This document shows, in pieces, positions 1 to 64,000 of a DNA stretch of 64,000 nucleotides. The DNA is from Flavobacterium sp. 1 (GTDB lineage Bacteria > Bacteroidota > Bacteroidia > Flavobacteriales > Flavobacteriaceae). The DNA is taken from NCBI RefSeq assembly GCF_002797935.1, contig NZ_PGER01000001.1:372001-436000 (forward strand), given 5' to 3'. Position 1 is the first letter of the stretch. Each line of letters starts with the position of its first letter. The notes under the pieces were generated by a model. That model ran no database searches. It worked only from the letters and a program-made list of their open reading frames with translations, and was not told where the DNA came from. The translations under genes were made by a program, and so were the position numbers.

Positions 1-1
1 A

Positions 2-361
2 CAAGGCAAAAACGTGATGATGGTAGGCGATGGGCTTAATGATGCCGGAGCTTTGGCACAAAGCAACGTTGGTATTTCCATATCCGAAAACGTAAATGTT
101 TTTTCTCCCGCCTGCGATGCTATTTTGGATGCAAAGGAATTTAAAAAACTGCATTATTTTTTAAAATTATCCCAAAAATCTATTTTGACCATCAAAATGA
201 GCTTCACTTTATCACTTTTATATAATGTAGTAGGATTATCGTTTGCCATTACCGGGAATCTCTTGCCACTGGTTGCTGCTATTATTATGCCTCTGAGTAC
301 CATTACGATAGTGAGTTTTGTAACGTTGATGAGTAATTATTATTCTCGAAAAATAAATTAG
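2..361 (+). CDS. ccoI: Heavy-metal P-type ATPase, C-terminal part (CcoI/FixI-like), partial
   Basis: Only the last ~119 residues are present; the reading frame is open from the window edge. The P-type ATPase hinge motif GDGLNDAGAL is visible at the start, followed by a region with two hydrophobic segments (around SFTLSLLYNVVGL and LLPLVAAIIMPLS) and a short basic tail. This is the standard end of a Cu-transporting P1B ATPase. Because ccoS, ccoNO, ccoQ and ccoP follow on the same strand, it is most likely the CcoI ATPase that supplies copper to the cbb3 oxidase, rather than a detoxification CopA. The N-terminal metal-binding domain and the CPC motif lie outside the window, so substrate specificity is inferred from context. 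Confidence 0.85.
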   Translation, partial: QGKNVMMVGDGLNDAGALAQSNVGISISENVNVFSPACDAILDAKEFKKLHYFLKLSQKSILTIKMSFTLSLLYNVVGLSFAITGNLLPLVAAIIMPLSTITIVSFVTLMSNYYSRKIN

Positions 362-415
362 TTTAACAGGGAATTGTTTTCTTTTTTTTCATATTTTTAA
401 CATATTCGATTAAAT

Positions 416-459
416 ATGATAATTGTCATTTTTTGTAAAAAGTGATACCTATAATTTTG
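416..459 (+). promoter_or_regulatory. CRP/FNR-type promoter of the cbb3 cluster
   Basis: ATGATAATTGTCAT (416-429) is a TGA-N6-TCA dyad of the kind bound by CRP/FNR-family dimers. It is followed by TAATTTTG (452-459), a match to the Bacteroidetes -7 element TAnnTTTG. The dyad centre lies 36.5 nt before the end of the -7 element, which puts it near -41.5 for a start ~5 nt downstream, a class II activator position. The hemN promoter carries the same 14-mer and the same TAATTTTG at the same spacing. Confidence 0.6.
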
Positions 460-492
460 TTAACCTAAAATTAAGATTATAAAATTAAGATT

Positions 493-672
493 ATGAGTGT
501 TATCTATTTATTAATTGCCATAAGTATTTTCGTTGCCATTGGTTTTTTTATTGCTTTTGTTTTTGCGGTAAAATCCGGTCAGTATGATGATGATTATACA
601 CCATCAGTCAGAATGCTGTTTGACGATGAATTAATTAAATCTTCACAAAAGAAATCAGAAATTAAGAGTTAA
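493..672 (+). CDS. ccoS: cbb3-type cytochrome oxidase assembly protein CcoS
   Basis: A 59-residue protein starting MSVIYLLIAIS. It has one N-terminal membrane segment (residues ~4-26) followed by the short acidic motif SGQYDDDYTP and a FDDE stretch, the typical CcoS layout. CcoS is needed for cofactor (heme and copper) maturation of the CcoN subunit in cbb3 oxidases. It lies between the ccoI-like ATPase and ccoNO on the same strand, and the predicted CRP/FNR-type promoter is just upstream, so it is probably the first gene of the oxidase transcript. Confidence 0.85.
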   Translation: MSVIYLLIAISIFVAIGFFIAFVFAVKSGQYDDDYTPSVRMLFDDELIKSSQKKSEIKS

Positions 673-725
673 ACTACTCTTTAATCTTTTACCAATTTTA
701 AACAACCTTAAAAATAATTATAAAT

Positions 726-2903
726 ATGGAAATGGAACAATTTTATTATGACAACAAAATTGTAAAGAAATTCATTTATGCTACCATACTGTTTGGAGTA
801 GTGGGAATGCTGGTAGGTCTTATTTTGGCTACTATGTTCCTTTTTCCAAACATGACCGAAGGAATTTCGTGGTTAAGTTTTGGCAGATTGAGACCTTTAC
901 ATACCAATGCAGTTATTTTTGCCTTTGTTGGTAATGCTATGTTTGCTGGTGTTTATTATTCGCTTCAGCGATTGTTAAAAGCCAGAATGTATAGTGATTT
1001 CTTGAGTAATCTGAATTTTTGGGGTTGGCAGTTAATTATTGTTGCCGCAGCAGTTTCTCTTCCGTTAGGATATACTTCTTCAAAAGAATATGCCGAATTG
1101 GAATGGCCTATTGATATAGCTATTGCTTTAATATGGGTGGCTTTCGGAATCAATATGATTGGTACGATGCTAAAAAGAAGAGAACGCCATTTGTATGTTG
1201 CCATTTGGTTTTATTTAGCCACATTTATTACAGTGGCTGTTTTACATATTTTTAATAGTTTAGAGTTGCCTATTTCTGCAATGAAGAGTTACTCTGTTTA
1301 TGCAGGAGTTCAAGATGCATTAGTACAATGGTGGTATGGTCATAATGCTGTTGCTTTTTTCTTGACGACTCCATTTTTGGGTTTAATGTATTATTTTGTG
1401 CCGAAAGTGGCCAATCGACCTGTGTATTCTTATAGACTTTCAATAATACACTTTTGGTCATTAATATTTTTATATATCTGGGCAGGTCCTCACCATTTGT
1501 TGTATTCTGCTTTGCCTACATGGGCGCAAAATTTAGGAGTTGTATTTTCTGTGATGCTGATTGCTCCATCTTGGGGAGGAATGATTAATGGACTATTGAC
1601 TTTAAGAGGAGTTTGGGATAAAGTCCGTGAAGAACCAGTATTGAAGTTTTTTGTTGTTGCTATGACAGGTTATGGTATGGCTACTTTTGAAGGTCCAATG
1701 CTTTCTCTTAAAAATGTAAACGCAATAGCGCACTATACAGATTGGATTATTGCTCACGTTCACGTAGGTGCACTGGCATGGAATGGTTTTATGGCTTTCG
1801 GTATCATTTATTGGCTGATTCCAAGAATGACAAAAACAACTTTATATTCCACTAAATTGGCCAACTTCCATTTTTGGGTTGGAACACTAGGAATTATATT
1901 ATATGCATTGCCAATGTATTTGGCAGGTTTCCTTCAGGCTTCTATGTGGAAACAATTTAATCCAGACGGAACCTTAACCTACGGTAACTTTCTTGAAACC
2001 GTTACTCAAATCATGCCAATGTATTGGATGAGAGCCATTGGAGGAACGATGTATTTGGTTGGAATGTTAACGTTGGTTTATAATATTATTCAAACAGTGA
2101 GAGCTGGCGAGGAAGTAGAAGATGAATTGGCAGAAGCTCCAGCATTGCAAACCATTAGTGAAGGAAGATTAAAAGGAGAGAAATACCACTCTTGGTTGGA
2201 AAGAAAACCAATAAAAATGGCTGTATTTGCTACAATCGCTATACTAATTGGCGGAATCATACAAATTGTTCCAACGATTATGGTGAAATCAAATATTCCA
2301 ACAATTTCGAGTGTTAAGCCGTATTCGCCTTTGGAACTAGAAGGGCGTGATTTATACATCCGCGAAGGTTGTGTGGGATGTCATTCTCAATCTGTTCGTC
2401 CTTTTAGAAGTGAAGTAGAGCGTTATGGACCACAATCCAAAGCAGGAGAGTTTGTGTATGATCATCCATTTTTGTGGGGATCAAAACGTACAGGTCCCGA
2501 TTTGTTGAGAGTTGGAGGGAAATACAATGACAATTGGCATTTTAACCACTTCTGGAGTCCTCAAAGTATATCGGCAGGTTCTATTATGCCAAGCTACAAA
2601 TGGCTTTTTGATAATAAACCGATGGATATTTCTATGACCGAAAAGAAAATGAAAGCAATGCGAACTCTTGGTGTTCCTTATGATGATGCTCAAATTGCAA
2701 GCGGACTGAAAGATTTGAGAACACAAGCTATTGCCATCGAGGAAAGTCTTAAAAATGATCCTGACTTTGTAAAAAGTTATGAAGACAGCAAGAAAAAAGC
2801 ATTGGCGAGAGGGGAGAAATTCGTTCCAATGAATGAAAGGGAAATTGTGGCTTTGATTGCTTATATACAAAGATTGGGCACTGATATTAAAGTGAAAGAA
2901 TAA
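726..2903 (+). CDS. ccoNO: cbb3 cytochrome c oxidase, fused subunits I and II (CcoNO)
   Basis: At 725 residues this is a fusion of CcoN (heme-copper oxidase subunit I, residues ~1-500) and CcoO (mono-heme cytochrome c, ~530-725). The CcoN part shows the expected histidines: His59 (HTNAVIF), His206 (WWYGHNAV), His256/His257 (GPHHLL) and His344/His346 (AHVHVG), ligands of the b hemes and CuB. The CcoO part has a CVGCH heme c site at Cys549, Cys552 and His553, followed by SQSVRPF and later IMPSYKW with the probable axial Met. It reduces O2 at the inner membrane with high affinity. A ccoNO fusion is the usual arrangement in Bacteroidetes; in Proteobacteria the two are separate genes. Confidence 0.95.
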   Translation: MEMEQFYYDNKIVKKFIYATILFGVVGMLVGLILATMFLFPNMTEGISWLSFGRLRPLHTNAVIFAFVGNAMFAGVYYSLQRLLKARMYSDFLSNLNFWGWQLIIVAAAVSLPLGYTSSKEYAELEWPIDIAIALIWVAFGINMIGTMLKRRERHLYVAIWFYLATFITVAVLHIFNSLELPISAMKSYSVYAGVQDALVQWWYGHNAVAFFLTTPFLGLMYYFVPKVANRPVYSYRLSIIHFWSLIFLYIWAGPHHLLYSALPTWAQNLGVVFSVMLIAPSWGGMINGLLTLRGVWDKVREEPVLKFFVVAMTGYGMATFEGPMLSLKNVNAIAHYTDWIIAHVHVGALAWNGFMAFGIIYWLIPRMTKTTLYSTKLANFHFWVGTLGIILYALPMYLAGFLQASMWKQFNPDGTLTYGNFLETVTQIMPMYWMRAIGGTMYLVGMLTLVYNIIQTVRAGEEVEDELAEAPALQTISEGRLKGEKYHSWLERKPIKMAVFATIAILIGGIIQIVPTIMVKSNIPTISSVKPYSPLELEGRDLYIREGCVGCHSQSVRPFRSEVERYGPQSKAGEFVYDHPFLWGSKRTGPDLLRVGGKYNDNWHFNHFWSPQSISAGSIMPSYKWLFDNKPMDISMTEKKMKAMRTLGVPYDDAQIASGLKDLRTQAIAIEESLKNDPDFVKSYEDSKKKALARGEKFVPMNEREIVALIAYIQRLGTDIKVKE

Positions 2904-2918
2904 TAAAAGGGAAACGTT

Positions 2919-3086
2919 ATGTTCGAACAAATAAAACACAATATGGAGACCATTGCCGGTGTTGCCATATTTCCAATACTGTCGTTACTGATTTTCTTTT
3001 TCTTTTTTCTGGGGTTAGGACTTTGGGTCTATTCGTATAAAAAGGAGACGATTGATGAGATAAGCCAAATCCCATTAGAAGATTAA
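2919..3086 (+). CDS. ccoQ: CcoQ-like cbb3 oxidase subunit IV
   Basis: A 55-residue protein, MFEQIKHNMETIAG onward, with one membrane segment rich in Phe and Leu (residues ~16-38) and a short charged tail. It begins 15 bp after ccoNO and ends 25 bp before ccoP. Size, topology and position match CcoQ, a small stabilising subunit of cbb3 oxidases. Sequence identity among CcoQ proteins is low, so the call rests mainly on position. Confidence 0.7.
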   Translation: MFEQIKHNMETIAGVAIFPILSLLIFFFFFLGLGLWVYSYKKETIDEISQIPLED

Positions 3087-3111
3087 ATTGTACAATTTCA
3101 AAAAAACATAA

Positions 3112-4044
3112 ATGATGAAAAAATTAATTCCATCTTATATAAGAGTCCTTTTCATATTTTTCGCAGCTGTTGGGCTGTTGGAATATTTAATTGATTCTGG
3201 CGATCGTCCTGCATTTATAAAATACCCAATGGTTGCAGTCTTTTTGTTCGTGTTGCTTTTCCTTTTGATTGCAATCGAAGTTACTTTGAGTGCTGTTAAT
3301 ATCATTACGTACAGATTGCTGACAGAGGAAGAGAAAGCAAAATTAGCTCATGAGGACAGTTTAAGCCTGAAAGATAAAAGCTGGTACAAAAACCTTATGC
3401 AGCGCTTGACGAGAACCGTGCCGATTGAAGATGAAAAACAATTATTAATGGATCACGATTATGACGGAATTAAAGAATTGGATAATAATTTACCGCCATG
3501 GTGGGTTTATTTATTTTATGCCTGTATTATTTTCTCTGCAATATATTTGGTTCGTTATGAAATCATGGGAGCCCCAGACCAAGAAACCGAATTGAAAAAT
3601 GAATTGGCTCAAGCCAAAGTTGAAGTGGCTGAATATATGAAAACAGCTCCTGACTTGATGGATGAAAAAACAGTAACTTTGTTAACGGAGCCTGCTGATT
3701 TAGATGCCGGAAAAGCAATTTTTACAACTAATTGCGTAGCTTGTCACAGAGCGGATGCCGGAGGTCAAATCGGACCTAACTTGACGGATGACCATTGGAT
3801 ATTGGGTGGCGGAATTAAGAATTTATTTCACACTATTACTAATGGAGGACGTGATGGCAAAGGGATGATTGCCTGGAAAGGAACTTTGAAACCAAAAGAA
3901 ATTCAAGCGGTTGCAAGTTATGTTATCTCTCTGAGAGGAAGTAATCCAAAAGACCCGAAAGCACCTGATGGTGAAATATGGGTAGAAGACGGAGCGCCAG
4001 CTGCAGCAACAGCTCCTGCTGCTGACAGTACTCAAGTAAAATAA
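3112..4044 (+). CDS. ccoP: cbb3 cytochrome c oxidase subunit III (CcoP)
   Basis: 310 residues. Two hydrophobic segments near the N-terminus are followed by a conserved NNLPPWW element and a third membrane segment, as in the CcoP N-terminal domain. A C-terminal cytochrome c domain has a single CVACH heme site (Cys208, Cys211, His212) and a GPNLTDD motif. The C-terminus is Ala/Pro-rich. Proteobacterial CcoP has two heme c sites; only one is seen here. It would pass electrons from the periplasmic donor to CcoO. Met1 and Met2 are adjacent, so either could start translation. Confidence 0.92.
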   Translation: MMKKLIPSYIRVLFIFFAAVGLLEYLIDSGDRPAFIKYPMVAVFLFVLLFLLIAIEVTLSAVNIITYRLLTEEEKAKLAHEDSLSLKDKSWYKNLMQRLTRTVPIEDEKQLLMDHDYDGIKELDNNLPPWWVYLFYACIIFSAIYLVRYEIMGAPDQETELKNELAQAKVEVAEYMKTAPDLMDEKTVTLLTEPADLDAGKAIFTTNCVACHRADAGGQIGPNLTDDHWILGGGIKNLFHTITNGGRDGKGMIAWKGTLKPKEIQAVASYVISLRGSNPKDPKAPDGEIWVEDGAPAAATAPAADSTQVK

Positions 4045-4062
4045 TAATTATAATAAAAAATG

Positions 4063-4107
4063 AAGGGCTTTGTCAAAATTCAATACTTTGAGAAAGCTCT
4101 TTTTTTG
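4063..4107 (+). terminator. Hairpin with T-run between ccoP and ccoG
   Basis: Imperfect inverted repeat 4063-4077 / 4087-4101 (core GGCTTTGTCAAA paired with TTTGAGAAAGCT, one internal mismatch) followed by a run of T. It could terminate or attenuate transcription between the structural genes (ccoNOQP) and the assembly genes (ccoGH). Confidence 0.5.
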
Positions 4108-4124
4108 TATTTAAAAATAAAAAA

Positions 4125-5543
4125 ATGTCAAACAATCTAGACGAATCTTTTAGAGATACCATTGGAACTATTGATAAAGAAGGTCATAGAAAATATATTT
4201 ACCCCAAAAAACCTTCCGGTAAGTTTTATGATTATAGAAAATGGGTCAGCTATTTTTTATTAATAATTCTTATTGTCAATCCTTTTATAAAAATAAACGG
4301 GAACCAGTTCATGATGTTCAATGTGCTGGAACGTCGTTTTAATATTTTTAGTTTTCCTTTTTGGCCACAGGACTTTTACATTTTTGTATTGTTTATGGTG
4401 ATTGGGGTCGTATTTGTTATTTTGTTTACGGTTATTTTTGGAAGGATCTTTTGTGGCTGGATTTGCCCGCAGACTATTTTTATGGAAATGGTTTTCCGTC
4501 GGATAGAATATTGGATAGAAGGCGATAGGGGAGCACAAATCCGTTTGGAAAAACAAGAATGGAATGGTGAAAAAATAAGAAAGAAAACTTTAAAATGGTT
4601 TGCGTTTCTTGTGATTTCGTTTCTAATTGCCAATGTATTTTTAGCCTATTTGATTGGTAGTGATGAATTATTCCGTTTGATTGAGGACGGACCTTTGGCT
4701 CATTCCAGCAGTTTTGTATCATTGTTGATTTTCACTGGCGTTTTTTATTTTGTTTTTGCTTGGTTTAGGGAACAAGTCTGTATTATAGCTTGCCCTTACG
4801 GAAGGCTCCAAGGTGTTTTATTGGACAAAAAATCAATAAACGTGGCTTATGATTTTGTTCGTGGAGAGAAAGAAGTAGGAAGAGCCAAATTTAATAAGCA
4901 GGAAGACCGCGAGGCTTCAGGAAAAGGAGATTGCATCGATTGTAAACAATGTGTGAATGTATGTCCGACAGGAATTGATATTCGAAATGGAGTGCAGTTG
5001 GAATGTGTGAATTGTACAGCCTGTATCGATGAATGCGATACGATAATGAAAAGTGTTGGATTGCCGTTAGGACTTATTCGATACGCATCTGAAGATGAAA
5101 TTGAAACTAAGGCCAAGTTTAAATTTACTGCCAGGATGAAAGGTTACACGGCAATATTAGTTATATTAGTCGGGATACTTACAGGCTTGCTGTTTTTAAG
5201 AACAGAAGTTGAAGCTACCATTCTGAGGTTGCCAGGACAATTATTCCAGCACAAAGGGGAGAATATCAGTAATATTTATACTTTTAAAATCATTAATAAA
5301 ACGAATCATGATATCAATGATCTGCACTTTAAATTGGTTGGAATTAAAGGTACGTTAAAGGTAGTTGGTGTTCAGGAATTAAAAGTGCCTAAACACGAAA
5401 TGTCCAGCGGAACTATGTTTATAGAAATTAATAGATTTTTGTTGGAAAGTGACCGAACTAAATTAGAAATAGACCTTTATGAAGGAAATAAAAAAATTGA
5501 GACAACCAATACTAATTTTTTAAGCCCGCGAAGTTTTGACTAA
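4125..5543 (+). CDS. ccoG: cbb3 oxidase accessory protein CcoG (FixG/RdxA family)
   Basis: 472 residues with several membrane segments, a CGWICPQ motif and an ACPYGRLQG motif, then a ferredoxin-like region with two cysteine clusters (CIDCKQCVNVCP and CVNCTACIDECD) that would bind two 4Fe-4S clusters. A further membrane segment and a C-terminal extracytoplasmic domain follow. CcoG is reported to act as a cupric reductase that supplies Cu(I) during cbb3 assembly. It lies downstream of ccoP and upstream of ccoH, the conventional order. Confidence 0.93.
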   Translation: MSNNLDESFRDTIGTIDKEGHRKYIYPKKPSGKFYDYRKWVSYFLLIILIVNPFIKINGNQFMMFNVLERRFNIFSFPFWPQDFYIFVLFMVIGVVFVILFTVIFGRIFCGWICPQTIFMEMVFRRIEYWIEGDRGAQIRLEKQEWNGEKIRKKTLKWFAFLVISFLIANVFLAYLIGSDELFRLIEDGPLAHSSSFVSLLIFTGVFYFVFAWFREQVCIIACPYGRLQGVLLDKKSINVAYDFVRGEKEVGRAKFNKQEDREASGKGDCIDCKQCVNVCPTGIDIRNGVQLECVNCTACIDECDTIMKSVGLPLGLIRYASEDEIETKAKFKFTARMKGYTAILVILVGILTGLLFLRTEVEATILRLPGQLFQHKGENISNIYTFKIINKTNHDINDLHFKLVGIKGTLKVVGVQELKVPKHEMSSGTMFIEINRFLLESDRTKLEIDLYEGNKKIETTNTNFLSPRSFD

Positions 5544-5596
5544 TTTTGTTGTTTCATAAAGTTTCAATAGTCGGATAATAACATAAAAAAGATAAA

Positions 5597-6052
5597 ATGA
5601 AAATTAATTGGGGAACTTATATCGTGATTGCTTTTGCTTTATTCATAAGCTTTATTATGTATTTTGTTGTAAAAGTACAATCGGACAGTAAGTATGATAA
5701 TGATTTGGTAGTTGAAGAGTATTACAAACATGATGTGCATTTTCAGGACGAAATGGCTCGTATTCAAAACGCTCATGATTTAAAAACCAAGCCGGTAATC
5801 ACAGTTGACGCTACTAATGGTATTACTATTGTTTTTCCTGCTGATTTTACTCCTTCAGCTATCAAAGGGACTGTTGCGTTTTATAGAGCTTCTAATAAAA
5901 AATTTGATTTCCAAGTGCCACTTTCGTTTACTGATTCGGCTTCATTGGTTATACCAAAAAATAAGTTTATTGGAGGCGAATGGAATATCAATATGGAATG
6001 GAAATATGAAGGTAAATCCTATTTGACTAAAGAAGAGATTTATATTAAATAG
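5597..6052 (+). CDS. ccoH: CcoH/FixH family protein
   Basis: 151 residues: one N-terminal membrane anchor (GTYIVIAFALFISFIMYFVV), then a periplasmic domain that includes VVEEYYKHDVHFQDE, a signature of FixH/CcoH proteins, and a beta-rich end (GGEWNINMEWKYEGKSY). CcoH is a membrane-bound assembly and stability factor of cbb3 oxidase. It starts 53 bp after ccoG on the same strand. Confidence 0.88.
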   Translation: MKINWGTYIVIAFALFISFIMYFVVKVQSDSKYDNDLVVEEYYKHDVHFQDEMARIQNAHDLKTKPVITVDATNGITIVFPADFTPSAIKGTVAFYRASNKKFDFQVPLSFTDSASLVIPKNKFIGGEWNINMEWKYEGKSYLTKEEIYIK

Positions 6053-6170
6053 AAAGAAAATAGAGTAGAGTTAATAGAATAAAGAAAATAGGGAAAAGTA
6101 AAATTAGTTTTAAATAATTTCACTCTAAAATCTGCAATCTAAAGTCTAAAATCAGCAATCTAAAATCCGC

Positions 6171-6872
6171 ATGCTTTACACTGCTTTTTTGTTTGGATTA
6201 ATCAGTAGTTTTCACTGCATAGGAATGTGCGGTCCCATTGCTATGATGCTGCCTGTAGAGCGAAATAATCCTACCAAAAAGGTAATCCAAATTTGTACTT
6301 ATCATTTAGGACGCTTAATGGCGTATGGAAGCATAGGGCTGCTATTTGGCCTGTTGGGAAAAGGCTTATTTTTGGCAGGGATTCAGCAACAATTGTCCAT
6401 ATTTATTGGTATTGCCATGATTTTAGTGATTCTGACTCCTGAAAAGATTTTGGCTCAATATAATTTTTCTAAACCGGTTTATAAATGGATTTCAAAAATT
6501 AAGCAAAATCTAGGCAGTCATTTTAAAAACAAAAGTTTCAAATCGCTTTTTATTATTGGTTTGCTCAACGGTTTTTTGCCCTGCGGAATGGTTTATGTTG
6601 CTTTATTTGGAGCAATTGCTATGCAGAGTGCGGGCTTTGGACTGCTGTACATGCTGCTTTTTGGTTTGGGAACCGTGCCTTTGATGAGTTTGGTGGTATA
6701 CATCAATTCATTTCTGACCGTTCGAATCCGAAACAAGATTCAAAAAGTGATTCCGTATGTTGGCGTTATTATAGGCGTATTGTTTATTCTGAGGGGTTTA
6801 GGACTTGGAATTCCCTATGTCTCTCCATCTAATATGAGTTTGTTTATACAAGAAAAAGCCAATTGCCATTAA
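6171..6872 (+). CDS. TauE/SafE-type (DsbD_2-like) membrane protein, probable cbb3/copper assembly factor
   Basis: 233 residues and very hydrophobic, with about six membrane segments. Two similar motifs face each other in the sequence: FHCIGMCGPIAMMLP near residue 14 and GLLNGFLPCGMVY near 131. These are the paired Cys/Gly motifs of the DsbD_2/TauE-SafE family found beside ccoGH in many bacteria, where a role in copper delivery to the oxidase is suspected. Position after ccoH supports such a role; direct function is not established by the sequence. Confidence 0.75.
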   Translation: MLYTAFLFGLISSFHCIGMCGPIAMMLPVERNNPTKKVIQICTYHLGRLMAYGSIGLLFGLLGKGLFLAGIQQQLSIFIGIAMILVILTPEKILAQYNFSKPVYKWISKIKQNLGSHFKNKSFKSLFIIGLLNGFLPCGMVYVALFGAIAMQSAGFGLLYMLLFGLGTVPLMSLVVYINSFLTVRIRNKIQKVIPYVGVIIGVLFILRGLGLGIPYVSPSNMSLFIQEKANCH

Positions 6873-6886
6873 TTGGCTTTTTTTTC
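6853..6886 (+). terminator. Intrinsic terminator at the end of the cbb3 cluster
   Basis: AAAAAGCCAATT (6853-6864) pairs with AATTGGCTTTTT (6871-6882), loop GCCATT, followed by T residues. The hairpin overlaps the stop codon of the preceding gene. Confidence 0.8.
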
Positions 6887-7000
6887 CTCCCCCCAACCCT
6901 CTCCAAAGGACAGGGAGTTAGAAGCGGATTATTTTATATTTCTAAAATGGTATTACATTAATTGTTCTCTGTTTTTGCGTGAGTGATGGCAGTGGAACTC

Positions 7001-7052
7001 TTTTTTCTTTCAATTGCCACGGCTTTAAACCCGTGGCAATTGAAAGAAAAAA
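7001..7052. repeat. 22-bp perfect inverted repeat (REP-like)
   Basis: Arms 7001-7022 and 7031-7052 are perfectly complementary and separated by CTTTAAAC. The core is CAATTGCCACGG...CCGTGGCAATTG. It sits in the 306-bp gap between the convergent cbb3 cluster and hemN. It could be a bidirectional terminator, but the lack of a T-run tail beyond the arm and the GC core resemble dispersed REP-type palindromes. The rest of this gap holds no ORF or RNA I recognise. Confidence 0.7.
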
Positions 7053-7178
7053 AGCGGGAACGTACAGCACGACCCGTAGTTTTTACGGAGGGACACGCCC
7101 AAAGAGCTTTAAAAAACAGATGAATTAATAAATTAAGAAGTCATTATTTTAAAGGATTGGTATTATCCTTCGCTTCTT

Positions 7179-8543
7179 TTAAATTGTCATTGAAAACAAT
7201 GTCGTTTCAGGCGTTTTTCTTTTTAGTCTTAAGTCAAATGCCATACAGATGTTGCGCACATACGGTTTTCCTTTTTCGGTGACAATAATTTTGCTGTCGT
7301 TTATAATTAGTAAACCGTCTTTTTCCATTTCTTCTAGCTGAAGTAAAATTTCAGGAATCTCTGGAACATAATTATCGGAATCATCCCAACTGGTTTCAAA
7401 TTGGCACATTAGATTCAAAATATGTCTTCTGATAATCAGATCTTCAGCGGATAATAAATGACCTCTATACACTGGTAATTTATCTGATTCTAATATTTTG
7501 TAATATTCTTCCAGAGTTTTGACATTTTGAGCAAAGCTGTACCAGCTGTCACTTATCGCTGAAACACCCAAGCCAATCATTAATTGAGTTTTTGATGAGC
7601 TATAGCCCATGAAGTTCCGGTGCAGTTTTTTGTCTTCAAACGAATGGTATAAACTGTCTGATTTTAATGCAAAATGATCCATGCCAATTTCATAATATTC
7701 ATTTTCAAAGAGTAATTCTTTCCCAATTTCGTATAGTTTTCTTTTGGCATCGTCTTTAGGGATATCCTCATCATGAAAACCGCGCTGTCCGTTTCCTTTT
7801 ATCCACGGTACATGGGCATAACTGTAAAACGCTAATCTGTCGGGCTGTAGAGAGTTTGTTTTTTCGATGGTATCAATCACATCTTCTACTTCCTGAAAAG
7901 GCAGACCAAATATAATATCGTGTCCGATGGAAGTGTAGCCTATTCTTTTTGCCCAAAAAGTAACTTTGGCAACATTGTGAAAAGGCTGTATTCTATGGAT
8001 GGCTTTTTGTACTTTTTCAGAATAATCCTGAACACCAAAACTCACTCTTCTGAAACCCAAATCATATAATTTTTGCAAATGGGCAAGAGTTGTGTTATTG
8101 GGATGGCCTTCAAAACTGAATTCATAACCCTCAGCTTTTTCGGCTAGTGAAAATATTCCGTTTATTAATTTTTCAAGGCTTTCTATGGAGAAAAATGTTG
8201 GTGTTCCTCCGCCCAAATGGATTTCTTTAATTTTGGGTTTTTTGCCTAAGATATCGCGGTAAAGCGTCCATTCTTTTAGAACAGCCTCAATATATGGATT
8301 TTCGACATTGTGATTTTTGGTGATGCGCTTGTTGCAGCCGCAAAAGGTGCATAAGCTTTCGCAAAAAGGCAGATGGATATATAGACTAATACCTTCTTTG
8401 TCATTGCTTTCCAGAAATGATTTTTTAAGGGTTTGAAGCCATATTTCATTGGTAAATCCCGACTCATCCCAATAAGGAACTGTAGGGTAGCTTGTATAAC
8501 GAGGACCAGGTACATTGTATTTTTGAATTAGTGAAGTTTTCAT
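7179..8543 (-). CDS. hemN: Oxygen-independent coproporphyrinogen III oxidase
   Basis: 454 residues, the usual HemN length. The radical-SAM cysteines are Cys61, Cys65 and Cys68 within HLPFCESLCTFCGC, the N-terminal region begins YNVPGPRYTSYPTVP, and a GGGTPTF motif binds SAM. The enzyme decarboxylates coproporphyrinogen III to protoporphyrinogen IX without O2 in heme synthesis. It is transcribed towards the cbb3 cluster and shares a CRP/FNR-type promoter site with it, which fits co-induction of heme supply and a high-affinity oxidase at low oxygen. Confidence 0.95.
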   Translation of the reverse strand: MKTSLIQKYNVPGPRYTSYPTVPYWDESGFTNEIWLQTLKKSFLESNDKEGISLYIHLPFCESLCTFCGCNKRITKNHNVENPYIEAVLKEWTLYRDILGKKPKIKEIHLGGGTPTFFSIESLEKLINGIFSLAEKAEGYEFSFEGHPNNTTLAHLQKLYDLGFRRVSFGVQDYSEKVQKAIHRIQPFHNVAKVTFWAKRIGYTSIGHDIIFGLPFQEVEDVIDTIEKTNSLQPDRLAFYSYAHVPWIKGNGQRGFHDEDIPKDDAKRKLYEIGKELLFENEYYEIGMDHFALKSDSLYHSFEDKKLHRNFMGYSSSKTQLMIGLGVSAISDSWYSFAQNVKTLEEYYKILESDKLPVYRGHLLSAEDLIIRRHILNLMCQFETSWDDSDNYVPEIPEILLQLEEMEKDGLLIINDSKIIVTEKGKPYVRNICMAFDLRLKRKTPETTLFSMTI

Positions 8544-8566
8544 AATTTCGCATTTAATGTAAATGA

Positions 8567-8610
8567 CAAAATTAGGCTGACTTTTTATGGATTAAAATGA
8601 TAATTGTCAT
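8567..8610 (-). promoter_or_regulatory. CRP/FNR-type promoter of hemN
   Basis: The + strand shows ATGATAATTGTCAT at 8597-8610, identical to the site upstream of ccoS. On the minus strand a TAATTTTG -7 element runs 8574 to 8567. The dyad centre (8603.5) is 36.5 nt from the end of the -7 element, exactly as at ccoS. The hemN ATG is at 8543. Confidence 0.6.
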
Positions 8611-8667
8611 ATTTTTTTGTAGCTATATACTGAAAAACAGGCTCTTTTGAGCCTATTCGTAGATTTG

Positions 8668-8905
8668 TTATATACTTTCATTGATTAAAACAACCCATTT
8701 TTTTGCCAGTTTATGATCTTCAAATAAACAATTAAAGTCTAAAAAATGATTATCAATATTGTAAATTGGAATCATTTTTTTTTCATAGTGTCTTTATGAA
8801 TCAGCTCTATTTCAACTTTTGAAATTGTACCTAATCTGCTTTAAGTTGTTTCCAATAAGCTGCACAGAAGAATGTTTGATAAATCCACAAAATAAACGTC
8901 TTCTT
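8668..8905 (-). pseudogene. Possible decayed coding region
   Basis: The 526-bp gap between hemN and the DUF349 gene contains, on the minus strand, a 35-codon ORF (8775 to 8668, starting MIPIYNIDNHF). It is preceded by further protein-like but stop-interrupted sequence up to ~8905 in another frame. It may be the worn end of a lost gene. I cannot name the family, and chance is possible in AT-rich DNA. Confidence 0.2.
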
Positions 8906-8920
8906 TTTTATATGAAATAA

Positions 8921-8957
8921 AAAAAGCCTCAAACGGATTAAGGTTTGAGGCTGGTTT
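8921..8957 (-). terminator. Terminator of the DUF349 gene
   Basis: GCCTCAAAC (8927-8935) pairs with GTTTGAGGC (8943-8951). It is flanked by six A on the left, which is a T-run on the minus strand, and by GGTTTTTT on the right, so it can work in both directions. It lies ~120 bp after the stop codon of the minus-strand DUF349 gene. Confidence 0.7.
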
Positions 8958-9069
8958 TTTTAGATTATAATTAGCTGGATAATAAGTTACTAAGAGTTTA
9001 AATGACAATTAAGTTAACTTTAAAGGATTAAAAAATTAGACATTAAGTCATTTTGAATTTTATTAGGAT

Positions 9070-11082
9070 CTATTCTTGACCTAAATTTCTCAATTGTTTT
9101 AGTTTTTCTTTCCAAACATCAAGGCTTTCTTTGTGAATAGCAATGTTTTTTCGAACTTCCAATACGATTGAATTTTCTTTTTTCGCATTTTTTGTATTGG
9201 TGAAAAACTGAATGTTATTTTCCAGTTGGAAAATTTCGTTTTGAACCTCTTCAATTTTGCGCATTAGGAAAATTTTCTCGTTGTCCAGTTTTCTAGTGTC
9301 ATTGCTTTCAGAAAGATTTTCCATTCTGTTGGAGAAACGCATCATTTCGGTATCTTTTTTGCTCAGGCTTAATTTTTCAAATAAAGCATCCAGAATTTTG
9401 TTGAATTTTCCTTCGATATGTCTTCTTGGGAACGGAACTTTACCAAAATTTTTCCAAGTTTCAATATGTAGTTTGATGGCATCCAAATCAGTTTTGTGAT
9501 CTCCTGTTAATTGGAATTCTCTCAACGTTTCCAAGTAGGCTTTCTTTTTATCAAAAGCTTCTACTTCGTCAACATTTTCAACACTTTTGTGTTCTTTTAA
9601 TTTGTCGAAATAATGGTTGCACGCTTCTCTAAATTCGTTCCAGATTTTGTCTGAATATTTTCTTGGAACGTGGCCTATTTTTTTCCAATCTTCCTGAATC
9701 TGCTTCATGATAGGAGTAGTACTGGCAAAATCAACACTTTCCTGTAATTCTTTGGCTTTCTTTACTAAAGCGATTTTTTTGTTCAGGTTATCGTTTTGAT
9801 CTTTTTTGATGTCTTTGTAAAAAGAATTTTTAAAGCTGTTGAAGTTTCTAACGGCTGTTTTGAAAGCGGCCCAAGTGGCTTCATTTACATCCGAAGGTAC
9901 TTTTCCAGCAGAGAAAAATTCTGAACGTAAGGCTTCCACTTTTTCGATTTGGGCTAGCCATTGAGAGTGGGCATTCACTTTTTCGGTTGCCAATACTTCG
10001 ATTTTGGCAATAATTTCTTTTTTCTTTTCTAGATTTTCAAGTTCGGTTCCTCTTAAGTTCTCAAACAAAACTTCACGTTTATCGTGCATTTTTTTTGTCA
10101 GTTCGCTGAATTGATTCCAGATTTCATCACGATATTCTCTGGAAACGGGACCAATATCCTCTTTCCAGATGCGGTGTAAATCCTGAAGCTCTCTAAAAGC
10201 TTTATTGATATCAGCTTCTTTAAGCAGTTCTTCAACACGGGCAACGATTTTTTGTTTTTGCTCCAGATTGTATTTGAAATCAATATCCCTTGCTTCTCTG
10301 TCTAAGTGCAGGTAATCGTAAAAATTCTCAACATGGAAATGGTAATTATTCCAAACGTGATTGTATTTGTCTTTTGGAATAGAGCCAGCATTTTTCCATC
10401 GCTCTCTTAATTCATTAAAATGATTTAAAGTGTCCTTGATGTTCGCTTGCGGATTGATTAATTCTTTTAGTTCTTCTACGATGGCTAATCTAACTTCTAA
10501 ATTAGTTTTTAGATTTGACTGCAGACTTTTAAAATGAACATTTTTATTGTCTTTGAAGATGGTGTAATATTGGTCGAACTTAGATTTTAAAGGAGAATGA
10601 TATTGAAATTCTTCGTTAGGATCTTGATTTTCCTGGTTGAATTCTTCTCTTTTCTCTTCGATAAGGTGATTGTATTTGGCTAAAAAAGCTTTTCGGATTT
10701 CCTCAACATGTTCTTTAATAGACATTACTTTTTCATTGGTAACCAAATTCTTCAGTTCGCTTACAAGCGTATCCATTGGTAATGCTTCATAATCAAGCAT
10801 CGGAATATCATGGCGTTCTTTTAACGTTTCATCTTCACTTTCTTCAGCATTTGTCTCTGCTATGGCATCAATTGCATTTTGCTTTTCGTCTGTTTCGCTT
10901 TCATTCGAAATAACTGTTTCAGAAACAGGATCTACTGTGTTTTCCTCTGCTACAGCATCACTGATTACATTTTCTGCTGCTACAGACGCGTCTGATTGAA
11001 CTGTTTCCTGCAATTCATTAGTTGTGTTTCCATCTGTCAAATTTTCTTGAATTGACAGGTTATCGTTCTTTTCTTCTAACAT
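9070..11082 (-). CDS. DUF349 domain-containing protein
   Basis: 670 residues. The first ~100 residues are acidic and of low complexity (many E, T, A, N). The rest is long alpha-helical/coiled-coil sequence with repeated units containing W-x-x-x-G-x-x-P (WKNAGSIPKDKYNHVW, WKKIGHVPRKYSDKIW, WKNFGKVPFPRRH), the hallmark of DUF349 repeats. No signal peptide or membrane segment is seen, so a cytoplasmic location is likely. The family is common in Bacteroidetes and its function is not settled. It is monocistronic and transcribed away from the CRISPR array. Confidence 0.9.
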   Translation of the reverse strand: MLEEKNDNLSIQENLTDGNTTNELQETVQSDASVAAENVISDAVAEENTVDPVSETVISNESETDEKQNAIDAIAETNAEESEDETLKERHDIPMLDYEALPMDTLVSELKNLVTNEKVMSIKEHVEEIRKAFLAKYNHLIEEKREEFNQENQDPNEEFQYHSPLKSKFDQYYTIFKDNKNVHFKSLQSNLKTNLEVRLAIVEELKELINPQANIKDTLNHFNELRERWKNAGSIPKDKYNHVWNNYHFHVENFYDYLHLDREARDIDFKYNLEQKQKIVARVEELLKEADINKAFRELQDLHRIWKEDIGPVSREYRDEIWNQFSELTKKMHDKREVLFENLRGTELENLEKKKEIIAKIEVLATEKVNAHSQWLAQIEKVEALRSEFFSAGKVPSDVNEATWAAFKTAVRNFNSFKNSFYKDIKKDQNDNLNKKIALVKKAKELQESVDFASTTPIMKQIQEDWKKIGHVPRKYSDKIWNEFREACNHYFDKLKEHKSVENVDEVEAFDKKKAYLETLREFQLTGDHKTDLDAIKLHIETWKNFGKVPFPRRHIEGKFNKILDALFEKLSLSKKDTEMMRFSNRMENLSESNDTRKLDNEKIFLMRKIEEVQNEIFQLENNIQFFTNTKNAKKENSIVLEVRKNIAIHKESLDVWKEKLKQLRNLGQE

Positions 11083-11253
11083 TTTATAAATGTATAAGGT
11101 TTTTATTTTTCGAATGCGAAAGATACTAAAGGTGCGTCAGAATACAAAATAAAAGTTTTATTTATAGTCTAGTTATGCGGAAAATTCTTTCTTTTAAGGC
11201 GTTATTTGATTTGATTCTAGTTTATGGATTAGCTTTTTGAAGTTTTGATGCAA

Positions 11254-12360
11254 GTTGTGAATTGCTTTCAAAATTGTATTTTAGCTTATAATTCCCAACA
11301 ATGCCTAAATCGGCTTTGATACAATTAAAGTTGTGAATTGCTTTCAAAATTGTATTTTAGCTTATAATTCCCAACTAACCGCTAAATCGTTATAAGCCTG
11401 AGTCAGTTGTGAATTGCTTTCAAAATTGTATTTTAGCTTATAATTCCCAACAAGAGCAATTATTTAAAGCTTTTAGAGAGTGTTGTGAATTGCTTTCAAA
11501 ATTGTATTTTAGCTTATAATTCCCAACTTTTATTCAGTCAAATTTCACCAACTTCTAGTTGTGAATTGCTTTCAAAATTGTATTTTAGCTTATAATTCCC
11601 AACTAATACTCGGCAACTGTTAAGTCATTGTAGGTTGTGAATTGCTTTCAAAATTGTATTTTAGCTTATAATTCCCAACTTTTAAAATTTCCACATAATA
11701 GAGTATGAGTTGTGAATTGCTTTCAAAATTGTATTTTAGCTTATAATTCCCAACGAAGAACTTCCTAGCCATTTACCGCTTTCAGTTGTGAATTGCTTTC
11801 AAAATTGTATTTTAGCTTATAATTCCCAACAAATTACGGTAAAGATGGGCGTTCGGGCGGTTGTGAATTGCTTTCAAAATTGTATTTTAGCTTATAATTC
11901 CCAACCCATCCTGCAACGCTGTAGCAGGACTCATTGTTGTGAATTGCTTTCAAAATTGTATTTTAGCTTATAATTCCCAACTGACATTGTTTAATACATA
12001 AACCTCCACTAGTTGTGAATTGCTTTCAAAATTGTATTTTAGCTTATAATTCCCAACAGATGCGTTGTTAACTAGATCTATGCCGTTGTTGTGAATTGCT
12101 TTCAAAATTGTATTTTAGCTTATAATTCCCAACTCGTCTTTAGCCGTGAGCAGTAACGCAACTGTTGTGAATTGCTTTCAAAATTGTATTTTAGCTTATA
12201 ATTCCCAACATCTGCATTGCAGAACCTCCCGCCAAAGCAGTTGTGAATTGCTTTCAAAATTGTATTTTAGCTTATAATTCCCAACCTCCTGATTTTTTAG
12301 TCCATTGATATTCCGTTGTGAATTGCTTTCAAAATTGTATTTTAGCTTATAATTCCCAAC
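11254..12360 (+). CRISPR. Type II-C CRISPR array, 15 repeats and 14 spacers
   Basis: Fifteen 46-bp repeats begin at 11254, 11330, 11406, 11482, 11558, 11634, 11709, 11785, 11860, 11936, 12012, 12088, 12164, 12240 and 12315, and I see no difference between them. The repeat starts GTTGTGAATTGCTTTC and ends GCTTATAATTCCCAAC. Spacers are 29 or 30 bp. The predicted tracrRNA anti-repeat (20629-20651, + strand) is complementary to the 5' half of the repeat as read on the + strand. The crRNAs should therefore be transcribed rightward, placing the leader before 11254 and the old end near cas2. I matched no spacer to a known phage. Confidence 0.98.
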
Positions 12361-12392
12361 ATACCGCGATTTAATCGTTTGATATGTTGGTA

Positions 12393-12420
12393 GTTATGAG
12401 TTTGTTTTGAAATTGAAATG
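12393..12420 (+). repeat. Degenerate terminal CRISPR repeat
   Basis: After the last intact repeat and a further 32 bp there is GTTATGAGTTTGTTTTGAAA and following bases, which match about two thirds of the first 28 positions of the CRISPR repeat; the second half no longer matches. The spacing fits one more repeat-spacer unit. Decay at this end supports it being the trailer end. Confidence 0.45.
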
Positions 12421-12478
12421 AAGCGGTGTTTCTTTGTTGTAGTACAGCTAGTTAGTCTTTTTTCTAATCCTGTTGCTG

Positions 12479-12826
12479 TTAAAATAATTCCAATTGTTGT
12501 GAAGGTTTATCAGTTTCTACCGGTTTTTTGCCATAAAAAAGCTCCATCATTCCAAATTGTTTATCGGTTATTTGCATCACACCAATTTTGCCGTGTTCGG
12601 GGAGGTTGTTTTTAATTCTTTTGGTGTGAACCTCGGCATTTTCTCTACTGGCACAAAAACGCATATAGATGGAAAATTGAAACATAGAATAACCATCGTC
12701 TAATAATTTCTTGCGAAATGTACTGGCAATTTTACGCTCTTTGCGTGTTTCGGTGGGCAGATCAAAAAAGACTAATATCCACAAACTTCTATATTGGTTT
12801 AAACGGGTATAATGTTCGTCATACAT
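12479..12826 (-). CDS. cas2: CRISPR-associated endoribonuclease Cas2
   Basis: 115 residues starting MYDEHYTRLNQYRSLW. The ferredoxin-like fold motif WILVFFDLP has the conserved Asp at residue 22, and the C-terminus is QQLELF, typical of II-C Cas2. An upstream in-frame ATG at 12871 exists. The MYDE start is preferred because family members start there and its ATG overlaps the cas1 stop by 8 bp (ATGTATGA), a translational-coupling arrangement. Cas2 bridges Cas1 dimers in the spacer integration complex. Confidence 0.93.
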   Translation of the reverse strand: MYDEHYTRLNQYRSLWILVFFDLPTETRKERKIASTFRKKLLDDGYSMFQFSIYMRFCASRENAEVHTKRIKNNLPEHGKIGVMQITDKQFGMMELFYGKKPVETDKPSQQLELF

Positions 12827-13715
12827 AAACAGGGTATAAAATTTTCCTTGCTGTTCCTTCAAAACATTCATGTAAGGAATGTGTGGTTCTGCTCATTGCG
12901 ACCATCAATGGACTGTTTTTCCCGTCTATAAACACATCAATAGTGGCAATACTTAACAATTGTTTTTTGATTTCGATAGTTAATTCGTCATAACTATCTT
13001 CGGTTTCCATAATGTGACAAACAATCAAATCGACATAAGGTCTATAAGGCTCCATAATATCATCGGCAAGGCAATAGGCATTGTATTTGTTGCGATGAAA
13101 GATGCCTAAAGTGGGTAACATTCCAGAACTGACAATAGCTCTTGCCGTAATGGCTCGTAAAATGGCATAGCCATAATTCAATAAATTATTAGGAGGAATT
13201 CCTTTTTGTCCTCTGGTGAAATTTTCTATAGGGATGAGGTTCTGCCAATAAAAAACTGCCGCTCTGGATTCATGATTGAGTGAATCTCCCGATGTAACTT
13301 CTTTTGCCCAAAGTTCCATTTTTCGGCATGGGATTCCTTTTTCTTTGAGCAGTCCTGCTTGATTTATAATTTTGGCACTAATGGTTTGTTGCCACAAGTT
13401 TTTTTTGAGTGGAACAGAAGCATTAATTTGGTTTTTAAATCGCTCCGTTTGTTCCGTATGCCCGTTCAGTGGCATTAATAATCCAATAGGCAAATGATAT
13501 TGGTCACAATTGATCAATGCCACATTATTATTAGTCAGTTTTTCGAGTAAACCACTGGTAATTGTAATTTGTTGGTTTTCCAGAACGATAACGCCAATAT
13601 CTTCAATAGCAACGGTTTTAGTCTCTTGTTCCTTGTCAGGGTAAGAGATTACGATTTGTTCATTTTTGGTGCTCAAATAAGCGGGGTTGCCGAAGAAAAG
13701 AGTTCGTTTTATCAT
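12819..13715 (-). CDS. cas1: CRISPR-associated integrase Cas1 (type II)
   Basis: 298 residues, starting MIKRTLFFGNPAYL. The metal-binding catalytic residues are visible as Glu149 (NHESRAAVFYW), His207 (GIFHRNKYNAY) and Glu222 (DIMEPYRPYVD), the usual Cas1 triad. It integrates new spacers with Cas2. Its stop overlaps the cas2 start by 8 bp. Upstream, where cas9 would normally be adjacent, there is instead a block of REP-like repeats, a RAYT gene and a HIRAN gene. Confidence 0.96.
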   Translation of the reverse strand: MIKRTLFFGNPAYLSTKNEQIVISYPDKEQETKTVAIEDIGVIVLENQQITITSGLLEKLTNNNVALINCDQYHLPIGLLMPLNGHTEQTERFKNQINASVPLKKNLWQQTISAKIINQAGLLKEKGIPCRKMELWAKEVTSGDSLNHESRAAVFYWQNLIPIENFTRGQKGIPPNNLLNYGYAILRAITARAIVSSGMLPTLGIFHRNKYNAYCLADDIMEPYRPYVDLIVCHIMETEDSYDELTIEIKKQLLSIATIDVFIDGKNSPLMVAMSRTTHSLHECFEGTARKILYPVYV

Positions 13716-13754
13716 TTTTTAGATTTAAAAAAACATTGAATTGCCTCTAGGTTT

Positions 13755-13930
13755 TGAATTGCCTTCAGCTTTAGCTGGAGGGATAATATTTTGGCTAAAG
13801 CCCATCTCGATTATTTTATATTTTGTTGAATGGGCTAAAGCCCAATCCTATTTGATTTTTTGAATTCATTCCAATTTTATAATCGTTACATCTTTAGAAT
13901 TCCCTCCAGCTTTAGCTGGAGGGATGATAA
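13755..13930. repeat. REP-like composite unit 1, cas1 side
   Basis: A run of palindromes: CTTCAGCTTTAGCTGGAGGG (~13763-13782), TTGGCTAAAGCCC (~13791-13803), TGGGCTAAAGCCCA (13831-13844), and a second CCCTCCAGC-TTTA-GCTGGAGGG at 13902-13923 with 9-bp arms. The same words recur at 14444-14556 and 15460-15575. They lie beside a RAYT transposase gene, as REP elements often do. Confidence 0.75.
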
Positions 13931-13960
13931 TTGATTTTTAAAAATGGTTTTAGCCAAATT

Positions 13961-14392
13961 CTATTCTTTTTGAAATTGATATTTAGCCATAAATTCATCA
14001 TATTCTTCTTGAAAGGTTTGTTTGCTATGGTGCTCTTCTTGGTTTTTAATGTAATTTCTAACTTTATTAACCATAGATTCCGAGACAGAAACCGCAAAAT
14101 ATTCATCTTGCCATTTAAATTTATCTAAACACAATTTGTTTTTGTTAATCCAAAATGAAGACTCTCCTTTAATCAGTTGTATTGTCTTTTGAATGGTTTG
14201 ATCGGCACCCAAAGAAACCAGACAATGACAATGATCAGAATATCCATTAACAAAATCTACAAAAATTCCTTTCTCTTTGGCGTTTTCTTTGATATGATGC
14301 CAAACTTTTTGTCTTAATTCTTTATTGTCCAAAAAAGGAATTCTGTTTTTTGTGCTCCAAACAAAATGGATGTAGGTTTTGATAAAAGGCAT
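13961..14392 (-). CDS. REP-associated tyrosine transposase (RAYT, IS200/IS605-like)
   Basis: 143 residues. It has the Y1-transposase HUH motif His54-Cys-His56 (SDHCHCLVSL) and a probable catalytic Tyr114 (VRNYIKNQEEHH). The N-terminus TYIHFVWSTKNRIPF is typical of the Bacteroidetes branch of the family. RAYTs nick and join DNA at REP palindromes and are domesticated rather than freely mobile. The gene is bracketed by REP-like palindromes on both sides and lies within the Cas operon between cas1 and cas9. Confidence 0.9.
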   Translation of the reverse strand: MPFIKTYIHFVWSTKNRIPFLDNKELRQKVWHHIKENAKEKGIFVDFVNGYSDHCHCLVSLGADQTIQKTIQLIKGESSFWINKNKLCLDKFKWQDEYFAVSVSESMVNKVRNYIKNQEEHHSKQTFQEEYDEFMAKYQFQKE

Positions 14393-14436
14393 AATAGGTT
14401 ATTTAAATTGCATATTATTTTTCAATTGCTCATTTT

Positions 14437-14570
14437 TGAATTGCCTCCAGCTTTAGCTGGAGGAATATAATAATTGATTTTTAAATAGGCTTTAGCCGAG
14501 ATATTTTGGCTAAAGCTTATTTGGATTGTTTTACATTGTTGAATGGGCTAAAGCCCAATCCTATTGAACT
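14437..14570. repeat. REP-like composite unit 2, between RAYT and HIRAN genes
   Basis: Contains CCTCCAGCTTTAGCTGGAGG (14444-14463), GGCTTTAGCC (14488-14497), TTGGCTAAAGC (~14507-14517) and GGGCTAAAGCCC (14545-14556), in the same order and at similar spacing as unit 3 at 15456-15590. Confidence 0.75.
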
Positions 14571-14573
14571 CAC

Positions 14574-15434
14574 CTAATTTTTGAAAATAATTTCGTAAAA
14601 TAATTTTCCATGTTTGTTCATTAATTTTTCAAAAATTTGTATTCGGTCTGGGATTGTTGCCACTTTATTGACATTGGCAATGATATAGCCATCGTCGTCA
14701 AAAACATTTTCTATTTTTAGTATTTTATCATTTAATGTAGCTTCCAGATCTGAAACTTCAATGTCTTTTGGAATGGAATTCTTTTGGATTACCATTCTGG
14801 ATTCGTTTATTACCGTTTCCATTTCTTGACCGTTGTCAAAGGAATAATGGATTAAATCATAAACGATATCGGTAGAACTATTATTAACTAAAGTTTCATA
14901 AAACTGTTCGCCGTTTAAAATTTCATTTTCGTCATCAAGATATATTCTTGTGTAGGTGTTGTGATTTGATTTTAGCGTATAGTATTTGGGAGTTTCCAGT
15001 AGGGTGTAAGGTTCAATATTTTCTTGAGTTTGATTGTCTTTAATTTCGGTCATTGCATAAATAGCAACATATATGCTTTCCCAATCCGAAGCATTAGGTT
15101 CTATATGAGTTATTTCGGCTTGTAAATCCAATAATTTGGTATCGAGTAAAACACTCAACACTTCATTGCTCTCCATTGGAATAAATCCAATTTTTTGATT
15201 GTTGAAATGCAATGCTATCGCACAAGGATCGTATTCATTATCGGGTTCATGAACCATTTCGAGCAAACCACTACTGTTGATTTGATTAACTATTTTTGGT
15301 CCTTCATAATATTGAAACCCTCTTACAAAACATTGTAAAAGATAAACTTTTTGGTATTGCTTGACCATTTCCAGTGGAAGGGAAGCAATGCCATAAAAGC
15401 CAATTAAATTTCTTAGGAAGTTGCCTCTTGTCAT
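14574..15434 (-). CDS. HIRAN domain-containing protein
   Basis: 286 residues. Residues ~30-125 look like a HIRAN domain: KVYLLQCFVRGFQYYEGP, then EMVHEPDNEYDPCAIAL and KIGFIPMESNEV, the segment with conserved NxxDPxAIxV-like and GYIP-like motifs. HIRAN domains bind DNA ends in eukaryotic HLTF. Stand-alone bacterial HIRAN proteins are of unknown function. The C-terminal half is unrecognised. The gene lies between cas9 and the RAYT gene and is bracketed by composite REP units, so it may have entered the locus as cargo. A role in CRISPR function is only a possibility. An alternative start is Met23. Confidence 0.8.
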   Translation of the reverse strand: MTRGNFLRNLIGFYGIASLPLEMVKQYQKVYLLQCFVRGFQYYEGPKIVNQINSSGLLEMVHEPDNEYDPCAIALHFNNQKIGFIPMESNEVLSVLLDTKLLDLQAEITHIEPNASDWESIYVAIYAMTEIKDNQTQENIEPYTLLETPKYYTLKSNHNTYTRIYLDDENEILNGEQFYETLVNNSSTDIVYDLIHYSFDNGQEMETVINESRMVIQKNSIPKDIEVSDLEATLNDKILKIENVFDDDGYIIANVNKVATIPDRIQIFEKLMNKHGKLFYEIIFKN

Positions 15435-15455
15435 TTGATTATTTTTATTTTTTCT

Positions 15456-15590
15456 GAATTGCCTCCATTTTCAAATGGAGAGATTTTAAATTGGTCTCTA
15501 ATTAGGCTTTAGCCGAAATGTTTTGGCTAAAGCCTATTTGGATTGTTTTACATTGTTGAATGGGTTAAAACCCATTCCTATTGATTCTTG
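15456..15590. repeat. REP-like composite unit 3, cas9 side
   Basis: Same layout as unit 2 with diverged palindromes: CTCCATTTTCAAATGGAG (~15463-15480), GGCTTTAGCC (~15505-15514), TTGGCTAAAGCC (~15523-15534) and TGGGTTAAAACCCA (~15560-15573). Long stretches between the palindromes are nearly identical to unit 2 (for example TTTGGATTGTTTTACATTG). It ends ~15 bp before the cas9 stop codon. Confidence 0.7.
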
Positions 15591-15603
15591 CAATAATAAT
15601 TTA

Positions 15604-18600
15604 TCATCGAATGATTCTTTTAATTTTTCCAAGTCTATCAACTTCTAGTTTTAGACATAAAGATTTTATCATTAATCCTTCAATAGATTTTTCCATTTTA
15701 TTTAAGGCTGAAAATTCCATTTTATCTACAATTGATGAAGCTATAGTGTTTGAAACAAAAAAGGCTTGATTTCCAGTAAAACTTACCATTTTAAATACCC
15801 TTTGCGATTGCTCTTTTGATAGTTTATTGAAATTTAGGAGCGTTAAATTATCCTTTTCATCTTCTGTTGGTATATAAACTAAATCATTTGGAGACAAAGT
15901 AAATAAAAGACGATTTCCGTTTTCATCTATTTCTAGAGCAGAACTTAATCCTTGTTTTTGTCTTTCGATTACTTCGTTGAAGGGAATGGTTTTATAGTTC
16001 CGTTTTCCGTTTTCATCCTGATAAATTGCGAAAAATAAGTTTGTTCCTTTGGCCGCTTCAACATATTTACTTGCTTTGTTTCCTGTTTGTCCGAGACTAA
16101 ATTTGCCACCCTCTTCAAAAACTCTAACTTTTTTTATGGGTTGATGTTTTTTACCATTATTTAAAGCCGTGATATTTTTATTTAACTCATCTAAACCATT
16201 TTCGGAAAAAGCAACTTCGTATGCTGGGTTTTTTTTACCATTTTCATCAATTGCATTTTGATAAATTTCTTGTTGAAGATGATTTAATAGAATTTTTTGA
16301 ATACCAGTATCAGTTATTTTCTCGATTCTTTTTTCATCAAAAGTAATATCAAGTGCTTTTCTTGTCGCAGTTGCTCCATTTTCACCTCCAATAGTTTCAT
16401 AAATTTGTACTTTATCTATAGCTTTTCCATCAATTATTATAGGGAAAGCTTTAAGGTATTTTTTCAAACCTTCTTTATTGTTTGGATATTTTTCAGTTTT
16501 TTCCTTCAATTGTTTTTTAACTTCCTTATCGACAATCAACTCTATTTGCTCAATAGCATTGGTAATAGTAATAAGACTTTGTTTAATTCGTTTTAGGAAT
16601 ACTTTTCCACTTACGGTTTCTGCGTGCATTGGTTTTCTAATCGCCCAGTTATCTCCTCTTACTTGTCTGGTTGTGATTTTTTTCATTGCACCGTCTTCTT
16701 CTTTCCAAACTTGATACTTGTTTATCGTTTTATTGATAACTCTAGTGTTTTGTTTGAAACTGATAATGGTTTGATTCAACTCGTCTTCTACTTTTTTTGT
16801 AAAATTCTCCCAAGGTTTGTGAAATTCTTTTGCTACTTTTTGTGTTTTTCCATTAATCTGAATTTCTTCAATTAGGCGTAGTTTAGAGACCAATGAATAA
16901 TTTGTTCTTTCTGAATTGATAGAATTTAAATAATTGACATGTTCTTTTGTCACACAAGCAATTACCAAAGCATCTAAAGCGTGATGGCGATGGTCAATTC
17001 TTTTTTTAGAAAAACCTTTTGCAATTGCATCTGGTACTGTGGTTTGAAAAACTTGTTTTCCAGTGTTTCCAAATTCGTCTTTTTTGAGTTCTAATTTACC
17101 AAAATCACTTGAATTAGTAATCGCATTCAAACGTTCAAAACGAGGTGTAATTATGTTATTCCAGACATCATTCAAACCCCAATCTTGTTTCATTCTTGAA
17201 GTGATTGACCCATTCAAAGAAACGATATGTTTTGAGGTTACTTCCCGTTCATCTTCTTCTCGAACTATTTTGCTTAAAAGATTCTTTACTATTTTACTTA
17301 TGTATTTAGTGTCATTTAATTGTCTTTCGATAAACTTTTCTGGAATTTCCTCGCTTAATAATCGTTTTTGCTTGTTTTTATTTTTGCTGTAATAACTAGT
17401 GATATGTTGGTTGTAGGCTTCTTTAGTAAAAATTTTAACTGTTTTTCCGCCGGTTAAGGTTACGATTCTATTTTCGTTTTTTTGAATGAATTCTAGAGCA
17501 GTCATATTGCTTTTAAGTTCATTAACTTCAGATTCGCAGATAACTTTATTGGATAAGGAATCATCAAATAATCTTGATTGTGGAATAATATGCTCGATTT
17601 GATATTTTGTTGTAAATAAATCACTCAACGGTATTAGTTTTCCTGTATATGGCGAAATATAACCTTGTTCCATCCAAAGTTTATATTTGATAATTTCAGA
17701 AGGTGTTGGTTTTGCATTTTTTCTGATTTTATCAACTTCCTCTAATTTTTCTTTTCTGATTTCACTGCTATAAACTCCTTCTTCGTAAATTTTTAAAATC
17801 TCTTGTTGGCTTGGAGAATAGGGGCGAACATCATTTATACCGTCATTTTTCAATTCCGTTAAAATGGCTTTGATTCGTAAGTTTGTATTTTCGTTTTGAT
17901 TTATATTATCAGTAATTCTTTTTCTATCTGCAGAATTGTTTTTCATTTCACGCCCCAATTCAATATGGATTTCATTAAAGAAATTTTCTTTTCCCCCTCC
18001 ATAATGTTGCCAAATATCTTTTACCACTCGTAAAGTTTCTGTAATGACTTGCTCTACAATTGGATTACGGAGTGAATGTTGCTTGAAATCATACTTTAAA
18101 AAGTGTTCAATATCTGCAGGAGTTTTCCATTTTGAAACATCACTATCTTCACTATGTCTATCATATATTAAATAGGATGCTTGATAGGTATTTAAACCTT
18201 TATTGAATTCAATACAATTTATAAAACTTTTTAAGACTTGTTTCGGAATATCACTGTCAGATACTTTTTCAAGTATCGATGTGTCATAATTTATAGATTC
18301 CAATCTTTCTTTAATGGCACTTATTTTGGTTGTAACTTTATCAGAAATTGCATCTTGACTCCAAGTTTCATCTCTTCTCATTAAAGTCAATAATTTCTTT
18401 ATCGCTTTTTCAGAATAAGAACCATAATCTTTTTTATACGGCTTTATTTTTGAAAAATTCAATACGAATTCATTTGGCAAATTATGTCGTTTAGCAAAAG
18501 TTGTAATTGCTTTTGTAATTTCAATTTTATCAGTAACAGAATATAAAATGTGCCATAAATCTTGGGTGTTTTTGGCGTCAAAAAAAGTTTTATCAACATC

Positions 18601-20202
18601 AATTTTTGCAATGATATTCAAAAATTGATTTCTTGTTTCGTTACAAGGGTATATTTTGTCTTCAACAAAATTCCATCTAAATTTATCTTCTTTTAGTTTG
18701 AATTTTGGATACGCTAAAAATTGTTTTTGATTGATTTCAGCTTTGTCATTTAACCAATTGAATAATTCTACTAAATCATCTTCCGCTTTTAAATAATCAA
18801 TTGTTACATCAATATCATTAGCGATTTCTTTTTTGAAAATTTTAAGGTTTTTTACAAATTGTAATAGTCTAAATTCTTGAAAAATTGGATTTGATTTAGC
18901 AATACATTTCAAAGGTTTTAAAATTTGCTTTCCATTGCTATCTTTTACCAAAACACCTTTTTTATCTTTAATTGGACTGAATTCTAAACTACAATCACTG
19001 ATTAATGAAGTTTTACTTTTAAGCGGACGTTGATAAAAGATAATGTCATCCAAAAACAAATAGTCAAAACCTCTGTCTTTAATATTATTTTTATGAGAAT
19101 CATTATGTTTATACAATTCATCAATACATTTTTTATAGAGATTTCTATCCTTTAAAGTAGTTGAATGAAATTCAATTTGAGTTTTAAGAATTTTAGATAG
19201 TTCCTCTTTATAAAACTTTCTTTCAATTGTTCTAACTAATTCTCCTTTTATTTTTTGATTTGGGTTTTTAAGTAAATTATCATAAATGAAAGTACCAACT
19301 GATTTTTTACTTTGATTTATTGTTTGTTCTGTTCTAATTTTCTCTAATCCCCAATCGTCTTCTTTTGGAGACCTGAAACTTCTCTTTTCCTCATTGTCTT
19401 TGTTGAGTTTAATAGTTCCATTATCATTTAATTCGGTAGTAACAATAAAATTCTTTTGTCTACCAACCCAGTCAAACAATGCTATTTTGCTTTCTCGTTT
19501 GTAAATCCAACCATTTTCAAGAATTACGTTATACCATATACCTGATTTTCCTTTTTCTCTTTCAATTACATCAACAACCACAAGAGTATGAAATTCCTCG
19601 AGTTTATTTTTGTTTTCTTCCTGTTCTTCACCACGCAATTGATAATAGCCTCTTTTTTGATTGAAATTCAATACTATCCAAGCTAGTTCTTCTTTGGATA
19701 TTTTTTCGGTTAAAGCTTTTTTTCTTAAATAATAAATTGTCCAATCATAGGGAACTTGTTTTAAATCAGGATTTGTTAATTGAAATTCCGAAAGCATTTC
19801 TTGGTGACTTTCTAAAAATAAAAATTGGTTCTTACCATTTTCATTTTTATAAAAAGATAATTTTTCTTCTCTTTCAGGTTTAAATTGCCCAAATTTTTTA
19901 TCAAAATCGATTGCTTCAGAATAATGTTTGGGTAGAAAATCAAGGATATTTAAAACTCGATGCAGTCGCTCTCTTCTCAATAAAAAACGTTGGACTAATC
20001 TTCTTGTTCCTCTATATTTAGTTCTTTCAGCAGTTTGGGATATAGAAACACCACTATCAAATTTACCAAGTACATCTTGGCTCATAGGGATTATTCTACT
20101 GCCTAATCCTTCAATGTTTCCAAGTTTATTGTCGAAGTCATTATTGGTTAACGCCCACCCAATACTATTTGTACCTAAATCTAATCCTAATATTTTTTTC
20201 AT
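15604..20202 (-). CDS. cas9: Type II-C CRISPR RNA-guided endonuclease Cas9
   Basis: 1,532 residues. RuvC-I is at the N-terminus (KKILGLDLGTNSIGWAL, catalytic Asp8), followed by an Arg-rich bridge helix (GTRRLVQRFLLRRERLHR). RuvC-II is IHIELGREMK with Glu748. The HNH nuclease carries IEHIIPQSRLFDDSLSNK with His871. RuvC-III is IDHRHHALDALVIA with Asp1077. All key catalytic residues are present, so the enzyme should cut. It is longer than many II-C Cas9 proteins but similar to Bacteroidetes members. With no cas4 or csn2 in sight, the locus is II-C. A -7 box and a predicted guide-directed binding site lie upstream at 20234-20269. Confidence 0.98.
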   Translation of the reverse strand: MKKILGLDLGTNSIGWALTNNDFDNKLGNIEGLGSRIIPMSQDVLGKFDSGVSISQTAERTKYRGTRRLVQRFLLRRERLHRVLNILDFLPKHYSEAIDFDKKFGQFKPEREEKLSFYKNENGKNQFLFLESHQEMLSEFQLTNPDLKQVPYDWTIYYLRKKALTEKISKEELAWIVLNFNQKRGYYQLRGEEQEENKNKLEEFHTLVVVDVIEREKGKSGIWYNVILENGWIYKRESKIALFDWVGRQKNFIVTTELNDNGTIKLNKDNEEKRSFRSPKEDDWGLEKIRTEQTINQSKKSVGTFIYDNLLKNPNQKIKGELVRTIERKFYKEELSKILKTQIEFHSTTLKDRNLYKKCIDELYKHNDSHKNNIKDRGFDYLFLDDIIFYQRPLKSKTSLISDCSLEFSPIKDKKGVLVKDSNGKQILKPLKCIAKSNPIFQEFRLLQFVKNLKIFKKEIANDIDVTIDYLKAEDDLVELFNWLNDKAEINQKQFLAYPKFKLKEDKFRWNFVEDKIYPCNETRNQFLNIIAKIDVDKTFFDAKNTQDLWHILYSVTDKIEITKAITTFAKRHNLPNEFVLNFSKIKPYKKDYGSYSEKAIKKLLTLMRRDETWSQDAISDKVTTKISAIKERLESINYDTSILEKVSDSDIPKQVLKSFINCIEFNKGLNTYQASYLIYDRHSEDSDVSKWKTPADIEHFLKYDFKQHSLRNPIVEQVITETLRVVKDIWQHYGGGKENFFNEIHIELGREMKNNSADRKRITDNINQNENTNLRIKAILTELKNDGINDVRPYSPSQQEILKIYEEGVYSSEIRKEKLEEVDKIRKNAKPTPSEIIKYKLWMEQGYISPYTGKLIPLSDLFTTKYQIEHIIPQSRLFDDSLSNKVICESEVNELKSNMTALEFIQKNENRIVTLTGGKTVKIFTKEAYNQHITSYYSKNKNKQKRLLSEEIPEKFIERQLNDTKYISKIVKNLLSKIVREEDEREVTSKHIVSLNGSITSRMKQDWGLNDVWNNIITPRFERLNAITNSSDFGKLELKKDEFGNTGKQVFQTTVPDAIAKGFSKKRIDHRHHALDALVIACVTKEHVNYLNSINSERTNYSLVSKLRLIEEIQINGKTQKVAKEFHKPWENFTKKVEDELNQTIISFKQNTRVINKTINKYQVWKEEDGAMKKITTRQVRGDNWAIRKPMHAETVSGKVFLKRIKQSLITITNAIEQIELIVDKEVKKQLKEKTEKYPNNKEGLKKYLKAFPIIIDGKAIDKVQIYETIGGENGATATRKALDITFDEKRIEKITDTGIQKILLNHLQQEIYQNAIDENGKKNPAYEVAFSENGLDELNKNITALNNGKKHQPIKKVRVFEEGGKFSLGQTGNKASKYVEAAKGTNLFFAIYQDENGKRNYKTIPFNEVIERQKQGLSSALEIDENGNRLLFTLSPNDLVYIPTEDEKDNLTLLNFNKLSKEQSQRVFKMVSFTGNQAFFVSNTIASSIVDKMEFSALNKMEKSIEGLMIKSLCLKLEVDRLGKIKRIIR

Positions 20203-20233
20203 ATTCTTGTCTGTTTTGTCCCTTTATAATTAA

Positions 20234-20241
20234 CAAATTTA
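20234..20241 (-). promoter_or_regulatory. -7 element of the cas9 promoter
   Basis: On the minus strand this reads TAAATTTG, an exact match to TAnnTTTG, 31 nt before the cas9 ATG. A clear -33 TTTG is missing; the best candidate (ATAG at 20264-20261) falls in the predicted Cas9 binding site. Confidence 0.55.
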
Positions 20242-20248
20242 ATAAATA

Positions 20249-20269
20249 TTTATTTCTTATCTATTGTAA
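20249..20269 (-). promoter_or_regulatory. Predicted Cas9 self-targeting site (12-nt seed match plus PAM)
   Basis: On the minus strand, TTACAATAGATA (20269-20258) is identical to the 12 nt immediately 5' of the solitary CRISPR repeat at 20415. It is followed by AGAAA-TAAA (20257-20249), which fits an NNNNN-TAAA PAM. Extending to 20 nt gives 16 matches, with all four mismatches at the PAM-distal end. The site covers the -33 region of the cas9 promoter and the TTG -33 element of the divergent small-RNA promoter. The alternative is a protein-binding inverted repeat. Confidence 0.65.
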
Positions 20270-20293
20270 ATATAAAATTAGTTTCTATATTTG
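20264..20293 (+). promoter_or_regulatory. Promoter of the crRNA-like small RNA
   Basis: TTG (20264-20266), 19-bp spacer, TATATTTG (20286-20293): a consensus Bacteroidetes promoter pointing away from cas9. Transcription would start near 20298. The TTG lies within the predicted Cas9 binding site, so occupancy would also shut off this promoter. Confidence 0.6.
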
Positions 20294-20297
20294 CATT

Positions 20298-20467
20298 GAA
20301 GTTCGAGATTTGATGATCAGAAATTGTGAGATAATAGGTCCAAACTATTGTCTGGCTTATTTTAAGTCGACTTCTTTAATTCATTCTATTTAAAGTTTTA
20401 AATTACAATAGATAGTTGTGAATTGCTTTTAAAATTGTGAGCAAGGGTTGAAAACCCTTGCTTTTTT
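20298..20467 (+). ncRNA. Single-repeat crRNA-like RNA (candidate Cas9 autoregulatory guide)
   Basis: The RNA is predicted from the TTG-N19-TATATTTG promoter to the terminator. Its functional end is 20395-20467. Bases 20395-20414 are the guide position, with 20403-20414 (TTACAATAGATA) matching the cas9 promoter region. Bases 20415-20438 match the first 24 nt of the CRISPR repeat with one C-to-T change at 20430. Then comes a hairpin, GCAAGGGTT / AACCCTTGC (20441-20449 / 20453-20461), with TTTTTT. The repeat part can pair with the tracrRNA anti-repeat. The orientation (guide 5', repeat 3') is that of a crRNA, not a tracrRNA. No ORF fits. Expression and function are inferred; the 5' end is the least certain part. 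Confidence 0.65.
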
Positions 20468-20628
20468 ATTTTTCACCACCTCATCCTAATATTTTCTTCA
20501 TTTTTAAACTATATTTTATAATGATTTTTCTCGTTATCTAAATTAATCTTTAAATTTAATTAAAAGGAAATTAATTACTTTACGGAAAACCTCATTCAAA
20601 TAATAATTTTTTTGTTGTATTATTGCAG

Positions 20629-20718
20629 TACAATTTTGAAGCAATTCACAATAAGGATTATTCCGTTGTGAAAACATTCAAAGCGGTGTAGTTATTCATA
20701 ACTACATCGCTTTTTTTT
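20629..20718 (+). ncRNA. tracrRNA
   Basis: The anti-repeat at 20629-20651 (TACAATTTTGAAGCAATTCA and following CAA) is complementary to the 5' half of the CRISPR repeat with a one-nucleotide bulge. It is followed by ATAAGGATTATTCCGTTGTG, the AAGG...CCGTTGTGAAAAC-type nexus common to II-C tracrRNAs. A terminator follows, with GCGGTGTAGTTA (20683-20694) pairing with TAACTACATCGC (20699-20710), one G-U pair, then eight T. The 5' end is approximate; a near-consensus -7 box TATTATTG lies at 20618-20625, so the start could be at or just before 20629. Confidence 0.85.
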
Positions 20719-20724
20719 ATGCAG

Positions 20725-20760
20725 AAAGCCCTCAAAATGGAACTCCATTTTGAGGGCTTT
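20725..20760. terminator. Strong hairpin between tracrRNA and aroE
   Basis: A perfect 16-bp stem, AAAGCCCTCAAAATGG (20725-20740) with CCATTTTGAGGGCTTT (20745-20760), loop AACT. It lies 46 bp after the aroE stop (minus strand) and just after the tracrRNA terminator, so it probably ends aroE transcription. Confidence 0.75.
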
Positions 20761-20806
20761 TGTATTTTATAAATCTATTTTTAAAATAGTATTACGAGAC
20801 TGCTTT

Positions 20807-21556
20807 CTATTTATTCCAAATCTTCCAGGCTTTTTCTGCCTGAAAAATAAGCATATCCAAACCATTTTTAATTTGAGCGCCCTGAGCTTTGGCTTTGCTT
20901 AAAAATTGGGTTTCTGCTGGATTGTATATTAAGTCGTAAGCAATGTGTTTCTCAGTAAAGAATTCATACGGTATAAGCGGAAATAAATCGACATTTGGGC
21001 TTGTTCCCACAGGTGTGCAGTTAATGATAATTTGATAATTATCAAAAGTTGTAGCGTTTATAAGGCTGTAATCAATACAGTTTTCTTTGGCTTCGCGTGA
21101 CACAAAAGTATAAGTAATATCCAATTGGTCTAAAGCAAAGGCAACTCCTTTGGAAGCACCGCCAGTGCCGAGAATCAGGGCTTTTTTATGATGAGGTTGC
21201 AATAAAGGTTCAAGGGATTTCTTAAAACCGTAATAATCGGTATTGTAGCCTTTTAGTTTTCCTTTTTTTGTGAATTTAATGGTGTTTACAGCTCCAATTT
21301 GGGTGGCATTTTTAGATAGTTTGTCTAAAAAAGGAATCACGGCCTCCTTGTAAGGAATAGTAACGTTCAGCCCATTAAGATCAGGATTGTTTTTTACTAA
21401 TTCAGTAAAATTATTGATTTCCTGAATATCGAAATTTTCATAAGTACAGCCTTCAAAATGTTCTTTGCTGAATTTTTCTGTAAAATATCCTTTTGAAAAG
21501 GAATAACTAATATTACGACCCAATAAACCAAAACGTCTTCTTAAAACTTCAATCAT
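20807..21556 (-). CDS. aroE: Shikimate dehydrogenase
   Basis: 249 residues. The N-terminal shikimate-binding part is GLLGRNISYSFSKGYF with LNVTIPYKEAVIPFLD. The NADP-binding part is ALILGTGGASKGVAFAL, followed by INCTPVGTSP and a C-terminal NGLDMLIFQAEKAWKIW. It reduces 3-dehydroshikimate to shikimate in aromatic amino acid synthesis. Its ATG overlaps the stop of the upstream TPR gene by one base, so the two are translationally coupled. Confidence 0.95.
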   Translation of the reverse strand: MIEVLRRRFGLLGRNISYSFSKGYFTEKFSKEHFEGCTYENFDIQEINNFTELVKNNPDLNGLNVTIPYKEAVIPFLDKLSKNATQIGAVNTIKFTKKGKLKGYNTDYYGFKKSLEPLLQPHHKKALILGTGGASKGVAFALDQLDITYTFVSREAKENCIDYSLINATTFDNYQIIINCTPVGTSPNVDLFPLIPYEFFTEKHIAYDLIYNPAETQFLSKAKAQGAQIKNGLDMLIFQAEKAWKIWNK

Positions 21557-22953
21557 TATTGTTTTTTATGTTTGTCAATATAATTTCGTACCATTTTTTT
21601 CTCCCAAACCACAGGGAATAAATCTTCCAGCAGAATGTAATTGTCATAATTCAAACGCAAAGCATTGCTCAAGTGAAATTTAGCTTTGATATTATCTGAA
21701 ATCATAAAATACAATCCCGCCAAACGGTATTCGACTTCATTTTCTTCAGGAAAATATTCAGAAGCCTGCAGTAATGTTTGTATTGCGCTTTCAAACTCTC
21801 CCAAAAACTGCAAAATATCAACCCAAAATAACCAAGTATCAAGTTGGTAATCGCCAAATTCTACTGCTTTTCTATATCCAAATTCAGCTTCTTCAAAAAA
21901 GTTCATCTGCTTGTTAATAGCAGCAAATCGTTTCCAGTATAATTTATTTTGATTATCAATCGCTAATGCTTTATTGACAAAAAACAATGCTTTTTGAAAG
22001 TTTTTTTGACGTACATAAAAATCGGTAATCGCAATCCAGCCTTTGTCTAGCAATGGGTCTTCATGAACCGTTTTGTTGAAATATTTAAGAGCCAAAACTT
22101 TATTGCCTAATTTTTCATAGCATTTTCCTATTCGGAGCAGTGCGTATGAAGTAGCGTCGTCCAGTTCCAATGTTCTGTTGTAGCTTTCAATGGCCAGGGC
22201 GTATTTTTTTAAGCGTTCCAATGCCTTTGCTTTTTCCATAAAAGCACCAAGGAATTCTTCATCAATCAGTGTCGCATATTCGAATGCATGAATAGCACTT
22301 TCATATTCTTTTACGCCATAGAACAAGCGCCCCAGCTGATGCCATGCAATCTCGCTGTAAGGATTCTTGTTGATGTATTTATTAAGATAGGTAATTGCTT
22401 CCTGATTTTGGTCTAAAAATTCAAAGCAATAAACCACATTATACAAAGCAGACTGGTCTTCTAAATCTTCTTCGAGACACTTAATAAAGCTTTCTTTGGC
22501 TAATTCTAGATTGTCCATAAAAAGATACTCCATACCAATTAAATTGTAAACATCGGCATAGTCATCTGTGTATTGTAATGCTATTTTAAGCATTTCAACA
22601 GCTTTTTCGTGCTGATCCCTTTTGGAGCAAATATTGGCTTTCTGAATGTATATTTCTTCGTTTGTGGGTTCGATAGCATACAGCTCATTCAATAGCTTTT
22701 CAGCTATTTCGAGTTTGTCATCATAAATCAGCATTTCTACTTGAACTAATTTAAGGCCGCTGGATCTTGGATGTTGTTCTAAAGCTAATTTTAATGCTTT
22801 TTTGGCCAATGCAGACTTGCCCATGTCGAGATAATGAAGAATAATTTCTTCAAATTCTTCGGAGTCAAAAAAGAGTACTTTGTTGGTTTTCAACATGGAC
22901 TCAAATTTGGATAGGGATAAGTTATAATCTTCTTCTTCGTTGCTTAATTGCAT
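21556..22953 (-). CDS. Tetratricopeptide repeat protein
   Basis: 465 residues made almost entirely of ~34-residue helical repeats with the TPR pattern (for example LYNVVYCFEFLDQNQEAITY and AWHQLGRLFYGVKEYESAIH). No signal peptide or membrane segment is seen, so a cytoplasmic scaffold is likely. It sits directly upstream of aroE and overlaps it by one base. The pairing is common in Flavobacteriia, but no functional link is known to me. Confidence 0.9.
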   Translation of the reverse strand: MQLSNEEEDYNLSLSKFESMLKTNKVLFFDSEEFEEIILHYLDMGKSALAKKALKLALEQHPRSSGLKLVQVEMLIYDDKLEIAEKLLNELYAIEPTNEEIYIQKANICSKRDQHEKAVEMLKIALQYTDDYADVYNLIGMEYLFMDNLELAKESFIKCLEEDLEDQSALYNVVYCFEFLDQNQEAITYLNKYINKNPYSEIAWHQLGRLFYGVKEYESAIHAFEYATLIDEEFLGAFMEKAKALERLKKYALAIESYNRTLELDDATSYALLRIGKCYEKLGNKVLALKYFNKTVHEDPLLDKGWIAITDFYVRQKNFQKALFFVNKALAIDNQNKLYWKRFAAINKQMNFFEEAEFGYRKAVEFGDYQLDTWLFWVDILQFLGEFESAIQTLLQASEYFPEENEVEYRLAGLYFMISDNIKAKFHLSNALRLNYDNYILLEDLFPVVWEKKMVRNYIDKHKKQ

Positions 22954-23119
22954 ACTGTGTGTTTTTAAATTATCCTAAATTAAAATTAAGGAAACGTATT
23001 GTTGAAAAGAGGAAGAATTCTATTTGTTGTGAACAATTTAATTAACAGGTTTTTCAATATCAATTACAATGCTTTTCTTTATTCTAAAATCTGTATTCTA
23101 TTTTCTAAAAATCAAAATC

Positions 23120-24301
23120 TTAAATCATCATTTCGTCCATCACTTCAAGAATTATAGCGCAGCCTTCTCGAATTTCTTCTTCAGAAATAGTCAAAGGAGG
23201 CGTAATTCGGATGGCGCAGCCTTCAAACAGCAGCCAGAACAGAATTAAGCCCCGATCTTGGCATTTTAGAATCACTTCATTCGTTATGTCTGCACTTGCA
23301 GTCATAGCTGCAAGCATTAATCCTCTTCCTCTTATTTCTTGTATCAAAGGATGTACCAAAAGCGATCTAAAGAGCTTTTCTTTTTCTAAAGTAGCTGCAA
23401 TGATATTGGTTTCAGTTAATTCTCTCAAAGTTGCCAAGCATGCTGACGCAATGACAGGATGCCCTCCAAAAGTGGTAATATGTCCTAATTTTGGATTTAT
23501 AGTTAACAAATCCATCATTGCAGAGGATGCGGTGAAGGCACCTACAGGCATTCCGCCTCCCATTCCTTTTCCCATGACAACAATATCAGGCACAACATCA
23601 TAGTTTTGAAATCCAAAAAGAGCACCTGTTCTTCCAAATCCTGGCTGAATTTCGTCTAATATCATCAAAGCACCCACTTCGGTGCATCTGGCTTTTACTT
23701 TCTTTAAAAAATCATTGTGAGGTTCAATAAAACCAGCTCCGCCTTGAATGGTTTCGAGTAAGATTCCTGCTGTTTTGGTCGTTATTTTTTGTAAATCGGC
23801 TTCGTTATTGAAAGTTATAAAATCAATATCTGGAAGCAAAGGACGGAAAGCCTGTTTGCGTTCTTCAAATCCCATTACGCTCATTGATCCCATAGTATTG
23901 CCATGATAGGCATTGTGGCAGGAAATGAGCTGGCTTCTTCCTGTAACTCTTTTGGCAAGTTTTAATGCGCCTTCTATTGCTTCAGTGCCTGAATTGACCA
24001 AATAGGTTTTGTCTAACGGAGCGGGCAGGAGAGAGGCCATTAATTTGCAGTATTCAACTGATGGGCTTTGTGAATATTCACCATAAACCATAACATGCGA
24101 ATATTTATCCAATTGATTTTTTATCGCGTCATTCACCCTTTTATTTTGATGTCCAAGCGTACAAGCCGAAACTCCTGCTACAAAGTCTAAATATTTTTTG
24201 TTAGTAGTGTCAAAAATATAAGAGCCAATTGCATGCGAGACTTCCATGCCCAATGGGTAAGGCGAAGTTTGTGCTTGGTATTTTATGAAATCAGGATTCA
24301 C
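23120..24301 (-). CDS. Class III PLP-dependent aminotransferase
   Basis: 393 residues. The PLP-binding lysine is Lys245 in VMGKGMGGGMPVGAF; LILDEIQPGFGRTG precedes it and NSGTEAIEGALKLAKR binds the cofactor phosphate. The family includes acetylornithine, ornithine and 4-aminobutyrate aminotransferases. Substrate specificity cannot be read from the motifs, and no biosynthetic neighbours help. It is a single gene between the TPR/aroE pair and the OstA-like gene. Confidence 0.9.
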   Translation of the reverse strand: MNPDFIKYQAQTSPYPLGMEVSHAIGSYIFDTTNKKYLDFVAGVSACTLGHQNKRVNDAIKNQLDKYSHVMVYGEYSQSPSVEYCKLMASLLPAPLDKTYLVNSGTEAIEGALKLAKRVTGRSQLISCHNAYHGNTMGSMSVMGFEERKQAFRPLLPDIDFITFNNEADLQKITTKTAGILLETIQGGAGFIEPHNDFLKKVKARCTEVGALMILDEIQPGFGRTGALFGFQNYDVVPDIVVMGKGMGGGMPVGAFTASSAMMDLLTINPKLGHITTFGGHPVIASACLATLRELTETNIIAATLEKEKLFRSLLVHPLIQEIRGRGLMLAAMTASADITNEVILKCQDRGLILFWLLFEGCAIRITPPLTISEEEIREGCAIILEVMDEMMI

Positions 24302-24376
24302 TTTTGTAAAGGTTTAAAATTGTTTTAACCGAAAAGTTTAATTTGTCTAAGATAAGGACTGAAAACTGCAATCTGA

Positions 24377-26008
24377 TTACTTCTTCGAGTTCTTCTTGTC
24401 GTAATTCAGAGTTTCTTTTCGCACTTTCATTGGGACACTTTCTTTTGCTTTGTCTTTTTTAGTGTCTTCAATGACTTTGAGTTCCTCGTCATTCTCTTCT
24501 TTGCTAAAAACATCGTCTTTGGATTTTATCCTTTCATCACCCCGCCATTTAAGTCCCCTGAGGGTTCTTGCATTTTCTGGCAATTCGGATTCGGGATAAA
24601 GTATGCCATCTATTTGCTTGAAACGCGTTATGGTTTCTATGGCGTTTTTATCAAAAAGAATATTGATTTTACTGCTTACGCTTTTGTCGATTCCGATGAG
24701 TTCTTTGGCTTCATTGCGCGAGTAATAAATCACCTCAGCATTTTTTATAATATCAACTTCATGAAGTTTTCCGTCTATGAATTTTCCAAATAAGTTTAGC
24801 CCCTTTACTTGATTATAGCCAGTCCCGAGGGTATCCTTCGAGACCAGAAAAGTATTGTTGAGGACTTTGAGAGAGTCTAGTTTTTGTGTTTTTTTATCTC
24901 CAATGAGATGCATCACATCACCGGTAATCTGACTTTCTGCATTCCAAAGTATTGGGTTTCCTATCAATTTTGTCAATCCAATTTTAGAACTGGAATGGAT
25001 AGAATCGCATTTGCCGCTCATATCGGTTTTATAAAAACGGACGTTGTTGAAAGCCCGAATGATTCTGTCTCCTTCTTTACCAGTAACCATCAGTTTTTTT
25101 CCATGAATATACACTGAATCATTGTCTACAAAATTGACTGCCAAGGCTCTTTTAGTTACAAACATAGAATCTTTCTTTTTGTATAATTCAGCATAATGAC
25201 CCCGAATTACTCCACGATTAATCGAATCGGTTATTTTTACATTTCGGGTTGCCGATGCAAATTCTTTATTCCGGTCATAATACAAGCTATCTCCTTTTAT
25301 GACTCGATCATCATACTTGATATAGGATTTGTCTAAGAAATGTGCCAGATTTTTTTTGGTATCATAAAATCCTTTCTCGGTATAAATGTAATTGGTTTTA
25401 CTAGTGATTGTAGATGGGCCAAAAAGATAAGAATGCCCTGAATTGCTGTAATAATCCAAGTGGTTGGATTTGATTTCGTATGTTTTATTGGTAAGTGTTA
25501 CTGCTGTTAAAAATTGAAATTTCTTCTGGGTTACATAATACCTTCCGGACTTACTTTTCAGTGTATTGTCTTTATTGATGATGGTTCCGTTTGTATTGTA
25601 AAAAACTTCTTGCACGTTTCTGTCAAAATTAATGGTATCAGTTGCCAGCGTAGCATCTGGAGAACTCATAACAGCATTACCGGTTGCAAAAGCTTTTTTT
25701 AATTCACCGCTGTATTCAGCATAATTACTATTCAGATACAAAGTGTCTCCTTGTACTAATTGTACATTTCCAAAAGCTTTTAAATAATTTTCTTTTTGAA
25801 AAAAATAAGCTTTATTGCAGGTAAGAATCACACCATCATGGCTTACTTTTACATTTCCTGTGAGTAAAAGAGCACCTGGATACTTATCCTTATCCATATC
25901 TGCAAAGTCAGATTGTTCAACATGAATTTTTTTGGGAGCTTGTGCCAAAATAAGATTTGCACTAAGTAATACTAAACTATAGATAATGAAATATAAAGAT
26001 TTCTTCAA
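24377..26008 (-). CDS. OstA/LptA-like outer-membrane biogenesis protein
   Basis: 543 residues with a signal peptide (KKSLYFIIYSLVLLSANLILAQA). An OstA-like N-terminal domain follows (GALLLTGNVKVSHDGVILTC, NYLKAFGNVQLVQGDTL), with many beta-rich repeats and a Lys/Glu-rich C-terminus. LptA/OstA proteins bridge lipopolysaccharide across the periplasm. Bacteroidetes members are much longer than proteobacterial LptA (~180 residues), as here. It is likely periplasmic. Confidence 0.85.
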   Translation of the reverse strand: MKKSLYFIIYSLVLLSANLILAQAPKKIHVEQSDFADMDKDKYPGALLLTGNVKVSHDGVILTCNKAYFFQKENYLKAFGNVQLVQGDTLYLNSNYAEYSGELKKAFATGNAVMSSPDATLATDTINFDRNVQEVFYNTNGTIINKDNTLKSKSGRYYVTQKKFQFLTAVTLTNKTYEIKSNHLDYYSNSGHSYLFGPSTITSKTNYIYTEKGFYDTKKNLAHFLDKSYIKYDDRVIKGDSLYYDRNKEFASATRNVKITDSINRGVIRGHYAELYKKKDSMFVTKRALAVNFVDNDSVYIHGKKLMVTGKEGDRIIRAFNNVRFYKTDMSGKCDSIHSSSKIGLTKLIGNPILWNAESQITGDVMHLIGDKKTQKLDSLKVLNNTFLVSKDTLGTGYNQVKGLNLFGKFIDGKLHEVDIIKNAEVIYYSRNEAKELIGIDKSVSSKINILFDKNAIETITRFKQIDGILYPESELPENARTLRGLKWRGDERIKSKDDVFSKEENDEELKVIEDTKKDKAKESVPMKVRKETLNYDKKNSKK

Positions 26009-26295
26009 TGGTTTTATTTTTTTTGTAAATTTATGAAAAATGAGGTAAACCCTTTATATATTAGGATTTATTTATAATAATTTGCCATTAGAATTATAAA
26101 GGCCTTTTTCGAAAGATTTATTTATAAACAAAAGAATTAGCTATTACGTTGTAGTAATTTTTTAATCCGTAAGTTAACCCGAAGCGGCAGGTTTTTGGCG
26201 GTTATTTTTTGAAAAAAACATTAAATTTATAGATTGATTGCGAATATAAATATAGTATCAATTGTATGTTTTTTAATTTTTTATAGTTTAAAAAA

Positions 26296-28164
26296 ATGAT
26301 CACAAAAAAAATAGTAATAGCAGGAATAAGTGTTTTGCTTATGGCAGCTGCATGTAAAACTAAAGATGTAAAAATGAGTGTACAAAAAAAAGAAACCGTT
26401 TCTGAAAATAAAGCTGTAGTTTACCAAGTTTTTACCCGATTGTTTGGTAACAAAAATACAACCAACAAACCATGGGGTACTATTGAAGAAAATGGAGTTG
26501 GGAAATTCAATGATTTTACAGATAAAGCGCTTCATGAAATTAAAGATTTGGGAGTCACGCATATTTGGTATACTGGCGTTCCGCATCATGCAGTTATAAG
26601 GGGTTATACAGCAATAGGAGTTTCAAATGATGATCCTGAGGTGGTAAAAGGCAGGGCAGGTTCACCTTATGCAGTTAAAGATTATTATAATGTTAATCCA
26701 GATTTGGCTGTAAATCCAGAAAAACGTTTAGAAGAATTTGAAGCATTGATAAAAAGAACCCACAAGGCAAACCTTAAGGTAATTATTGATATTGTTCCCA
26801 ATCATATTGCCCGTAAATATGAAGGGAAAAGCAATCCAAAAGGCGTAAAAGATTTTGGAGCTGATGATGATGTTGCTGCGGAATACAAAAGAGATAATAA
26901 TTTTTATTATATCCCGAATACGTCTTTCCAATTACCTGACGGAGACAAACCTTTGAACGGAGAAAATAATCCGCTTATTGATGGCAAATTTGAAGAAAAT
27001 CCAGCCAAATGGACAGGAAATGGTTCCCGATTAGCAAAACCTGATAAAAATGACTGGTATGAAACCGTTAAAGTAAATTATGGTGTTCGTCCCGATGGTT
27101 CAAAAGATTTTCCTGAATTACCGGCTGGCTATGATAAGCTATCGTATAAAGAACATTTTGATTTTTGGAAAGATAAAAGCGTGCCTAGTTCATGGATTAA
27201 GTTCAGAGATATTGCTTTGTATTGGACAGCTAAAGGTGTTGATGGTTTTAGATACGATATGGCCGAAATGGTTCCTTACGAATTTTGGAGTTATATGAAC
27301 TCGGCCATAAAAAATGTAAATCCCGATGCTTTCTTAATGGCCGAAGTGTACAATCCGAAAGAATACCGCAATTATATTCATTTGGGCAAAATGGATTATT
27401 TATATGATAAAGTAGAGACTTATGACAAGCTTAAAGATATCATTCAAGGAAAAACACCTCCGGATGGATTGTCATACATCCAAAGCGGGTTAGCTGATAT
27501 TGATATTCACATGTTGAAATTTTTGGATAATCATGATGAACAGCGATTAGCAAGTCCGGAATTTGCCGGTTCTCCTGAAAAAGGAAAACCAATGATGGTA
27601 GTTTCTGCCATGATTACTGCAGCTCCTATTATGATTTATTTTGGTCAGGAAGTAGGGGAGCCTGGAAATGAAAATGGAGGATTTGGCTCTCATTCCAGAA
27701 CATCAATTTTTGATTATGTAGGTGTTCCAAATCATCAGCGCTGGATGAATGACGGTGCATTTGATGGTGGAAAATTATCGCAAAGCGAAAAAGAGTTACG
27801 TGATTTTTATAAAAGACTGTTGAATTTCTCTGCGAAAAGTTCGGCAGTGATGGGGCAGTTTCAAGATCTTCAAGAGATAAACCGTCATGCAGGTCAAGGA
27901 TACGATCCTAACCATTTATATTCCTTTGTTCGCTGGTCGGATAATGAAAAATTGATAGTTGTCACTAATTTTTCTTCAGAAGCCACTAATAGTTTTGATT
28001 TGAAAATTCCAGTAGATATAATCAGTAAATGGAATTTGAAAGACGAAAGTTATACTATAAAAGACCAATTGTATGGAAAAAGTGCAGTTCTGCAGGTTGT
28101 AAATGGTGAAGGTAAAGCTTCAGTTACTGTTAAACCATTAGAATCATTTATTTTTCAGTTATAA
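26296..28164 (+). CDS. GH13 alpha-amylase family lipoprotein
   Basis: 622 residues. A lipoprotein signal ends MAAACKT (lipobox AAAC at about residue 20). The GH13 barrel shows DIVPNH (region I), GFRYDMAE with nucleophile Asp321 (region II), LMAEVYNP with acid Glu350 (region III) and LDNHDEQR with Asp414 (region IV). It should hydrolyse or rearrange alpha-glucans at the cell surface or periplasm. It is not in a SusC/SusD locus. A 287-bp gap upstream holds no feature I recognise. Confidence 0.92.
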   Translation: MITKKIVIAGISVLLMAAACKTKDVKMSVQKKETVSENKAVVYQVFTRLFGNKNTTNKPWGTIEENGVGKFNDFTDKALHEIKDLGVTHIWYTGVPHHAVIRGYTAIGVSNDDPEVVKGRAGSPYAVKDYYNVNPDLAVNPEKRLEEFEALIKRTHKANLKVIIDIVPNHIARKYEGKSNPKGVKDFGADDDVAAEYKRDNNFYYIPNTSFQLPDGDKPLNGENNPLIDGKFEENPAKWTGNGSRLAKPDKNDWYETVKVNYGVRPDGSKDFPELPAGYDKLSYKEHFDFWKDKSVPSSWIKFRDIALYWTAKGVDGFRYDMAEMVPYEFWSYMNSAIKNVNPDAFLMAEVYNPKEYRNYIHLGKMDYLYDKVETYDKLKDIIQGKTPPDGLSYIQSGLADIDIHMLKFLDNHDEQRLASPEFAGSPEKGKPMMVVSAMITAAPIMIYFGQEVGEPGNENGGFGSHSRTSIFDYVGVPNHQRWMNDGAFDGGKLSQSEKELRDFYKRLLNFSAKSSAVMGQFQDLQEINRHAGQGYDPNHLYSFVRWSDNEKLIVVTNFSSEATNSFDLKIPVDIISKWNLKDESYTIKDQLYGKSAVLQVVNGEGKASVTVKPLESFIFQL

Positions 28165-28182
28165 TAGCGGTTAATGGATAAT

Positions 28183-28217
28183 AAAAAAGCTGATATTTTT
28201 AAGATATCAGCTTTTTT
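28183..28217. terminator. Bidirectional terminator
   Basis: AAAAAAGCTGATAT (28183-28196) pairs with ATATCAGCTTTTTT (28204-28217), loop TTTTAAG. It lies between the convergent GH13 and superoxide dismutase genes. Confidence 0.85.
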
Positions 28218-28222
28218 ATTCC

Positions 28223-28999
28223 TTACTTTTTAAAAGTAGTTTTGTAATTTTCGTTTACCTTTTCCCAATCTACAATATTGAAAAAATGATCGATATAATT
28301 TTTCTTTTTGTATTGATAGTCTAAGAAATAAGCATGTTCCCAAAGATCAATCCCTAAAATAGGTGTTCCGTGAAATCCAATAACAGGTGCATAGGTCATT
28401 AATGGATTGTCTTGGTTTTGAGTAGTTGATAACTGCAGAACTCCTGTTTTATCAACTACCAGCCAAACCCAGCCTGATCCAAATTGTTTAGTTGCGGTCT
28501 CTTTAAATACAGTTTTAAAATTGGAAAAAGAACCAAAATCTTTAGTAATCTTTGAAGCCAATGTGTCTTTTGGTTCGCCACCTGCTTTTGGGCCTATGGA
28601 TTTAAAGTATAGGCTATGGTTGTAATAACCGCCTGCATTATTCCGTATTTCGGGATCGTTAATGTCTAATTTTGCAAGAATATCTTCTATGCTTAGATTT
28701 TCTTTGTCTGTTCCGGCTATAGTTTTGTTTAGACTGTTCGTGTAATATAAATAATTTTTGTAATGAGATTCTAATGTCAAGGCCGATAAGTCTGGCACTA
28801 ATGCATCATAGCCAAAAGAAATTTTTCCCAATTGAAATGAGCCTTCATTTGCTTTTAAATCATTTGGATTGCCTATTTTAATTTTTTCTTGCACTGTTGG
28901 TAACGGAACTTCTACAACCTCAGTCATTTTTTTTTCATTACAAGAAACTAAGACCGAAATAAAGAGCAGGTTTGCTAGGATAAAAGTGTTTTTTTTCAT
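28223..28999 (-). CDS. Fe/Mn superoxide dismutase, predicted lipoprotein
   Basis: 258 residues. A lipoprotein signal ends with LVSCNEKK (lipobox LVSC). The dismutase domain has LTLESHYKNYLYYTN, GGYYNHSLYFKS, GSGWVWLVVD and the metal ligands in GIDLWEHAYFLDYQYKK. It converts superoxide to O2 and H2O2. The signal and ~45-residue linker imply a membrane-anchored enzyme outside the cytoplasm, unlike the usual cytosolic SodA/SodB. Fe or Mn preference cannot be decided. It starts 13 bp after the acyl-CoA-binding protein gene. Confidence 0.92.
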   Translation of the reverse strand: MKKNTFILANLLFISVLVSCNEKKMTEVVEVPLPTVQEKIKIGNPNDLKANEGSFQLGKISFGYDALVPDLSALTLESHYKNYLYYTNSLNKTIAGTDKENLSIEDILAKLDINDPEIRNNAGGYYNHSLYFKSIGPKAGGEPKDTLASKITKDFGSFSNFKTVFKETATKQFGSGWVWLVVDKTGVLQLSTTQNQDNPLMTYAPVIGFHGTPILGIDLWEHAYFLDYQYKKKNYIDHFFNIVDWEKVNENYKTTFKK

Positions 29000-29012
29000 G
29001 AAAATAATACGA

Positions 29013-29279
29013 TTACTTTATTAAGGAATGAATTAATTTAATATATTTTTTCTTTGCTTGAGCTTGTGTAAGATGACTGATCTGAATCCAAGCATTCGTT
29101 TTAAAAGCATTTCTTAAATCAGAATTGTCAGTAACTGTAAAATTGCTTTTGTCAAATGTAGCCTGTTTGTAAAAGGCATAAAGACGCAGTTGCACATCTT
29201 GAGGTAAAGACGCTTGTGTCATAAAAGAAGCTATTTCTACAGCTTCTTGAAATTTTTTTTCTAAATCTTCTTCAATCAT
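29013..29279 (-). CDS. Acyl-CoA-binding protein
   Basis: 88 residues, the normal size of an ACBP domain: FQEAVEIASFMTQ, then LRLYAFYKQAT (the conserved YxxYKQAT-type motif) and a Trp-containing helix NAFKTNAWIQIS. These small cytosolic proteins hold long-chain acyl-CoA esters. The start overlaps the psd stop by one base, so it is the last gene of the phospholipid group LUD-cdsA-psd-ACBP before the dismutase. Confidence 0.88.
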   Translation of the reverse strand: MIEEDLEKKFQEAVEIASFMTQASLPQDVQLRLYAFYKQATFDKSNFTVTDNSDLRNAFKTNAWIQISHLTQAQAKKKYIKLIHSLIK

Positions 29280-29932
29280 TAAGCTTTAATTGCAATTATA
29301 GTCTTTCCTCCAATTGCTTTTTGATTTAGTGCCACATTAATTGGAGTGCCTAAAGGGAGAAAAATATCTACTCTTGAGCCAAATTTAATAAAACCGGCAT
29401 CTGTACCTTGCACTACCTGCATACCCTCTTGTGCATAATTCACAATACGTTTTGCTAATGCACCAGCAATCTGACGGTACAAAATAGCTCCAAAAGTTTT
29501 ATTTTCAACAACAATAGTTGTTCTTTCATTTTCTTCACTGGCTTTTGGATGCCAAGCCACAAGAAATTTACCAGGATGGTATTTGCTAAACTTTACCAGG
29601 CCACTTATGGCGTAGCGGGTAACGTGAACATTTATGGGGGACATAAATATTGAAACCTGAATTCTTTTGTCCTTAAAATATTCGCTTTCAAAAACTTCTT
29701 CAATTACAACTACTTTTCCATCTACAGGAGCTATAATGTGATTTTCATTGATTTCTACAGTTCTTTTTGGATTTCTGAAAAATTGTAAAATGATAATCAG
29801 TAACAATAAAGTTACAATTTCAATAGTCATTTTAATCCATTCTGTTTGGATAAAATGGTCTGATGCTAAAAAAACAATAGCAGTAACAATAGTGCCTAAT
29901 AAAATACTTTGAGTTCCTTCTTTATGAAACAT
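29279..29932 (-). CDS. psd: Phosphatidylserine decarboxylase (short, archaeal-type)
   Basis: 217 residues. Two N-terminal membrane segments precede a beta-rich catalytic domain (HIIAPVDGKVVVIEEV, SIFMSPINVHVTR). The self-cleavage site is FIKFGSRVD, where the pyruvoyl group would form from the Ser after Gly. It makes phosphatidylethanolamine. It overlaps the end of cdsA by 11 bp, which places CDP-diacylglycerol synthesis and PE synthesis in one transcript. Confidence 0.92.
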   Translation of the reverse strand: MFHKEGTQSILLGTIVTAIVFLASDHFIQTEWIKMTIEIVTLLLLIIILQFFRNPKRTVEINENHIIAPVDGKVVVIEEVFESEYFKDKRIQVSIFMSPINVHVTRYAISGLVKFSKYHPGKFLVAWHPKASEENERTTIVVENKTFGAILYRQIAGALAKRIVNYAQEGMQVVQGTDAGFIKFGSRVDIFLPLGTPINVALNQKAIGGKTIIAIKA

Positions 29933-30773
29933 AATTTAAAATTTGATAAAATAAAAATATAATTGGTGCTACAAAGATAACACTATCTAACCGATCTAAA
30001 ATGCCTCCATGTCCAGGCATGATGTTTCCACTGTCTTTTTTTTCTGAAATCCGTTTAAATTTGGATTCGACTAAATCTCCAATAGTTCCAAAAATACCAA
30101 CAATTACAGCTATTATAAGCCAAATGTAGGTGTTCTTTTCTGGAAGCATTAAAAAATATTTTGAAATAAAATAACTTGCAATTAATGCAAATCCAATGCC
30201 GCCGAGAAATCCTTCAATGGTCTTTTTGGGAGAAATCCTTTCAAATAATTTGTGTTTGCCAATTGATTTTCCAACTAGATAAGCAAACGTATCATTGGTC
30301 CATATTAAGATAAAAATACTGATTAGGATGTTTGGGTTGTAACCCTTAATTCCAAAAGGTATTTTTGTAATTATTATAAAAGGAAGAATAATGTATCCAA
30401 TCAAATAGGCAAATTTTGAAAAGGAATCTACTTTTAGATTTTTGTTATCGAATAAAAAGACGATACATTTCAAAGAAACTATAAGTGATGAGAATAGTAC
30501 TGCTAAATCAAAATTTCGATTATACCTCAGTATGTATAAAATACCATCGCCTTTTTCGGCTATAGCAATTTTATAAAAAAAGAAATAGAATAAACCGGCT
30601 ATTATAAATGGGACAATTTTATTTAAATGCACTAAGTTGCAAAATTCAGTTACTGCAATTAATAAAAAAACTCCAAATAGAATAAAAAAAGTTTCTATAG
30701 AGTATTGTATTGAAGCTATTAGTAATAAAATATAAATAGCTCCAGATATTGATCTTTTTACTGTTTCATTCAT
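29922..30773 (-). CDS. cdsA: Phosphatidate cytidylyltransferase (CDP-diacylglycerol synthase)
   Basis: 283 residues with about eight membrane segments. The C-terminal signature is complete: ESKFKRISEKKDSGNIMPG, then GGILDRLDS, which holds the family's conserved Asp residues. It makes CDP-diacylglycerol from phosphatidate and CTP. The gene begins 1 bp after the LUD gene and overlaps psd. Confidence 0.95.
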   Translation of the reverse strand: MNETVKRSISGAIYILLLIASIQYSIETFFILFGVFLLIAVTEFCNLVHLNKIVPFIIAGLFYFFFYKIAIAEKGDGILYILRYNRNFDLAVLFSSLIVSLKCIVFLFDNKNLKVDSFSKFAYLIGYIILPFIIITKIPFGIKGYNPNILISIFILIWTNDTFAYLVGKSIGKHKLFERISPKKTIEGFLGGIGFALIASYFISKYFLMLPEKNTYIWLIIAVIVGIFGTIGDLVESKFKRISEKKDSGNIMPGHGGILDRLDSVIFVAPIIFLFYQILNYVS

Positions 30774-30774
30774 T

Positions 30775-31377
30775 TTAAAGATCTTCTAAAAGCAACAGGT
30801 ATAAATTTTTTGCAGAGCTTCCATACTGAGTAAAATCTTCTTCTTTTGCTTTTTCAAAATATTTGATGGTTGTAATATTGGTGGGGTATTCTGTTAAATA
30901 TTTTTTTCGGATAGCACTAAGACCATCACTTTTGCCTTCAACAATCTGGCTTGTTTTTGCCAAAATCACAATATTGGCGGGTAAGTCATTTGGTTTTTTT
31001 TGCTTAATCTGATTGGAGGAAAATAAAATAGATCCTTCTTCAGTTATCAGATTTTCACAACCAGACAATAAAAATTTAGGATTTATATTTTGTCCGTAAG
31101 TAAGTTTGTTTTCATCTAATAAAAAAAATAATTTAGGCTCATAGCATAAGGCTTCACATTCAAACCAATCATTTTCTTCAAGTATGTTTTCAAATTGTTC
31201 TTTTACTTCATTTAAATTTTCACAGTATAAAAATTTACCGCCATTTTTTTTAAAATTGTAGATGAATTGTTCATCCAGAGGGGAGTTAATATCTGGATTT
31301 GGCTTATTTGAATTATCATCTCTGTCTTCATTAGAAGAAGAGTCGTTAGAACCAAATAATTTTTTAAAAAGATTCAT
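30775..31377 (-). CDS. LUD (LutC/YkgG-like) domain protein
   Basis: 200 residues. An Asn/Asp-rich N-terminal ~35 residues are followed by an LUD-like domain with IVILAKTSQIVEGKSDG near the end. LutC-type proteins take part in lactate utilisation, but Flavobacteriia keep this copy between ftsH and cdsA without lutA or lutB, so the role is probably different. It is the first gene after the ftsH terminator and runs into cdsA. Confidence 0.75.
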   Translation of the reverse strand: MNLFKKLFGSNDSSSNEDRDDNSNKPNPDINSPLDEQFIYNFKKNGGKFLYCENLNEVKEQFENILEENDWFECEALCYEPKLFFLLDENKLTYGQNINPKFLLSGCENLITEEGSILFSSNQIKQKKPNDLPANIVILAKTSQIVEGKSDGLSAIRKKYLTEYPTNITTIKYFEKAKEEDFTQYGSSAKNLYLLLLEDL

Positions 31378-31425
31378 AATTTGTTACTAATCGTTTTGTG
31401 TTACTTGAAAACGTTCAAAGATAAA

Positions 31426-31464
31426 AAAATCTTAATTCAAAACTAGGTTTTGAATTAAGATTTT
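31426..31464 (-). terminator. Terminator after ftsH
   Basis: AAAATCTTAATTCAAAAC (31426-31443) pairs perfectly with GTTTTGAATTAAGATTTT (31447-31464), loop TAG. It lies 22 bp after the ftsH stop, with T-rich flanks on both strands. Confidence 0.8.
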
Positions 31465-31485
31465 AAATATTTGTTAATTTTCAAA

Positions 31486-33408
31486 TTATGAAACTACTTC
31501 ACCTAAGTTTTTGTCGAAAGTTCTTTTTCCAAATATAGTTTCTAAATCATCTTTAAAGATTACTTCTTTTTCAATTAAAATATCGGCAAGCTGATTTAAT
31601 TTGTCTTTGTTTTTTTCTAAAATTTGAATAGCTCTAAGGTATTGTCCTTCAATTAATTCTGAAATTTCAGCGTCAATTATTTTAGCAGTATCATCAGAAT
31701 AAGGTTTAGAAAAACTGTATTCGCTCTGTCCGGATGAATCATAATAAGTAACATTTCCTATTTTGTCATTTAAACCATAAATAGTTACCATCGCACGGGC
31801 TTGTCGTGTTACTTTTTCTAAATCACTAAGTGCTCCAGTCGAAATTCGGTCGAAAGTAACTTTTTCTGCTGCTCTTCCTCCCATAGTAGCACACATTTCG
31901 TCTAACATTTGATCAGTTCTAACGATTTGTCTTTCTTCAGGAAGATACCAAGCTGCGCCTAAACTTTGTCCGCGGGGTACAATTGTTACTTTGATAAGCG
32001 GTGCTGCATGTTCAAGCATCCAGCTTACTGTTGCATGACCTGCTTCATGAATAGCAATTGCTCTTTTTTCTTCAGGAGTAATGATTTTGTTTTTCTTTTC
32101 AAGACCTCCAATAATTCTGTCTACAGCATCAAGAAAATCTTGTTTGTCAACTGCGGTTTTGTTATTTCTTGCAGCAATCAAAGCAGCTTCGTTACAAACA
32201 TTAGCAATGTCGGCACCAGAAAACCCTGGAGTTTGTTTAGCTAGAAAATCAAGATCAAGATTTTCTACTTTTTTGATAGGAGCTAAGTGAACTTGGAAAA
32301 TTTCAGCTCTTTCGCGGATATCTGGTAAGTCAACAAAAATTTGTCTGTCAAAACGACCAGCACGCATCAAGGCTTTGTCTAAAACATCGGCTCTATTGGT
32401 TGCAGCTAAAACAATAACATTAGAATTAGTTCCGAAACCGTCCATTTCAGTCAGCAATTGATTTAGAGTATTCTCTCTTTCATCGTTACCGCCAGACATG
32501 TTGCTTTTCCCTCTGGCTCTACCAACAGCATCAATTTCGTCAATGAAAATAATAGCTGGAGATTTTTCTTTGGCTTGTTTGAACAAATCACGTACACGTG
32601 AAGCACCAACTCCTACGAACATTTCTACAAAATCTGATCCAGATAGAGAGAAAAATGGCACTTGAGCTTCTCCTGCAACGGCTTTGGCTAATAAGGTTTT
32701 TCCTGTTCCCGGAGGTCCTACCAGTAAAGCTCCTTTAGGGATTTTACCTCCAAGATTAGTGTATTTTTCAGGGTTCTTAAGGAATTCTACAATTTCTTGT
32801 ATTTCTTCTTTAGCACCTTCTAAACCGGCAACATCTTTAAATGTAGTTTTGATGTCCGTTTTTTCGTCAAAAAGTTTTGCTTTTGATTTTCCAATATTGA
32901 AAATCTGTCCGCCTCCGCCACCTGGACCACCAGACATTTTTCTCATAATAAATATCCAAACCCCAATAATGATTATTATTGGCAATAGGCTTATCAGGAT
33001 ATCTGTCCAGTTACTTTTTGGTAAAAAATTGAAATCTTTCAATTTACCTTCGGCAACAGCTTTTTCTAATTTAGTTTGAAAAATCTGATCATTACCTATG
33101 TCAAAAGAATAGTGAGGTCCTTTATTAGTGTTGCCTAATAAATCTTTGGCTACTTTTTTATGTTCAGGATCGTTTAAGGCTTTAGGATTTAAAAAAACTT
33201 CGGCTTCGCTTTTGTTATAAACAATTACTTTTTCAATTTGTCCTTTTTCTAAAAAGGAATTAAATTTTGAAGATGTAAGTTGTGCTGGTTCCTGAAAGCT
33301 TGATCCTCCAGTTGCAAAACTTATTCCTAAAAAAATTAATATTATTGCAGTATATACTAACCAAGGGCTTACCTTGAAATTTGAGTTTGGATTATTTTCT
33401 TTAGCCAT
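31486..33408 (-). CDS. ftsH: ATP-dependent zinc metalloprotease FtsH
   Basis: 640 residues. Two membrane segments flank a periplasmic domain. The AAA domain has Walker A GPPGTGKT and Walker [12 protein letters not shown], the second region of homology ATNRADVLD, and the zinc-protease motif HEAGH at 454-458. It degrades membrane and soluble regulatory proteins. It starts 15 bp after rsfS and probably shares its transcript. Confidence 0.97.
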
Positions 33409-33423
33409 TAGAAGATTGTTTCT

Positions 33424-33795
33424 TTAGTATTTGTTTTCGATTTTAGTGATTTTGGCATCACCCCAAAGACTTTCGATGTTGTAATATTCACGAATGTGTT
33501 TTTGAAATACATGCACAACAATATGAACATAATCCATTAATACCCATTCGGCTACATCGGAACCTTCTACATGCCAAGGTTTGTCTTTTAAATCTTTTGA
33601 AACTGTTTTTTGAATTGAATTGACAATAGCATTCACTTGAGTGTTTGAGTTACCATTGCATATTACAAAATAGTCACAAACAGCAGTGTCTATTTCTCTT
33701 AAATCTAAAATATCGATATCACTTCCTTTTACTTCTTCTATTCCTTTTATGATGTTTGCCAGTAAGGCATCATTGTTTATAATCTTTTTCGCCAT
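33424..33795 (-). CDS. rsfS: Ribosomal silencing factor RsfS
   Basis: 123 residues, the usual size. It has DILDLREIDTAVCDYFVICNG, PWHVEGSDVAEWVLMDYVHIVVHVF and REYYNIESLWGDA in order. RsfS binds ribosomal protein L14 and blocks subunit joining. It is divergent from birA and upstream of ftsH. Confidence 0.95.
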   Translation of the reverse strand: MAKKIINNDALLANIIKGIEEVKGSDIDILDLREIDTAVCDYFVICNGNSNTQVNAIVNSIQKTVSKDLKDKPWHVEGSDVAEWVLMDYVHIVVHVFQKHIREYYNIESLWGDAKITKIENKY

Positions 33796-33891
33796 GTAAT
33801 TTTTATATGAATTTGTAAAGTTACCATTTTTTGTGATTAATTTTGAACCTTAACATAATATTAAATTATGTTTTGCAAAAAAAAAGTACAA

Positions 33892-34620
33892 ATGAAGTTA
33901 ATCAAACTCGATGCCATAGATTCTACGAATGAGTTTCTAAAAGGTTTATCGAACAAGCAGGAGGTTCAAAATTTTACAGTTGTTACAGCTGAAACTCAAT
34001 TGAAAGGGAAAGGCCAAATGGGGTCAAAGTGGGATTCTGAATCGGGTAAGAATCTTATAATGAGTATTTTGGTTAAGGATTTTCTGTTTGATAATGAAGA
34101 TGTTTTTAACCTTAATGTTGTGATTTCACTTGCTGTAATCCGTACATTAAAAAAGTATAATATACCTGAATTAAGCATCAAATGGCCTAACGACATTATG
34201 TCAGCCAATAAGAAGATTGGTGGCATACTGATTGAAAACAGCATTAAAGGAGAAGGAATAATTTCATCTATTGTTGGATTGGGACTGAATGTAAACCAAG
34301 TAAAATTTCAAAATTTGCCTAGAGCTTCGTCATTGGCTTTGATTTGCAGTGTTACTTTTGATAAAGAAGAAATTCTTTTTGGTATTGTTTCAGAAATGGA
34401 AGAAATAATAGTTGATTATGCAGTAAAAGCTTCATTTTTATGGGAAGAGTATTCTAATGAATTATTTAAAATTGGTATTCCTACTGCCTTTTCTGATGAA
34501 AATGAAATTAATTTTATGGGTATTATAAAAGGCGTTTCGGCTATCGGGAAACTTCAAATTCAATTGGAAGATGATGCTATTTGTGAATACAGTCTAAAAG
34601 AAGTACAGATGTTATACTAA
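33892..34620 (+). CDS. birA: Biotin-[acetyl-CoA-carboxylase] ligase
   Basis: 242 residues from MKLIKLDAIDSTNEFL. An upstream ATG (33868) adds eight atypical residues and is less likely. It has AETQLKGKGQMGSKWDS (the GRGxxxRxW biotinyl-AMP loop, with the Arg replaced here), ELSIKWPNDIM and KKIGGILIE. There is no N-terminal HTH domain, so it modifies carboxylases but does not repress transcription. It is divergent from rsfS. Confidence 0.9.
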   Translation: MKLIKLDAIDSTNEFLKGLSNKQEVQNFTVVTAETQLKGKGQMGSKWDSESGKNLIMSILVKDFLFDNEDVFNLNVVISLAVIRTLKKYNIPELSIKWPNDIMSANKKIGGILIENSIKGEGIISSIVGLGLNVNQVKFQNLPRASSLALICSVTFDKEEILFGIVSEMEEIIVDYAVKASFLWEEYSNELFKIGIPTAFSDENEINFMGIIKGVSAIGKLQIQLEDDAICEYSLKEVQMLY

Positions 34621-34651
34621 AAAAGCCTTTTAGCTAGACTAAAAGGCTTTT
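34621..34651. terminator. Bidirectional terminator
   Basis: AAAAGCCTTTTAG (34621-34633) pairs with CTAAAAGGCTTTT (34639-34651). It begins immediately after the birA stop codon, between convergent genes. Confidence 0.8.
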
Positions 34652-34673
34652 GTATTTTGTGAAAAAGTAAGTG

Positions 34674-35066
34674 TTACAGTTTTGTCATGTTGTTGGCCAA
34701 AGTTTCGATAAATTTAGAAATCGGACCTTTTACCATCATTGCCATCATCGCATTAAATTCGCCTTCAAAATCCAGTTTAACAGCACTTGAATTTTCAGAA
34801 ACGGTGTCAATGTTTGCTATTAAGGTAAATGGAACCTTGTCGCTTGCTGCACCCAAAATAACTTTGCTTGGAGCTACTTTGTCTTTCATCTTTAATTTAA
34901 TTTCGGGCATTCCTTTTAATCCAAAAATAAAAGCATCTTCGCCAGTGATTTCAAATTTTGCAATATTATCAGGCATTAATTTTTCGAAGTTTTTTACATC
35001 ACTTAACAAATCGAATAATTCTTGAGCAGATTTTTCAACGGTAACCCTTGGGCTTTCTAAATTCAT
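34674..35066 (-). CDS. SRPBCC (START-like) family protein
   Basis: 130 residues, starting MNLESPRVTVEKSAQELFDLL. The pattern of a helix-grip fold is visible: an initial beta strand, DVKNFEKLMP, a series of strands, and a long C-terminal helix (FIETLANNMTKL). Such proteins bind hydrophobic ligands; the ligand is unknown. It is probably followed in the pyrE transcript, whose stop is ~40 bp upstream of its start codon region. Confidence 0.75.
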   Translation of the reverse strand: MNLESPRVTVEKSAQELFDLLSDVKNFEKLMPDNIAKFEITGEDAFIFGLKGMPEIKLKMKDKVAPSKVILGAASDKVPFTLIANIDTVSENSSAVKLDFEGEFNAMMAMMVKGPISKFIETLANNMTKL

Positions 35067-35106
35067 AGTTGTGTTTTATTTGTATTCTAAAATTAAGCAG
35101 TTTAAA

Positions 35107-35748
35107 TTATATATTCCAAGTTGACGGATTAACATTCCATTCTCTCAAGGTTTGCTCTTCTTTTTCGGTTATATAGCTTTTTGCAACTGCCAAATTCAAT
35201 AAATTTTGATAATTGCTCAGCGTGTATAAATCGATATTGGCATTTTTAAAGTTTTGGTCTGCAACATCAAATCCATAAGTGAATATAGCTGCCATTCCTT
35301 TTATAACTGCTCCTGCTTCCCGTAAGCCTTCAACGGCTTGCAGGCTACTGTTTCCAGTGCTGATTAAATCCTCAATAATTACTACGCTTTGTCCTTTCTG
35401 CAGGAAACCTTCTACTTGGTTTTGACGGCCATGTTTTTTTGGTTCCGGACGAACATACACAAAAGGCAGTCCCATGCTCTCGGCAACCAGCATTCCGATG
35501 CCTATTGCTCCAGTGGCTACACCGGCAATCACATCTGGTTTCCCAAATTGTTTTTCAATGTTCTTAGAAAATTCGTCTCTGACATAATTTCTTATGGCTG
35601 GAAACGAGAGGATTAAACGATTATCGCAATATATTGGCGATTTCCATCCAGATGCCCATGTAAAAGGATTTCCTGGATTCAATTTAATTGCATTTATTTG
35701 CAAAAGCAATTCGGCTGTTTTGTCGGCTGTATCTTTATTAAAAATCAT
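35107..35748 (-). CDS. pyrE: Orotate phosphoribosyltransferase
   Basis: 213 residues from MIFNKDTADKTAELL. It has WASGWKSPIYCDNR, DVIAGVATGAIGIGM and the PRPP-binding motif VVIIEDLISTGNSS. It forms OMP in pyrimidine synthesis. An in-frame ATG at 35781 would add 11 atypical residues. The start at 35748 is favoured because the predicted promoter (TTTG 35782-35779, TACATTTG 35760-35753) would place the mRNA start at about this ATG. Confidence 0.95.
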   Translation of the reverse strand: MIFNKDTADKTAELLLQINAIKLNPGNPFTWASGWKSPIYCDNRLILSFPAIRNYVRDEFSKNIEKQFGKPDVIAGVATGAIGIGMLVAESMGLPFVYVRPEPKKHGRQNQVEGFLQKGQSVVIIEDLISTGNSSLQAVEGLREAGAVIKGMAAIFTYGFDVADQNFKNANIDLYTLSNYQNLLNLAVAKSYITEKEEQTLREWNVNPSTWNI

Positions 35749-35752
35749 AATA

Positions 35753-35782
35753 CAAATGTATAAAGTTTTTGTTAACGACAAA
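35753..35782 (-). promoter_or_regulatory. pyrE promoter overlapping the NUDIX start codon
   Basis: On the minus strand TTTG (35782-35779), 18-bp spacer, TACATTTG (35760-35753). The predicted transcription start (~35748) coincides with the pyrE ATG, suggesting a leaderless mRNA. The element overlaps the first codons of the divergent NUDIX gene. Confidence 0.5.
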
Positions 35783-36349
35783 CCACTTTTTTTGACAAAT
35801 CAAATTTCTAAAGAGACTGATTTTCAGCTTTTCTTGTTGGATAGTATTGATGTTAAGCAAGTTATTGTAAAAATGTTTCAAAATAAAATTAAGAAAGCCT
35901 ATCTCTATCACCCAGATGAAAGCGTGATTATGAAAACCTTGAAAGCAAAAATCCCCGTTAATAAAGCTGGAGGCGGTTTGGTTTATAATAAAAAAGGTGA
36001 GGTATTGTTCATTTTTAGAAACGGAAAGTGGGATTTGCCAAAAGGAGGTACTGATAAAGGTGAGCTGATTGAAAAAACGGCTATGCGCGAAGTCGAAGAA
36101 GAAACAGGCGTAAATGAATTGCAAATTGTTAAAAAACTCCAAAAGACCTATCATGTTTTTAAACGAAACGGGAAATACAAATTAAAAATCACCCATTGGT
36201 TTGAAATGCAGTCTACATTTGAAGGAACTCCAAAAGGTCAAATAGAAGAAGGAATTGAAAAAGTTGCCTGGCTGGGGCCTGATCAAATAAAGGAAGCTCT
36301 TCAGAATTCTTATGAGAACATAAAACTTTTATTTGAAGAAGAAAATTGA
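35756..36349 (+). CDS. NUDIX hydrolase
   Basis: 197 residues from MYKVFVNDKPLFL. The NUDIX box is visible (GGTDKGELIEKTA then REVEEETGV), preceded by NGKWDLPKGG. The N-terminal ~65 residues are an extra region seen in Bacteroidetes members. It should hydrolyse a nucleoside diphosphate derivative; the substrate is not evident. The ATG lies only 7 bp from the divergent pyrE start. Confidence 0.9.
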   Translation: MYKVFVNDKPLFLTNQISKETDFQLFLLDSIDVKQVIVKMFQNKIKKAYLYHPDESVIMKTLKAKIPVNKAGGGLVYNKKGEVLFIFRNGKWDLPKGGTDKGELIEKTAMREVEEETGVNELQIVKKLQKTYHVFKRNGKYKLKITHWFEMQSTFEGTPKGQIEEGIEKVAWLGPDQIKEALQNSYENIKLLFEEEN

Positions 36350-36484
36350 TTAAATAAAGTGATAAAATGGCAGACTTTTTTCTAAACAAGTATTCGTATT
36401 TAGTTTAGAATAATCGATTTTTTTTAAAGACAGTTAATTTTTTTTCATGAATTAAAGGTCTAAAAACAAAGTGTTATTTTTGAT

Positions 36485-36492
36485 TACCTTTG
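36485..36492 (+). promoter_or_regulatory. -7 element just before the helicase gene
   Basis: TACCTTTG, an exact TAnnTTTG match, ends 4 nt before the ATG at 36497. Transcription would begin at or next to the start codon, so the mRNA may be leaderless. Confidence 0.45.
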
Positions 36493-36496
36493 CAAA

Positions 36497-37846
36497 ATGA
36501 ATAAGAAACACCATTCCAACAATATATTACTGAATTTAGGTATCGATAGCCTAAATGAAATGCAGGAAACTGCACAAGACGTCATCCTAAATGATAATAA
36601 TGTTTTACTGCTTTCTCCAACAGGTTCCGGAAAAACATTGGCTTTTTTATTGCCGATTTTCGAAATGCTGCAGCCTGAAATTCTGTCTGTTCAATGTTTA
36701 ATTCTGGTTCCGTCACGCGAATTGGGACTGCAGATTGAACAGGTTTGGAAAAAAATGGGAACCGATTACAAAGTAAATGTGTGCTACGGCGGGCATTCTA
36801 TTGATACCGAAATTAAAAACTTGAGCAATCCTCCAGCTGTTTTAATTGGAACTCCTGGCAGAATTGCAGATCACATTGACCGAGGAACTTTTAGATTAGA
36901 TAAAATCCAAACTTTAATTCTGGATGAATTTGATAAATCCCTGCAGTTGGGCTTTCACGAGCAAATGTCTTTTATAATTGGAAAGCTTTCTAAACTGAAT
37001 AAACGTGTATTGGTTTCGGCTACATCAGATATTGAAATTCCAAAATATACCCGAGTTGTGAACCCGACAATCTTGGATTTTATTCCAAACGAGGAAGAAC
37101 AGGAAAGTAACTTGGCTACCAAAATGGTAGTTTCCAAAGAAAAAGACAAGCTGGAAAGTTTATTTAACTTAATATGTTCTTTAAAATCGCAGCAGGCGAT
37201 TGTTTTTTGCAATCATCGCGATGCAGCCGAACGAATTAGCGATACTTTAAACGAGAAAGGAATTTATTCTACCTATTATCATGGCGGAATGGATCAGGAA
37301 GAAAGAGAACGTGCGCTAATTCAATTCCGTAACGGGAGCATGAGCTATTTAATCACTACCGATCTTGCAGCACGTGGTCTTGATATTCCCGAAATGAAGC
37401 ATGTTATTCACTATCATCTGCCATTAAAGGAAGACGAGTTTACCCATAGAAATGGTCGTACGGCTCGTATGCAGGCTTCGGGTACTGCTTATGTGATTGC
37501 TCATGAAAGTGAGAAAAAAATGGATTATTTGGATTATGGAATGGAAGTATTTAATGTAGAAAATACAGTGACACTGCCAAAACCTCCCGAATTTCAAACC
37601 ATTTACATTAGTGGCGGAAAGAAAAATAAATTGAATAAAATTGACATTGTAGGATTCTTTTCCCAAAAAGGGAAACTCGAAAAAGGAGATTTAGGGCTAA
37701 TTGAAGTGAAGGATTTTATTTCGTTTGCTGCCGTAAAATTCAATAAGGTAAAAGACTTGCTGCATAATATTAAAGAAGAGAAGATGAAAGGCAAGAAATT
37801 TAAGATTGAAGTTGCCAGAAAAGTTATCAAGAAGGAGGAAGAGTAG
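36497..37846 (+). CDS. DEAD-box-like ATP-dependent RNA helicase
   Basis: 449 residues. The helicase motifs appear in order: SPTGSGKT (I), PSRELGLQIE (Ia), GTPGR (Ib), LDEFD (II, DEFD in place of DEAD), SAT (III), ITTDLAARGLDIPE (V) and HRNGRTAR (VI). The C-terminus has a GFFSQKGKLEKGDLGLIEVK element like the DbpA-type RNA-binding domain. It would remodel RNA, possibly 23S rRNA if the DbpA resemblance holds. Confidence 0.92.
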   Translation: MNKKHHSNNILLNLGIDSLNEMQETAQDVILNDNNVLLLSPTGSGKTLAFLLPIFEMLQPEILSVQCLILVPSRELGLQIEQVWKKMGTDYKVNVCYGGHSIDTEIKNLSNPPAVLIGTPGRIADHIDRGTFRLDKIQTLILDEFDKSLQLGFHEQMSFIIGKLSKLNKRVLVSATSDIEIPKYTRVVNPTILDFIPNEEEQESNLATKMVVSKEKDKLESLFNLICSLKSQQAIVFCNHRDAAERISDTLNEKGIYSTYYHGGMDQEERERALIQFRNGSMSYLITTDLAARGLDIPEMKHVIHYHLPLKEDEFTHRNGRTARMQASGTAYVIAHESEKKMDYLDYGMEVFNVENTVTLPKPPEFQTIYISGGKKNKLNKIDIVGFFSQKGKLEKGDLGLIEVKDFISFAAVKFNKVKDLLHNIKEEKMKGKKFKIEVARKVIKKEEE

Positions 37847-38081
37847 GTTTTAGATTTTTGTTTATTTCTTTACTCGAATGAATCAAAATTGAGAAATCAA
37901 TAAATAAGGAGAGATTTGTGAAAACTTATAATTTTGTTTGCTGCTTCTTAAATTACAAACAAAAAAAAAGTTTGAATGTTAATAAAAAAAAGGAACAACA
38001 AAGGAGTTGGTTTTTTTTTATTATTATGTTTGCTGGCAAATACTTACCAAATTGAGTATATCATTAAACCCCAAATAAATT

Positions 38082-38522
38082 ATGAAAAAAGTTATTGCGA
38101 TTGCTATTTTATTTATTAGTTCTATTGGATTTAGCCAAATTAAAGTTCTTGAAACTGTGCCTGTTGAGAAATTAGGCAGAGTAAATAATAATTTTTATGT
38201 TCAAAAAATTGGTGATGAGTTTACCTTTTTTTACACAACAGTTCAATCTGATGATGCAGAAGCAGCTTTAAAAGCTTTTTCATTCAAGAATGTTGATAAT
38301 GCTTATCAAAGTCTTTATGGAATCATCACAAAGGGATTTACAGCAAGTCCTTTGAATGACGTGAAATTAGAATTGCCTAATAATTTTGTTTGGCTGCACT
38401 ATATCGCAAGCTCTGACAAAACTACTGTGCAGTTTATGGTTTCCAGCAAAGAAGTGGGTTCTACCCATATTTCTGAGCCATTATCAAAAGAGCAAGTTGA
38501 AAAATTATTTCAAAAAAGCTAG
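38082..38522 (+). CDS. Hypothetical secreted protein
   Basis: 146 residues with a clear signal peptide (KKVIAIAILFISSIGFSQ). The mature part is mixed alpha/beta with no motif I recognise. It is probably periplasmic or outer-membrane associated. It stands alone and ends before a bidirectional terminator. Confidence 0.7.
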   Translation: MKKVIAIAILFISSIGFSQIKVLETVPVEKLGRVNNNFYVQKIGDEFTFFYTTVQSDDAEAALKAFSFKNVDNAYQSLYGIITKGFTASPLNDVKLELPNNFVWLHYIASSDKTTVQFMVSSKEVGSTHISEPLSKEQVEKLFQKS

Positions 38523-38574
38523 TAGAAGAAGAATTAAGATTTTAGAATTAAGACTAAACTAAAATTGCCTGAAT

Positions 38575-38605
38575 AAAAAAGTCCTCGAATTTCGAGGACT
38601 TTTTT
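38575..38605. terminator. Bidirectional terminator
   Basis: AAAAAAGTCCTCGAA (38575-38589) pairs with TTCGAGGACTTTTTT (38591-38605), between convergent genes. Confidence 0.85.
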
Positions 38606-38623
38606 TGTATAAAAAACTGCAAA

Positions 38624-39202
38624 CTATATTTTCTTAACGTACTGCGTGATAATCACAATCTGCTGACCATCAACTTTTCCTTCAATGTATTCTGCGTTTT
38701 CGTGGTCTAAGCGGATGTTGCGTACCGAAGTACCTTGTTTAGCAACCATGCTTGATCCTTTTACTTTTAGATCTTTGATCAAAACTACTGAATCTCCGTG
38801 GGCTAATATCACGCCATTTACATCGCGGTGGATGATTTTGTTTTCATCATCTTCTCCTTCTCCTGTGGCTTGTGCCCATGCGAGAGTGTCTTCGTCTAGA
38901 TACATTTGTTCCAAAAGCTCTTGTGGCCAGCCATTTTTACGCAAACGGCTCAACATTCTCCAAGCTGAAACCTGTACTGGAATATGTTCGCTCCACATAC
39001 TGTCGTTTAAGCATCTCCAGTGGTTTAAATCTTCATGACCTGGATTTTCAATTTGGTCGATACAAGTAGGACAGGCAAAAATGCTTTCGTCTAATCCGCC
39101 TTTTTTGGTAGGCAATACTTGGAATTCTTTAAGGTTTTCGGTGGCAGCGCATAATTCACATTGGGAACCGCTGCGTTTATTTAATTCTCTTTCTAAGCTC
39201 AT
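38624..39202 (-). CDS. PhnA/YjdM domain-containing protein
   Basis: 192 residues. An N-terminal zinc ribbon has Cys pairs CELC and CPTC. The C-terminal PhnA domain has HGDSVVLIKDLKVKGSS and KQGTSVRNIRL, then IEGKVDGQQIVI. Despite the old name it is not shown to act on phosphonates. The middle region (VSAWRMLSRL, QELLEQMYLDE) is typical of the longer Bacteroidetes form. Confidence 0.88.
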   Translation of the reverse strand: MSLERELNKRSGSQCELCAATENLKEFQVLPTKKGGLDESIFACPTCIDQIENPGHEDLNHWRCLNDSMWSEHIPVQVSAWRMLSRLRKNGWPQELLEQMYLDEDTLAWAQATGEGEDDENKIIHRDVNGVILAHGDSVVLIKDLKVKGSSMVAKQGTSVRNIRLDHENAEYIEGKVDGQQIVIITQYVKKI

Positions 39203-39385
39203 TATAAAGTTTATGTTTTTTAGGTTGCGAAATTACGGTTAAATAGGAGGTTTTGCAAGTTTATGTTTTTTGGTTATTTTTCCATGATTTGAGAAGTTCG
39301 GGAATTTGAAACCAAATATTTTTGATTAAAAGAGTATGACTGAAATCGATAATTCAATAAAAGCTCCAATTTTGCTAAACCACTG

Positions 39386-40683
39386 TTATTGTATTCCTTC
39401 AGGTTTATCTAATTCTTCAAAAAGTTCATTACAATCATAATTTCTTAGGAAAAAATAAAATGTTGAATCAATTATTTTTAGAGTCCTGATACTCATATCA
39501 TAATCAAATATTGGCGGAACAATTGCCCTTTTAATTTGTCCTTCCTTAATATTGTGAAGAAAATTACTCATGTCAGATGGTCTTACATCACTAGGTCTAT
39601 GATGAATTAATTGAATTTTTTCTTGAATTTCTTTTCTTTTCATTCCATCAACAATATCTTCAAATTTTTCTGTTAGAATAATGGAGATGAAATAATATGC
39701 TAAATATAGTGGTGTTTTGTCAGAACTTTTTGCTTTTTGTTGGACAAAGCTCTCAATACTTCTTATATGACGACCACTATAATCTTCTAATTTTTTTTGA
39801 ACAGCTTTTTTTAAATGTTCTTGTTTTAATAAGACTGTGTTAGTTTGTGTTTCAAAAACACCAGCAGCAATACATGTTTCTTTACATAATTCTTGAAAAA
39901 CACCAATACTATCGAATGATTCTTTAATGAGTTGTTCAGAAATTTCATCAAAGGATACATTTAATAATGGTTCACCTTCTTTGATTACACGTTTAAAATC
40001 TTCATGTTTCCAAGGTTCAACTGGGATTTCAATTAATCGATCTTGTAAATCCCCATTATATTGAGCAAGTCTATTTTTCTCTCTCCAAATTCCCAGAATA
40101 ACAAATAAGATATTGTAATCTTCAAATAAACGTAAGTGAAAGGATAAATCGCGTTGAGTTTCTTCTTCTAAATAATGAAAATTTTCTAGGACAATTCTTT
40201 TTTGAAATCAACCTTTTTTAATATCTCTGAAATATCTTGAGGAAGTTCAAGATTATATTCAATAGTTTTTGTTTTTAAGGTTTTTGTTGTTGATTTATTG
40301 CCAGATGCTTCTCCAGACGCTTCTGCATCAACAAGAAATGGAATTTTAACTTTTGCTTTTATTCCTCCTTTTCCACCAACACCAATTGTAGTTTGTGATG
40401 ATTTTTCTTCTTGAAATTCAATATTTAATTGTCTTAAAAGTGATTTATATATATCAATCGGTCTTGATTCTGGAACACAATTTATCCTTACTAAAGATTG
40501 TTCTTGAAGGTGTTTATTCGTCACCGCTGTTTTTCCTTGTTTAGATGAACCAAAAATAATTATATGCTTGTTTTGTGTTAAGCCTTTTTGGAATTCATTA
40601 TCTACCTCAGTTCTTTCTATATATGATGCAATCTCTTCATTTGAAACTCCAAAGACTTGTGATATTTTTTTTGAAATATTCAT
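39386..40683 (-). pseudogene. P-loop ATPase gene interrupted by a one-base frameshift
   Basis: The first ORF (40683 to 40186, 165 residues) has a Walker A motif GSSKQGKT at residues 45-52 and ends KKVDFKKELS. One base earlier in frame, the same strand stays open down to 39386. Joining at the A-run (T40198-T40203 on the + strand) gives KKVDFKKRIVLENFHYLEEE, a Walker B-like strand, and a continuous ~432-residue protein. It then has LFVILGIWREKNRL, like a sensor region. The whole resembles a STAND/AAA-type ATP-binding protein, with helical segments to the C-terminus. It may be a true mutation, a sequencing error in the homopolymer, or phase variation. I do not recognise a family name. Confidence 0.75.
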
Positions 40684-40728
40684 ATTTTAATTTTTTATTA
40701 ATAGCGTCTAACTAATTGATAAACAATG

Positions 40729-41193
40729 CTATTTATGTAATTTTACCCTTACCGCTTCCGGAACCAGCATTTCATATTCACCGTGATTTCGGATAACATC
40801 TCTCACGATGCTGGAGCTGATATAAGAAGTTCGTGCAGCGGTCAATAAAAAGACAGTTTCTATTTTGGACAATCGTCTGTTGGTATGGGCGATGGCTTTT
40901 TCAAATTCGAAATCGGCAGGGTTGCGGAGTCCTCTCAAAATGAAATCGGCTTTTACTTTTTGGCACAAATCAATGGTTAGTCCTTCGTATGTAATAACTT
41001 TAACTTTGGGCTCATTTTTGAATGTTTCCTCTATGAAGCGTTTTCTTTCTTCAAGACTAAACATGTATTTTTTTTCGGCATTGACCCCAATGGCAATTAC
41101 AATTTCATCAAAAAGCGAAATGCCTCTGTTGATGATGTCTTCATGTCCCAAAGTGATTGGGTCAAACGATCCCGGGAATATGGCTTTTTTCAT
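40729..41193 (-). CDS. coaD: Phosphopantetheine adenylyltransferase
   Basis: 154 residues, the usual size. The nucleotidyltransferase motif is GSFDPITLGHEDII; FILRGLRNPADFE and SYISSSIVRDV follow. It transfers AMP to 4'-phosphopantetheine in coenzyme A synthesis. The ATPase pseudogene lies just downstream. Confidence 0.96.
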   Translation of the reverse strand: MKKAIFPGSFDPITLGHEDIINRGISLFDEIVIAIGVNAEKKYMFSLEERKRFIEETFKNEPKVKVITYEGLTIDLCQKVKADFILRGLRNPADFEFEKAIAHTNRRLSKIETVFLLTAARTSYISSSIVRDVIRNHGEYEMLVPEAVRVKLHK

Positions 41194-41275
41194 ATTATGT
41201 TAATATTTTTTTATCTGAATATGATATCGCCATTCTTTATTCCTATTTGTAATTTGGAATCACGGCGATTTCTTT

Positions 41276-41854
41276 TTATAATTTATTGATTTGATTTTCA
41301 ATTCTTCTGTCAGGGATAATCCATATTAATGCTACAAAAATATAAAGGATTCCCGAAATAATAGGAGAAACAAATGCAAGCGGAATGGCTGAAACGTAGC
41401 AAACCATTGATATTTTTCCTTTTTTATCGCTGTTGACTGCTTGGTGCAAAACGGATTCTTTGCCTTCGAGCTTAATGATTTTATTTTGAAGCATAATATA
41501 GGAAATGGCACACATCAATAAAATAAAACCATAACAGGCAATGGGAACTGTAGCAAAAGACTGTTCTCCCATCCAGCTTGTCGCAAACGGAATTAATGAC
41601 AGCCAAAATAATAATGCCGTGTTATACCATAGCACCGATCCGTCTATTTTTTTTACTACCTGAAACATGTGATGGTGGTTGTTCCAATAAATCCCAACGT
41701 AGATAAAACTCAATACATAACTCAAACAAACAGGAATCAACGGCAATAAACTGGCTAAATCAGAATGCTCAGGCGCTTTGATTTCCAGAACCATGATGGT
41801 AATTATAATGGCCATGACGCCATCGCTAAAGGCTTCGATTCTGCTTTTGTTCAT
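41276..41854 (-). CDS. TMEM175-like (DUF1211) potassium channel family protein
   Basis: 192 residues with six predicted membrane segments. The family signature is at the start, RIEAFSDGVMAIIIT, followed by YVGIYWNNHHHMF. Bacterial TMEM175 proteins form K+ channels with an FSD gate motif in the first helix, which is present. It stands alone downstream of a small membrane protein gene. Confidence 0.88.
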   Translation of the reverse strand: MNKSRIEAFSDGVMAIIITIMVLEIKAPEHSDLASLLPLIPVCLSYVLSFIYVGIYWNNHHHMFQVVKKIDGSVLWYNTALLFWLSLIPFATSWMGEQSFATVPIACYGFILLMCAISYIMLQNKIIKLEGKESVLHQAVNSDKKGKISMVCYVSAIPLAFVSPIISGILYIFVALIWIIPDRRIENQINKL

Positions 41855-41907
41855 TGTTTTATGTTTGAAGATTCTGAGTTGCTAAGATTCTAAGATTCTG
41901 AGTTTTT

Positions 41908-42522
41908 TTATTTTCTTATAACGGAGAATATATCATCGTTATCATATAGTTTTAATAAATCCTTTTTTGAATAATTATTTTTTCTGTTTGTGTAATTTTC
42001 TGTTTTGTTTATCTCCTCAACTTCTGACTGTAAATATACTCTATAATCATTTTGCGTGGCATAAACACTGTCCTTTGTCACTTTATCTATCCTCATAGAC
42101 GAATAATATCCATTTGAAGATTTTATATTATAAATATCTCCAAAAGCTGGAGCTTTCACTAAAGCTTTTGTTTCATTATCTGTTTGATATAAGCTGAAAA
42201 AATAAAATATGATGAAACAGACTAATATAATGATACCAGAAAACAGCCAAATTGGTCTTCTTTGATTTGTTTTTTTATTTTCATCGATGAGTTTTATTTT
42301 AGTGTTCTCATCTAAATCTTCAAAATTAATTTCTTTTGAACAATTGTTGCATTTTATATATACTGTATTTCCAACAGGGAATAGAGGTATGAATGTTAAA
42401 GAGGTATATTTGGTAAAAATGCTATAATCTATTGTTGAATGAATTTTGCAAGTAAGACATTCTGTATTAGGAATAGTTCCTTTTAATAAGCAAGTTTCAT
42501 TTGTTCCAATCAATACCATCAT
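41908..42522 (-). CDS. Zinc-ribbon membrane protein of unknown function
   Basis: 204 residues. The N-terminus has Cys pairs ECLTC and KCNNC about 40 residues apart, which could bind zinc. One membrane segment follows (PIWLFSGIIILVCFIIFYF), with a C-terminal domain rich in Tyr, Asp and Lys that is probably extracytoplasmic. I do not recognise the C-terminal domain. Confidence 0.7.
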   Translation of the reverse strand: MMVLIGTNETCLLKGTIPNTECLTCKIHSTIDYSIFTKYTSLTFIPLFPVGNTVYIKCNNCSKEINFEDLDENTKIKLIDENKKTNQRRPIWLFSGIIILVCFIIFYFFSLYQTDNETKALVKAPAFGDIYNIKSSNGYYSSMRIDKVTKDSVYATQNDYRVYLQSEVEEINKTENYTNRKNNYSKKDLLKLYDNDDIFSVIRK

Positions 42523-42558
42523 AAGTTTCGAATATTGTTTTTGTTGATAATCGATTTT

Positions 42559-42635
42559 CCTGCAAGGTCTTTTTTTTAACCTTGTAGGTATTTGATTTTA
42601 AAAGCAAACCTACAAGGTTTTGGAAACCTTGCAGG
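42559..42635. repeat. Two related hairpins (REP-like)
   Basis: CCTGCAAGGT (42559-42568) faces ACCTTGTAGG (42579-42588), and CCTACAAGGTT (42609-42619) faces AACCTTGCAGG (42625-42635). The arms are variants of one sequence and can also pair between hairpins. They lie in the gap upstream of the zinc-ribbon gene. Function is unknown. Confidence 0.55.
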
Positions 42636-42727
42636 ATTGTATAAAGCATTGAAATGAACTTTTAATAATATTATTTCTTCGGTTCAGGATAAATACTAAA
42701 AGCTTAGAATCTTAGATTCTCATCAAC

Positions 42728-43699
42728 TTAATTAATCGCCAATTCAATCGCATTGGTAAACAAATCTGTTAATGAAATTCCGGCTGCTTTTGCTTGTTGC
42801 GGAATTAAGCTTTCAGTTGTTAATCCAGGAATGGTATTCATTTCGAGCATGTGCGGTTCTCCGTTTACAAAGATGAATTCACTTCTTGAGAAACCTTTCA
42901 TTTTTAGCACTTCGTAGGCACGTTTTGCAGCTTCGCTTACTTTTTGAGTCATTTCTTCGGAGATTCTGGCAGGAGTTATTTCCTGTGATTTTCCTTCATA
43001 TTTGGCTTCGTAATCAAAGAAATCATTTTCAGAAACAATCTCGGTGATAGGCAAAACGATTATTTCTCCCTGATAGTTGATGACTCCAACAGAAACTTCG
43101 GTTCCGTCTAAGAAACTTTCAATAATGATTTCATTATCTTCTTTATAGGCCACTTCAATAGCGATTGGCAATTCAGCTTCTGTTTTTACTTTAGAGATTC
43201 CAAAACTGGAACCTGATTTATTTGGTTTTACAAAACATGGCAAACCAACGGTTTTTACGATTTCGGCAGTATTGATGATATCGCCTTTATTCAAATAGTA
43301 AGAAGTCGCGGTTTTTATTCCGTACGGTTTTAATACAGAAAGCATGTCACGTTTGTTGAACGTTAATGATGCTTGGTAATATTCGCAGGAAGATTGCGGC
43401 ATCCCAATTAATTCGAAATATGCCTGCATTAATCCGTCTTCGCCTGGTGTTCCGTGAATGGCATTGAAAACACAGTCGAAAGTGATTTTGGTTCCGTTTA
43501 CGGTTGCTGAAAAATCGTTTTTGTCAATTGGAAATTCATTGTCTTGTTCATCAACATAAACCCATTTTTCTTTGAAAATATGGACTCTGAATCCGTTGTA
43601 TTTTGTTTTGTCTAAGAATTGGTAAACTACGTTTCCGCTGATGAGTGAGATCTTGTATTCGCTGGAATAGCCGCCCATGATGATGGCAATGTTTTTCAT
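42728..43699 (-). CDS. ddl: D-alanine--D-alanine ligase
   Basis: 323 residues from MKNIAIIMGGYSSEYKISL. The frame stays open upstream to 43933, but that part includes a dispersed repeat and is not protein-like. Ddl features: HGTPGEDGLMQAYFEL, GLPCFVKPNKSGSSFGISKV, GFSRSEFIF and LEMNTIPGLT. It makes the D-Ala-D-Ala dipeptide of peptidoglycan. It is divergent from the PASTA-rluD pair. Confidence 0.95.
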   Translation of the reverse strand: MKNIAIIMGGYSSEYKISLISGNVVYQFLDKTKYNGFRVHIFKEKWVYVDEQDNEFPIDKNDFSATVNGTKITFDCVFNAIHGTPGEDGLMQAYFELIGMPQSSCEYYQASLTFNKRDMLSVLKPYGIKTATSYYLNKGDIINTAEIVKTVGLPCFVKPNKSGSSFGISKVKTEAELPIAIEVAYKEDNEIIIESFLDGTEVSVGVINYQGEIIVLPITEIVSENDFFDYEAKYEGKSQEITPARISEEMTQKVSEAAKRAYEVLKMKGFSRSEFIFVNGEPHMLEMNTIPGLTTESLIPQQAKAAGISLTDLFTNAIELAIN

Positions 43700-43803
43700 G
43701 TTTTTATTTATTTTTTTGCTGTAAATTAGATGAATTGCACAATTTTTTTGAAAGTGTAATACTGTGATTTTAATTTTAAATGCTGTTTTGAAAACTGATG
43801 CCC

Positions 43804-43895
43804 TAGCCCCGATAGTAGTGGAAATCCTTTTTATTTTTTCTTTAAAAATAAAAAGATTGCAACGAATAGCGGGAAATAGCTCCTTGCAAAAATGT
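43804..43895 (+). repeat. Dispersed repeat, copy 1
   Basis: Begins TAGCCCCGATAGTAGTGGAA, then an A/T-rich hairpin (CCTTTTTATTTT... with AAAAATAAAAAG), then GATTGCAACGAATAGCGGGA. Similar copies are at 47041-47118 (opposite strand) and 56884-56970. Confidence 0.7.
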
Positions 43896-43955
43896 TGCTC
43901 GGAAGGACAAATACTATTAAACAAAATTATCATTTTTTTTGAAACGAAATAGCTT

Positions 43956-43963
43956 TATCTTTG
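43956..43963 (+). promoter_or_regulatory. -7 element of the PASTA-rluD pair
   Basis: TATCTTTG matches TAnnTTTG and lies 18 nt before the start codon at 43982. Confidence 0.45.
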
Positions 43964-43981
43964 CGGGAAATAAAAATATTT

Positions 43982-44602
43982 ATGAGCTTAAAAAAATATC
44001 TTACGAGTCGCGTATTTTTTGGACAAGTGGCGATTGCATTTGCAATTATTGCTGTTTTAGGTTATTTATTCATGCATTGGCTGACTTTTACTACCGATCA
44101 TGGGCATGAAATTTCGGTTCCCGATTTGAGAAAATTGACCGAGGAGCAAGTGGAAGATAAGCTGGATGAATTGGATTTGGATTATGAATTATTGGATAGT
44201 GTTGATTTTAGAGGCGATTACCCAAAATACAGTGTTGTAGAGCAAGATCCTATGCCAGGAACAAAGGTAAAGGTGGGCAGAAAAGTATATATTAAGATTA
44301 ATTCATCTGGGTTTTCGTCTGTGCGGATTCCAGATTTGATTGAAAAAACCTATCGTGAGGCAGTGCCTACATTAAAGGCTTTAGGACTTGAAGCCGGGAC
44401 TATTACTTATGTCCCTAATTTAGGAAAAGACATGGTTTTGGAAATGCGGTATAAAGGCAGAAATCTGAAAGTAGGGGACAGAGTATTGAAAGCCTCCAAG
44501 ATTGATTTGGTTTTGGGCGACGGGAAAGAGAGTTATCAAGAAGAAGCAGTGGACAGTACAGCTGTTCCAGCAGAAGAACAAATACCAGCGAATGAACAAT
44601 AA
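43982..44602 (+). CDS. PASTA domain-containing membrane protein
   Basis: 206 residues from MSLKKYLTSRVFFG. One N-terminal membrane segment is followed by two PASTA domains (VPDLRKLTEEQVEDKL... and IPDLIEKTYREAVPTLK...), with YSVVEQDPMPGTKVKVG as the end of the first. PASTA domains bind peptidoglycan. No kinase domain is present. The stop overlaps the rluD start by 11 bp. The neighbouring divergent ddl is also a cell-wall gene. Confidence 0.9.
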   Translation: MSLKKYLTSRVFFGQVAIAFAIIAVLGYLFMHWLTFTTDHGHEISVPDLRKLTEEQVEDKLDELDLDYELLDSVDFRGDYPKYSVVEQDPMPGTKVKVGRKVYIKINSSGFSSVRIPDLIEKTYREAVPTLKALGLEAGTITYVPNLGKDMVLEMRYKGRNLKVGDRVLKASKIDLVLGDGKESYQEEAVDSTAVPAEEQIPANEQ

Positions 44603-45635
44603 TATTGAACCAATTGAGGATTTAGACGAAGAGTTATTTGAGCATTATCGGTATGAAGTTCCGAAAGGACAGGCGATTTTGAGGATTGACAAATATCTGA
44701 TGGGTATGATTCCAAATGCCACACGAAATAAAATTCAGAATGCCGCTGCCGAAGGGAATATTTTTGTGAATGACTTGACTGTAAAGTCAAATTATAAAGT
44801 GAAACCCCTTGATGTGATTCAGGTAATGCTCACGCATCCGCCGTTTGAAAACAGGGTAGATCCAGAGGATATTCCGCTGGATATTGTTTATGAGGATGAG
44901 GCTCTTTTGCTAATTAATAAACCGCCTGGATTGGTTGTGCATCCCGGTCATGGGAATTATACTGGGACTTTGGTAAATGCATTGGCTTTTCATTTTGAGA
45001 ATTTACCAATGAACAGCAGTGAACGCCCGGGTCTGGTTCATAGAATCGATAAGGATACTTCTGGATTATTGGTTATTGCCAAGACTGAAGCTGCGATGAC
45101 TCATTTGGCCAAACAATTTGAAGCCAAAACATCCGAAAGAGAATATATTGCTCTAGTTTGGGGAAATGTTGCTCAAGAAGCAGGAACTATTGAAGGAAAC
45201 TTAGCAAGACACTTAAAAGACCGCATGCAAATGGCCGTTTTTGCCGATCCCGAAATAGGGAAACCTGCAATTACACATTATAAAGTATTGGAGCGTTTTG
45301 GATATGTGACTTTGATTTCATGCAAACTGGAAACAGGAAGAACACACCAGATTCGTGCGCATTTGAAACATATTGGGCATCCGCTTTTTAACGATGAGCG
45401 TTATGGAGGTCACTTGATTTTGAAAGGAACTACGTTTACAAAATACAAACAGTTTATTGAGAATTGTTTCAAAGCTTTGCCACGTCAGGCTTTGCATGCT
45501 AAAACACTTGGTTTTGTGCATCCAAATACTGGAGAAATGATGCGTTTTGATACTGAACTGCCACAGGATTTTCAGGATTGTATCGAGAAATGGAGAGGAT
45601 ATTCAAAATCGCACCATGTTGATGATGAAGATTAG
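44592..45635 (+). CDS. rluD: Ribosomal large subunit pseudouridine synthase (RluD family)
   Basis: 347 residues. An S4 RNA-binding domain (ILRIDKYLMGMIPNATRNK) precedes the catalytic domain with GLVHRIDKDTSGLLV, catalytic Asp153, and the C-terminal CKLETGRTHQIRAHL. The start at 44592 is chosen because it gives the standard N-terminus and overlaps the PASTA gene. Confidence 0.93.
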   Translation: MNNNIEPIEDLDEELFEHYRYEVPKGQAILRIDKYLMGMIPNATRNKIQNAAAEGNIFVNDLTVKSNYKVKPLDVIQVMLTHPPFENRVDPEDIPLDIVYEDEALLLINKPPGLVVHPGHGNYTGTLVNALAFHFENLPMNSSERPGLVHRIDKDTSGLLVIAKTEAAMTHLAKQFEAKTSEREYIALVWGNVAQEAGTIEGNLARHLKDRMQMAVFADPEIGKPAITHYKVLERFGYVTLISCKLETGRTHQIRAHLKHIGHPLFNDERYGGHLILKGTTFTKYKQFIENCFKALPRQALHAKTLGFVHPNTGEMMRFDTELPQDFQDCIEKWRGYSKSHHVDDED

Positions 45636-45700
45636 TGATTAGTAATTAGCTCTTAGTGAATAGTTTTTCTTTAGCGGATAAAGACAAAAAAGATAAAGCA

Positions 45701-45750
45701 TAAAAAAAGAGATACTTAAAAAAATATTTTTTAATTATCTCTTTTTTTAT
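45701..45750 (+). terminator. Terminator after rluD
   Basis: TAAAAAAAGAGATA (45701-45714) pairs with TATCTCTTTTTTTA (45736-45749). The loop is A/T-rich and long. It probably ends the PASTA-rluD transcript. Confidence 0.65.
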
Positions 45751-45762
45751 GCGTCCTACTAA

Positions 45763-45870
45763 ACTAATTACAGAGTACTAATTACAGAGTACTAATTACA
45801 GAGTACTAATTACAGAGTACTAATTACAGAGTACTAATTACAGAGTACTAATTACAGAGTACTAATTACT
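45763..45870. repeat. 14-bp tandem repeat
   Basis: ACTAATTACAGAGT is repeated seven times exactly (45763, 45777, 45791, 45805, 45819, 45833, 45847), with a partial copy ACTAATTACT at 45861. It lies in the gap between rluD and the SPFH gene stop codon. Copy number may vary between strains. Confidence 0.95.
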
Positions 45871-45879
45871 AGTCACTAT

Positions 45880-46866
45880 TTACTCAGTTTCAGTTGTTGG
45901 ATTTGAAGTATCCGACGGATTATAATCTATTGAAGTATTATTTGTTTTTTTAACACGTGGTTTTTGTTTTTTCATTTCTTCACCAATGATGTTTGAAGCA
46001 GTAAAACTGGTTACCATACTATTTAACATATCGCTTGCTGCTTGCGGTGAATTTGGAAGCAGAATTAAATTAGAATTCGTATCGGCACCAATCGCCTGCA
46101 AAGTATCATAATGCTGTGTAATTACAATCAAAGCCGATGCTTCCTGCGAATTAATTCCTACTTGGTTTAACACTTCAACACTTTCTACCAATCCGCGCGC
46201 AATTTCTCTACGTTGATCTGCAATACCTTGACCTTGCAGTTTTTTACTTTCGGCTTCAGCTTTTGCTTTAGCAACAATTCTGATTCTTTGCGCTTCAGAT
46301 TCAAACATAGCTGCGGTTTTTTCTCTTTCGGCCGCATTAATTCTGTTCATGGCATTTTTTACCTGAATATCTGGGTCAATGTCCGTAACCAAAGTATTGA
46401 TGATATCATACCCATAAGCCATCATTGCCTCATTTAATTCTCTTTTTACGGCAACAGCAATATCATCTTTTCTTGCGAAAACATCATCCAGAATAAGTTT
46501 AGGAACTTCGGCACGCACCACGTCAAAAACATACGCTGTAATCTGATCATGAGGATATTCTAATTTATAAAATGCTTCGTATGCATTTTCTGGAATGACT
46601 TTAAACTGCACTGAAATTTTCATTTTCACAAACACGTTGTCTTTAGTTTGTGTTTCAATAATTACATCCAGCTGTTGAATTCTAAAGTTCACACGGCCAG
46701 CAATTCTGTCAATAATTGGAACTTTGAGCTGTAATCCAGAGTTTCGGATACTCAAAAACTTGCCGAAACGTTCTATAACAACAGCAGTCTGCTGTTTTAC
46801 TGTAAAAAAGGAAGAAAAAAGAATAATTAGCCCGAAGACTAAAAGAGCAATCATAAATGGACCCAT
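45880..46866 (-). CDS. SPFH/Band 7 (stomatin-like) membrane protein
   Basis: 328 residues. One N-terminal membrane segment is followed by the SPFH domain (VKQQTAVVIERFGKF, VPIIDRIAGRVNFRIQQLDV), a helical region rich in Ala/Glu (NAAEREKTAAMFESEAQRIR), and a basic tail. The layout resembles QmcA/stomatin scaffolds of membrane microdomains. No NfeD partner gene is adjacent. Confidence 0.92.
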   Translation of the reverse strand: MGPFMIALLVFGLIILFSSFFTVKQQTAVVIERFGKFLSIRNSGLQLKVPIIDRIAGRVNFRIQQLDVIIETQTKDNVFVKMKISVQFKVIPENAYEAFYKLEYPHDQITAYVFDVVRAEVPKLILDDVFARKDDIAVAVKRELNEAMMAYGYDIINTLVTDIDPDIQVKNAMNRINAAEREKTAAMFESEAQRIRIVAKAKAEAESKKLQGQGIADQRREIARGLVESVEVLNQVGINSQEASALIVITQHYDTLQAIGADTNSNLILLPNSPQAASDMLNSMVTSFTASNIIGEEMKKQKPRVKKTNNTSIDYNPSDTSNPTTETE

Positions 46867-47040
46867 GACTTTTTTGGTTTTAAAGTTAAAGTTATTATAC
46901 GTGGTGTTCGAATAAAAGTTACAAATTTTATAGAATCATTCTTACCACATAAAGTAGTAATTTTCTATTTGACTGTTGGTTTTCAGTTTTAGCATTGCCT
47001 TATTTATGGAGCGGAAGCATAAGGCATTTTTTGGTTAGAT

Positions 47041-47118
47041 GGATTCCTGCTATCCGTTTCAATCTTTTTATTTTTTCTTTAAAAATAAAAAGGATTTCCA
47101 CTTCTATCAGGGCTAAAG
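47041..47118 (-). repeat. Dispersed repeat, copy 2
   Basis: On the minus strand it reads TAGCCCTGATAGAAGTGGAA, then a T/A-rich hairpin, then GATTGAAACGGATAGCAGGA. It is inverted relative to copy 1. It occupies the middle of the 408-bp gap upstream of the SPFH gene; nothing else was recognised there. Confidence 0.7.
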
Positions 47119-47274
47119 AGAGAGATAAGGCTTGTTTGGTATTAAATACGAATCAGGTGAAATCAAGACAAGAAAATCTGTGCGAATCAGTTTAATCCGT
47201 ATAATCTGTGTACCATCTTAAGCTCATTACTGAGTTCCTCGAGATGATAACAGTGGGGTTAGATCATTAGTAAT

Positions 47275-48501
47275 TTAAGAAATAAATGACCTTATAATCC
47301 CTTTAGATCCCATCGGACTTGAATGCAATTCTAAAACAGAATTGGGAGCAAGATTTGGCTCCATTCGATGCGAAACAAATAGAATGGTAATGTTGGTCTC
47401 TTTTTTAATCGTGTTGATAAGCTGTATTACCAATGCAACATTATGATCGTCTAATCCTTCAAGAGGTTCGTCTAAAATTAATAATGGAGGATGTTTGAGA
47501 ACCGCTCGGGTAATCAGTGCAAGTCTTTGCTGACCAATGGAAAGCCGATTGAAAATTTTATTTTTCAATGGAGTCATTTCAATGAGATCAAGCCATTGAG
47601 AGACAATTTTTCGCTGTAAAGTTGTTGGCTGCCTGTACAATCCAATCGAATCAAAGAAACCCGAAAGAATCATTTCTTCCAAAGCTGTGTTCTTGCTAAA
47701 TAAGTCGGTCATGGATGTTGAGAAATACCCGATTTTCTTTTTGATTTCCCAAATGCTTTCACCGCTGCCTTTTTTTCTCCCAAAGAGTTCAATATCCTGG
47801 CCATAACCCTTGGTATTATCTCCCGAAATTAATGATAAAAGAGTGCTTTTCCCAGAACCATTCGGACCTATGAGCTGCCAAAATTCTCCTTGTTTAATAG
47901 TCCAGGAAAGATTGTTAATAATAGGTCTTTCGTCATAAGAAACAGAAACTGAATTCATTTTTATTAAAACACCATCTTTAAAAATCTCTTTATGAATAGG
48001 TATTTTATATTCGTTATTTTCAAGGGAATGTTCGATTGTGTTTATATTATTCAGTTCAAATATGTTGTCGTTTATTTGCGCTTTATTAGCAATAAACGGA
48101 AGTAAATCAACAGTTCGGTTTACTAATTGAATAATGCCAACCGAATGAGAGATGGACTCAATCTCGGCAGTTAATTCGATGCGTGAAGCAATATCTAAAT
48201 GATCCATAGGATTATCCAGAATAATATAATCAGGTTTTTGCTTTAGGCAATATTTTAAAAACTCCTTTTTTCGTTCTCCCGATGAAAAGGTGCGGAGGTT
48301 TCGGTGAAAGTCAGCGGTCGCTTCAATTGAGTCGTGTATGTATTCTTCTTCTATTAATTTTTGAATGGATATATCAGAAAATAAGATTCCTTTTAAATTA
48401 TTGAAATCTGATAATTTTCCTTGAATTTTCCCTGATAATAAAGTGTCTATAAAGTTTTTTTTGTCAACTTGATTGGATAAAAGAATGTCCCAATGTTTCA
48501 T
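47275..48501 (-). CDS. Double ABC-type ATPase (ModF-like)
   Basis: 408 residues with two ABC domains. The second has Walker A GPNGSGKST, signature LSIGQQRLAL and Walker B LLILDEPLEGLDDHN. The first keeps a signature-like FSSGERKKEF and YIILDNPMDHLD but lacks a clear Walker A. No permease gene is nearby. ModF-type proteins pair two ABC domains; the substrate is unknown. Confidence 0.85.
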   Translation of the reverse strand: MKHWDILLSNQVDKKNFIDTLLSGKIQGKLSDFNNLKGILFSDISIQKLIEEEYIHDSIEATADFHRNLRTFSSGERKKEFLKYCLKQKPDYIILDNPMDHLDIASRIELTAEIESISHSVGIIQLVNRTVDLLPFIANKAQINDNIFELNNINTIEHSLENNEYKIPIHKEIFKDGVLIKMNSVSVSYDERPIINNLSWTIKQGEFWQLIGPNGSGKSTLLSLISGDNTKGYGQDIELFGRKKGSGESIWEIKKKIGYFSTSMTDLFSKNTALEEMILSGFFDSIGLYRQPTTLQRKIVSQWLDLIEMTPLKNKIFNRLSIGQQRLALITRAVLKHPPLLILDEPLEGLDDHNVALVIQLINTIKKETNITILFVSHRMEPNLAPNSVLELHSSPMGSKGIIRSFIS

Positions 48502-48634
48502 TTTGTGTGTATTGAAAGTAAAATATCAAATTTGGTGAAATTAGCCATAATAATGCAAACCTGAAAGAGGATTTATTCATAAAAAAAGCCTCATTTTTGA
48601 GACCTTTAATAATTTCGAATTGTGCTGGACTAAT

Positions 48635-50053
48635 TTATTTCGCTGAAAAATTAGCTTCAAAAATTTTGAAACGGACATCTAAATCCTGAAGCAATTGTTT
48701 TTTCGCCGCTGGGTCCTGAATAAAACTATAATTGATACTGTTGTAAACAAACTGTTTGATATCATCATAGGTAATGCTGCTGTATCTTTTGGCCAGTAAA
48801 ACATATTGTTCGGTCATATTGGTTCGCAATATTCCGGCATCGTCGGTACTAATGACAATTGGCACGTTAAATTCTTTGTACAAGAGAATAGGGTGGCGGT
48901 TCTCTTTTACTTTCAAAATGAATTCATTGCTAACCAGATTAATTTCTACAGGAATATTATTTTTAGCCATATAACGCATTAGATCATAGCTTTTTTCTTC
49001 GTAAGCGATATCAACTCCGTGACCTATTCTATTGGCTCCAGCGGTATAAACTGCTGCGTTGATATGCCAAGTTAATTCTTCAGGGCGAACTAATCCCAAA
49101 GTAAGTTCGCCAGCATGCAGCGTATATTTTACTTTTGGAAAACGGCTGTGGCAATATTTGAACATCAGCATGTGTAATTCATAATCTTTCATCGATGTTT
49201 CGCCATCTTCGGGCGAAACGATATTGACTCCCGCCATCAGTTGACTGCTGTCAGCCGAGATAAAAGCCACGATTAAATTTTTGAATAAATCCACAGGTTC
49301 CATAAAGCGCAAAACAAAATTTTGGTAGCGCATTGTAAATTGGCTGTCATCGATTTTAAGCTCTTTGTGCATTTTGCCAACGAAGTTTACATTAAAATCT
49401 GCAGCATATTTTTTGGCTTCTTTTTGAATAAAAATAGTGTATAAAGAATCCAAAGACTGCATAACGGCTTTCTCGTTTTTGGCAACAGTCATTTTTCGTA
49501 ACTGATTATTGTATTTGGCTAAATCATCTGTTTTTATGGCACAGGGAATTGTTGTTAATTGAGTTTCGATGTAGCTGACATTTTCTTTGACAGCTCTGTT
49601 TTTTAGTTCCAATAAACCAGCTTCAAAATTCCCGACAATGGCGGGTTCAAACTTCGTGAAAGACTCAAAAAACTGTTTGTCCGAAGGGTAATCTACATAG
49701 TTATAATCCTTAACGGACCACTTTTGCATTACTTTTTGTTTGTAAGCTTCCAGTTCTCCATTCTTTTGCAAAGCAGAGAATAATACCCAGTCAGTGCCAG
49801 TTTGTTTTTCTTTACTGACTGTCATGGTTTGAGTATTTAGATATAAATCTTGGGCGATGGCATGAGCCAATAAAGGTTCTGTATAAATTGAACCGGAATA
49901 ATGATGGTGTAAATCGCCGCCTTTGGGCATTTGGGCAAAAAAAGCAGTAAGTTCGGCTTCGTTATTTCTGATTTTTTCAAAATATTGATTGGCAGATTGT
50001 GCTAATCCAATGTGAAACAGGATACAAAAAAGGATTGTATAAAATAATTTCAT
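48635..50053 (-). CDS. Secreted adenosine deaminase family protein
   Basis: 472 residues with a signal peptide (KLFYTILFCILFHIGLAQS). The metal site is GGDLHHHYSGS; later YTLHAGELTL, NRIGHGVDIA and IVISTDDAGIL supply the other conserved His, Glu and Asp residues. It would convert adenosine or a related purine outside the cytoplasm. Length and signal resemble the ADGF-type enzymes more than the cytosolic ~330-residue Add. Substrate is inferred. Confidence 0.9.
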   Translation of the reverse strand: MKLFYTILFCILFHIGLAQSANQYFEKIRNNEAELTAFFAQMPKGGDLHHHYSGSIYTEPLLAHAIAQDLYLNTQTMTVSKEKQTGTDWVLFSALQKNGELEAYKQKVMQKWSVKDYNYVDYPSDKQFFESFTKFEPAIVGNFEAGLLELKNRAVKENVSYIETQLTTIPCAIKTDDLAKYNNQLRKMTVAKNEKAVMQSLDSLYTIFIQKEAKKYAADFNVNFVGKMHKELKIDDSQFTMRYQNFVLRFMEPVDLFKNLIVAFISADSSQLMAGVNIVSPEDGETSMKDYELHMLMFKYCHSRFPKVKYTLHAGELTLGLVRPEELTWHINAAVYTAGANRIGHGVDIAYEEKSYDLMRYMAKNNIPVEINLVSNEFILKVKENRHPILLYKEFNVPIVISTDDAGILRTNMTEQYVLLAKRYSSITYDDIKQFVYNSINYSFIQDPAAKKQLLQDLDVRFKIFEANFSAK

Positions 50054-50310
50054 GTTCTAAATTTCATTCAAATATAACAAATATTGAGAAATTTGTTCTG
50101 TCTTGTATTGAAATTGGTTTGAAAAAAATTACCCGTCACTCTGTTTGCTGTTTTTAGAAATGGCTTTTTTTAATAGATTTCAGCAATCCGCGCAATTATT
50201 GCTTAGTATTTTTTCAATCTTAATTATCTATTATGGCATTAAACAATTCAATCTATTGTTTCTCAATTCTAGATTTCAATTTGTATTTTTGAAGCAGTAA
50301 ATAGTCCTAT

Positions 50311-51069
50311 ATGAAAATTGTATTATCGCCAGCCAAATCATTAAATTTCGAAAAAGAGTTACCAGCTTCTCAATATACTTCCTCTTCTTTTTTAAAAGAA
50401 TCCAGACAGGTTCATAAAGTTTTAAAACAGCAGTCACCAAAATCCTTATCCGAGCTAATGTCTATTTCAGATAAATTGGCCGATTTGAACTGGAAACGCA
50501 ATCAAGATTGGAAAACTCCTTTTACGCCCGAAAATGCACGCCCGGCAGTGTATGCTTTTGACGGTGATGTGTATACAGGACTTGATGCTTACACGATTCC
50601 GATTGAAAAATTAGAATTGCTTCAAGACAGTTTACGGATTCTATCGGGTTTGTACGGTTATTTGAAACCTTTGGATTTAATTCAGCCCTATCGACTCGAA
50701 ATGGGAACGAAATTACCTATTGGCGAAAGCAAAAATTTATATGAGTTTTGGAAAAAGACGATTACCAATTCACTAAATAAAGAACTCAAAAAAGGTGAAC
50801 TTTTTATCAATTTGGCGAGTAATGAATATTTCTCGGCTGTGGATGTGAAGGCTTTGAAAGTTCCGGTTATTACTCCAGAATTTAAGAATTATAAGGATGG
50901 AAATCTTAAGATTATCAGTTTTTTTGCCAAGAAGGCTAGAGGATTGATGGTGCGTTATATTTTGGACACCAATGCCCAAACGCTTGATGATTTAAAAAGA
51001 TTTAATTATGAGGGCTATCAATTTGACGCTAATTTGTCAAAAGGGAATAACTTGGTTTTTACAAGGTAG
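50311..51069 (+). CDS. yaaA: Peroxide stress protein YaaA
   Basis: 252 residues, starting MKIVLSPAKSLNFEKELP. It has PAVYAFDGDVYTGLDA, SGLYGYLKPLDLIQPYRLEMG, INLASNEYFSAVD and FAKKARGLMVRYI. YaaA lowers free intracellular iron during H2O2 stress in E. coli. It is a single gene. Confidence 0.95.
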   Translation: MKIVLSPAKSLNFEKELPASQYTSSSFLKESRQVHKVLKQQSPKSLSELMSISDKLADLNWKRNQDWKTPFTPENARPAVYAFDGDVYTGLDAYTIPIEKLELLQDSLRILSGLYGYLKPLDLIQPYRLEMGTKLPIGESKNLYEFWKKTITNSLNKELKKGELFINLASNEYFSAVDVKALKVPVITPEFKNYKDGNLKIISFFAKKARGLMVRYILDTNAQTLDDLKRFNYEGYQFDANLSKGNNLVFTR

Positions 51070-51092
51070 AATGTAGAATGCAGAAAGCTAGC

Positions 51093-51587
51093 TTATTGTT
51101 GCAAAATTTTAAGAAAGTTTCTAAGTCTTAATTTATTGCATTCCTGAAGAAAAATGGGGTATATGTTAAATATCGTGTTGAATAGTAATGAACAGAAAAA
51201 CATGGTGTATAAATCCAAGATTAAAGTTCCAATTTGAAAAATGAGTACAAATATAAATCCGAAAAGATGGCATAGTTCGGATATTGTTATTTCATTAAGC
51301 AGTTGGTCAGCTTCATTTATGGATGGTTTTTTTGTTATTTTAATTTTTGTGTTGCAATGTCTAAAGAATGTATTCTTTACGAAGTATGTGAATAAGTCAA
51401 GCCTCAAGCGTTTATAAAAGCCAATATTTTTAGTCATTTCAAAATTCTTAACAGAATAAAAAAAAGAGCTGTTTGTTTTTCTCATGATTTGTGCGATCCA
51501 TAGTCCAGGTAGACCACTATAGATAGGGATTAAAACACTGATGCATAACTGAAATACTAATTGTTCGTTCATTTTATTGTTCAGCAA
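51093..51587 (-). CDS. Hypothetical membrane protein, possibly CrtO-type acyltransferase
   Basis: 164 residues with four hydrophobic segments. A C-terminal motif NIYPIFLQECNKLRLR resembles the N-x-YP-x-x-LQ-x-x-N-x-x-R element of the glycosyl-4,4'-diaponeurosporenoate acyltransferase family. The similarity is weak and no carotenoid genes are nearby. It is convergent with yaaA. Confidence 0.55.
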   Translation of the reverse strand: MLNNKMNEQLVFQLCISVLIPIYSGLPGLWIAQIMRKTNSSFFYSVKNFEMTKNIGFYKRLRLDLFTYFVKNTFFRHCNTKIKITKKPSINEADQLLNEITISELCHLFGFIFVLIFQIGTLILDLYTMFFCSLLFNTIFNIYPIFLQECNKLRLRNFLKILQQ

Positions 51588-51866
51588 GATTGTACATAAT
51601 GTCAGTCATTAAAAAAAAACTTTATTTTTTGTATTCGGATTCTCCTCTTTTTTGAAAAATCTTTGTTTACACGTGTGTCACACTTGTGCCAGCGGGGGAA
51701 TTACATATAATTCTAAAAATATTTAGGAGAAAAAGTTTGGAGACTTTTATCACGCTCACATCTTAAAAAAACTTTATAAAAAACGCAAGGTCATGAGATT
51801 TTACTGAGCTGGATGACAATACTGTGAGGAGCGGGGGAGTATTCCATCAGTTTATGGCGGAGTCTT

Positions 51867-52307
51867 CTACTCGATTAGGTGCTGTTTTTTCTCGGTAATT
51901 TTAATTTTTAATTCTTTCGTTACCTGTTTTACAAATTTGTCTTTGTCTTTTTTGGCTTCTTTGATTGTCGCTTTTAGGGCGACTGGCATTTCATAATATT
52001 TGTCCGACCAAATGTAAACTTCCATAATTATCGGCAATAAATCAATTCCTTTTTCAGTCAGTCTGTACAAAATTTTTGCCTTGCTGTCGGGGTGTGCTGA
52101 TTTCTCAATAATTCCGTTTTCTTCCAATGTCTTTAGTCTTGATGCTAAAATATTGGTGGCAATACCTTCTGCCGATTTTAAAAAGTCATTGTATGTGCTT
52201 TTTTTATAAAATATTAAATCCCTGATAATGAGTAAGGACCATTTATCGCCAAACACATCCAATGAGCAACTCAATGGACACTCTGACCTTTTTTTACTTG
52301 TTTCCAT
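51867..52307 (-). CDS. HxlR-family transcriptional regulator
   Basis: 146 residues from METSKKRSECPLSCSLDVFG. The winged-helix HxlR signature is SECPLSCSLDVFGDKWSLLIIRDL, split as SECPLSC with the redox-sensitive Cys and GDKWSLLIIRDL, then ILASRLKTLEENGII. An upstream ATG at 52376 would add 23 residues that overlap the divergent promoter and is unlikely. It probably controls the divergent SDR gene and the four genes behind it. Confidence 0.92.
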   Translation of the reverse strand: METSKKRSECPLSCSLDVFGDKWSLLIIRDLIFYKKSTYNDFLKSAEGIATNILASRLKTLEENGIIEKSAHPDSKAKILYRLTEKGIDLLPIIMEVYIWSDKYYEMPVALKATIKEAKKDKDKFVKQVTKELKIKITEKKQHLIE

Positions 52308-52338
52308 AAAATAAACTAAAAATATTTCGAAATTTAAC

Positions 52339-52384
52339 TTGCGTTTTGAAAGTTGTTTGTATATTTGCACTTGCAATTCGCAAG
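52339..52384 (+). promoter_or_regulatory. SDR operon promoter with HxlR operator candidate
   Basis: TTG (52339-52341), 18-bp spacer, TATATTTG (52360-52367). An inverted repeat CTTGC-N5-GCAAG (52370-52384) covers the predicted start of transcription, where a bound HxlR dimer would block it. Confidence 0.55.
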
Positions 52385-52418
52385 CAAAAATACGATTTAA
52401 ATTTTAAAACAAATAAAA

Positions 52419-53219
52419 ATGAGTAAGAATATTTTAATAACAGGTGCTTCTTCTGGCTTTGGTTTAATTATCGCAAACGAGCTACACAGAAAGGGCTATA
52501 ATGTAATTGGTACAAGCCGCAACCCCGAAAAGTATGCGTCAAAGTTACCCTTCAAAATGATAGCATTAGATCTTGATTCAGACCAATCAATAAACACTTT
52601 GCCTGAAAGAATTTTCAATGAAATAGATCAGTTGGATATTCTTATCAATAATGCTGGCTTTTTAGTGTCAGGTATTGCAGAAGAAACGCCAATTGAATTA
52701 GGCAGGCAACAATTGGAAACAAACTTTTGGGGAACCATCAAGGTAGCTAATGCTGTATTGCCCTATTTTAGAAAACAAAAATTCGGTAAAATAATAACTG
52801 TGGGTTCAATTGTTGGACTCGTATCCTTTCCTAATGCTGCTTATTATGCCGCTTCCAAACACGCATTGGAAGGTTATTTTAAATCATTACGTTATGAATT
52901 GAATGAGTTTAACATCAGTGTTTCTATGATTGAACCTGCTGCTTTTAAAACAAGTATTTTAGATAATTCATCAACAACTTTAAATAAAATTGAAGATTAC
53001 AATTCATTAAGGAGTAAAATTGAAAAATTCACTAACAATTTAGTAGAACAAGCTGAAGACCCTGCAATGGTTGCAGAAAAAGTGCTTAAAGTAGTTCAAA
53101 CAGATAAACCAAAATTTAGAAATATTGTGGGTAAAGGCACTTCTGTCTTGATTAATTTACAGCATTTTGCTTATGGAATTTTAGAAAAAAATGTTCTAAA
53201 ACAATTAAACAAAGCTTAA
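52419..53219 (+). CDS. Short-chain dehydrogenase/reductase
   Basis: 266 residues. The NAD(P) motif is TGASSGFG, then NNAG, and the catalytic Tyr-x-x-x-Lys is YYAASK, with Ser in VGSIVGL. The substrate is unknown. It is the first gene of a five-gene set read away from hxlR. Confidence 0.92.
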   Translation: MSKNILITGASSGFGLIIANELHRKGYNVIGTSRNPEKYASKLPFKMIALDLDSDQSINTLPERIFNEIDQLDILINNAGFLVSGIAEETPIELGRQQLETNFWGTIKVANAVLPYFRKQKFGKIITVGSIVGLVSFPNAAYYAASKHALEGYFKSLRYELNEFNISVSMIEPAAFKTSILDNSSTTLNKIEDYNSLRSKIEKFTNNLVEQAEDPAMVAEKVLKVVQTDKPKFRNIVGKGTSVLINLQHFAYGILEKNVLKQLNKA

Positions 53220-53283
53220 AACAAACTAAGTACCCAATAATAAATATATAACAATAAAAGTAAACAATTTAAAAAACAACAAA

Positions 53284-54231
53284 ATGAAAGCAATAATTTT
53301 AAATGAAGCAGGTGGTGTTGATAATCTAAAATTTGTAGATATAGCAAAGCCAATTATTAAAAATAATGAAGTTTTGGTAAAACCAATTTCATTAAGTATA
53401 AACGTAATTGATTATAAAGTAAGGTCAAATAATGGAGCATTAAATTGGATTCTTGGTGCAGATAGACCAGCAATTATAGGTTGGGATTTGTCTGGGACAA
53501 TAGTTGAAGTTGGTGATGCCGTAACCGATTTCAAAATTGGTGATGCCGTTTTTGGAATGGCAAATTTCCCTGGAAAGGGAAATGCTTATGCTGAATATGT
53601 TGCAGTGCCATCTACACATTTAACTTTAAAACCCACAAATATTTCTCATCAAGAAGCTGCATCGGCTACACTTGCTGCACTTACAGCTTACCAAGCTTTG
53701 GTAGAAAAAGCTAATGTAAAAAAAGGAGACAAAGTGTTAATTCATGCAGCATCGGGTGGTGTTGGACATTATGCAACACAAATTGCCAAGCATTTTGGAG
53801 CTTATGTAATTGGTACTTCATCAGCAAAAAACAGAGAATTTATTTTGCAAAATGGGGCAGACGAACATATAGATTATACAACAGAAAATTTTCAAGACAT
53901 AGTTTCAGATGTTGATTTTGTGTTAGATACCATTGGAAGTGATACTATTTTAAAATCATTAGATATAACAAAACAAGGTGGAACAATTGTTTCAATTACA
54001 AATAGCAATATTTCTAATGAAGAGCTTGAAAAAGCAAAATCAAAAGATATTAATTTATCATTTTTGCTTGTACAGTCATCAGGTGAAAACATGTTGCAAC
54101 TTTCACAGTTAATGGAAAAAGGAATACTAAAATCATTCGTATCAAAAATATTTCCTTTTGATGAAATGGCTGAGGCTCATTTGTATTTAGAAAAAGGAAG
54201 AACTGTTGGAAAAATTGTTGTGAATATTTAA
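53284..54231 (+). CDS. Zinc-independent quinone oxidoreductase-like alcohol dehydrogenase
   Basis: 315 residues, MDR superfamily. It has GWDLSGTIVEVGDAV, AALTAYQALVEKANVKKGDK, VLIHAASGGVGHYA (NADPH binding) and a C-terminal FDEMAEAHLYLEKGRTVGK. The cysteine-rich zinc loop of classical alcohol dehydrogenases is missing. It resembles NADPH:quinone or enone reductases. Confidence 0.9.
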   Translation: MKAIILNEAGGVDNLKFVDIAKPIIKNNEVLVKPISLSINVIDYKVRSNNGALNWILGADRPAIIGWDLSGTIVEVGDAVTDFKIGDAVFGMANFPGKGNAYAEYVAVPSTHLTLKPTNISHQEAASATLAALTAYQALVEKANVKKGDKVLIHAASGGVGHYATQIAKHFGAYVIGTSSAKNREFILQNGADEHIDYTTENFQDIVSDVDFVLDTIGSDTILKSLDITKQGGTIVSITNSNISNEELEKAKSKDINLSFLLVQSSGENMLQLSQLMEKGILKSFVSKIFPFDEMAEAHLYLEKGRTVGKIVVNI

Positions 54232-54239
54232 GAATAGAA

Positions 54240-54623
54240 ATGAAACAAATAATCAATATTTTAGTAGTGCTGGGGATTGTCCCTTTGTTTGTGCTAGGTG
54301 CAGTAAATGTATTTGCTCCTTTAAGTACTTTTGACTTATATGGTATTAAACCATTAGGGATAATGACTTATAGTACATTTAGAGGAGCCATAGGCGGTAT
54401 GCTTATTGGTGGTGGTTTAATAATGCTTATGGGCTTAATCACCAAAAATAAAACTTGGTATCAATCTTCTTTATTGCTAATATCTGTAATACTCACTTGT
54501 AGAATTATTAGTGTACTATTTGACGGTTGGACAAATGATTTATTACCAGCAGTTATAACAGAATTGTATATAGTTGTTGTAATGTTTTTTGCCTCAAAAC
54601 AAATAGATGCCTCTAAAAAGTAA
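54240..54623 (+). CDS. DUF4345-type small membrane protein
   Basis: 127 residues with four membrane segments. FRGAIGGMLIGGG and a conserved acidic Glu in ITELYIVVV are typical of DUF4345. It starts 8 bp after the upstream dehydrogenase gene. Its function is unknown. Confidence 0.75.
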   Translation: MKQIINILVVLGIVPLFVLGAVNVFAPLSTFDLYGIKPLGIMTYSTFRGAIGGMLIGGGLIMLMGLITKNKTWYQSSLLLISVILTCRIISVLFDGWTNDLLPAVITELYIVVVMFFASKQIDASKK

Positions 54624-54668
54624 ATTTTTGATTCAAAACAATTCTTAAACAATTAAACAAAGTTTAAA

Positions 54669-55583
54669 ATGAAAAAATATAGTCTTTCATTCATTATATT
54701 AGTTACGGCATTTACTAATGTATTCTCACAAACAAATAATTCTGAAATTATGACTTTTCAAAATGTAAAAACAGAAACCATATCGGTAAATGGCACAAAA
54801 TTTTATTACCGAAAACTTGGTATTCTAAATGAAAGTGTTCCTGTTATTTTTCTAAATCATTTAGGAGCAACGTTGGATAACTGCGACCCAAGAATTTTGG
54901 ATGGTATTGCTTCAAAGCACCAAATAATTGCCTTTGATAATCGTGGTGTAGGTGCTACCGAAGGTAAAACTCCAATTACTATTGCTGAAATGGCAAAAGA
55001 TGCTATTGGCTTTATTAAAGCAATGGGATATGAGAAAGTGGATATAGTCGGTTTTTCAATGGGTGCATTTATTGCACAAGAAATATTATTGCAAGAACCA
55101 CAGCTTGTACGCAGAGTAGTCATGACAGGAACTGGCCCTGCTGGCGGCGAAGGCATTAAAAATGTTTCAAAAATCACTTATTGGGATATGTTGAGAGGTT
55201 ATTTAACTTTTAGAGATCCTAAATTTTACTTGTTTTTCAATCAAAATGAAAACGGAAAGAAATCTGCTAAAGAATTTTTAGCCCGAATAAAAGAACGAAC
55301 TGAAAACCGTGATGAAAAAATTAATCTTAAATCTTTCAGTAATCAGTTAAAAGCCATTCATAGCTGGGGCTTACAAAAGCCACAAGATTTGTCTGTGATA
55401 AAACAACCTGTTCTAATTGCCAATGGCGATAATGATAGAATGGTTCCAAGCAGCAATACTTATGACTTGGCAAAACGCATTTCAAATTCTGAATTAATCG
55501 TTTATAAAGATGCCGGACACGGCGGAATATTTCAAAATCACGTAGAATTTGTAAAAAGGGCATTAACATTTTTGGCTAAATAA
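54669..55583 (+). CDS. Secreted alpha/beta hydrolase
   Basis: 304 residues. A signal peptide (KKYSLSFIILVTAFTNVFS) is followed by an alpha/beta hydrolase fold: FLNHLGATLDNCDPR, nucleophile elbow GFSMGAF (Ser), acid in IANGDNDRMVPSS and catalytic His in DAGHGGIFQNH. Located outside the cytoplasm; substrate unknown. Confidence 0.88.
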   Translation: MKKYSLSFIILVTAFTNVFSQTNNSEIMTFQNVKTETISVNGTKFYYRKLGILNESVPVIFLNHLGATLDNCDPRILDGIASKHQIIAFDNRGVGATEGKTPITIAEMAKDAIGFIKAMGYEKVDIVGFSMGAFIAQEILLQEPQLVRRVVMTGTGPAGGEGIKNVSKITYWDMLRGYLTFRDPKFYLFFNQNENGKKSAKEFLARIKERTENRDEKINLKSFSNQLKAIHSWGLQKPQDLSVIKQPVLIANGDNDRMVPSSNTYDLAKRISNSELIVYKDAGHGGIFQNHVEFVKRALTFLAK

Positions 55584-55595
55584 AAACTTAAAATA

Positions 55596-56600
55596 ATGAA
55601 AGCATTCATAGTAAAAAGCTACGGAAAAAAAGAAAAATTGCATTTAACGGATTGGGCTGAACCAACAGTAAAAGAAAATGATGTATTGGTACAAGTTCAT
55701 TCTGCGGGTGTCAATTTATTGGATTCACTTATTAGAAATGGCGAATTCAAATTGTTTTTACCTTACAAGCCACCATTTGTAAATGGTCATGATGTGGCTG
55801 GTGTTGTTACCAAAGTAGGGTCAAAAGTTAGTAAATTCAAAGTTGGCGATGAAGTATATTCTCGTGTATCAGATTATCGTATTGGTACATTTGCCGAATT
55901 CATTTCTATTGATGAAAATGACGTGGCTTTAAAACCAAAAAATCTTTCAATGGAAGAAGCTGGTTCAATTCCGTTGGTTGGTTTAACTTCTTGGCAGGCA
56001 CTTGTCGAAATTGCGAATGTAAAAAAAGGCCAAAAGGTTTTTATTCAGGCAGGTTCGGGTGGTGTTGGCACATTCGCCATTCAGTTAGCAAAACATTTAG
56101 GAGCTTTTGTTGCTACAACTACAAGTTCAAAAAATATTGATTTAGTAAAAAGTCTTGGTGCTGATTTAATTATTGACTATAAAAAAGAAGATTTTGAAAC
56201 CAAATTGAAAGATTACGATTTGGTATTGCATAGCAATAGAGACACAAAAATCTTAGAAAAGTCATTACGTATTTTAAAGTCTGGTGGTCAATTAATTTCG
56301 CTAGTCGGTCCGCCAACACCTGAATTTGCAAATGCAATTGGTTTGCCTTGGTATTTAAAATTGGTGATTAACCTATTAAGTTTTAGTGCAAGAAAAAAAG
56401 CGAAAAAAATGAATGTATCTTTTAAATTCTTATTTATGAGAGCAGAAGGTAAACAATTAGGTGAAATCACAAAATTGATTGAAACTGGGGTCATAAAACC
56501 TGTCATTGACATAGTGTTTCCGTTTGAGCAAACTAACCAAGCATTGTCTTATGTTGAAACAGGTCGGTCAAAAGGAAAAGTTGTTGTCAAAGTCAAGTAG
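55596..56600 (+). CDS. NADP-dependent alcohol dehydrogenase (MDR family)
   Basis: 334 residues. GHDVAGVVTKVGSKVSKFKVGD and VFIQAGSGGVGTFAIQLAKH bind substrate and cofactor; SYVETGRSKGKVVVKV is the family's C-terminus. It resembles the upstream MDR gene and may be a paralog. It closes the operon, followed by a terminator at ~56802. Confidence 0.9.
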   Translation: MKAFIVKSYGKKEKLHLTDWAEPTVKENDVLVQVHSAGVNLLDSLIRNGEFKLFLPYKPPFVNGHDVAGVVTKVGSKVSKFKVGDEVYSRVSDYRIGTFAEFISIDENDVALKPKNLSMEEAGSIPLVGLTSWQALVEIANVKKGQKVFIQAGSGGVGTFAIQLAKHLGAFVATTTSSKNIDLVKSLGADLIIDYKKEDFETKLKDYDLVLHSNRDTKILEKSLRILKSGGQLISLVGPPTPEFANAIGLPWYLKLVINLLSFSARKKAKKMNVSFKFLFMRAEGKQLGEITKLIETGVIKPVIDIVFPFEQTNQALSYVETGRSKGKVVVKVK

Positions 56601-56801
56601 TACTGTGTAGAGTGCTCGTTAAAGCTGCAGCTAACTTTGTATAACACGATATAAATTTTCAATATAATACATCCCAAAAGGTTTAGATTGGCGAAAGTTT
56701 TTATCGTTTTTATTCTTTTTTCAAATACAGAAAATAATAGTTATAAACCTATAAAGTGTGAATTTTGTTTGTCGTATCCGTTTTTTTTAGACTAACAAAA
56801 A

Positions 56802-56848
56802 AACTCCGAATCTCACTTGTTGATTAGTGAAGTTCGGAGTTCATTTTT
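56802..56848 (+). terminator. Terminator after the oxidoreductase operon
   Basis: AACTCCGAA (56802-56810) pairs with TTCGGAGTT (56833-56841); inner TCACT (56813-56817) pairs with AGTGA (56826-56830); a T-run follows. It lies in the 503-bp gap after the last operon gene. The rest of that gap holds repeat copy 3 and the next terminator. Confidence 0.75.
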
Positions 56849-56883
56849 TTGAAATATCGGCAAAAAAGCAAAATAGCTCCCTT

Positions 56884-56970
56884 TAGCCCCGATTGAAGTG
56901 AAAACCCTTTTGTGCCGTCTCGCCTCAAAAGACAAGAGGCACAAAAGGTTGTAATGGAAAACGGGACAAA
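56884..56970 (+). repeat. Dispersed repeat, copy 3
   Basis: Begins TAGCCCCGATTGAAGTGAAA, then a hairpin CCTTTTGTGCC ... GGCACAAAAGG, then TTGTAATGGAAAACGGGA. The central hairpin differs from copies 1 and 2, while the flanking blocks are conserved. Confidence 0.65.
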
Positions 56971-57045
56971 TGCCGGCTAAAAATGCCTAATGTTTCTGCT
57001 CCAAAAAGAAGCAATCTAACTTAGTCTTATATTTTGACAAAAGAA

Positions 57046-57081
57046 AAGGTCAGAAACTGGACTTTCCCAATTTCTGACCTT
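57046..57081 (-). terminator. Terminator of the efflux operon
   Basis: AAGGTCAGAAA (57046-57056) pairs with TTTCTGACCTT (57071-57081). It is 22 bp after the last gene stop on the minus strand. Confidence 0.75.
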
Positions 57082-57103
57082 ATAATTTCTAATCTCTAAC
57101 TTT

Positions 57104-58693
57104 CTAGTGCATTGCTTCAGATGGATCTATTTTGTTTTTTCCTTTTTTGATGAAAAGAATTACCGGGATACAGCATAAAAACAGGATTCCTAAATAAAGG
57201 AAAATATCCATATAGGCCAAAACTGTACTCTGCTTCATTACGGAATAATCCATTACCTGATAGGCTTTTTGCAGTGATTCGTTGCTGGTAAAACCTTTGG
57301 ACATAAAACTTCTCTGCAGGCCAATTACCCGTTGCTGTACTTCATATTTGCTGGGATCCAGATGGGCAACTAAATTTACTCTGTGTTCCTGACTCCAACG
57401 TGTGATAAAGGTGGTGATGATAGCAATACCAAATGAACCTCCTAGTTGACGCATCATTCCGGTAAAAGCGGCACCTTCTCCAATGTGTTTCCCTTTTAGG
57501 GTAGAAAGAGAGAGCGTTGTTATCGGTACGAAAAGTAAGCCCAATCCGATACCTCTTAGAATCAATGGCCAAAATAAATGTTCTACTCCAGTATCGGGAG
57601 TCATATTATTGTACATCGTAAAAGTAAAGAAGAAAAAGATTAAAAATCCAACGGCAACCATATAGGACTGCGGTACTCCTTTTTGAATCATATTACCTAC
57701 TATAGGCATCATAAAAGCGGTGGTTATCGAACCCGGAATTAGTAGCAATCCAGCATCGGTTGCTGTCCATCCTAAGATTGCCTGCGTATAAATTGGGATA
57801 ATTAATGTTGATCCATATAGTCCAAAACCAAGGATAAAACACATAACGGTTCCTATTCTCAGATTACCGTCTTTTAAAACACTTAAATTTACAATTGGGT
57901 GTTTGTAGGTAAGTTCTCTCCATATAAAAAGGATTAAGCCAAATACGGTTATTACGCTTAAACTTGTAATCAAGCTGTCATTAAACCAATCGTCTTGCTG
58001 ACCGTGTTCGAGTACAAATTGTAGCGACCCTATGAATGTAGCCAATAGCACAATTCCCCACCAATCGACTTGGTTTGATTTTAATTTTTCTCCGTATTTT
58101 GGACTTCTTACGAAAGTAATAGCCAAAACAGTGGCAATAATTCCCAACGGAATATTGATATAAAAAATATACGGCCAAGAATAATGATCGACTAAATAAC
58201 CTCCCAAAGGCGGCCCCAAAGTAGGTCCCACAATTACGCCCATTCCGTAAATAGCTTGTGCCATTCCTCGTTTGGCTACGGGATAACTCTCGGTGATAAT
58301 CGTTTGTGCTGTTACTAATAATGCTCCTCCGCCAATACCCTGCACGAAACGGAAGGCTACCAATTCCCATATATTGTTTGCATTTCCGCACAGAAAGGAG
58401 CATACCGTAAAAAGGATAATTGAGGCTACAAAGTAATTACGTCTTCCAAATTGCTGTGATAACCAGCTGGTCATTGGAATCACAATAACATTTGCAATAG
58501 CATAAGCGGTAATTACCCAGGCTACGTCGGTTAGGGTAGCGCCAAGGCTTCCGCGCATATCGGTAAGCGCCACGTTTACAATGGTTGTATCAACGATTTC
58601 CAACAGTGCGCAAAGTACTGCTGTAATCGTAATAATAACGCGTCTAAAGCCGTATTCTACTAAATCGTCGTCTGTTGCTTGTACTTTTGTCAT
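57104..58693 (-). CDS. emrB: DHA2-family drug efflux MFS transporter (EmrB-like)
   Basis: 529 residues with about 14 membrane segments, as in the DHA2 group. Motif A is WLSQQFGRRNYF, motif C GMGVIVGPTLGPPLGG, and motif D-like EIVDTTIVNVAL is at the first helix. It exports drugs with proton antiport, coupled through EmrA and TolC. It is the last gene of tetR-tolC-emrA-emrB. Confidence 0.93.
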   Translation of the reverse strand: MTKVQATDDDLVEYGFRRVIITITAVLCALLEIVDTTIVNVALTDMRGSLGATLTDVAWVITAYAIANVIVIPMTSWLSQQFGRRNYFVASIILFTVCSFLCGNANNIWELVAFRFVQGIGGGALLVTAQTIITESYPVAKRGMAQAIYGMGVIVGPTLGPPLGGYLVDHYSWPYIFYINIPLGIIATVLAITFVRSPKYGEKLKSNQVDWWGIVLLATFIGSLQFVLEHGQQDDWFNDSLITSLSVITVFGLILFIWRELTYKHPIVNLSVLKDGNLRIGTVMCFILGFGLYGSTLIIPIYTQAILGWTATDAGLLLIPGSITTAFMMPIVGNMIQKGVPQSYMVAVGFLIFFFFTFTMYNNMTPDTGVEHLFWPLILRGIGLGLLFVPITTLSLSTLKGKHIGEGAAFTGMMRQLGGSFGIAIITTFITRWSQEHRVNLVAHLDPSKYEVQQRVIGLQRSFMSKGFTSNESLQKAYQVMDYSVMKQSTVLAYMDIFLYLGILFLCCIPVILFIKKGKNKIDPSEAMH

Positions 58694-58782
58694 TTGTATG
58701 ATTTATAAAGTAAGTATTCTAAAAAATTAAATTGATTTTTAAAAGATTTAATGGATCTTTTAAATCTGCAGTCTAAAAAATC

Positions 58783-59862
58783 TTACTTCAAACGTACGTC
58801 CACATCAACATTCATTCCTGGACGCAGTAATTTTACTTTCTCAGGATCATTTGTTGTATCTAAACTGATTTTTACCGGTAATCTTTGAATGGTTTTTACA
58901 AAGTTTCCTGTTGCGTTATCTGGCGGAAGCAATGAAAAACGAGATCCGGTTGCTGGTGAGAATGAAGTTAATGTTCCTTTAAAATCATAGTCAGGATAAG
59001 CATCTACTTTTATTGTTACTTTTTGACCGATAATCATTTTGTTCAATTGCGTTTCTTTAAAGTTGGCCACAACCCAAGCTTCATTGTTATTAATGATATA
59101 GAACAATGATTGTCCTTGCTGTACCAATTGACCTGGCTGGATGTCAATTTTTGAAACTTGTCCGTCAATAGCGGCAGTTACAACTGTGTAAGTCAGATTT
59201 AATTGGGCAACTTCGAGTAATGCTTTTGCTTTTTTGATATTGGCAGATGCTACTTCTGTCTGTTTATTGGTGACTCTTGATTTAGCTTCAATTGCTGATT
59301 TTTGATAAGAGCTGGCTTTTTGCTGCTGCTGTAAAATACGCACTTGGCTTTCTGCTTCTTGTTTAGCGGCCAATGCTTGTTCAAATTGCTGTTTCGTTAT
59401 AGAGTGATTTTTGTATAAATTTTCGTAACGGGCATAATCACTTGCGGCTCTTCCCAATCTGATTTTTGCAGTTTCAATATTTCCTCCGGCTGATTGTACA
59501 TTAGCATCCGAAACAGCAATGCTTGCCAAAGCGCTTCCAATATCTTCTTTGGCTACTTCAAATCCGCTTTCTGCCGCAATCAAAGTAGCATTTGCTTCTT
59601 CAATTTTCAATTGATAGTCTCTTTTGTCAATGGTAAATAAAGTATCTCCTTTTTTCACATAATCATTGTCTTTTACGTATACTTTGTTGATATATCCCGA
59701 AACTCTTGGGATTATCGGATTCATGTTTTTCTCTATTTGAGCATCATCTGTTTCTTCATGTCCTTGGGAATGAATGTATTTTGTTATTCCGTAAGTTCCT
59801 CCTGCAAGGATCAAAACCAATAGGATTATAATGAATTTGGCGTTTGTTTTTTTCTTTTCCAT
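58783..59862 (-). CDS. emrA: HlyD-family membrane fusion protein (EmrA-like)
   Basis: 359 residues. One N-terminal membrane segment (AKFIIILLVLILAGGTYGI) is followed by a lipoyl-like domain, a coiled-coil hairpin (Ala/Gln-rich, ~90-190), IDGQVSKIDIQPGQLVQQG and a beta-barrel region. The adaptor links EmrB to the outer-membrane channel. The gene begins 14 bp after the tolC-like gene. Confidence 0.93.
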   Translation of the reverse strand: MEKKKTNAKFIIILLVLILAGGTYGITKYIHSQGHEETDDAQIEKNMNPIIPRVSGYINKVYVKDNDYVKKGDTLFTIDKRDYQLKIEEANATLIAAESGFEVAKEDIGSALASIAVSDANVQSAGGNIETAKIRLGRAASDYARYENLYKNHSITKQQFEQALAAKQEAESQVRILQQQQKASSYQKSAIEAKSRVTNKQTEVASANIKKAKALLEVAQLNLTYTVVTAAIDGQVSKIDIQPGQLVQQGQSLFYIINNNEAWVVANFKETQLNKMIIGQKVTIKVDAYPDYDFKGTLTSFSPATGSRFSLLPPDNATGNFVKTIQRLPVKISLDTTNDPEKVKLLRPGMNVDVDVRLK

Positions 59863-59876
59863 GATATTGGTAGTGG

Positions 59877-61190
59877 TTATATTTTTGAAAGGTTGAAGGT
59901 TTGTGATAATTGACCGGTTGCCGAAAGTAATTCGTAGTATTTTTGAATAACATCCACTTTGGCAATGGTTTCGCTTATTTTAGATTTCAGCTGTTCTACG
60001 TCGGCTTCCAGTAAATCATTGGTATCCGAAAGTCCGTTGTCGTATTTGTCTTTTACGATTCGGTAGTTTTCAGCAGCCTGTTCAACAGCTTGATTGTAAA
60101 CTGTATTTTGTTTTATAGCCAAATCATAATTGGTAATTGCCTGCTGTACTTGAACTCTAATGTTGTCTTTTAAAAGTTCTTCGGTATTTTTTACCTCAAG
60201 TGCTTTGCTTTCGGCAATTTTTACCTGAGTTCCGTTTTTTAGGATTCCGCTGACGTCATACGATATACCAACACCAATGAACATTGCATTTTCCAATGTC
60301 ATAATATTGTTTACGTTCAAAGCGGCATAACCGCCAGTCAAAGCTACACTAGGATAGTAATCACCTTTGGCGATTTTAATGTTGTTTTGGGTTGCTTTTT
60401 CCTGAAATTGAATTGCTTCCAGATCTTTACGGTTTTGAAATGCAGGCTGTTCATCTGTAGGAACTGAATTTGCAGAAAAGCTAATCAAATCACTTTCTGT
60501 TACTGCTAATTTTGTTTGTGAAGGCAGTTTTAGCAAAGTAACCAAATAGTAATTGATTATTTTTTCATTGTTCAACGCTTCATCAAGCGACAGCTGAATT
60601 TTAGAAACCTGAAGCTGGGATTTCAATAAATCATTACGCGGAATGATTCCGTTTTTTTCCAAAGCAATGAAATCAGTAACACGCTGTTCGGCGCTTTTTT
60701 GATTTTCTTTCAATAATTCGATGGTTCTTTGTGCTTTATACAGATTAGCATAATAGTTTATAACTCTCATGGCCACATCTTCTTTAGTTTTGGAGGCCAT
60801 TGCATTTTCGGCTTGGAATAAATTATCCTGAAGCTTTATTCCGTTTTGAATTTTCATTCCTGCAAATACGGGGATTTTCAAACTCGCTTGACCTATGGCG
60901 ATTCTATCTGGTGCCGGAAATGATCCTGCATCAAGTTCTAAGTGGACGGTTGGCTGCGTTAACTGAAGAAATTGCCCGGTAAGTTTTAAATCGGGGTACT
61001 GCGTGTTTTTAGCCGATTGTAATTCTTGTTTCTTGGTTTCTACTTTGGTATTCGCCAATGAGATCTCATTACTTTTTGTCCAAGCCAATTGTATAGCTTC
61101 TTCTAGCTTTAAACTGGTTTTGTCTTGGGCATTGATGGATGAAATTCCAATGAAGAACCCTCCAAAGAGCATTAAATAACTAACTTTCAT
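59877..61190 (-). CDS. TolC-family outer-membrane efflux protein
   Basis: 437 residues with a signal peptide (MKVSYLMLFGGFFIGISSINAQ). Two TolC-type repeat halves contain long helices (LEEAIQLAWTKSNEISLANT, YDNGLSDTNDLLEADVEQLK). It forms the outer-membrane channel of the EmrAB pump. Its start overlaps the tetR stop by 11 bp. Confidence 0.92.
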   Translation of the reverse strand: MKVSYLMLFGGFFIGISSINAQDKTSLKLEEAIQLAWTKSNEISLANTKVETKKQELQSAKNTQYPDLKLTGQFLQLTQPTVHLELDAGSFPAPDRIAIGQASLKIPVFAGMKIQNGIKLQDNLFQAENAMASKTKEDVAMRVINYYANLYKAQRTIELLKENQKSAEQRVTDFIALEKNGIIPRNDLLKSQLQVSKIQLSLDEALNNEKIINYYLVTLLKLPSQTKLAVTESDLISFSANSVPTDEQPAFQNRKDLEAIQFQEKATQNNIKIAKGDYYPSVALTGGYAALNVNNIMTLENAMFIGVGISYDVSGILKNGTQVKIAESKALEVKNTEELLKDNIRVQVQQAITNYDLAIKQNTVYNQAVEQAAENYRIVKDKYDNGLSDTNDLLEADVEQLKSKISETIAKVDVIQKYYELLSATGQLSQTFNLSKI

Positions 61191-61806
61191 ATGTCAAGAG
61201 GGCTTTAATGGTTTGTTGAATGTGCATTGTTAAAGTTGTTTTTATATAGGTATTGTATTTTTCTTCGGTATCCAGATCTAACAGCGTTTGATAAAAAGGC
61301 CTGTTCAAATGAAAATGAAAATAGGTGCCCAGAATTGTTGTCGTAAGAAGCGGTACAACAATATCTTTTCTGAAAATCCCTTTATCCTGTCCATCTTGAA
61401 TAATAGTTTCCAGTGATTTTAGATTCCCTTTTTTTAAGTCTGTAAAGGCCTTAAGGTTAATCACTCTTTGGCTTGAGGAAAATTCAAAGTGCATAATTTT
61501 ATATATGCCTCTGTTGCTGTTTATCTTATCGATGTAAAGTTCAATAAGTTTGTGTATTTTTTGAAGCGGGTCTAAATCTTCAAGAGTCAAAATATCAATT
61601 TGTAATTTGATACCCGCTGCACGGTTCATAATGATGGCTTCCAATAATTGTTCTTTGGATCCAAAATAATAGGAAACCATGGCAACATTAATTTTGGCTT
61701 CCTTAGCAATGTCCCGTATTGAAGTACCGTCAAATCCTTTTTCTGCAAACAGCCTTTCGGCCACATGCAAAATCTGAATCTGTTTTTCGTTGAAATCCGT
61801 TTTCAA
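61180..61806 (-). CDS. TetR-family transcriptional repressor
   Basis: 208 residues. A TetR HTH at the N-terminus (AERLFAEKGFDGTSIRDIAKE and VAMVSYYFGSKEQL) is followed by a C-terminal ligand-binding domain (LIELYIDKINSNRGIYKIM). The start codon is TTG. It is the first gene of the efflux operon and probably represses it through the two dyads just upstream. Confidence 0.92.
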   Translation of the reverse strand: MKTDFNEKQIQILHVAERLFAEKGFDGTSIRDIAKEAKINVAMVSYYFGSKEQLLEAIIMNRAAGIKLQIDILTLEDLDPLQKIHKLIELYIDKINSNRGIYKIMHFEFSSSQRVINLKAFTDLKKGNLKSLETIIQDGQDKGIFRKDIVVPLLTTTILGTYFHFHLNRPFYQTLLDLDTEEKYNTYIKTTLTMHIQQTIKALLTYES

Positions 61807-61828
61807 AGCTCTATTTTTAAATTCGCCA

Positions 61829-61866
61829 CAAAATTAAACAACTGTTTAAATTAAACGATTGTTTAA
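61829..61866 (-). promoter_or_regulatory. Efflux operon promoter with paired TetR operators
   Basis: Two 16-bp dyads with a 17-bp offset: TTAAACAACTGTTTAA (61834-61849) and TTAAACGATTGTTTAA (61851-61866). A minus-strand -7 element TAATTTTG (61836-61829) overlaps the first and the -33 region falls in the second, so a repressor bound here would block the tetR start. Confidence 0.65.
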
Positions 61867-62035
61867 TTTTTCTTTAACTTATTTTTAACAAAAAATATAA
61901 AAATAAGTTTGGCATAAATTTACATAAATTAAACTATAAATTCTTATAAAATAATTGTTATTTATTTGATTTTCAATTTAATAAAAATTGTGAATATCTA
62001 TTTTGTAAATTGAGCGTTTTTTTTTGTTTAAAATC

Positions 62036-62043
62036 TATCTTTG
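62036..62043 (+). promoter_or_regulatory. -7 element of the DUF4494 gene
   Basis: TATCTTTG matches TAnnTTTG and lies 21 nt before the ATG at 62065. Confidence 0.45.
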
Positions 62044-62064
62044 GCATCCTTAAAAAAAATCTTT

Positions 62065-62631
62065 ATGAGCACAATTTGGTACGAATGCAAAGTTAAATAC
62101 AGAAAAACAGATGAAACTGGGGGACAAAAGGTTACAACAGAACCTTATTTGGTAGATGCTTTGTCTTACACAGAGGCAGAGAGCAGAATTACCGAAGAAA
62201 TGGCTGCTTATATTAGTGAAGAATTTAAAATCACCAATATAAAAATGGCTAATTATGCCGAAATTCATCCTTTTGAAAATACAGACCGCTGGTTTAAAAC
62301 AAGAGTTTCTTTAATGGCCTATGATGAAGAAAGCGGCAAAGAAAGAAAATCGAATATGTATTTATTGATACAGGCAAACGATGTAAAAGAAGCTTTTGAC
62401 AATACGGTTCATGTTATGAAAACAACTATGGGCGAATATTCAATTCCTGCTATTTCCGAATCTCCTATTATGGATGTTTTTCCTTATTTTTCGGGTGAGG
62501 ATGGAGAACTGGAGCAATTAGAAAAGTTTAATGCCCGTAAGGATTCTAAACCAGTAACCGTAAAAGATTCAGATTTTGAAGATCCTATGGAATTTGAAAC
62601 CGTTTTGGAAGAGGATGAACAGGATGCCTAA
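62065..62631 (+). CDS. DUF4494 domain-containing protein
   Basis: 188 residues from MSTIWYECKVKYRKTDETG, the standard family start; an upstream ATG in frame is not needed. The protein is acidic at the C-terminus and has no membrane segment. DUF4494 is widespread in Bacteroidetes without known function. It stands alone after the efflux operon. Confidence 0.88.
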   Translation: MSTIWYECKVKYRKTDETGGQKVTTEPYLVDALSYTEAESRITEEMAAYISEEFKITNIKMANYAEIHPFENTDRWFKTRVSLMAYDEESGKERKSNMYLLIQANDVKEAFDNTVHVMKTTMGEYSIPAISESPIMDVFPYFSGEDGELEQLEKFNARKDSKPVTVKDSDFEDPMEFETVLEEDEQDA

Positions 62632-62905
62632 ATAAATCAGTGCAACAGCACGTTTTTTTGAGCTATCAGACCCTTAATAATTTTTTTAGCAGCTAAGTTT
62701 TGAAATGTTTAATTGTATTTTACATTCACAAGACTTAGTTTTTTTATTTTAAGAAATGCACTAAAAAATGGATATAAATAGGGATTTGTCAGTAATAACT
62801 TGTACTATTTTTTTTGTTTTGCCATTTGGGTATTTTTTATTTTATCAGACTGTACTATATTTATAAAAAAAACGGATAAATTGGTATTCTAATAAAACTG
62901 AATAT

Positions 62906-64000
62906 ATGGTAGAGTCAAAAAATGAGTTTAGCTATCAGGAACTGCTTCAAAAAGTTAAGGAGCAGGAATTACTTATAGAAAAGTTAAATGATGAAAAGCA
63001 GGATCTGACCAATTTTGAATATTTCGTAAAAGATTCTCTTGATTTAATCTGCATAGCTGATTCCAATAGGTATTTCAAAATGGTTAATGATGCTTTTAGT
63101 GAAGTATTAGGATATACAAAAGAAGAATTGTTATCAAAATCATTTCTTGAGTTTATTCATCCGGATGATTTAGAGGCTACTTTAACCGTATTCCAATCTT
63201 TAACAGAATCGTCCCGAATAACCGATTTTGAAAACAGATATATTAAGAAGAATGGTGATTTTGTTATTCTGCAGTGGAAAGCCAATTTAAATACTGCTAA
63301 TGATTTAGTTTATTCAATAGCCAGAGATATTACGGATATTAGAAAAACTCAGGAAAAATTATTATCCAGTGAAAAATCGCTGAATGAGGCTCAAAAAATC
63401 GCAAAAATAGGGAGTTGGGATTTTATTCTAATGACTCAGGAATTAAACTGGTCCAACGAATTATATGAAATTTTCGAATTTGAAAAAATACCAAATGATC
63501 CACAACTTTATAATAAATACTTATCCTGTTTTTATCCAAAAGATGTCGAAAAATTAAAAAGAAATATTGATAATACTATTGCAAATAAAATGCCTTATGA
63601 AATGGAGCATAAAATTATCCTGCCAAATCAAACCATTAAATGGGTATTCTGCACTGGAGTTTCAATAGTTGATAATAATGATAATGTAGTAGCTTTAAAA
63701 GGAGTTGTTCAGGATATCACTCAAAAAAAACAAATAGAAAACACAATAAAAGCAAAAGAAAAAGCAGAAGCATCCAATAAGGCAAAGTCTGATTTCTTAG
63801 CCAATATGAGTCATGAAATTCGTACCCCGCTTAATGGAATTATTGGTTTTACGGATTTGTTGCTGAAAACAAAATTTGATAAAGATCAGTTAGAATATCT
63901 CACTACAGTAAATGAATCTGCCAATACATTAATGGAAATCATTAATAATATTCTTGATTTTTCTAAAATTGAATCGGGTAAGCTGGAATTGATTTCTGAA
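62906..64000 (+). CDS. PAS-domain sensor histidine kinase, partial
   Basis: The start codon at 62906 gives [15 protein letters not shown]; the frame is open to the window edge (365 codons). A short coiled coil precedes PAS domain 1 ([20 protein letters not shown]), then PAS/PAC domain 2 with a second region near [16 protein letters not shown], then the HisKA domain with phospho-acceptor His303 ([16 protein letters not shown]). The ATPase domain, and receiver domains if it is a hybrid kinase, lie outside. The signal cannot be inferred. Confidence 0.9.

Follow-up and report, generated by a model that had tools for sequence, protein, structure and literature searches.

Elements resembling crRNAs are said, by Shmakov et al. 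in 2023, to belong mostly to type I systems and also to type V-A. The CreR RNAs are crRNA-like and autorepress the effector genes of types I-B, I-E and V-A through a partial match to the promoter (PMC13131331, PMC12737573). In the type II-A system of S. pyogenes, tracr-L is a natural single guide whose short match leads Cas9 to the cas promoter, which is repressed without cutting, and a crRNA with 11 nt matching Pcas gave "equally low levels" in a repression test (PMC11417352). Autorepression is already established, in other words, for Cas9 in type II-A (tracr-L) and for crRNA-like RNAs in types I and V-A (CreR). The scaRNA of Francisella novicida (type II-B) pairs with tracrRNA through a diverged repeat, and its 15 bp guide makes Cas9 a repressor (PMC8730458), and a type II-C scaRNA of N. 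meningitidis acts on the efeO mRNA (PMC13431127). The terms Flavobacterium, II-C and Bacteroid are absent from the main text of Guzina 2018 on scaRNAs (PMC6199352), and the accessible sections of a Riemerella CRISPR paper give solely an anti-repeat before cas9 (PMC5006608). CreTA uses its crRNA-like part to keep the promoter of a neighbouring RNA repressed, and in two haloarchaea CreT acts by sequestering a rare tRNA (PMC9458426). An RNA of the kind described below was not found for type II-C Bacteroidota in the literature searched, most subscription papers being outside its scope; the first-pass annotation of this DNA had likewise known of no such description.

The DNA analysed here, termed the window, is a stretch of 64,000 nt from Flavobacterium sp. 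1 (GCF_002797935.1, NZ_PGER01000001.1, positions 372,001-436,000 of the forward strand). It probably encodes a type II-C crRNA-like RNA with which Cas9 represses both cas9 and the promoter of the RNA itself, binding the DNA without cutting it. The RNA resembles CreR in a repeat predicted to pair with the local anti-repeat and in a 12-nt partial match to the predicted cas9 promoter with a putative PAM. It differs from CreR in its type II-C Cas9 and tracrRNA, its single half repeat, its structured 5' domain, the terminator fused to the repeat in nine of 13 modules, and a target that also falls within the promoter of the RNA itself. The window RNA was regarded as a CreR variant rather than a member because the effector is Cas9, not that of type I or V-A. 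As with tracr-L, Cas9 would be led to the cas promoter by a short match; whereas tracr-L is a long tracrRNA that itself serves as the single guide, the guide here is joined to a half repeat and would need a separate tracrRNA. The diverged, putatively tracrRNA-pairing repeat and the short guide are also those of a scaRNA, whereas the scaRNA of F. novicida targets lipoprotein genes. The target covers the predicted -33 region of the RNA's own promoter, which invites comparison with CreTA; CreTA, however, works with type I Cascade and its toxicity was shown, whereas here the effector is Cas9 and a single transcript is predicted. A single repeat outside arrays is shared with the solitary repeat units of Racr, but Racr is a viral repeat mimic (PMC10651486), and the present element lies between cas9 and the tracrRNA gene and has a guide matching the promoter.

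Part of the window is a type II CRISPR locus with cas9, cas1 and cas2 on the minus strand, and its features are as follows.

11254..12360, plus strand: CRISPR array, 15 repeats, each 46 nt
12479..12871, minus strand: cas2, NCBIfam model passes its cut-off
12819..13715, minus strand: cas1, type II cas1 NCBIfam model passes its cut-off
15604..20202, minus strand: cas9, open frame of 1532 aa with motifs LDLGTNS and IEHIIPQ; TIGR01865 passes its cut-off
20234..20241, minus strand: putative -7 box of cas9, TAAATTTG, 31 nt upstream of the start codon (ATG), with the target on the corresponding -33 region
20249..20257, minus strand: PAM-side flank of the target, AGAAATAAA (NNAAAT / NNNNNTAAA), from the sequence
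20258..20269, minus strand: target site, 12 nt equal to the guide 3' end (sequence identity)
20264..20266, plus strand: TTG within the target, putative -33 element of the crRNA-like RNA (from the sequence)
20286..20293, plus strand: putative -7 box TATATTTG of the crRNA-like RNA, of the TAnnTTTG type
20298..20374, plus strand: predicted 5' domain with an outer stem and arms; arm 2 is GATAATAG-GTCCAAA-CTATTGTC, and arms 1 and 3 are less family-like
20299..20467, plus strand: putative crRNA-like RNA gene, start placed from the -7 box and end from the terminator
20395..20414, plus strand: guide of 20 nt, 16/20 matching the target, the final 12 contiguous
20415..20438, plus strand: solitary half CRISPR repeat that differs from the array repeat at one position; predicted partner of the tracrRNA anti-repeat
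20439..20467, plus strand: intrinsic terminator, hairpin at 20439-20463 and then a T-run
20480..20504, minus strand: remnant of an older cas9 start, 22/25 identical to 20181-20205
20632..20722, plus strand: predicted tracrRNA gene with anti-repeat, core at 20648-20677 and terminator at 20680-20713; its ends are estimates

The two cas9 motifs are those that we take to be RuvC-I and HNH. A model scan of the five ORFs between cas2 and cas9 gave no csn2 or cas4, and the locus has the organisation of type II-C, namely cas9, cas1 and cas2 without adjoining csn2 or cas4 and a tracrRNA, recognised by sequence, beside cas9. A HIRAN-domain ORF (14574-15434) lies between cas1 and cas9, flanked by two 96-nt direct repeats (14472-14567 and 15489-15584) that are 90% identical, and an IS200-type transposase ORF (13961-14392) adjoins this region.

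The guide, half repeat and terminator sit in the interval that separates cas9 from the tracrRNA gene. The half repeat is identical at 23 of 24 positions to the 15 repeats of the array, which bears out the solitary 24-nt repeat with one mismatch reported by the first-pass annotation, and the terminator hairpin and T-run that it saw directly after the repeat were also found. At up to three mismatches, the half repeat matched the 15 array copies, its own position and three more sites, each with three mismatches. The pairing between half repeat and anti-repeat was predicted at -28.4 kcal/mol. The 5' end of the RNA is probably near 20299, given the -7 box. A transcript of 20395-20467 had been proposed earlier; the terminator agrees with an end near 20467, and the RNA appears longer and structured, with its putative start and 5' domain well upstream of that interval. 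Guide accessibility was nothing special in single-strand folds.

The seed TTACAATAGATA at 20403-20414 (plus strand) recurs at 20269-20258 (minus strand), upstream of cas9, exactly where the earlier reading had placed it. The alignment agreed with that reading as well, with matches at 16 of the 20 guide positions nearest the repeat and mismatches on the PAM-distal side only. The claimed difference in flank was also present, since the target continues on the minus strand with AGAAATAAAT and the guide's own locus with GTTGTGAATT. Three exact copies of the 12-nt seed exist in the genome (5.35 Mb). Two lie 145 bp from each other; the third, at G000:C1:2886106-2886117, is a possible further target. 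Within the 64 kb window, two seed sites were found with one mismatch allowed, compared with 0.85 expected, and hence the 12-mer alone is unremarkable at this scale. When the local region was shuffled 4000 times with dinucleotides preserved, a 12-nt match ending at the repeat never arose. The evidence beyond chance is that of the local and comparative tests, rather than the count of the 12-mer within 64 kb.

The comparison started from 30 loci of named Cas9 relatives, and the conserved tracrRNA core ACAATAAGGATTATTCCGTTGTGAAAACAT (20648-20677, plus strand in the window) was searched with at most one mismatch in further, overlapping sets of genomes. The core was matched in 50/398 genomes of the same genus, 56/395 of the order, 25/395 of the phylum, and 88/173 of g34, a second genus in a different family of the same order. 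Removal of identical contexts left 199, of which 188 had a recognised cas9 start and 11 were dropped. The gaps between cas9 and the tracrRNA gene were mostly 56-161 nt, and 23 exceeded 195 nt. Because a scan that relied on matching targets would have given a biased count, the 188 gaps were rescanned blind to targets for half repeats on the tracrRNA strand, with at most two mismatches. The rescan gave 14 half repeats away from the cas9 start, and 13 of them belong to modules (the window, L026, L047, L082, L123, L135, L137, L152, L157, L164, L174, L179 and L209); the remaining one, in L048, lies in the tracrRNA promoter region and has a match of 4 nt. The module is present in 13 of the 188 intervals, most relatives being without it, and none was found in the long intervals L064, L114 and L149. 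Nine modules come from g34, L047 and L123 from the genus of the window, and L026 is a Bacteroidia MAG (JAUIBA010000007.1), in which the best-matching segment of Cas9 is 49% identical. Every count of 13 includes the atypical modules L209 and L047. L051, which has a half repeat and a 10-nt match, was kept outside because its nearest cas9 start is a remnant; one copy of its match is a local hairpin. Besides its module, L047 has a further half repeat at a distance of 33 nt from the cas9 start, which was excluded from the count; this repeat-like stretch has a TATCTTTG box on the tracrRNA strand.

The run of each module was defined as the longest contiguous match on the opposite strand, starting from the base adjoining the half repeat, in the region from the cas9 start to the guide. 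The guide end was fixed by the half repeat and the target was the best match within its region. The runs in the 13 modules were 13, 13, 11, 10, 10, 11, 12, 11, 12, 12, 11, 6 and 8 nt. Eleven guides matched an opposite-strand site before cas9 by 10-13 nt at the guide 3' end, and two were imperfect: the run of L209 was 6 nt (12 with one mismatch), and that of L047 was 8 nt, or 22 guide positions when a single mismatch and a 1-nt gap are allowed. The observed run was reached in 0-5 of 4000 dinucleotide shuffles in the 11 good modules, and, counting contiguous runs only, in 250/4000 for L209 and 115/4000 for L047. The guides are mostly unrelated and each fits its own locus; tested on other loci, they gave a mean run of 4.5 nt. 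Long cross-matches of 8-12 nt occurred among the kin L135, L137, L152 and L179, with single 7- and 8-nt ones elsewhere. Even within this group, guide and target change together, as L137 has GTGCAGAGTTA in both and L135, L152 and L179 have GTACAGAGTTA in both. Pseudo-guides at other offsets in the same RNAs reached 10 nt in 8 of 1729 cases. The match is short, because the PAM-distal guide positions 13-22, summed over the 13 modules, matched in just 57/130. Relatives in which guide and promoter site do not co-vary had been named beforehand as evidence that would refute the proposal; the 13 modules, with their mostly unrelated guides, show the co-variation.

Moreover, the half repeat tracks its own anti-repeat, with GTTTTC against GAAAAC in L123 and GAATTACTTTC against GAAAGTAATTC in L152 and L179, and L209 breaks one repeat/anti-repeat pair. 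A terminator hairpin and T-run follow the half repeat in 9/13 modules; by the same criterion, none was found in L026, L047, L123 and L209. In L047, the arms GCAAAGGAAGAC and GTCTTCCTTTGC, read by eye, stand before a T-run, with the guide and half repeat inside the loop.

The flank of each target was read in the register set by the border between guide and repeat. AAAT was present at flank positions 3-6 (NNAAAT) in 8/13 modules and absent from the flanks of the other five; in other registers it occurred in 0/13 at offsets 1, 2, 4, 5 and 6, in one at 7 and in two at 9. The eight amount to about five independent cases, because four of them are kin. An NNAAAT flank also accompanies the additional, ATG-proximal copy of the site in L152 and in L179. 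The F. columnare PAM has been published as NNNNNTAAA, which the window flank AGAAATAAA fits (PMC8092290), and the Fp2Cas9 of F. psychrophilum was reported with NNAAAG (PMC10309648). The fixed register and this fit together support the putative PAM beside the target that had been proposed in the first reading. The spacers of the arrays in the window and L028 gave no usable protospacer in the phage collection, and the 3' parts of four of the 14 window spacers gave no match each in viral_contigs. A Riemerella phage was rejected as a protospacer source, since the phage's own repeats produce the match, and a match to an ssRNA phage (two copies, 85% over 47 bases, E 0.05) was taken as chance.

The spacing between a -33 TTG and a -7 box is 19 nt. 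The promoter box of Bacteroidetes is quoted as TAnnTTTG (PMC10309648) and the TTG is quoted at -33 (PMC8092290). Relative to the PAM-side end of the target, the range from -12 to +26 nt held a cas9-strand promoter-like box in 12/13 modules (0.61 expected from shuffles). At 8-22 nt from the opposite end of the target, 11/13 had such a box on the RNA strand (0.22 expected); both expectations are somewhat too low because the distance ranges were chosen after the distances had been seen. The cas9-strand box ends 22-26 nt past the PAM side in six modules including the window, so that in these six the site covers its -33 region. It is inside or at the edge of the site in five modules and at 17 in L026, and none was in range for L047. 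The target precedes the RNA's own box in all 13 modules; the box is exact in 12 and TATATTTA in L157. The distance from the target to this box is 11-20 nt in 11/13, 17 nt for the near-match box of L157 and 28 nt in L047. In L209, L047 and the outer site of L152 and L179, the target is 150-201 nt from the cas9 ATG, which is far for a cas9 promoter; the second site copy in L152 and L179 is 44 and 43 nt from the ATG, respectively. A stem in the RNA was ruled out as the cause of the match because the target lies upstream of the predicted transcript, and antisense pairing with the cas9 mRNA was excluded because the guide and this mRNA have the same sense. What remains is DNA targeting at a site common to two divergent, predicted promoters. 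Furthermore, cas9 may be neither the sole nor the main target, because the site overlaps the promoter of the RNA equally.

From these sequences we infer how the element would act. An RNA of about 170 nt would be transcribed towards the tracrRNA gene from its own promoter. Its 3' end would form a miniature crRNA composed of the guide, the half repeat pairing with tracrRNA and a terminator replacing the remainder of the repeat, and the RNA would be loaded into Cas9 together with tracrRNA. Cas9 would then be led to the PAM-flanked site of 10-13 matching nt between the divergent promoters of cas9 and the RNA. The match may be too short to allow cutting, so that Cas9 would stay bound and repress cas9 and the gene of the RNA. 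This would be negative autoregulation, relieved on induction, once crRNAs or anti-CRISPRs occupy Cas9. The earlier proposal of a complex of Cas9, crRNA-like RNA and tracrRNA repressing cas9 is strengthened by the co-variation, the putative PAM and the promoter boxes, and needs amending in that the site covers the RNA's own promoter too. If true, autorepression extends to type II-C with a dual-RNA guide and gains a structured RNA domain; a low cas9 level would be explained, and induction is predicted when anti-CRISPRs or many crRNAs fill Cas9.

Between promoter and guide, the predicted RNA carries a covarying four-way-junction 5' domain, which is new and without an Rfam match. It comprises an outer stem and three arms with the conserved loops GACG, GUCCAAA and CCCAAG, and arms of unrelated sequence have a common fold. 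In the alignment A1 (12 sequences from 10 loci, the window left out), 84.9% of cells were base-paired, compared with 60.3% in shuffles and 34-47% for slid structures, and 20/23 pairs had changed on both sides; these figures overstate the significance because the structure was drawn from the same sequences, some of which are kin. The match of the window to model R1 was weak, at 15.2 bits (E 0.0014 for a search of 601 bases, and E 0.14 with rank 2 for 64 kb), with arm 2 fitting well and the other arms diverged. The minus-strand stretch 42599-42665 scored 16.5 bits, above the true site, and hence R1 alone would have missed the module in the window. Among the best 25 candidates per genome in the 173 g34 genomes, R1 gave 11 matches with E < 1e-8 in nine genomes, all of them modules used in training, and 10 further weak ones (E 0.004-0.1). 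The same nine genomes were recovered among the best 13 candidates each of 320 genomes of the family of g34, and no match up to E 1 was obtained in 27 other loci including L026, L047 and L051. The fold of L026 nevertheless shows, by eye, an arm with the loop GUCCAAA, and no 5' domain of such a fold was seen in L047 and L051. Rfam gave 11 matches up to E 1 in window positions 20200-20800, all below the gathering score, and in five of the 13 module loci the sole gathering-level match was CRISPR-DR50 in the array of L123. The cloverleaf-like shape and its CCA-anticodon-like loop, which we would liken to that of tRNA-Trp, are suggestive only. At its default, ARAGORN called none of the 13 main-class folds a tRNA; at lowered thresholds the calls were mostly on the wrong strand and a tRNA identity was rejected, the sole right-strand call at the 80% threshold being that of L164.

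A second form was found on the cas9 strand. In L146, L176 and L187, a half repeat and a terminator-like hairpin stand behind a tRNA-type cloverleaf, called by ARAGORN as Asn(att), Ile(tat) and Phe(gaa), respectively. The guide of L146 matches 10 nt of DNA before its own promoter box, with the flank TAAAATAAAT. For L176 and L187, the match of each guide to its own promoter region spans 22 guide positions, interrupted by a single mismatch and a 1-nt gap; at one base that distinguishes these two loci, guide and site carry the same change. The guides of L096 (11 nt) and L180b (10 nt), with no called tRNA, also match DNA before their own box; the boxes of L146, L180b and L096 were read by eye. A broken pattern of 8 nt, one mismatch and a 1-nt gap, and 12 nt is shared by the guides of L047, L176 and L187. 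In all five of these further modules, the RNA runs towards cas9 and targets its own promoter rather than that of cas9. This suggests that the RNA's own promoter is the constant target in both forms.

A constant target of this kind keeps alive a reading as a CreTA-like guard, to which we give a smaller but real chance. The 5' RNA would be harmful or would signal when present in quantity, and Cas9 with the crRNA-like tail would silence it; loss or inhibition of Cas9 would release the RNA, and the repression of cas9 would be a by-product of the shared promoter region. The position of the RNA's own box next to the target in the divergent modules is consistent with this reading, as are the cas9-strand guides matching DNA before their own promoters, the Asn, Ile and Phe tRNAs in L146, L176 and L187, and a four-way junction that exceeds the needs of a simple guide. 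However, antitoxin and supposed toxin would be in a single transcript, whereas CreTA consists of the genes creT and creA (PMC9458426), and the main-class 5' fold is hardly ever called a tRNA. In addition, 12 of the 13 sites also lie on a promoter-like box of the cas9 strand, and the longest contiguous match of L187 and L176 is a local hairpin rather than the promoter. The guard is compatible with autorepression of cas9 and the RNA, and the two are not exclusive. A combination, somewhat more speculative than the guard itself, is a single-transcript, Cas9-dependent guard in which a folded or tRNA-type RNA has a 3' crRNA-like off-switch and the divergent form also sets the level of cas9. Such an element would merge CreTA-like addiction with CreR-like autoregulation and would enter cas9 loci as a promoter cassette.

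The other explanations were considered improbable. Solitary repeat units of phages inhibit CRISPR (PMC10651486), and the element might by analogy be an RNA-based, Racr-like decoy that sequesters Cas9 and tracrRNA with an irrelevant guide; its place within the cas locus makes this very unlikely, and a decoy predicts neither guides matched to the local promoter region nor a flank in a fixed register. The patchy presence of the module, with 13 changes for 13 carriers scattered on a FastTree tree of Cas9 N-termini (182 rows), would suit a decayed array remnant or a functionless chance match, but the covarying 5' fold, the terminators in 9/13, the co-variation of guide and target and the repeat that tracks the anti-repeat in L123, L152 and L179 leave this even less credible than a decoy. 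We gave the least weight of all to the idea that the 12-mer is repeated because a DNA-binding protein uses it as an operator or because it contributes to an RNA stem. The copies in the window are inverted with 133 bp between them, yet the match ends precisely at the half repeat in 11/13 modules, the other offsets rarely reach 10 nt, and the upstream copy is outside the predicted transcript.

The Cas9 tree covered 182 of the 199 contexts (one duplicate was removed, and 16 lacked a usable start or had a frame that was too short), and the nearest row was without a module for 11/13 carriers. Alignments with near relatives placed the cassette at the cas9 start, most clearly for L164 when aligned with L143. 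The remnant of an older cas9 start beyond the cassette, present in the window at 20480-20504, was also seen by eye in L157 and weakly in L135, and L051 is similar. According to these alignments and start remnants, the cassette seems to supply cas9 with both a new promoter region and a controller. In the intervals of L145 and L081, an additional, diverged copy resembling the tracrRNA gene was noted, in which GGCTATAAGCCGAAGAAAA or GGCTAAAAGCCGAAGAAAA replaces the usual core. The Riemerella phage CRP19 (OR089151.1, 29284-29490; L238:1501-1707) carries three II-C-type repeats in a stretch with no annotated genes; both intervening spacers are identical, and a terminator-like hairpin follows the repeats.
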